From a virus: a stretch of DNA of 22,882 nucleotides. Below the pieces are notes generated by a model that did not search any database, was not told where the DNA came from, and was given only the letters and a program-made list of their open reading frames with translations. Shown one piece after another: positions 1 to 22,882 of the stretch. The position numbers and the translations under genes were made by a program. How positions within the stretch are numbered: the first letter of the stretch is position 1; each line of letters opens with the position of its first letter. The stretch is taken from positions 1 through 22,882 of the IMG/VR virus record IMGVR_UViG_3300021197_000641; one strand, written 5' to 3'.

Positions 1-167
1 CTGACGTTCTGCCTTTCGTAGGCGCTATGCGTCAGGACCCAATTGTTGACCGTGAGTTCAACAAAGACTTCCAGCGTGAAGAGCTCGTTACTACTGCTCG
101 TTGGGGCACTAAAGTGATCCGTCCAGAAAACCTCGTAAACGTGGTTACTCTGCCGACTATCGCCTAA
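1..167 (+). CDS. Major capsid protein, C-terminal end (partial)
   Basis: An open frame enters from the left edge (first full codon at 3) and stops with TAA at 165-167, giving 54 residues. The fragment contains ARWGTKVIRPENLVNV and ends in LPTIA. This style of C-terminus, with a late strand carrying the R-P-E-N-L-V motif, is typical of podovirus major capsid proteins. The position fits too: in T7-like phages the capsid gene lies directly before tail tubular protein A, with a hairpin after it. The call rests on a short fragment plus synteny, so the family is probable rather than proven. Confidence 0.72.
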   Translation, partial: DVLPFVGAMRQDPIVDREFNKDFQREELVTTARWGTKVIRPENLVNVVTLPTIA

Positions 168-175
168 ACTACTTT

Positions 176-195
176 GGGGTCCCTTCGGGGGCCCC
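176..195 (+). terminator. Hairpin after the capsid gene (UUCG tetraloop)
   Basis: An 8-bp stem (GGGGTCCC with GGGGCCCC, one G-T wobble) closes on a TTCG loop in the very stable C(UUCG)G context, 8 bases after the capsid stop codon. Only TTC follows, not a T-run, so it may be a weak terminator, an attenuator or an mRNA-stabilising 3' end for the abundant capsid transcript. T7-like phages carry their main late terminator at the equivalent place after the capsid gene. Confidence 0.65.
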
Positions 196-220
196 TTCAC
201 CCATTTGATAGGAGAGCCTA

Positions 221-775
221 ATGGCAACCGTACAACACAGCACACTTACCTCAGCCGAACTGCACGAGCCAAAGGGTATCGCCACCGCAAACGCCAATAC
301 TGTTTATGTGGCTGACGGAGCAGGCTCAGGCCAATGGCGTCAAGCGCCTACAGGATTTTTAAACTACGTAAGCTCAGGAACAGGGACGACCATCACGGCT
401 CCCGCAACATTCACACTGGTCAACGTAGCATCAGCAACACACGCTGCACAACGTCAGTATTCGCACAATGGTGCAGGACGTTTGACTTACACAGGTGCCA
501 CAACAATAAGCACCAAAATACACGCAACACTCGCACTACAGACATCAGGTTCTAACGTAGAGGTTGTTTCCCAAATATTCCTCAACGGTAGCCCAGCACT
601 CCCTGCCCAGTTTGTGGCAGAGCAGACAGTCCAAGGCTCTAATGGGATCACAACCTTACCCATGGTTGGGTACGTAGAGCTTAGCACCAACGACTACGTA
701 GAGGTTTTCGTTCAGGCTTCCACAGGTGACGTCGAAGTCTTTGGCCTCAACATTCTCGCAGAGGGAGTACTCTAA
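221..775 (+). CDS. Probable virion decoration or head/tail-fibre protein
   Basis: The 184-residue protein has a strong ribosome binding site (AGGAG at 210-214, 6 bases before ATG). Residues about 15-40 hold the segment EPKGIATANANTVYVADGAG, a leader seen in short structural proteins of marine phages. Residues about 75-184 form a run of alternating hydrophobic and polar beta-strands resembling the jelly-roll (C1q/TNF-like) heads of phage fibres and capsid decoration proteins. It lies between the capsid and tail-tube genes, and its stop overlaps the next start (TAATG). A virion surface role is inferred from fold pattern and context; no enzymatic motif is visible. Confidence 0.5.
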   Translation: MATVQHSTLTSAELHEPKGIATANANTVYVADGAGSGQWRQAPTGFLNYVSSGTGTTITAPATFTLVNVASATHAAQRQYSHNGAGRLTYTGATTISTKIHATLALQTSGSNVEVVSQIFLNGSPALPAQFVAEQTVQGSNGITTLPMVGYVELSTNDYVEVFVQASTGDVEVFGLNILAEGVL

Positions 776-1503
776 TGAAGATGACGCTACTTGAGATCGT
801 CCAGAACATCCTGTCCGACATGGACGCAGAGGAGGTCAACTCGATTGCTGATACTACTGAGGCAACTCAGGTAGCCTCGATCGTTAAGGACACCTTCAAC
901 AACATGGTGGCTAACCGCACAGTGCCTGAGCACAAAGAGTTGGTTAAGCTGACATCACTCGGGGACACCTCCCGTCCCACACACATGAAGTACGGTGAAG
1001 ACGTAACGAAGCTCGAGAAGGTGTGGTATGACACATCAGATGACAACTCGTACACGTACAGTACCATCCGCTTCTGCGAACCTGAAAACTTCATCCGTCG
1101 CGCTGACGGTCTACAGTCTAACTACGTAGAGGTGGTGGAAGGTGGCACTGTGCTACGTGTAGGTAACGCAGTAATGCCTACGTTCTACACTAGCTTCGAC
1201 GATGAGCACCTAATCTTCAACAGCTACGACGCAAGCGTAGACGCTACACTCACAGAGGGACGCTCACGTGCATACGGCACACGTCTCCCCACATTCGACA
1301 TGACAGATAACAACTTCGTGCCGGACATCGACACTCACATGTTCCCTTACCTCTTAGCTGAGAGTAAGAGTACAGCCTTCTCGCTACTCAAGGGTGGCCC
1401 TGATCCGAAGGTAGAGCAAGCAGCACGGAGACAGAAGTCTCACCTACAAAACGACAAGTTCAATACTATCCGAACCAGAGGATTATCACACTATGGACGT
1501 TAA
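775..1503 (+). CDS. Tail tubular protein A (T7 gp11-like adaptor)
   Basis: The 242-residue protein resembles the podovirus gp11 family. The N-terminal half has the family pattern of helices followed by a region ending in SRPTHMKYGEDVTKLEKVWY, where the T-H-M-x-Y and K-L-x-K-V-W-Y parts are characteristic. In the T7 virion twelve copies form the ring that joins the portal to the nozzle. Length is close to the T7 protein (about 196 aa) and to longer marine homologues. The start overlaps the previous stop by one base, and the tail-tube B gene follows one gene later, as expected for this module. Confidence 0.85.
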   Translation: MKMTLLEIVQNILSDMDAEEVNSIADTTEATQVASIVKDTFNNMVANRTVPEHKELVKLTSLGDTSRPTHMKYGEDVTKLEKVWYDTSDDNSYTYSTIRFCEPENFIRRADGLQSNYVEVVEGGTVLRVGNAVMPTFYTSFDDEHLIFNSYDASVDATLTEGRSRAYGTRLPTFDMTDNNFVPDIDTHMFPYLLAESKSTAFSLLKGGPDPKVEQAARRQKSHLQNDKFNTIRTRGLSHYGR

Positions 1504-1861
1504 AGATAAAAAGCTCGAGGAACTGCAAGAGGCTTTGCATAAGGCACAGGTTAATCTTGATGAGTACCTCGGGGTTAAGACCCACAAGGAACGCTACACC
1601 GCAGTGTCAAAGTTCGATAAGGTGAGTGGCCGGTCGTACTATGAGGTGAAACATAAGAACCGCGCACAGCCCATCTACATTATCCCCAATCCAATGGGGT
1701 TCAACAACTGGGTGTTTAAGTGTCCACAGAACAGACTGCCAGCCTCACTTGAGAACAACAGCTTCATGCGAGCACAAGGTGCTATCGATGCTGTGGTAGC
1801 TGAGATGGACAACATGCGACCCACAGTTGCATCCAAGAAGAAATCTAAAGAGGATAGCTAA
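1493..1861 (+). CDS. Hypothetical protein between tail tubular genes
   Basis: The 122-residue protein overlaps the end of the tail tubular A gene by 11 bases, and its stop forms TAATG with the tail tubular B start, so all three are probably co-translated. The N-terminus (residues 1-25) is a charged amphipathic helix, likely a coiled coil. Residues 35-90 look like a compact alpha/beta domain with a Y-x-V-K-H...I-Y-I-I-P core. The C-terminus is lysine-rich (KKKSKED). No known family was recognised. A virion assembly or tail accessory role is suggested only by position. Confidence 0.75.
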   Translation: MDVKDKKLEELQEALHKAQVNLDEYLGVKTHKERYTAVSKFDKVSGRSYYEVKHKNRAQPIYIIPNPMGFNNWVFKCPQNRLPASLENNSFMRAQGAIDAVVAEMDNMRPTVASKKKSKEDS

Positions 1862-4020
1862 TGGCACAAAGAGCATCACAGAAGCCAGTCGTTCAGTTCA
1901 ACAAAGGTTTGATTACTGAGGCAGGCGAACTTACATTCCCCGAAGGCGCTTCTGTCGATGAGCTCAACTGTTCATTGGAGCGTGATGGTTCACGTCGCCG
2001 TCGCTTGGGCCTAGCCTACGAACCTAATAACGTACTGAACCCCTCAGCTTCTATTGCTGACGGCATCATCTCCTCGGTCAATCTTTGGGAGAACGCAGGA
2101 GCAGTGGCTGGCCTAACCTTTGTTGTGGTACAGCTAGGCAAGACCCTGCACTTCTACAGCGAGAGCGGTGGCACACTGTCAGACAGCAAGACAGGGTTCA
2201 CACTAGACCTCACAACGTATGAGCGCCCTCAGGCAATCTCAGCAGCCAACGTAGAAATCCAGACAGCCTCGATCCAAGGTAAGCTAGTAGTAGCCTCGGA
2301 GGAGATCGACACGTTTGTGGTTACATACGACGAGACCACGGGCACAATCACATCTGAGCGTATCGCTTTCCGTATCCGTGACTTTGAATGGCAAGGGGAC
2401 GTAGCTGGATACGAAGAGGAGTTAGCCACAGGTTCCGTAACGGACGCCCGTGAGTACGACACCATGAACACAGGCTGGAAGGGTAACAAAGGTACAGCCG
2501 CACTGGTTACATACGAGACAGCTAACTCAGCCTACCCAGCACTTACACTCCCATGGTACTCAGGTAAGAACGCCACTGGTGACTTCAGTGCCTCAGCGTG
2601 GCAGAAGGTATTCGCTGGTACATCTTTGATTGCCAATGGCTCCTACACCTACGACCTGTACGACATCGACCGTCAGACTAAGTCTGGCCTAGGTAACGTA
2701 GAGAACTACACAGAGACCACACGCTTTGCCACAGTGGCAGCGTATGCAGGTCGTGTGTGGTATGCAGGTATGGGTGGCAAGAACACATCTAACATCTTCT
2801 TTTCCAAGCTGATCCAGCAGGACAGGGACTTCGGTGAATGCTTGCAGGTCAATGACCCTACATCAGAAAGCATCAGTGATCTCTTGGACACAGACGGTGG
2901 CTTCGTGAATATCCCTGACGCATACAACATACGTAAGCTACACGTCCTAGGCTCGCAGCTTATCGTGTTCGCTGAGAATGGCATATGGGTAATCAAGGGT
3001 ATCGACAACGTGTTCACACCCACAGGTTACTCGGTATCCAAGATTGGCGAGAACGGACTGACATACCCACGTTCTTTCGTGGCACAAGAGGGCGGTCGCC
3101 CATACTGGTGGTCAGCTTCTGGTATCCACACACTTGGCGTATCGCCAGAACAACAAACACTCACAGAGGTTAATGCCTCACTACCTACCATCCAGACGTT
3201 CTTCAACGACATCCAAGCAACTAAACGTGCACAGGTCACGGCAGTGTACGATGCGTTCAACGGACGGGTCGGGTGGTTCTACCCAGACAACTCAGAGGTG
3301 ATCGACTACAAGGTCAGCAACGTGTTGTGGTTCGACGAACAGCTATCAGCTTTCTACCCATGGAAGGTTGCAGACGGACAGACAGGGCAGTACATGCTCC
3401 AACCGTTCTTCACCAAGGGTAACGCAAGTACAGACGTTGAGTTCACAGTAGTGGACAGCAACGGTGACACTGTGATCGACAGCTTAGGTAATACGGTAGT
3501 GGTGACACGGTCAGGCCGTGAGTTCACATCCAGTGCCATTCGGGTACTCGTACGTGACACGACAGGCCAGATAACCTTTGCTAACTTTACTAACTCGGGG
3601 TTCCTCGACTGGGGCACCTCGAACTACGTTAGCTTCGTTGAGGGTGGCTATAACTTCTTTGGTGATCTTACACTCAAGAAGAACCTTATCTACTTCACAT
3701 CTTACTTCGAGGTAACTGAAGAGGGTGTCGGGGGCAATGATAACGTAGGCTACAACTTCATACGACCATCCAGTTGTCGAGTGTCCACATTCTGGGACTT
3801 CCGTACAACCCCATCACAGACCCCACAGGAATGCTATCGACTTAAGAAGCTACCAGTACCCAACAGTGCGGGTGACTTCGACTACCCCAACACAGTCACA
3901 CAGTCTCGTTTGAGGCTACGTGGTCGGGGCACATCGATGCGCTTCCGTTTCGAGAGTACAGCACGTAAGGACTTCCACTTGCTGGGCTTCGATACAATCG
4001 CGGGTCGCAACCCAAGGTAA
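1861..4020 (+). CDS. Tail tubular protein B (T7 gp12-like nozzle)
   Basis: At 719 residues it is close to the usual gp12 length (T7, 794 aa). The start KPVVQFNKGLITEAGELTFP followed by a D-E-L-N-C and R-R-R-L-G-L pattern is the standard opening of podovirus nozzle proteins. The rest is rich in beta-strands and includes VLGSQLIVFAENGIWVIKG around residue 365, typical of the beta-propeller part. In T7 six copies form the tail nozzle through which DNA leaves. It follows the adaptor gene in the usual order. Confidence 0.87.
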   Translation: MAQRASQKPVVQFNKGLITEAGELTFPEGASVDELNCSLERDGSRRRRLGLAYEPNNVLNPSASIADGIISSVNLWENAGAVAGLTFVVVQLGKTLHFYSESGGTLSDSKTGFTLDLTTYERPQAISAANVEIQTASIQGKLVVASEEIDTFVVTYDETTGTITSERIAFRIRDFEWQGDVAGYEEELATGSVTDAREYDTMNTGWKGNKGTAALVTYETANSAYPALTLPWYSGKNATGDFSASAWQKVFAGTSLIANGSYTYDLYDIDRQTKSGLGNVENYTETTRFATVAAYAGRVWYAGMGGKNTSNIFFSKLIQQDRDFGECLQVNDPTSESISDLLDTDGGFVNIPDAYNIRKLHVLGSQLIVFAENGIWVIKGIDNVFTPTGYSVSKIGENGLTYPRSFVAQEGGRPYWWSASGIHTLGVSPEQQTLTEVNASLPTIQTFFNDIQATKRAQVTAVYDAFNGRVGWFYPDNSEVIDYKVSNVLWFDEQLSAFYPWKVADGQTGQYMLQPFFTKGNASTDVEFTVVDSNGDTVIDSLGNTVVVTRSGREFTSSAIRVLVRDTTGQITFANFTNSGFLDWGTSNYVSFVEGGYNFFGDLTLKKNLIYFTSYFEVTEEGVGGNDNVGYNFIRPSSCRVSTFWDFRTTPSQTPQECYRLKKLPVPNSAGDFDYPNTVTQSRLRLRGRGTSMRFRFESTARKDFHLLGFDTIAGRNPR

Positions 4021-4023
4021 CAG

Positions 4024-4464
4024 ATGATTATCCGTAAAGCTAAACAAGATGACATCTTTGATCTCCTAGTGCTAGCACGGGGCTTCTCTCGGGAGGCTCC
4101 TGCTATGCACAAATGGGACAAGGACAAAACAGAGGCAATGCTTATAGCTTGCATCGAAGGTACCCACACCACAATCCTTGTGATGGAACATGAGGACGAA
4201 GTTGTTGGTGGTATCGTCGGTGTCGTGCAGCCCCTCTTCATGTCACAGACTGTGATAGCTTCAGAGCTCGCATGGTTTGTGGACCCAGCACACAGGGGCA
4301 AAGGTGCAATCAAGCTAGTCAAAGCATTCGAAGGCTGGGCCAAAGAGATGCAAGCAGACTACACCACAATGGCTGACATCCGTGGGATTGCAGACCTAAG
4401 CAAATTATATCAGCGCCTAGGTTATGAACTAACCGAAGCCGCCTACAGTAAGAAGGTAGAATAA
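4024..4464 (+). CDS. GNAT-family acetyltransferase-like protein
   Basis: The 146-residue protein has a GNAT layout. The N-terminal MIIRKAKQDDIFDLLVLAR is the usual beta1-alpha1 opening, a central strand carries ASELAWFVDPAHRGKGA, and the C-terminal half has LYQRLGYE. The HRGKGA segment (about residues 91-96) fits the acetyl-CoA-binding motif A (Q/R-x-x-G-x-G/A). It sits between the nozzle gene and the gp14-like gene, where T7 carries gene 13, so it may have a virion assembly role instead of, or besides, catalysis. Whether it is active and what it acetylates cannot be told. Confidence 0.75.
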   Translation: MIIRKAKQDDIFDLLVLARGFSREAPAMHKWDKDKTEAMLIACIEGTHTTILVMEHEDEVVGGIVGVVQPLFMSQTVIASELAWFVDPAHRGKGAIKLVKAFEGWAKEMQADYTTMADIRGIADLSKLYQRLGYELTEAAYSKKVE

Positions 4465-4465
4465 C

Positions 4466-4975
4466 ATGGCAGCAACAACACTAGCAGCGATTGGTACCGC
4501 AGTCGGTGCCTCAGCAGCAACAGCAACAGCTGTAGGTGCAACAATTGCAGGCGCAAGCATCTCGGGCATATCAGCAATCCAAAATGCAAAAGCACAGCGC
4601 CGTAGTGCAGGACTACAGCAACGTCAGGCAAACCTGCAAGCACGCCGTCAGAGACGTCAGGCTATCCGTCAGGCACAAGTACAACGCGCCCGTGCACAGG
4701 CTCAGGCTGCGGTAGCAGGGGCAGCTAGTGGTTCCGCACAAGGTGGCATCGCTAGCGTAAGCTCACAGCTTGGTTCAGGTCTTGGCTATGCGTCACAGCA
4801 ATCAGCGCTGGGCTCAGGCATCTTATCGGCTAACCAATCCGCACAGAACTGGGCAGCATTTGGCTCCCTCGGTGGTGGCATAATGAACCTTGGCATCCAA
4901 GCAGGTGGTCTTAACGGCTTCTTCGGGTCTCAAACACCTACAGCCGCAAAGATACCGAACTACTTCCCATCTTAA
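4466..4975 (+). CDS. Internal virion protein (gp14-like ejection protein)
   Basis: The 169-residue protein starts one base after the GNAT stop codon. Residues 1-38 are an Ala/Gly/Thr-rich hydrophobic region able to insert in a membrane. Residues about 42-85 are a long Gln/Arg/Ala helix (QRQANLQARRQRRQAIRQAQ) giving a strongly basic coiled coil, and the rest is Gly/Ser/Ala-rich. This three-part pattern is characteristic of the small internal virion protein of T7-like phages, which is ejected first and forms the outer-membrane channel. Length is close to T7 gp14 (196 aa). The assignment rests on composition, layout and position. Confidence 0.75.
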   Translation: MAATTLAAIGTAVGASAATATAVGATIAGASISGISAIQNAKAQRRSAGLQQRQANLQARRQRRQAIRQAQVQRARAQAQAAVAGAASGSAQGGIASVSSQLGSGLGYASQQSALGSGILSANQSAQNWAAFGSLGGGIMNLGIQAGGLNGFFGSQTPTAAKIPNYFPS

Positions 4976-4987
4976 TAAGGGGTCATC

Positions 4988-7900
4988 ATGACTGAGTATT
5001 CACCTAAGACAAACCTTCCTCTCGATGCAATCGTGAAGAGCACACCACTGGATGGTGTTCAGCAGTCTTTCCGTATCGACACACAAGAGCGTGTAGATAA
5101 CCGTGGTATCGACATTAGCGTGGCTACCGGTCAGACACCCGAAAGCGTAAACGTAAAGGTCACTAACGGAGACAACAGCCCAATCAATGAGGCTAAGAAC
5201 TCCGTTGGTGATGTGGTTGGTGATACGGTCAACACCGCCATTGCTAACAACGAGGACCAACAAGCAGCTGCCTCTAAAATCCTAGACACACAAGAGAAGA
5301 AGAGTGGCATGGAAGCCTTCTCTGACTTCATCTTGGAGGATGCACTGACAGTTGACGACCCTAACTACAACCCACGTCTAGCTAACTTGTTCCGTAACCA
5401 GCAGATCGCACAGGAAGTAATGACTGAGCGCTTCAAGGCTGCACAGGAACGCGGCATAGGTGGTACAGTACTGGACTTTATGGATCGCTACATCCTACGT
5501 CAGATACCTATTGGCGCTGTTGAAGAGTTCACCCGTCGCTCTGAGCGTAAGGGACTTGAGCTAGCACAGGCAGCAGCAAGCATGGGTGGTGACGAGTATC
5601 GTGAGTACATCTCACAGTATGCAGACGAGTTGGCTGAGGAAGGTATCTTCCGTGGCGAGAACTGGTTCGCACTACAGGATGGACTGAACGAAGCATTCAA
5701 TGCAGGCAAAGATGACTGGGCAGACTTCAACCAAGCCATGGCAGCAATCGATCTTATCGGTGTTGGTGCTCTCCTTAAAGCGCCCCTTAGAGGCGCAGGT
5801 AAGGTTGTCACTAGGGTTGGTAAGGTAAAGGGCGTTAAGGCCGCTGACGAGGCCGTAGAGCGGCTCTCAGAGGCAGGTGTACGCTCACACCCAGAGGTAC
5901 AGGACGAACTTATGGCTGGCGCACAGTCAATCACTAAGGACGAACTGGCTGTAGGCCCAACACAGAGCCGAACAAACAAAATCTTTACAGACAACAAGCT
6001 GGTCAAGGAGATACAGGAGCTAAACAAAGTGGGTAGCTTCGGTCGTATGGCCTCTAAGGCTGACATCGATAGTCTAGCTGGGCAGATTTCTGCTCGGTTG
6101 GCTAAAATCTCAAGTCGCCCACTGGCTGACTACAACGTAATCGACCGTACAGGCCTTGGTGACATGGCAGTACAGGTGAAAGTCGGCAAGATTTCTGACG
6201 GTACACCCTACCGTGGCGAGGCAGCTGCAACTACAGCCGCTAAATCCATGCAGGAGAACTCAGGTTTGGCTACTAAGGTGGTACAAGTTGACGCTGACGA
6301 CATCTCAAAAGGCTTCTACGTACAGATCGAAGAGGCAATGGACCTGACACGCACGGCTAGCGCTGTGGATGTGGCTGGTGTAACAGAAAACATTTTGGCT
6401 AGAGGCCTCGGGTCAACCCGTGCCGTAGACGATCTAAACTTAAACACGCTAGCTAACATGTCAGAGAGTGGACAAGGTGCGATACGTGAGCGTGTCATGC
6501 CCCTGCTCAAACCATTGGAGAAACTTAAGTATGACAGCAAGGTTGCGATCGGCAAAGTCTTCCGCGAACTGCGGGATGGACAAGACGCCTACATCAGGGA
6601 AGGCTACACAGAAGCAGAGTTCAGACAGAAGTTCAAGCAGCACCACCCCAAGGGTCAAGCAGCAACAGATGCAGACATTGATGCTTTCTATGCAGCTAAG
6701 ACACTTAATGATGCAGCTTACATACTGCAAGCGAACAGGCTGGCTTCACGATACGTCACCAAAGGCTACAAGGCAGTAGGCATTGGGGATACCCACATAC
6801 CTGCTAAGCGTGTCGATGAGGTACTCGCAGATGATGTGGTACTTCTGGATGGTAAGACAAACAAGCGCGTCTACAGCCAAGACATTGGTGACAAGGTAGC
6901 AGTCTTTAAGATGGACCGCCCGATCGATGACATTGAGTATGTGGTTCGTCCTAACAACGTACGGTCTATCCAGTACGAGGACGTATTGAACTACAATGCT
7001 GGTGGTCGTCGTACAAACCCTGATGCTAAGTACTTTGCAACCACAAAGGACAACAAGGCGCTCTTCACTGCATTTAGTGAGAAGCAAGTAGTGTCTGGTG
7101 TGGAAGACATTAACGTCCTGATGAGGGCCGCCCGTGCAGTTGGTAAGAAACTGGATGAACTCACAGATGAGCTCGATGGTTTGCTCACCAAGCACAACAA
7201 GTGGAACCCTGACATCGAGAACACAGCTGATTTTGTGGCTTGGCTCGGTAAGAAGGGCATCACGACTACGGACGACATCTCTTACAAGGCCCGTGACGGC
7301 GTTGTAGAGGGGGCCGGAGACCTATACAATGGTATGAACATGGCAGAGTACCAGCGAGCTACTACACGACGCTCAGACGACGTTCTGATGGAGTATGGTG
7401 GCAAGGAAACATTCAACGAGAACCCAGTGAAAGCTATGGTTGACCAGTTGAGTGAGGCAAGCGCTGAGTATTCCTTCCGTCGTTACAACTACAACGCTAA
7501 GACAGCGTGGCTCAAGAAGGCCTTGCGTGTTGACACCCTACCTGAGGGGACTGACGTGGACGCACTGTTCCGTGAGACCACAGTAGAAGGTAGTGGTGCT
7601 ACAGATCGTAAGCTCCGTGCCCTACGTGGCATTATCGAGCGCCGTGAGAGCCTGTCTAGCCCAGCAGTTGGTGCTATACAAGACTTCGGCAAGAAGGTCG
7701 AGGAGTTTGTGTTCGACAAGACAGGTATGCGGATCAAGACTGGTGGTGCTGAAGGTGTACTGCTTAACATTGGCTTCCAGTCTGCGTTTGGTTTCATGAA
7801 CATCTCACAGTTCCTCTTGCAGGCAACACATGCTACCTCTATCGTGGCTATCAGCCCGAAGGCTGGTGCAGAAGCAGCGGCTATGGTACTTCCCATGCGC

Positions 7901-9325
7901 TTGGCAATGCACTCAGGTGACGCAGCAGCTAAGAAGCTGGCATACAAGCGTCTGTCTAAAGTCTCAACCATGACTGAGGCAGACTTTGCAGACTTCGAGA
8001 CGTACCTACGTACCTCGGGTCGTGACCTTGTAGAGAATGATGCAATCGAGAAGGGCACAGGCGCAGGCTTTGGTGTATCTTGGTGGGAAGGCTCACGCCT
8101 AATCCCAGATGCAGCAGCAGCGGCAGGCGCACAGGTAGCCCGTGGTGTTAAGAAGGTAGGCGACATTGGCCTCAAACCCTTTAACGAGGGTGAACGGTTG
8201 TCCCGCCACACTGGTATCATGACAGCGTTCATTGAGCACCGTAACCTCTTCCCTAACGTGAAGCCTTTGTCTGACGAAGGACGCGCTTGGATTACACGTC
8301 GTGAACAGGACCTGACGTTCAACATGACTACAGCATCTCGCGGTGCTTGGCAGTCTGGTTTGCTTAAGGTTCCCACACAGTGGCTGTCGTATTCGATGCG
8401 TACCATGGAAGCACTTGCTTTTGGTAGTGGCTTGAAGCCAGCTGAGCGTGTACGTCTTGGCCTCATGATGACCGCACTTGGTGGTACCGCAGGCTTCGGC
8501 ACTGGTGTCGGCAACAAGCTGAGTGACTGGGCTGGTGAAACATTTAATGTTGATCCTGAGAGCCCTGCATACACAGCTATCAAGTATGGTGTACTCGATG
8601 GGTTTGGCTCATGGGCAATCTCTGGCCTGACTGGCGAAGAAGTACGTACCGCATTCGGTACTCGTATCGCTCCGCTTACAGCATTCACTGACCTGTGGCG
8701 TAAGGTCAACGAGGAACCCTTGCTAACCACAGCATTTGGCCCTTCAGGTGAGATTGCTGGTGGCTTGGGTAGTGCTGCACTGAATGCCCTTATGGGTGGT
8801 GTAGACCTTATCGTCAACGGTGACGGATACGGTGCTGAAACCTTTAAGAAGGACATGGTGCGTGTACTACGGACCCCTTCAGGTGTAGACAACTGGTTCA
8901 AAGCACGTGAGATGATGATGACTGGGGTGTATCGCTCTAAGTCTGGCACCACACTCCCAATGGAGTTCAGCGATGTTGAAGCTATGATGCAGGCTATCGG
9001 AGTTACCAACTTCAAGGTGGCTGAGTACTACGAGCGCAGTGGTGACATCTGGCGTAAAGAGGGTGAGGCCCGTGACTTCACACGTCAACTACAGAATGAC
9101 TTCCGCTTGGCCTTGGCTAGGTACGAACGTGATCCTGAAGCTGGCAAGAAGTTCATGGAAGAGATCGGAGCTCGTATCGAGTTCAGTGGTTTCTCTCCCT
9201 TGGTCAAGTCAAAGATGCGCCGTAACTTAGCACGGTCAGAAGGCAACAAGGTTGTTGACATGGCACTCAAACTAATCAGCGAAGGCAACGACTATGGTGC
9301 CTCTGTAATTGAAAGTCTAAACTAG
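4988..9325 (+). CDS. Large internal virion/ejection protein
   Basis: At 1445 residues this is the largest gene in the window, with AAGGGG before the start. It is mostly helical. Residues about 630-700 contain VLNYNAGGRRTNPDAKYF, resembling a small domain that recurs in very large phage core proteins. Two hydrophobic or amphipathic regions lie near 920-975 and 1155-1180, preceded by PTQWLSYSMRTMEALAFG, similar to segments of the giant internal proteins of T7-like and pelagiphage-type podoviruses. I saw no catalytic motif. Position and size suggest a gp15/gp16-type component that leaves the head with the DNA and builds the periplasmic conduit. Which T7 protein it matches is uncertain. Confidence 0.75.
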   Translation: MTEYSPKTNLPLDAIVKSTPLDGVQQSFRIDTQERVDNRGIDISVATGQTPESVNVKVTNGDNSPINEAKNSVGDVVGDTVNTAIANNEDQQAAASKILDTQEKKSGMEAFSDFILEDALTVDDPNYNPRLANLFRNQQIAQEVMTERFKAAQERGIGGTVLDFMDRYILRQIPIGAVEEFTRRSERKGLELAQAAASMGGDEYREYISQYADELAEEGIFRGENWFALQDGLNEAFNAGKDDWADFNQAMAAIDLIGVGALLKAPLRGAGKVVTRVGKVKGVKAADEAVERLSEAGVRSHPEVQDELMAGAQSITKDELAVGPTQSRTNKIFTDNKLVKEIQELNKVGSFGRMASKADIDSLAGQISARLAKISSRPLADYNVIDRTGLGDMAVQVKVGKISDGTPYRGEAAATTAAKSMQENSGLATKVVQVDADDISKGFYVQIEEAMDLTRTASAVDVAGVTENILARGLGSTRAVDDLNLNTLANMSESGQGAIRERVMPLLKPLEKLKYDSKVAIGKVFRELRDGQDAYIREGYTEAEFRQKFKQHHPKGQAATDADIDAFYAAKTLNDAAYILQANRLASRYVTKGYKAVGIGDTHIPAKRVDEVLADDVVLLDGKTNKRVYSQDIGDKVAVFKMDRPIDDIEYVVRPNNVRSIQYEDVLNYNAGGRRTNPDAKYFATTKDNKALFTAFSEKQVVSGVEDINVLMRAARAVGKKLDELTDELDGLLTKHNKWNPDIENTADFVAWLGKKGITTTDDISYKARDGVVEGAGDLYNGMNMAEYQRATTRRSDDVLMEYGGKETFNENPVKAMVDQLSEASAEYSFRRYNYNAKTAWLKKALRVDTLPEGTDVDALFRETTVEGSGATDRKLRALRGIIERRESLSSPAVGAIQDFGKKVEEFVFDKTGMRIKTGGAEGVLLNIGFQSAFGFMNISQFLLQATHATSIVAISPKAGAEAAAMVLPMRLAMHSGDAAAKKLAYKRLSKVSTMTEADFADFETYLRTSGRDLVENDAIEKGTGAGFGVSWWEGSRLIPDAAAAAGAQVARGVKKVGDIGLKPFNEGERLSRHTGIMTAFIEHRNLFPNVKPLSDEGRAWITRREQDLTFNMTTASRGAWQSGLLKVPTQWLSYSMRTMEALAFGSGLKPAERVRLGLMMTALGGTAGFGTGVGNKLSDWAGETFNVDPESPAYTAIKYGVLDGFGSWAISGLTGEEVRTAFGTRIAPLTAFTDLWRKVNEEPLLTTAFGPSGEIAGGLGSAALNALMGGVDLIVNGDGYGAETFKKDMVRVLRTPSGVDNWFKAREMMMTGVYRSKSGTTLPMEFSDVEAMMQAIGVTNFKVAEYYERSGDIWRKEGEARDFTRQLQNDFRLALARYERDPEAGKKFMEEIGARIEFSGFSPLVKSKMRRNLARSEGNKVVDMALKLISEGNDYGASVIESLN

Positions 9326-9334
9326 GAGTAGACA

Positions 9335-12166
9335 ATGGGATTATTCGATCCAAAAGTAGATGCGAATGTCACCCCAACACAACAGGTATCTGCAGGTCCA
9401 AGCGGCTTGCAGGTACTTGGTGGTCTTGTTGGTGGTGCTATCGACGCATACGGTGCTGGCATGAGGGTAGCGGCAGGCTCTGCACCCACATCAGCAGAAC
9501 GTAGATCAGCAGCAGAGGACGCACAGCTTTTGGGTCTGTCCGACAGTTTGCTCAAAGTTGAAGCATTGCGCCGCGATGGACGTACAGCTGAGGCCGATCG
9601 TGCAGAGCAAGTGGTACTAGCCAACGCAGCACGTGATGGCTTGGACTTGAGCTCAGGTCAAACCAAGGCACTCTTCCGTGCAACTACAGGCCGTGACCCA
9701 GAACACATGGGTATGTCGCAAGAGGAAGTCGTAACTGAGAACCTCATGAAGACACCTGAGTTCCAGAACAACTACATCGCTTCGTATGCTTCTGGCACAG
9801 ACATGACCCCTGAGGAGCGTGGTAACTTTGCGATAGCACAGATTGCCCGTCAGCAAGGCCACAACCTAATGATCCAGAACGAGAAGATCGCGTGGCATGA
9901 GGGACGCGCTGAGGCATTCGATGGTGCAATTGCTGCATTCCAGAATACGAACCTTGGCACACTCTCACTGGCAGCAGCTGAGGGTAAGACTATCCCACTC
10001 AGTATGATCGACCAGACACAAGCTGGCTGGGAAGCCACAAAGTCACAGCTTGTAGCTCTGCGCCCGACTGGTTTGTCAGATGCAGACTGGAAGCCTACAC
10101 AGGACAAGATCGATCGTGTAGACCAGACGTTCACATTCCTTCGCAGCATCAACACTGGTGAAGCTATCGACGGACGTATCGCACAGGCCGCATCAGCAGC
10201 TATCGCACAGATGGATGTGAGTGTGGTTAAGAAGCAAGCGCTCACCAAGCTAGTTAAAGACCCCAACGCATTCTTGCAGTTCGGTGTTATCCAGCCTAGC
10301 GAGATGAAGGACATGCTCGAGGCCGCAGCTGTCACACCTTTTGACAGCGGTGAGTTCGGCCTAATGTCTGACCCTAATGTCAGCACTGGTAAAAACGCAG
10401 ACGGTACACCTAAGCTGTTCCCTGACAGTGTCATGAAGGACATCGAAGGTATGGACCCAGCTGAGCTACTCAAGCAGGCTGGTAACATCACCAAGTCCAT
10501 GCACATGGGTGGCACAGCTGACATCGTACAGGATGCAGACAAGCGTGATGGTGTAGTATCCACACTAAGCAAAGCCTTCGCGGCTATGACCACAATCTCC
10601 AAGGACAACAAAGAGTTTGTCTCTGGCAACAAGGTTAACGAAGTGTTCGATGGTACAATCCTTGCGGCTATCGGTGAGGTAGCTAAGGTTAGCCCATCAC
10701 AGGCACGTACGCTTTACCGTCAAGGTGAAGAAGCACTCAACCAGCAAGATGCAGTAGCTACAGCAGCTTTGTCCAACCAGATGCAAGGCGCACAAGGCTT
10801 TGACTTCGTGGACGGCAAGGTTGTTATCGGTGAGCAAGCCCTGACAGACGCAGGTATCTCCGGTTTGTACCGTGAGGGTATCACAGGTGCAGCTGACCAG
10901 TACTATGGTGGCAGCATCAACGACATGATCCTCGACAAGGGCCGTCGTATCCCTTACTCGGACAAAGAGTACACTCAGACACGCCTCTTGATGGGCCCTG
11001 ATGGTACCGCACTGTTCCGTGGTTTGGTGAACAGCGCTGAGAGCCTCAACACTATGGCTACTACAGTACAAGCTATTCGTAACAAGCGTAATGAGTTCCG
11101 TACAGGTGCAGATGCACTCATGCCTGAACCACAGAAAGTATCTGAGGACACACAGGCACTGATCGCAGGTCAGACACTGGGTGGCATTGACGCCACAACA
11201 GTACGTGGTTTCGATAAGGTCGCAGATGACGTACCATTCTTGAACGAAGTGGGTGCAGTGAGTAACCGCTTGGGTGTTAGCCCAACAGACTTGCTTGCAG
11301 CTATGTCCTTCGAGACTGTCGGCACCTTCAACCCTAGCATCAAGAACCCTAACGGCTCAGCTACTGGCCTCATCCAGTTCATCGAGAGCACGGCTAGAGG
11401 TCTTGGTACTAGCACTAGGGAACTTGCTGGTATGTCACGTGTTGAGCAGATGGCTTACGTTGAGCAGTACCTCAAGCCGTTCAAGGGCCGCATGAAGAAC
11501 CTAGGTGACCTCTACATGGCAATCCACTGGCCTGCTGGTGTAGGCAAAAGTGATGACTATGTGATGTACAAAGCTGGCTCGAGAGAGTACAACGGTAACA
11601 AGAACCTTGACATCAATGGTGATGGTACAGTTACACGTGGTGAGACCCTGACGCGCCTCAAAAGCGTATTCAAGGGTGGCCCAGCTATCTCAGTGTCTAG
11701 TCTTGAGGCCCTCAGCGCTGGAGCAGGGCCTGATGTTCAGTCAACCGCACCAGTACAGATTGCTACGCCTTCAGGTGTGACCTTTGAGGATGGAGTTCAG
11801 ATCGCAGCCTCGGGTGCAAACGCTTCACGTATTGGTCGCGCTCAGGAACTAGAGGCTTTCGACAACGAGCTGCTGGATCGTGAGCCTTCACGACTAGAAG
11901 AGCCGTCGCAGAAAGACGAAGTGGGTAAGACTTTGGCAGCACAGCAAGATGCCGCAGCTATCGCTAAGATGGTGAGCACATTGCACGGACGCAATTCTGT
12001 CGAAGGTAAGACTGCACAAGAACTCATGCAGGCTATAGCAGACGAAGGTGTTACTAGCAAGAATGCTAACGCAGTGCGTAAGCTAATCAGAAGCACACGT
12101 TCGTTGCCACGTACACCAGCCCGTCAAGAGCTCTTGGCAGACCTGTACGAAATGGTCAATCCGTAA
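9335..12166 (+). CDS. Internal virion protein with lysozyme-like domain
   Basis: The 943-residue protein has AGGAG 7 bases before its start. Residues 1-640 are mainly helical with no recognised enzyme. Residues about 640-785 form a lysozyme-like/transglycosylase domain: AMSFETVGTFNPSIKN places the presumed catalytic glutamate at E660, followed by SATGLIQFIESTA, the usual second motif of the fold. A 12-residue EF-hand-type loop (DINGDGTVTRGE, 759-770) follows within the same region. The C-terminal part is charged and helical. Such virion lysozymes open a local hole in peptidoglycan at DNA entry. In T7 this activity sits in gp16, so here it may have moved to the second large core protein. Confidence 0.82.
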   Translation: MGLFDPKVDANVTPTQQVSAGPSGLQVLGGLVGGAIDAYGAGMRVAAGSAPTSAERRSAAEDAQLLGLSDSLLKVEALRRDGRTAEADRAEQVVLANAARDGLDLSSGQTKALFRATTGRDPEHMGMSQEEVVTENLMKTPEFQNNYIASYASGTDMTPEERGNFAIAQIARQQGHNLMIQNEKIAWHEGRAEAFDGAIAAFQNTNLGTLSLAAAEGKTIPLSMIDQTQAGWEATKSQLVALRPTGLSDADWKPTQDKIDRVDQTFTFLRSINTGEAIDGRIAQAASAAIAQMDVSVVKKQALTKLVKDPNAFLQFGVIQPSEMKDMLEAAAVTPFDSGEFGLMSDPNVSTGKNADGTPKLFPDSVMKDIEGMDPAELLKQAGNITKSMHMGGTADIVQDADKRDGVVSTLSKAFAAMTTISKDNKEFVSGNKVNEVFDGTILAAIGEVAKVSPSQARTLYRQGEEALNQQDAVATAALSNQMQGAQGFDFVDGKVVIGEQALTDAGISGLYREGITGAADQYYGGSINDMILDKGRRIPYSDKEYTQTRLLMGPDGTALFRGLVNSAESLNTMATTVQAIRNKRNEFRTGADALMPEPQKVSEDTQALIAGQTLGGIDATTVRGFDKVADDVPFLNEVGAVSNRLGVSPTDLLAAMSFETVGTFNPSIKNPNGSATGLIQFIESTARGLGTSTRELAGMSRVEQMAYVEQYLKPFKGRMKNLGDLYMAIHWPAGVGKSDDYVMYKAGSREYNGNKNLDINGDGTVTRGETLTRLKSVFKGGPAISVSSLEALSAGAGPDVQSTAPVQIATPSGVTFEDGVQIAASGANASRIGRAQELEAFDNELLDREPSRLEEPSQKDEVGKTLAAQQDAAAIAKMVSTLHGRNSVEGKTAQELMQAIADEGVTSKNANAVRKLIRSTRSLPRTPARQELLADLYEMVNP

Positions 12167-12203
12167 ACTCTAACAAGTCAAGCGTACAGGGAGGGAAACT
12201 ACA

Positions 12204-12587
12204 ATGTACAAACTCAGCAAACGTAGTCTTAACAATCTAAAAGGCGTACACCCAGATTTGGTGGGTGTCGTAAAGAGGGCTATAAAGACCACTGAGGTTG
12301 ACTTCGCTGTGATTGAGGGGGTTCGCTCCCTTGATCGTCAGCATCAACTATACAACGAGGGTGCCTCAAAGACACTCAACAGCCGCCACCTTACAGGCCA
12401 CGCAGTTGACCTGATGGCATGGGTCGATGGCACTGGTTCTTGGAACTGGGACTACTACCACATGATTGCTAAGGCAATGAAAGAAGCGGCAGCAGAGCAA
12501 GGGGTTCACTTGGTCTGGGGTGGTGACTGGAAGAGCTTTCCAGATGGACCACACTTCCAGTTAGACTGGGAGGCATATCCGAAATGA
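12204..12587 (+). CDS. Endolysin, M15-family peptidase
   Basis: The 127-residue enzyme is predicted to cut peptide cross-links of peptidoglycan at the end of infection. It shows the M15 (VanY/L-Ala-D-Glu peptidase) signature: S60-R-H62-L-T-G-H-A-V-D69 supplies two zinc ligands (H62, D69) and D114-G-P-H117 supplies the catalytic acid and third ligand, the arrangement of the T5 endolysin. GGDW (106-109) is also typical. There is no signal peptide, so release needs a holin. A GGAGGG ribosome site precedes it, and its stop overlaps the next start (ATGA), opening the lysis cassette. Confidence 0.9.
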   Translation: MYKLSKRSLNNLKGVHPDLVGVVKRAIKTTEVDFAVIEGVRSLDRQHQLYNEGASKTLNSRHLTGHAVDLMAWVDGTGSWNWDYYHMIAKAMKEAAAEQGVHLVWGGDWKSFPDGPHFQLDWEAYPK

Positions 12588-12838
12588 GTGATGCGTCTGA
12601 CCTTAGGTTAGCTAGGGTAGAGAAAGAAGTATCGGAACTCTATGACACAATAGAAAACCTCAAGACAACAGTGGCGCAGTTGAATATAACGATTGCGCTG
12701 CTACAACAAACAATCCAATCACTCAAGTCAGAAGCTGACAGCAGGACAGCGTTTAATCAACGTGTCTCCTTCTTCTTCATCGGGGGTGTGGTATCCGCAG
12801 TTCTCACCTTTGTAATCAAAGGGGGCCTTGTGATATGA
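12584..12838 (+). CDS. Coiled-coil protein with C-terminal membrane segment (XhlA-like)
   Basis: The 84-residue protein has an N-terminal coiled coil (about residues 8-52, regular hydrophobic spacing through LARVEKEVSELYDTIENL) followed by one transmembrane segment at about 61-78. This layout matches the haemolysin XhlA-like accessory lysis proteins often encoded beside endolysins. It overlaps the endolysin stop and the next start by ATGA junctions. It probably helps holin function or links the lysis complex to the membrane. Function is inferred from layout and neighbours. Confidence 0.7.
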   Translation: MSDASDLRLARVEKEVSELYDTIENLKTTVAQLNITIALLQQTIQSLKSEADSRTAFNQRVSFFFIGGVVSAVLTFVIKGGLVI

Positions 12839-12996
12839 CACGTATCTTTTTGAAGAACCTGCCTATGCTCATTTCTGGGGTGTTACTGGGGATAGCCACA
12901 ACATGGTGGTTACTTTGGGGCTACGGTGAGATTTCCTCCATCGACAGCCTAACACTTTTTATTGAGAAATCAGGAGAACAACAATGTCAGGAATAA
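12835..12996 (+). CDS. Small single-span membrane protein
   Basis: This 53-residue ORF starts with an ATGA overlap of the previous stop codon and ends inside the next gene, whose start lies 13 bases upstream of this stop. It has basic residues at the N-terminus (MTRIFLKNL) and one hydrophobic segment at about 10-29 containing GIATTWWLLWGY, then a polar C-terminus. It may be a small holin, antiholin or lysis accessory protein. It is easily missed because of its length, but the overlaps on both sides support it. Confidence 0.65.
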   Translation: MTRIFLKNLPMLISGVLLGIATTWWLLWGYGEISSIDSLTLFIEKSGEQQCQE

Positions 12997-13268
12997 CCAT
13001 AGACTTCGTCACGCTCGCTTGGGCTTTGTTACTGCTAGTACCACTAGTGCACTACGCCACAGAGGGCAGGAGCGTCATTGGTTTGACCATGGCATTATCG
13101 GTAGGGCTGTACTTAATTGCACAGTCCGGATGGACCAGTTCGTACCTTGCGGGGAGCGAGTGGGGGCGCGTCTTTAGCAACTACATCTGGTTCGTCTTTA
13201 ACTCCTCTGTGCTGCTGTCTTACACACTAGCACTGTACAAGTACGGGGGTAAACATGACGAAGAGTAA
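12984..13268 (+). CDS. Three-span membrane protein, candidate holin
   Basis: The 94-residue protein is preceded by AGGAGAA. Hydrophobic segments lie at about 6-24, 31-47 and 66-86, with a charged C-terminus (KYGGKHDEE). Three spans, small size, a charged tail and a location just after the endolysin fit a class I-type holin, which would let the endolysin cross the inner membrane. The two neighbouring membrane proteins are alternatives for that role, so this is the best candidate rather than a firm call. Confidence 0.65.
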   Translation: MSGITIDFVTLAWALLLLVPLVHYATEGRSVIGLTMALSVGLYLIAQSGWTSSYLAGSEWGRVFSNYIWFVFNSSVLLSYTLALYKYGGKHDEE

Positions 13269-13491
13269 GACCTTCAAGCGTGAAGTTGGGGTAGGCCTAA
13301 TGCTGGGCTTTTGTTACGTGGTGTACACAGGTGACCACGAGATGGTGAAAGTACTGGTGTGGCCTGTCTTCAGCTTTGCTGCTTTAGCATTTGGGATGGA
13401 TTGGTATGGGAAAGTTGGTAGTAGTCCTCGTGACACTAGTGGTGCTGACGGGTTGCAGCGGGTTAAACCCTCTGACGGCTCTTGGCGGTAA
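13255..13491 (+). CDS. Two-span membrane protein of the lysis cassette
   Basis: The 78-residue protein starts 14 bases before the end of the previous gene. Two hydrophobic stretches (about 10-24 and 30-48) are joined by a short loop YTGDHEM; the tail after residue 52 is hydrophilic. Small proteins with this K-R-E-V-G-hydrophobic then V-L-V-W-P-V-F pattern are seen near lysis genes of marine phages. The hydrophilic tail is encoded by DNA that also encodes the start of the spanin-like gene in another frame (86 bases shared). A holin or antiholin role is possible. Confidence 0.65.
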   Translation: MTKSKTFKREVGVGLMLGFCYVVYTGDHEMVKVLVWPVFSFAALAFGMDWYGKVGSSPRDTSGADGLQRVKPSDGSWR

Positions 13492-13798
13492 ACCAGTAGG
13501 CGTCAACGCCCAGATCGGGAAGGAAAACGAACAAGTCATAGGCGTCAAGACTGAGGCGACCTATGGGAATAACAGCTATGTGGCTCCAGTCAGTACATCA
13601 GTGCGACCAGTGTCACGTCCTTCAAGTGTAAACCAAGTCCAAGCACAAGAGAATAATGTAAAGGCTGATACAGTCGAAAACATTACAGTACATGAAGTAC
13701 CCCCTTGGATCGTACTAGTTGCGCTCCTTGGGTGGCTACTGCCTACACCTTCACAGATCGGTAGGAGCTTCATTAACTTGTTCAAATGGAGGAAATAA
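13406..13798 (+). CDS. Probable unimolecular spanin (lipoprotein with C-terminal span)
   Basis: The 130-residue protein has a lipoprotein signal with lipobox L14-T-G-C17, a hydrophilic Ser/Val/Asn-rich middle, and a transmembrane segment near the C-terminus (about 99-113, in HEVPPWIVLVALLGWLLP) followed by a basic end. An outer-membrane lipid anchor plus an inner-membrane anchor in one chain is the layout of u-spanins such as T1 gp11, which fuse inner and outer membranes in the last step of lysis. I chose ATG 13406 over the in-frame TTG at 13391 because it sits 5 bases after GGATGGA and gives a normal signal sequence. Confidence 0.72.
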   Translation: MGKLVVVLVTLVVLTGCSGLNPLTALGGKPVGVNAQIGKENEQVIGVKTEATYGNNSYVAPVSTSVRPVSRPSSVNQVQAQENNVKADTVENITVHEVPPWIVLVALLGWLLPTPSQIGRSFINLFKWRK

Positions 13799-13926
13799 TG
13801 AACTTTATTGAGGGGCTCGTAGGGGTCTCGGTGGTTCTTGTGGTGGTAGTGGCTGTTGTATTTCTCTGGGATACAGTCACTCACGTCTACACACAGGACC
13901 ACATTGAAACATTCGAAGGGGAATGA
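13798..13926 (+). CDS. Small single-span membrane protein
   Basis: This 42-residue ORF has a TAATG overlap with the spanin-like gene and a strong GGAGGA site at 13788-13793, 4 bases before ATG. Residues about 6-24 form a Val-rich transmembrane helix (VGVSVVLVVVVAVVFLW) followed by an acidic C-terminal tail. It closes the series of membrane genes. Function is unknown; it may be a lysis regulator or a membrane protein of the following exported-protein group. Confidence 0.62.
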   Translation: MNFIEGLVGVSVVLVVVVAVVFLWDTVTHVYTQDHIETFEGE

Positions 13927-13927
13927 C

Positions 13928-14413
13928 ATGAAGAAACTATTAGCCGCAACGGCAATCATGGGCTTTGGAGCTACAGCAGTAGCTGCTAACATTGCAGGTC
14001 CAGATATGTCGTTGACACTTAATGCCACCAACCTAGCTATGTCGTGTTCATTCACGGGGCCACTATCAGGCTCTATGACCTACGACGAAGCTAATCAACA
14101 GTTTGTGAGTATCGCTAGCCCAGCAACGATGGACATAACCTATCGTTCACTAGGGTCTATCCTCATCACTAACGACAGTGTGTTCGACGGTAACTCAGGC
14201 GCTATCACTGCGATTGACTTCACTGGTTCTACATTTGGAGCTACAGCAATCACAGATAATGGTAACCTGACAGGTACGTTCACACTGGTAGCTGACGGGG
14301 CGTTGACTATTGACACGCTGACGATTGACCCAGCTACCGTGGATGTGGCTACATCACAGATTGCAGACGAAGGTAGTTATCCTATTGCCTTCACTGTGAC
14401 ATGCCTTGAGTGA
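13928..14413 (+). CDS. Exported beta-rich protein, unknown function
   Basis: ATG 13928 gives 161 residues with a clear Sec signal peptide (MKKLLAATAIMGFGATAVAA, cleavage near 19-20); an upstream non-ATG start at 13856 would bury it. The mature part is almost wholly Thr/Ser/Gly/Ala/Asp with alternating hydrophobic residues, as in a beta-sandwich, and has exactly two cysteines, C40 and C159, which could tie the first and last strands together. This resembles pilin or adhesin subunits more than any phage family I know, but I do not recognise it. It starts the final late gene group, and its stop overlaps the next start (TGATG). Confidence 0.75.
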   Translation: MKKLLAATAIMGFGATAVAANIAGPDMSLTLNATNLAMSCSFTGPLSGSMTYDEANQQFVSIASPATMDITYRSLGSILITNDSVFDGNSGAITAIDFTGSTFGATAITDNGNLTGTFTLVADGALTIDTLTIDPATVDVATSQIADEGSYPIAFTVTCLE

Positions 14414-14790
14414 TGCTTAGGTTTATAACAATGGTTGCACTGCTGGCTTACGCTGGTGGTGCAGCCGCACACCAATCGTCCACAAGAGACCTCGAGAGTA
14501 GCGTGTCCGTATTCGGAGAGAGCAACATATGGCTCAAGAACCTGTACGATGCCCCTGTTACATACGAGGTAGAAGTACTAGACAAGGACACAATGAGGCC
14601 CACTAAGTCACAGTGGCGGTCCTCTCTTATTAACAACGAGGTGACACTAGCCACAGAAGAAGTTGTGGATATTAAAGTTACCGTGAGAGATAAAGGTAAA
14701 TACTATGTCTGCACTAAAGTTAAACGTGAGCAGTCTGGCGGGAACGTGCAGCTTAGCAGCCGTGTGTGCCTTCGTCTCTGGCACCGCTAA
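14413..14790 (+). CDS. Exported single-domain Ig-like protein, unknown
   Basis: ATG 14413 overlaps the previous stop (TGATG) and is preferred to GTG 14410. The 125-residue product has a signal peptide (cleavage near 19-20, after GGAAA). The mature part is about 105 residues of beta-strand pattern, with IWLKNLYDAPVTYEVEVLD around 39-57 and C100 and C119 near the end. The N-L-Y-D-A-P-V-T-Y-E-V-E-V run is reminiscent of the first Ig-like domain of periplasmic fimbrial chaperones, but the second domain is missing. It may partner the preceding exported protein. That pairing is a hypothesis. Confidence 0.7.
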   Translation: MLRFITMVALLAYAGGAAAHQSSTRDLESSVSVFGESNIWLKNLYDAPVTYEVEVLDKDTMRPTKSQWRSSLINNEVTLATEEVVDIKVTVRDKGKYYVCTKVKREQSGGNVQLSSRVCLRLWHR

Positions 14791-15100
14791 CGCCGATAGC
14801 TTTACCACACGCTACAATCAGTCTACCTGCCAGTACACGGTAGACAACGACGATGGTAGAAGCGTAGAGTTCTTTGGTGAACTGGACACAAAGACCGACG
14901 AGGCTACTATAGGCTTCAAGTACGTCATTGAGTTTCAGAAACCAAGGTCTATTTACAATAGGTGTGGTGACAATCAAAGATTAGCCATAAGGCAAATGCA
15001 GCTGGACATTCAAAAGAAAGAGCTAGAGCTAGAGTTACTCCGGCGTAGGGCAGAGGAAGCCCATCAGCCACAGGGCTCACGGGACGAACACGACTGGTAG
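14705..15100 (+). CDS. Exported protein with C-terminal helix, unknown
   Basis: The 131-residue ORF begins 86 bases inside the previous gene. It has a plausible signal peptide (hydrophobic core SLAAVCAFV, cleavage after SGTANA, residue 30). A small domain follows with two cysteines (C42, C87) and a Y-x-V-x-N-D-D-G pattern. Then comes a charged helix, about residues 89-119, with IQKKELELELLRRRAEEA typical of a coiled coil. The long overlap with another real-looking gene lowers certainty slightly, but signal peptide, cysteine pair and helix would be hard to get from a shadow frame. It is the last gene before the terminator. Confidence 0.65.
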   Translation: MSALKLNVSSLAGTCSLAAVCAFVSGTANADSFTTRYNQSTCQYTVDNDDGRSVEFFGELDTKTDEATIGFKYVIEFQKPRSIYNRCGDNQRLAIRQMQLDIQKKELELELLRRRAEEAHQPQGSRDEHDW

Positions 15101-15130
15101 GACCGGATCGGACCTAATAGTTTAAAAACA

Positions 15131-15182
15131 AAAAAAAGCCCCAGAGCTCCAAGGATTTCTCCAAGGAACTCTGGGGCTTTTT
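15131..15182. terminator. Bidirectional intrinsic terminator between convergent operons
   Basis: A perfect 9-bp stem, GCCCCAGAG (15138-15146) with CTCTGGGGC (15169-15177), is flanked by seven A on the left and five T on the right, so it works as a Rho-independent terminator on both strands. It lies 30 bases after the last + gene and 4 bases beyond the last - gene. The 22-base loop holds two copies of CTCCAAGG four bases apart. Confidence 0.92.
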
Positions 15183-15186
15183 GCGT

Positions 15187-15588
15187 TTAAACGGCACCTT
15201 TCATGCAGACCATGAATGCCTCGGCACCTAGGTCGCTAGGTCCTACATCTTTCTTCACTACGTAGATAGCGTAGATAACTACACGGGCCTGCTCTGTGGT
15301 CCAGTTGTCTGTACTCATCAGGTACTCATAGATTACATCAGCACGTATGCCTTGGTCCCTGAGTGTGGCTAGGGCCATGGTTGCGTTAGCTACGCCCTCG
15401 CAGTGGTCAGCTGCTGTCTCCGCTGCTACAGCCTTGAGGCTGATGACGGTCACCAGTATGAACGTGGCAAGTGTGAGGAGCATTGTCTTAAATATAGTTG
15501 CAGGTTTCATCTTATAGTCCTTCCTTTTCCAGTATTCCCCTGCAGGTTTAAGTTTTCCGCAGGTGGTGCAGGTGTGGTGCTCCATCAT
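15187..15588 (-). CDS. Exported protein with possible zinc-finger N-terminal extension
   Basis: The frame has two credible starts. ATG 15588 overlaps the phoH stop as ATGA and gives 133 residues beginning MMEHHTCTTCGKLKPAGEYW, a short C-x2-C zinc-knuckle-like segment. ATG 15510 has a strong AAGGAAGGA site and gives 107 residues with an ordinary Sec signal peptide (hydrophobic core LLTLATFILVTVI). The common mature part has two cysteines (C63 and C128 in the long numbering) in a C-x-G-V-A-N ... M-V-C-M-K-G frame, like small periplasmic helical proteins. The short form is probably the main product; both may be made. Function is unknown. Confidence 0.7.
   Translation of the reverse strand: MMEHHTCTTCGKLKPAGEYWKRKDYKMKPATIFKTMLLTLATFILVTVISLKAVAAETAADHCEGVANATMALATLRDQGIRADVIYEYLMSTDNWTTEQARVVIYAIYVVKKDVGPSDLGAEAFMVCMKGAV
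15518..15526 (-). promoter_or_regulatory. Internal ribosome binding site for the exported short form
   Basis: On the - strand AAGGAAGGA ends about 7-8 bases before ATG 15510. It is better than the site before the upstream in-frame ATG 15588, and it decides the start of the form with an N-terminal signal peptide. Confidence 0.65.
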
Positions 15589-16298
15589 AGGCCCTCAGCA
15601 TCGAATGCTACGATCCATTGTTTACAGATGTCTGAGCGGATGATATCATCAGTGGTGAACTCGATGACCTTAGCATCCATGTTGTACTTCTTCGCCAAGT
15701 GGATGGCCTTCGACAGTCCAGACGTCTCGTTAATGTCCGACTGCTTAACGTCTCCGTTGAGTACGAGCGTACAGTTCTCACCCACCCGTGTCACTACCAT
15801 CTTCATCTCTGCGACTGTCATATTCTGAGCCTCATCCATGATGATGTACGCATTGTCGAAAGATCGACCACGCATAAGAGCCATAGGTGCTACCTCGATG
15901 TTTCCATTCTTGATAGCTGTCTCAACTGTGCCTTTCCCTAGGTGCTGCGTGAGGACGTCTAACACAGGCATAGCCCACGGTAGCGTCTTATCCTCTAGTC
16001 CACCCTTCAGGTAACCTAGATCACGTCCTACAGCCACGTGTGGGCGCGTGATGATGATCTTGTCGATCTCCTTAGAGGTGTACTTGTTGGCTGCGTGTGA
16101 GGCTACCACATACGTCTTACCTGTACCAGCAGGACCTACGCTAATAACCTGAGCACTCTCTTGCAGGGCCTTGATGTACTCGCCTTGCATCTCAGTCTTT
16201 GGCACTAGGGTAGCTAACTGCTTACCAGATGCTCCTTTGTAGTTTGTTTTCCGCTTGCTTGTCATTTTCACAACAGGGCTTGAACTCTGACTACTCAT
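15585..16298 (-). CDS. phoH: PhoH-like ATPase
   Basis: The 237-residue P-loop ATPase has Walker A G55-PAGTGK-T62 and Walker B at 152-159 (IIMDEAQN). TRPHVAVGRDLGYLKGG, LMRGRSFDNAYIIMDEAQ and NGDVKQSD are the family signatures of PhoH. PhoH genes are very common in marine phages and were first noted in roseophage SIO1. In bacteria the family is linked to phosphate starvation and RNA metabolism; its role in phages is unsettled. AAGGAG precedes the start, and ATGA overlaps join it to thyX before and the exported-protein gene after. Confidence 0.95.
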   Translation of the reverse strand: MSSQSSSPVVKMTSKRKTNYKGASGKQLATLVPKTEMQGEYIKALQESAQVISVGPAGTGKTYVVASHAANKYTSKEIDKIIITRPHVAVGRDLGYLKGGLEDKTLPWAMPVLDVLTQHLGKGTVETAIKNGNIEVAPMALMRGRSFDNAYIIMDEAQNMTVAEMKMVVTRVGENCTLVLNGDVKQSDINETSGLSKAIHLAKKYNMDAKVIEFTTDDIIRSDICKQWIVAFDAEGL

Positions 16299-16945
16299 TC
16301 TGTTTCTCCTTTTAATGCTTCCCAGCTGACAGGGAACAACTCAGCCATTTTCTCACTAATGCTATCTGCAACTAACCTTGTCTCGTATTGTGTATCTTTA
16401 GCACAACGTAGGCGACACATATCTGCGAAGGCATCTAACGAACCTGACCAATAGAACTCTGTCATCATTGATTGTGGTAGTACCATGCGGGCCTGCTCAG
16501 GACATACGCCCTCTTCAAGCATCTCTTTGTAGATACGTAGTGCAGTGAAGTGACTGAACTCAGGGTCAGCATCAGTGTGAACCGAACCCTGACTGCCCTG
16601 CTTTACGTTCTCCGCTCGTCCACGCCAATGGTCCGGCATGTAGAACTCAGGCTCATCGTCCACGTACCGACGGCTAACCTCGTTCCAACGTAGGAACTTA
16701 TGCTTGACCAGCTGTCGAGCCACAAACAACGGAGACTTGACGTGGAAGCTAGCGAAGCAATGTCCGAAGGGACTGATGTGACCATGTTTAGCTAGGTATT
16801 TGATTAGCTTTGTATCACGCTCTGACAGTACGTCAGGACCACCTACACGGCCCTCAAACTGGCTTCTCTTACCGAAGCTGACGCGTGCGGCGTTCACAGT
16901 TGTCAAGTCGGAACCGCAGTGGTGAACGTAAGTTGCTTCAATCAT
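16295..16945 (-). CDS. thyX: Flavin-dependent thymidylate synthase
   Basis: The 216-residue protein would make dTMP from dUMP using FAD, NADPH and methylene-tetrahydrofolate. H56-x-S-P-F60-G-H62 and the C-terminal segment from ARMVLPQSMMTEFYWSGSL to MCRLR (R180) are ThyX hallmarks. The signature R-H-R-x7-S appears as K81-H82-K83-x7-S91 (KHKFLRWNEVS), a conservative but notable change in the FAD/dUMP-binding loop. AGGAG lies 8 bases before ATG, with a 61-base spacer after the RNR gene. Together with RNR it supplies dNTPs for phage DNA synthesis. Confidence 0.93.
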   Translation of the reverse strand: MIEATYVHHCGSDLTTVNAARVSFGKRSQFEGRVGGPDVLSERDTKLIKYLAKHGHISPFGHCFASFHVKSPLFVARQLVKHKFLRWNEVSRRYVDDEPEFYMPDHWRGRAENVKQGSQGSVHTDADPEFSHFTALRIYKEMLEEGVCPEQARMVLPQSMMTEFYWSGSLDAFADMCRLRCAKDTQYETRLVADSISEKMAELFPVSWEALKGETE

Positions 16946-17006
16946 CGTGTTGTCTCCTCTCTGTTTGAATGGCGAGCAGTTTAATCACATGCTCAGGTGG
17001 TGGTAC

Positions 17007-18902
17007 TTACGTGAGGTCTACGATTTCGCAGACGTCACCACTACAGGCAAGTGTTTGACTGCCAGCTGTGTTGTCTTCTTGTTCGTACTCGTTAAGCTTC
17101 TCCCAGTCGATCGACTTAGGCATGAGCTTGAGCATCGCATTGTACTCGGACTTACCAATGTCCTGATACGGTGCCTGTTGGTACGTGTGCTCACTGAAGG
17201 GCAGGAAGGACACGCCGGACATCTCGTCGAAGTGCTTGTACACGAACGCACCAACCTCAAACCACTCGTCAGATTTGACGTTGATCGTGACGCTAGGCTT
17301 GTGCTCACACCAGTGTCGCTGGTACATAAGCCACATCTCTAGCTGCTCGATTGCAGTTAGGTCAGCGGTAACCACAGCCTTAGCAGGTGCCTTAACAGGG
17401 AAGCTAAAGACCGTCGTCTGGTCTGGCTTGAATGCCTCAGGCTCGTTAGGGATACCTTGGTCCTTCATGAACTGTGTCATGGGGTCCTTGTTGTCGCCAC
17501 GTACAGTACGGATGTAGTACGGTGAGTGACGTGCGTGGATGCCTGAAGCACTGTCTACCAGCTGGCTAACTGTACCAGATGGCTTGACACAGCTGATAGC
17601 TGCAGCAACTGGAATACCTAGCTTCTCAGCCCACTCAGCGTTAGTGGCTACTGCTACAGAACGTAGGTGCTCGAGTGTACTGGCGAGGCCCTTGTTCTTT
17701 GTGGTCATCAGTGGATTGTCCATGATGCCTGTCATAGACACACCAAGCAGACGCTCAGCTTCTGTGTTGTCCACCCACTTCTTACGAAGGTAAGGGAACT
17801 TAGTGTACGTAGACTGGATGGTACCTAAGATAGTAGCTAGACGAACCTTCTCAGAGAGTGAGTTGATATCGTCAGTCGCACGTACCACACACTCCGTTAG
17901 GTTACAGAATTGTGCTGGGCGTAAGATGATCTCGCTGCACGGGTTGGTCCCGAAGTCGTAGTTAGGATCACGGCGTCCATTCTTAGTTGCTTGCTCCTTA
18001 GAAGCTTGACGGTTAAAGATACCACGCTCACCTGATCCGCTCTCTGCTAGTGACATCCACTCACGCATGAATGACATAGCATCAGGCTTCTCTGTGTAGG
18101 CCACTGAGTTGTTAGCCAAGGCACGCTGTGGGTTATTCTCCCACCACTGTCCTGACTTAGCATGGCGCATGCGGTCATCAGACAGGTTCGACAGAGAGAT
18201 CATTGCAGAACGACGTACACCACCGACAACTACAACCTCACCAATCTTACACATGATGTCGTGTACTTCGATCGACGAGAGCTTACGTCCCTGTGCGTTC
18301 TTAAAGACAGTGATCGCAAAGTTGAACAGGTCCACAAGGGGAGCAGGTCCGGATGCTCGACCACCAAAGGTCTTGAGTGGTGCTCCGGCTGGACGTACAC
18401 GTGACACGTCCCACGTTGGTATCTCACCTGAGTACAGCAGGGCAATCATCTGGCGTAGTGCCTTAGCCCAACCCTCTTTGCTATCCTTGACCACGATGTT
18501 CGTCTCACTCTCAAAGAGTTGTGGTACCTCGGGTAGCTTGCTGACATACTGACGCTCAACTGAGAAGCCTACGCCTGTGCCACATAACAATATAAACATA
18601 GCTTCGTCGAATGCCTTGATGTCATCCACTGCAAGGTACGAACAGTTGTACATGCAGGTATTGTCACGGTTAGCTGCAGGTCCTGCAGTCATAAGGCTAC
18701 GCATAGAGGGCATAACCTCGAGGCCTAAGATGGCCTGCTCGAGTTCGTTGCGTGTCTTCTTGTCAACCTTATCACCCACGACGTTAGTCATGAAGCGGTC
18801 GATGGTTTCTCCCCAACTTTCACGACCCTTACCGTCTACGTACTTAGCGTAGCGGCTCTTATGAATGAATGACTGGTAATCTGTAGGTAGTTGGTTGCTC
18901 AT
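17007..18902 (-). CDS. Class II (B12-dependent) ribonucleotide reductase
   Basis: The 631-residue enzyme resembles monomeric adenosylcobalamin-dependent ribonucleotide triphosphate reductase (Lactobacillus leichmannii type, 739 aa). Key residues are in place: C87 (NCSYLAVDD) and C333 (QFCNLTE) as the active-site redox pair, C322 as the thiyl-radical cysteine and E324 as the acid (NPCSE), and C620/C625 (CSGDVC) as the C-terminal shuttle pair. KPSGTVSQL followed by SGIHARHSPYYIRTV is also characteristic. The start at 18902 overlaps the DUF1127 stop (TAATG); an upstream in-frame start would extend into that gene. Being oxygen-independent and single-chain, it suits a small phage but depends on host B12. 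Confidence 0.93.
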   Translation of the reverse strand: MSNQLPTDYQSFIHKSRYAKYVDGKGRESWGETIDRFMTNVVGDKVDKKTRNELEQAILGLEVMPSMRSLMTAGPAANRDNTCMYNCSYLAVDDIKAFDEAMFILLCGTGVGFSVERQYVSKLPEVPQLFESETNIVVKDSKEGWAKALRQMIALLYSGEIPTWDVSRVRPAGAPLKTFGGRASGPAPLVDLFNFAITVFKNAQGRKLSSIEVHDIMCKIGEVVVVGGVRRSAMISLSNLSDDRMRHAKSGQWWENNPQRALANNSVAYTEKPDAMSFMREWMSLAESGSGERGIFNRQASKEQATKNGRRDPNYDFGTNPCSEIILRPAQFCNLTECVVRATDDINSLSEKVRLATILGTIQSTYTKFPYLRKKWVDNTEAERLLGVSMTGIMDNPLMTTKNKGLASTLEHLRSVAVATNAEWAEKLGIPVAAAISCVKPSGTVSQLVDSASGIHARHSPYYIRTVRGDNKDPMTQFMKDQGIPNEPEAFKPDQTTVFSFPVKAPAKAVVTADLTAIEQLEMWLMYQRHWCEHKPSVTINVKSDEWFEVGAFVYKHFDEMSGVSFLPFSEHTYQQAPYQDIGKSEYNAMLKLMPKSIDWEKLNEYEQEDNTAGSQTLACSGDVCEIVDLT

Positions 18903-19078
18903 TAGCCGCGTCCTCGCATTGTCTTGTCTTCTTCTAGCCATACCATACGGTCAATATCCGCACGGTTCAGGCCGATGTCTTTTAGTTCTCGGTCACTCAG
19001 TTTATTGAGTGTCTTGATTGTGTTCCGATGTTCTGAACGGGTGACCATGTAGTTCATTAGCCGCCATAAGTATTTCAT
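18902..19078 (-). CDS. DUF1127 (YjiS-like) small protein
   Basis: This 58-residue gene begins with ATGA overlap of the HNH gene stop and ends with TAATG overlap of the RNR start. AAAGGAGA precedes the start. The segment LNKLSDRELKDIGLNRADID (about residues 24-43) is the hallmark of DUF1127, a family of short basic proteins abundant in alphaproteobacteria and linked there to RNA handling and phosphate or stress control. In a phage it may adjust host RNA metabolism or regulation. The family call is firm; the role is unknown. Confidence 0.88.
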   Translation of the reverse strand: MKYLWRLMNYMVTRSEHRNTIKTLNKLSDRELKDIGLNRADIDRMVWLEEDKTMRGRG

Positions 19079-19488
19079 CTGTTGTCTCCTTTGTTACGTT
19101 TAATTCTACCCGACACTGCAGATTGACTAATGCCAAACTCAGCGCCGATCTTATCTTGTGACACCCCGAGGTCATAGTACATGTGGATTATCTTAGCTGT
19201 GTCCACATCATGGCGGTACCTTCCGTGCTCCTCACCCTGACACATTGTACCATCCGTGTGCTTATCGTCAGAGTTTGTCTGGGCGTCACCTATGTAGAGG
19301 TGCGCTGGGTTGACACATGCCCTGTTGTTACAGGTGTGGCACACCAGCTTACCTTCGATAGCCTCACGTCCATACAGTAAGGCCATGACTGTACGTGAAA
19401 CAGCCTCTAGCTTACCTTGGTACTTAGCACGTGGATAACCATCCTTGTCCTTGTTACCGTGTGGTGTCTCTATGCAATCACCGATCAT
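19075..19488 (-). CDS. HNH endonuclease with C-terminal helix-turn-helix
   Basis: From ATG 19488 the protein has 137 residues. The HNH_3-type core is VCHTCNNRACVNPAHLYIGD (about 49-68), with H51, N60 and H63 as the motif residues and cysteines that may bind zinc. Residues about 96-131 form a helix-turn-helix (YYDLGVSQDKIGAEFGISQS) for DNA recognition. This is the structure of a free-standing homing endonuclease. It overlaps MazG by 11 bases and DUF1127 by ATGA. Non-ATG starts at 19503 and 19500 are possible but weaker. Confidence 0.87.
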   Translation of the reverse strand: MIGDCIETPHGNKDKDGYPRAKYQGKLEAVSRTVMALLYGREAIEGKLVCHTCNNRACVNPAHLYIGDAQTNSDDKHTDGTMCQGEEHGRYRHDVDTAKIIHMYYDLGVSQDKIGAEFGISQSAVSGRIKRNKGDNR

Positions 19489-19837
19489 CGCCAGAGCCAC
19501 CAATCACGCCGCGTTCTTTACGGCTGTTTAACTTCTCCTTGTTGACGTGTTGTACCTCAGCTAAACTAGAGCCGATGGCATTTGCTAGGGCAGTGCAGTA
19601 GAATACTACATCCCCCAACTCCTTGATGATCTCATTGGACGACACCTCAGTACCGTCCCTGAGTTTCTTCTTGATCTTCTCGGCAACCTCACCAGCCTCA
19701 CCAACTAGGCCCAAGGTATTCTCGACCAGCCGTGTCTCACCCTCGGTGACAATCATAGTCTCTACCCACTTGGAGTAGTCGTCAGTCTTAGGTCTTATGC
19801 TGTAGCTCATAGCTTCCATGTCCTCTCTAGTAATCAT
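19478..19837 (-). CDS. MazG-like nucleotide pyrophosphohydrolase
   Basis: From ATG 19837, with AAAGGA 8 bases upstream, the protein has 119 residues. It carries the MazG metal-binding pattern E47-x2-E50 (LVGEAGEVAE) and E73-x2-D76 (KELGDVVFY). It probably hydrolyses NTPs or dNTPs to monophosphates. In marine phages this family has been proposed to lower host (p)ppGpp or to clean up and recycle nucleotides; the substrate here is not known. It lies among RNR, ThyX and nucleases, consistent with nucleotide management. Confidence 0.88.
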   Translation of the reverse strand: MITREDMEAMSYSIRPKTDDYSKWVETMIVTEGETRLVENTLGLVGEAGEVAEKIKKKLRDGTEVSSNEIIKELGDVVFYCTALANAIGSSLAEVQHVNKEKLNSRKERGVIGGSGDDR

Positions 19838-19854
19838 GTGGCTGTTCCTTTCCG

Positions 19855-20631
19855 TCAATCGTTTCCATATTCCCGTCCAATTGTCGATAGGTCAACAAAC
19901 TGGGGTTCGAAATAACCGTTCTCGATGTTGTGTAGCACCACACAGCCTTTCCACCAAGACTTGTTTGCTTGCCCAGCCCAGCTTTCTTCAGCCCCCTTGA
20001 AAGACCCCGCGACCAACCCAATCGCCGCTTTGCCCGCGACACCATCACGGAAGTAAAGGTCACGTTTATGAGTGTGGCCCACAACACAACTATTGTAACG
20101 GTTCTGGACCAGTGCATAGGCATGGTGTACGCCAGATACAGGCCGACCCATGTTGCCACCAGTGATAAAGTGAGCGAAATCCACACCATCATAGCGATGG
20201 ACCTTGGGGTCTCCATTCTCATACTCATGGTACTCATCAAACCACTTACGTGTGTTGAGATGCTTGAAGCTAATCCCATACTTCTCTCCTTCCAGTCGTG
20301 GGTCAAAGCTGATTGCTGTCTTGATACGGTGTTCGTGGTTACCCTCGAAGCCGTAGTAGGCTGGACGCTTGCGCCTGTTCTTTACGAACTCATGACGCAT
20401 CCGTTCCATCGCGTCGTTGTAGTGTGCGATGTCACGCTCGTATGACTGACTAACCACAGCTTGTGGCTTACGTCCGTCGAAGCTGTTGAGTGAACGCATG
20501 TCTGCACCATCACCCAAGTCTACCACGTAGTCTGGTTTGACATCATATAGGAACTTACCCAGCCATGAGAACCTCTCGTTGCTCACATCTGGGTCGCTGT
20601 GTGCACAGCTAAATACTACTGCCGTTGTCAT
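19855..20631 (-). CDS. Metallophosphoesterase
   Basis: The 258-residue calcineurin-like phosphoesterase has G40-D41-G-A-D44, G97-N-H-E-H101, H154 (FAHFI) and V-G185-H-T-H188. The first motif, normally D-x-H, reads C9-A-H11, so the usual first aspartate ligand is a cysteine. Related phage enzymes act on DNA ends, RNA or phosphorylated proteins; the substrate here is not evident. The start overlaps the stop of the acidic protein gene (TAATG), and a 17-base gap leads to mazG. Confidence 0.85.
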   Translation of the reverse strand: MTTAVVFSCAHSDPDVSNERFSWLGKFLYDVKPDYVVDLGDGADMRSLNSFDGRKPQAVVSQSYERDIAHYNDAMERMRHEFVKNRRKRPAYYGFEGNHEHRIKTAISFDPRLEGEKYGISFKHLNTRKWFDEYHEYENGDPKVHRYDGVDFAHFITGGNMGRPVSGVHHAYALVQNRYNSCVVGHTHKRDLYFRDGVAGKAAIGLVAGSFKGAEESWAGQANKSWWKGCVVLHNIENGYFEPQFVDLSTIGREYGND

Positions 20632-20837
20632 TAGTAATCCTCTTCTTCAATGTAATCATACTCGTCGATATCGATGCCCTCGTCGGTGATACCGCGCCAG
20701 TCATCATAAGCATCTTCGAATGTGTCGTAGAAAACTTCCTCGATCCAGAAGTTACCACGACAATCTGTCACCTCACACACCATCCATACTAACTCACCGT
20801 CCCCGTAGGGGCCCTCAAGAAACTCTACGATCTTCAT
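20631..20837 (-). CDS. Very acidic small protein, possible DNA mimic
   Basis: The 68-residue protein has about 23 Asp/Glu and only three Lys/Arg, with the acidity growing toward the C-terminus (DIDEYDYIEEEDY). Such charge is found in DNA-mimic inhibitors of restriction enzymes or nucleases, but also in many unrelated small phage proteins. It is translated from AAGGAG just after the endonuclease I gene, and its stop overlaps the phosphoesterase start. No family was recognised. Confidence 0.75.
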   Translation of the reverse strand: MKIVEFLEGPYGDGELVWMVCEVTDCRGNFWIEEVFYDTFEDAYDDWRGITDEGIDIDEYDYIEEEDY

Positions 20838-20838
20838 G

Positions 20839-21240
20839 CTACTTCTCCTTTGTCCAGTCTAATGGGATTAAGCAGTCAGCATACTTGAAGCCGTGCCTGT
20901 CGCACCACTGTCCGTATGTTGTTGATGACCGCTTACTTAGCTTAGTCTTGCTGTTGCTAAACACAAACCGTATGTCGAGCTCGGGGTGCTGTTCCTTAAT
21001 CAACAGGTGTTTGGTCCTGTCGCTAGGCATGAAGCGTCCCTTTGTCTCGATGATGATACCGTTAGCTAGAACAAAGTCAGGTGTGTATGTGCGTGGTCGA
21101 GTGACATACTTGATGCGGTCTTTCTCGTACGTGTACTTCACCTTGTGTTTGTCTAGTAGCTTAGCGTTGTCTTGCTCAAGGCCACTGCGATAGCCAGCCT
21201 TCAGTGCACTCTTTCTTATCTTTGATCTGGGGGTAGCCAT
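20839..21240 (-). CDS. Endonuclease I (T7 gp3-like Holliday junction resolvase)
   Basis: The 133-residue nuclease has the full catalytic set of T7 endonuclease I: E22, D55 (YTPDFVL), E65 and K67 (IIIETKGR), almost the same numbers as in T7 (E20, D55, E65, K67). It would cut branched DNA, resolving replication intermediates before packaging and helping to break down host DNA. Length is near T7 gp3 (149 aa). It overlaps the exonuclease gene by 25 bases, so the two nucleases are co-expressed. Confidence 0.93.
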   Translation of the reverse strand: MATPRSKIRKSALKAGYRSGLEQDNAKLLDKHKVKYTYEKDRIKYVTRPRTYTPDFVLANGIIIETKGRFMPSDRTKHLLIKEQHPELDIRFVFSNSKTKLSKRSSTTYGQWCDRHGFKYADCLIPLDWTKEK

Positions 21241-21911
21241 AGCTCATCATCCTCTCGTCGTAACCACAAGAGCCGTGCGTTCTCGATCAGTGCGTCGAGG
21301 TCACCAGCGTAGGCTTCAAAGACTTTATCGTACAGCTCCTGTTCTGTTGTTGCATCTGCTAGGATGCGTTCAGCTTTCTTGGGGCCAATACCTTTCAGCC
21401 CCTTGATGTTATCGGCTCGGTCACCTGTCAGTACCTGTGTGTAAAAGAACTTCATGCCTGCATCCTCATCAACCTTAACGAACTCTCGCTTGGTCAGGTT
21501 GTAGAATGAACAGGGCACTTGTAAGAAGTCCTTATCGACACTGACGATGATAGCCTTGGGCCCTATCTTAGTAGCAGCCTTGGCTATCAGGTCGTCTGCC
21601 TCTTCACCATCTGATACTTCAGCATCCCAATGATCTACTAGGTAGTCACGGGCGTGGTAAAAGTTGGTAGGCTTTTCGGTACCACTACGGTGCCCTTTGT
21701 ATGGGGCGATCGTAGCTATGTCATAGCGGAAGTTGTTAGGCCCAGTGAGGTAGACTTGCATCATCTCAGGGTAGTGCCCGAACATCACCTCGTCCATAAT
21801 CTCTTCGAGTATCTCGTCAAGTTTATGTTCAGTGTCTTCCGGCTCCATGCCTTCCGTTGAGAATGCAGACCGATAGACTAAGATGTCTCCGTCAATCAGC
21901 ACATTCTTCAT
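21216..21911 (-). CDS. 5'-3' exonuclease, FEN/PIN-like (T7 gp6-type)
   Basis: From ATG 21911, which overlaps the previous stop as ATGA, the protein has 231 residues. Acidic metal ligands are visible at D7/D9, E103-E104 and D106-D107 (DGEEADDLIAKAA), D126/D128 (SVDKDF) and D164/D167. TGDRADNIKGLKGIGPKKAE (162-181) is the helix-3-turn-helix DNA-binding motif of flap endonucleases. It would remove RNA primers and 5' ends and help degrade host DNA, as T7 gene 6 does. A GTG at 21923 is in frame but less likely. Confidence 0.92.
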   Translation of the reverse strand: MKNVLIDGDILVYRSAFSTEGMEPEDTEHKLDEILEEIMDEVMFGHYPEMMQVYLTGPNNFRYDIATIAPYKGHRSGTEKPTNFYHARDYLVDHWDAEVSDGEEADDLIAKAATKIGPKAIIVSVDKDFLQVPCSFYNLTKREFVKVDEDAGMKFFYTQVLTGDRADNIKGLKGIGPKKAERILADATTEQELYDKVFEAYAGDLDALIENARLLWLRREDDELWLPPDQR

Positions 21912-22240
21912 TGAAGTGCACACCTATAGTTGTCACCAAAGACAAGGTTAGTAAGTATAAAACGGTCGATCAGTGGGTTGTGCTTAACCATCCACGCATC
22001 GTTGCTGTAGACGTCTAGTCGACCATCCTTCTCTTCGTGCTTCTGAGCGGGGCCGTGCCCTATGATGTGTGGTGTCTTGGGGTTAAACACCATAATGCTA
22101 TGCCCGAACCAACCGTCGTATGAGAAGTTAACAACACGAACACCATTGTCACCTCTGCACACAAGGTCCACTGTCTTAGCGTGTGCCGCACCGGAAGTCA
22201 CTGTCAGTGCCAGTGCCGCTGTAAGTATTAGCTTCTTCAT
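21908..22240 (-). CDS. Exported small protein, unknown function
   Basis: The 110-residue protein has a textbook Sec signal peptide (MKKLILTAALALTVTSGAAHA, cleavage after 21). The mature 89 residues have exactly two cysteines, C28 and C107, near the two ends. The region FSYDGWFGHSIMVFNPKTPH suggests beta strands with aromatic residues. ATGA overlaps tie it to the DUF3310 gene before and the exonuclease after. It is probably periplasmic; a role in shielding the infected cell is only a guess. Confidence 0.78.
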   Translation of the reverse strand: MKKLILTAALALTVTSGAAHAKTVDLVCRGDNGVRVVNFSYDGWFGHSIMVFNPKTPHIIGHGPAQKHEEKDGRLDVYSNDAWMVKHNPLIDRFILTNLVFGDNYRCALQ

Positions 22241-22497
22241 AGTTCCTGCTTACCCTCCAGCTGGTTGATACGCATCTCAGCATAACGGATCACCTTACGT
22301 AGGTCAGTGATCTCACTCTCGACGTAGCCCATACCATCGTACTGCTTGAGGCCTGCACGTGTGGCATACTTAATTAAGTTACCACGCCAGAACTCCATGC
22401 CGTTACGCATGATGTAGGTGATGGGTTCGATAGCCCAGTTAGCGTAGTGGTCCGGCTTGTTTACCACATCATTCTTATCGTTCAACACGTACGTCAT
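22237..22497 (-). CDS. DUF3310 (SaV-like) protein
   Basis: The 86-residue protein contains NKPDHYANWAIEPITYIMRN, then GNLIKYATRAG and DLRKVIRYAEMRI, the three conserved blocks of DUF3310. The domain is widespread in phages and also forms part of T7 gp1.7, a nucleoside monophosphate kinase, but the short form here lacks most of that protein, so activity is uncertain. Its position beside dNTP and DNA genes agrees with a nucleotide-related task. Confidence 0.87.
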   Translation of the reverse strand: MTYVLNDKNDVVNKPDHYANWAIEPITYIMRNGMEFWRGNLIKYATRAGLKQYDGMGYVESEITDLRKVIRYAEMRINQLEGKQEL

Positions 22498-22654
22498 CCC
22501 TTTCCTTTGCGACTGCCTCAGCTAGAGCTATGAGGATGTCAGCGTTGTCATTGTGAGCATCTGCTAACCTTACGAGGTCATGGTGCAGTGTCCAGTTTAT
22601 ATAGGCCAGCGCAACGAGTGCACCAGCCATAAGCATCATCGGTGTGATTACCAT
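22475..22654 (-). CDS. Small membrane protein
   Basis: The 59-residue ORF has GGAG 5 bases before ATG 22654. An N-terminal hydrophobic segment (about 3-20, TPMMLMAGALVALAYI) is followed by a charged helix rich in Ala, Asp, Leu and Arg. It overlaps the DUF3310 start by 23 bases and the upstream broken ORF by 7 bases. No family was recognised; a membrane-anchored accessory role is possible. Confidence 0.62.
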   Translation of the reverse strand: MVITPMMLMAGALVALAYINWTLHHDLVRLADAHNDNADILIALAEAVAKERDDVRVER

Positions 22655-22848
22655 TCTAACTCCAGTTGTTGTTCGTCTGACCAGAAGACGTCTCCACAGT
22701 CATTGTCTGCTGACAACTCCCCGATAGGGAAGCCAGCGGCTAGAGCAGCGTCACGATAGACAGCGAGTAGGTCACAGATGTCAAAGATTTCTTCGCTCGA
22801 TGCCGTCCATGTCTTATCGCCTTAGCAGATTGTTACTGTAGCTCTCAT
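22648..22848 (-). pseudogene. Small ORF interrupted by an in-frame TAA
   Basis: ATG 22848 forms TAATG with the previous stop, as other junctions on this strand do, but the frame meets TAA at codon 9 (22824-22822). Past it the same frame continues for 57 sense codons to TAA at 22650-22648, with an acidic, well-composed product (including EEIFDICDLLAVYRDAALAA and CGDVFWSDEQQLELEW). No good ATG restart lies in frame after the stop. It is either a single-base change (true mutation or sequencing error) or a case of readthrough. Confidence 0.55.
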
Positions 22849-22882
22849 TAAAATACGTCCTCATCGTTGTGGTTGTTGCTAC
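22848..22882 (-). CDS. C-terminal end of a cut-off gene
   Basis: Eleven residues enter from the right edge and end NNHNDEDVF, with the stop overlapping the next ATG (TAATG). An acidic tail finishing in phenylalanine recalls the C-terminus of single-stranded DNA-binding proteins (E. coli SSB, T7 gp2.5), and in T7 that gene is close to endonuclease I. The fragment is far too short for a firm call. Confidence 0.35.
   Translation of the reverse strand, partial: SNNHNDEDVF

Follow-up and report, generated by a model that had tools for sequence, protein, structure and literature searches.

Three adjacent late genes in a marine phage of Roseobacter-type bacteria were found to form a conserved, horizontally exchanged unit (a moron), with conservation, mobility and selection all observed. 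New here are this mobile unit and the predicted Ig fold of its second product, which is nearest to that of the periplasmic chaperones of chaperone-usher systems. The trio probably alters the envelope of the infected cell late in infection, and the reading preferred here, at a probability of roughly 0.35, is that the moron encodes three secreted proteins that would modify the envelope, protein 2 holding protein 1, for the purpose of phage exclusion.

Genetic context of the three genes

The window, i.e. the whole stretch of DNA analysed, is an IMG/VR record of 22,882 bp derived from a podovirus of the subfamily Cobavirinae (Zobellviridae, Roseobacter phages). Its tail-appendage protein is 44-47% identical to the counterparts in SIO1, P12053L, ICBM1-3, CRP-4 and CRP-5, and its genes are laid out in two arms around a central terminator, as in cultured cobaviruses, where a two-armed genome with the terminator at the same central position has been described (PMC6775973). 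The features relevant here are as follows.

12204-12587 (+), M15-type endolysin (phrog_465, E 4e-65; Pfam Peptidase_M15_4)
12584-12838 (+), XhlA/hemolysin-like coiled-coil and TM protein, holin-like; related gene in all phages carrying the trio
12984-13268 (+), 94-aa membrane protein; related gene in all phages carrying the trio
13391-13798 (+), spanin-like lipoprotein with a C-terminal TM segment (phrog_1804, E 4e-13)
13920-15100 (+), mobile three-gene cassette; the sole DNA in common with contig G001 (L031:7885-9066), missing from L060, L074 and CRP-13
13928-14413 (+), ORF1, 161 aa, exported, beta-rich, with Cys40 and Cys159; ends weakly pilin-like
14413-14790 (+), ORF2, 125 aa (126 from a GTG at 14410), exported, predicted Ig fold like PapD domain 1, with Cys100 (strand F) and Cys119 (strand G)
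14705-14790 (+), ORF2/ORF3 overlap, 86 nt in different frames, of equal length in all four phages
14705-15100 (+), ORF3, 131 aa, exported, with Cys42 and Cys87; C-terminal segment helical and coiled-coil-like
15139-15176 (both strands), bidirectional intrinsic terminator, formed by an inverted repeat with a terminator score on each strand; closes the late operon

Upstream of the trio, the gene order is M15 endolysin, coiled-coil/TM holin-like gene, small TM proteins and lipoprotein/TM spanin. The terminator repeat starts ~40 bp past the end of the trio, and beyond it lie the convergent genes for PhoH, ThyX and RNR. The coordinates and the terminator confirm the first-pass annotation, which had placed three consecutive ORFs after the lysis genes at the close of the late operon. 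On the far side of the terminator, opposite the trio, lies a gene (15187-15588, -) of phrog_2315, a family without an assigned function; its product is seemingly exported if an inner ATG is the start (MKPATIFKTMLLTLATF...), and a similar-looking gene is placed after PhoH in contig L077.

Coupling, export and selection

The end of ORF1 and the start of ORF2 share 1 nt (TGATG), and ORF3 starts 86 nt upstream of the end of ORF2 in another frame, with its signal peptide overwriting the last strands of ORF2. These overlaps make the trio a coupled unit and more than three neighbours.

The N-termini of all three products are signal-peptide-like, having a hydrophobic run and A-x-A-like sites. They scored 4.0-4.4 on a home-made signal-peptide measure, which is not a validated predictor and gives a rough separation (a GNAT protein scored 3.7 and a virion gene 3.4). 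This was level with the TM and lipoprotein genes of the window, and higher than the endolysin and the majority of tail genes. Every mature protein contains precisely two Cys residues, invariant at aligned places in all four homologue sets (40/159 in ORF1, 100/119 in ORF2 and 42/87 in ORF3, window numbering), a pattern that would be expected for folding in the oxidising periplasm, probably with one disulfide per protein. Sec export, as first proposed, is thus supported by the N-termini and the Cys pairs.

Simple Nei-Gojobori counts between the window and G001 gave dN/dS values of 0.12 for ORF1, 0.12 for ORF2 and 0.31 for ORF3, the last being affected by the overlap. The genes are under purifying selection, and these values together with the Cys pairs lend independent support to the view that the ORFs encode real, exported proteins. 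Interpretation as a toxin-antitoxin system was set aside, as export of all three proteins speaks against it, and a defence system was likewise set aside when PADLOC returned no match.

Distribution and mobility of the cassette

The trio was found in three further IMG/VR contigs, making four phages with the window, and both the gene order and the 86-nt overlap are unchanged in them.

G001 (3300021197_000815), HMO-2011-like; terminase 75% identical to that of Roseobacter phage CRP-13
G002 (3300021197_000832), Autographiviridae-like, with a T7-type RNA polymerase
G003 (3300035070_001610), Autographiviridae-like, with a T7-type RNA polymerase

Profile scans of IMG/VR with each gene separately returned the identical three contigs. 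The four carriers therefore span three lineages, cobavirus, HMO-2011-like and Autographiviridae-like. The nearest cultured relative of G002 and G003 is Roseobacter phage CRP-143, at 33%, and Rhodobacterales hosts are likely for all carriers from their nearest cultured relatives, which for G002 and G003 are distant.

When the window was compared with a 14-kb stretch of G001, detectable DNA sharing was confined to 13920-15100 (L031:7885-9066; 81.5% identity over 1,182 bp), a segment that opens at the ribosome-binding region of gene 1 and closes with the gene 3 stop codon. The trio was absent from the matching region of CRP-13, the HMO-2011-like relative of G001. Contig L060 (3300025767_000404) is a sister of G003 with flanks 94% and 91% identical, and between these flanks the fibre tip of L060 is different and the trio is missing. 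Several stretches of cobavirus L074 match the window at 71-92% identity, and in this phage the endolysin, XhlA-like and holin-like genes are followed directly by PhoH, with no trio. Within the cassette, ORF1 of G003 is nearer to those of the window and G001 (dN 0.22 and 0.19) than to the G002 copy (0.30). For ORF3 of G003, the nearest is instead the G002 copy (dN 0.36, against about 0.5 to the others). These different closest relatives suggest that recombination has also occurred inside the cassette.

A search for the same trio in related roseophages had been proposed at the outset. The genes were indeed kept together across four phages, but they were absent from every cultured relative examined, and the trio is thus not a stable roseophage feature but a rare mobile cassette. 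In cultured cobaviruses (CRP-4, CRP-5, ICBM1 and P12053L) the slot is filled by other small accessory genes, which like the trio lie between the lysis genes and the central terminator but are not related to it. Small late genes in CRP-13 (L072; 5655-5843 and 6160-6477) and CRP-5 (L019; 6321-6509 and 6509-6772) look common to both lineages, and as they share the same slot, this seems to be a general exchange site between HMO-2011-like and cobavirus roseophages.

Most late accessory genes in marine phages are uncharacterised. As this cassette has moved as a unit across three lineages, with its gene order and out-of-frame overlap kept and under purifying selection, it must be useful, and its task probably lies in the envelope of a Roseobacter-type host.

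Over 169 residues, the window PhoH (15585-16298, -) shares 96% identity with that of L077, a contig that encodes a T7-type RNA polymerase; its identity to the PhoH proteins of G002 and G003 is 78-80% (compared loci L077, L075 and L076). Judged from these sequences, gene flow between cobaviruses and Autographiviridae-like phages appears to extend beyond the trio.

Searches for related proteins

No supported match to any trio protein was found in PHROGs, Pfam, NCBIfam or PADLOC, in keeping with the initial view that the trio belongs to no recognised phage family; ORF3 gave borderline matches (E 0.002-0.02) to PHROG families of unknown function. Sequence searches of 50,697 phage genomes did not find the trio, one of them giving chance hits only (E about 4). 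ORF2 was not found in plasmids by sequence search, and the ORF1 and ORF2 patterns did not occur in 84,980 species genomes. HMMs of the trio run over 35 contigs with the 94-aa TM gene recovered the same carriers only, and a weak match in L050 was set aside, as by eye it resembles a ClpP-type protease. As it is missing from the phage, plasmid (ORF2) and species-genome (ORF1 and ORF2) searches, the trio is a rare phage-borne mobile cassette.

Predicted fold of ORF2

AlphaFold, supplied with the four aligned sequences only, modelled ORF2 as a beta-sandwich with seven to eight strands (pTM 0.59; pLDDT 84-90 for residues 41-100). In a Foldseek search of the PDB, the best match was DraB (E 4.6e-6, probability 1.00, TM 0.60 by query), and ranks 1-7 were all fimbrial chaperones, DraB and Caf1M being followed by SafB, CsuC, PapD and FaeE. 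From rank 8, MSP and ASH domains, which are members of the same wider PapD-like superfamily, were mixed into the list. ORF2 is therefore predicted, by computation only, to have the Ig fold of PapD-type domain 1, and the likeness to fimbrial-chaperone domain 1 that had been noticed from sequence pattern reappears in the model.

The two Cys residues fall on predicted strands 95-104 (Cys100) and 117-124 (Cys119). In FGL chaperones a disulfide links strands F1 and G1 (PMC4133393, Table 2), and ORF2 resembles domain 1 of the members DraB, Caf1M and SafB in having one Cys on F and one on G, which may form such a bond. It also shares the alternating hydrophobic residues that lead up to and continue in the last strand; alternate residues are hydrophobic in ORF2 except for one Ser (V112, L114, S116, V118, L120, L122), and the pattern is largely retained in the homologues. 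In contrast, the F1-G1 loop of FGL chaperones averages 24 residues, whereas that of ORF2 has about 12 (105-116, between predicted strands). FGL chaperones also have an N-terminal extension of 12-14 residues with an anchoring Arg; in ORF2, about 9-16 residues, in a low-confidence model, separate the putative cleavage site from the first strands and include no invariant Arg. Where K-12 chaperones close domain 1 with I-K-L-F/Y-x-R-P, ORF2 ends in C-L-R-L-W-H-R, in a register that we set ourselves.

ORF2 gave no sequence match to PapD_N (PF00345), and its profile found nothing among seven K-12 chaperones, a set without the FGL feature. The protein stops after one domain in all four phages, with no second Ig-like domain. 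No usher gene was found, the cassette having three genes only and all large window ORFs matching phage families. Chaperones of chaperone-usher systems are bacterial and have two domains and an usher, whereas ORF2 is single-domain, usher-less and phage-borne. Given the absence of a sequence match, the single domain, the loop of ~12 residues and the lack of an usher, ORF2 cannot be classified as a chaperone-usher chaperone, though from its model it may work like half of one. To our knowledge, this fold serves pili only in two-domain proteins working with an usher, and among the papers listed by literature searches none reported a fimbrial-type chaperone encoded by a phage. Should protein 2 indeed work as a half-chaperone, it would represent a minimal form of the fold and a direct route to an undescribed cell-surface phage tactic.

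ORF1 and ORF3

Pilins are exported, beta-rich and encoded beside a chaperone gene, and ORF1 is likewise exported, beta-rich and beside the chaperone-like ORF2. The pilin likeness suggested by the first-pass annotation was weakly supported. The C-terminal strand and the context of the first Cys, when compared with the corresponding strands of K-12 pilins, scored about as high as the best 1-2% of control segments, with controls scoring as high in 2 of 177 cases for the C-terminus (one-residue shift) and 6 of 573 for the Cys context, in a test that was post hoc and weak. However, the ORF1 profile gave only a 19-residue match to the K-12 pilins (9% probability, not significant), and the second Cys, which in ORF1 is at the C-terminus, is placed elsewhere in pilins. 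Unlike pilins, ORF1 has no family match, with no fimbrial family found in Pfam and PDB sequence searches, and no confident fold; AlphaFold gave no usable model (pLDDT 34). Failure to fold as a monomer would fit a subunit that needs a partner strand and, equally, a protein for which relatives are too few.

ORF3 has an N-terminal part containing the Cys pair followed by a helical tail. The C-terminal segment is charged and L/I-spaced by eye, which fits the coiled-coil tail originally described.

Possible roles of the trio

In the preferred reading, the three products would be made at the end of the late operon, with translational coupling keeping them in step, and exported by Sec to the periplasm, where oxidation would give each one disulfide. 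Protein 2, as a stand-alone PapD-type domain 1, would use its last strand and the preceding alternating hydrophobic run to hold the beta-rich protein 1 as a subunit until, or while, it is placed at the outer membrane. Protein 3 would oligomerise through its helical tail, or anchor and gather the complex. The finished complex would change the envelope such that other phages or released progeny could not re-attach to, or inject into, the dying cell. Complex formation, and any localisation beyond export, are suppositions of this scheme.

Superinfection exclusion would be the likeliest purpose, given that the cassette is an accessory one with exported products, that the phages exchanging it plausibly have hosts in common, and that the fibre tip and the trio changed together in the G003/L060 exchange. 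The latter, a single case, would be expected if the trio answered to receptor choice. The envelope-acting superinfection-exclusion proteins T5 Llp, T4 Spackle and Cor are like the trio in being small exported accessory proteins of lytic phages, but each is a single gene, whereas the trio is three coupled genes in a late position with no sequence match to them. Late expression is also late for exclusion; established proteins of this kind, T4 Spackle among them, are made early (PMC7677548). The preferred reading is further weakened by the absence of a sequence-level chaperone link for protein 2, of a domain 2 and of an usher, and by the lack of a confident fold and the off-pilin position of the second Cys in protein 1.

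Fibre tips are glycine-rich in G002 (L006; 2682-3731) and G003 (L007; 1875-3890) and not glycine-rich in the trio-less L060. It is possible, from very few cases, that receptor type is linked to the trio.

A plausible though somewhat unlikely alternative is that protein 2 is Ig/MSP-like without chaperone ancestry or function, and that the trio is a secreted complex binding a target in the envelope or outside the cell. MSP and ASH domains also match the ORF2 model, Ig-like folds are frequent among viral proteins and ORF2 has no sequence link to chaperones. However, fimbrial chaperones alone occupy the first seven PDB ranks, and the placement of the two Cys residues, one on strand F and one on strand G, agrees with that in FGL chaperones.

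That the trio assists lysis, contributing alongside the holin, endolysin and spanin to the opening or destabilisation of the outer membrane as infection ends, is unlikely, although it adjoins the lysis genes in all four phages, each of which also has related XhlA-like and 94-aa TM genes. These two genes occur in many contigs without the trio, trio-less close relatives still lyse, the window has its own spanin and G003 a spanin-like pair, and there was no supported lysis-family match. A spanin or other lysis protein was set aside as an identity for any of the three, as no PHROG lysis match was supported (the best, ORF3 to an endolysin, had E 0.12) and neither a conserved lipobox Cys nor a TM anchor was found.

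Interference with host pili, in which a decoy subunit and a half-chaperone would enter or block the host chaperone-usher pathway and so stop surface fibres, is doubtful. It draws on the predicted chaperone-like fold of protein 2 and the pilin-like ends of protein 1, but there is no sequence link, and the second, usher-binding domain is missing. An usher-less secreted machine, in which a one-domain chaperone relative would deliver a pilin-like subunit as a minimal form of donor-strand surface remodelling traded by lytic marine phages, is no less doubtful.

It is very improbable that the proteins are virion- or fibre-associated and join the particle either via the periplasm or on lysis, as podovirus particles are assembled in the cytoplasm whereas the signal-peptide-like N-termini and Cys pairs indicate the periplasm, and the fibres of the carriers are unrelated to one another, even though the trio directly follows the fibre genes in G002 and G003 and the G003/L060 exchange spans both.

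Membrane protein genes beside the lysis genes

The 94-aa membrane protein and the XhlA-like coiled-coil/TM protein form a small neighbourhood of their own beside the lysis genes. The 94-aa protein had no match in 50,697 phage records; its relatives were found in 35 IMG/VR contigs, most of which also have the XhlA-like gene, and the two genes are perhaps an undescribed holin set.
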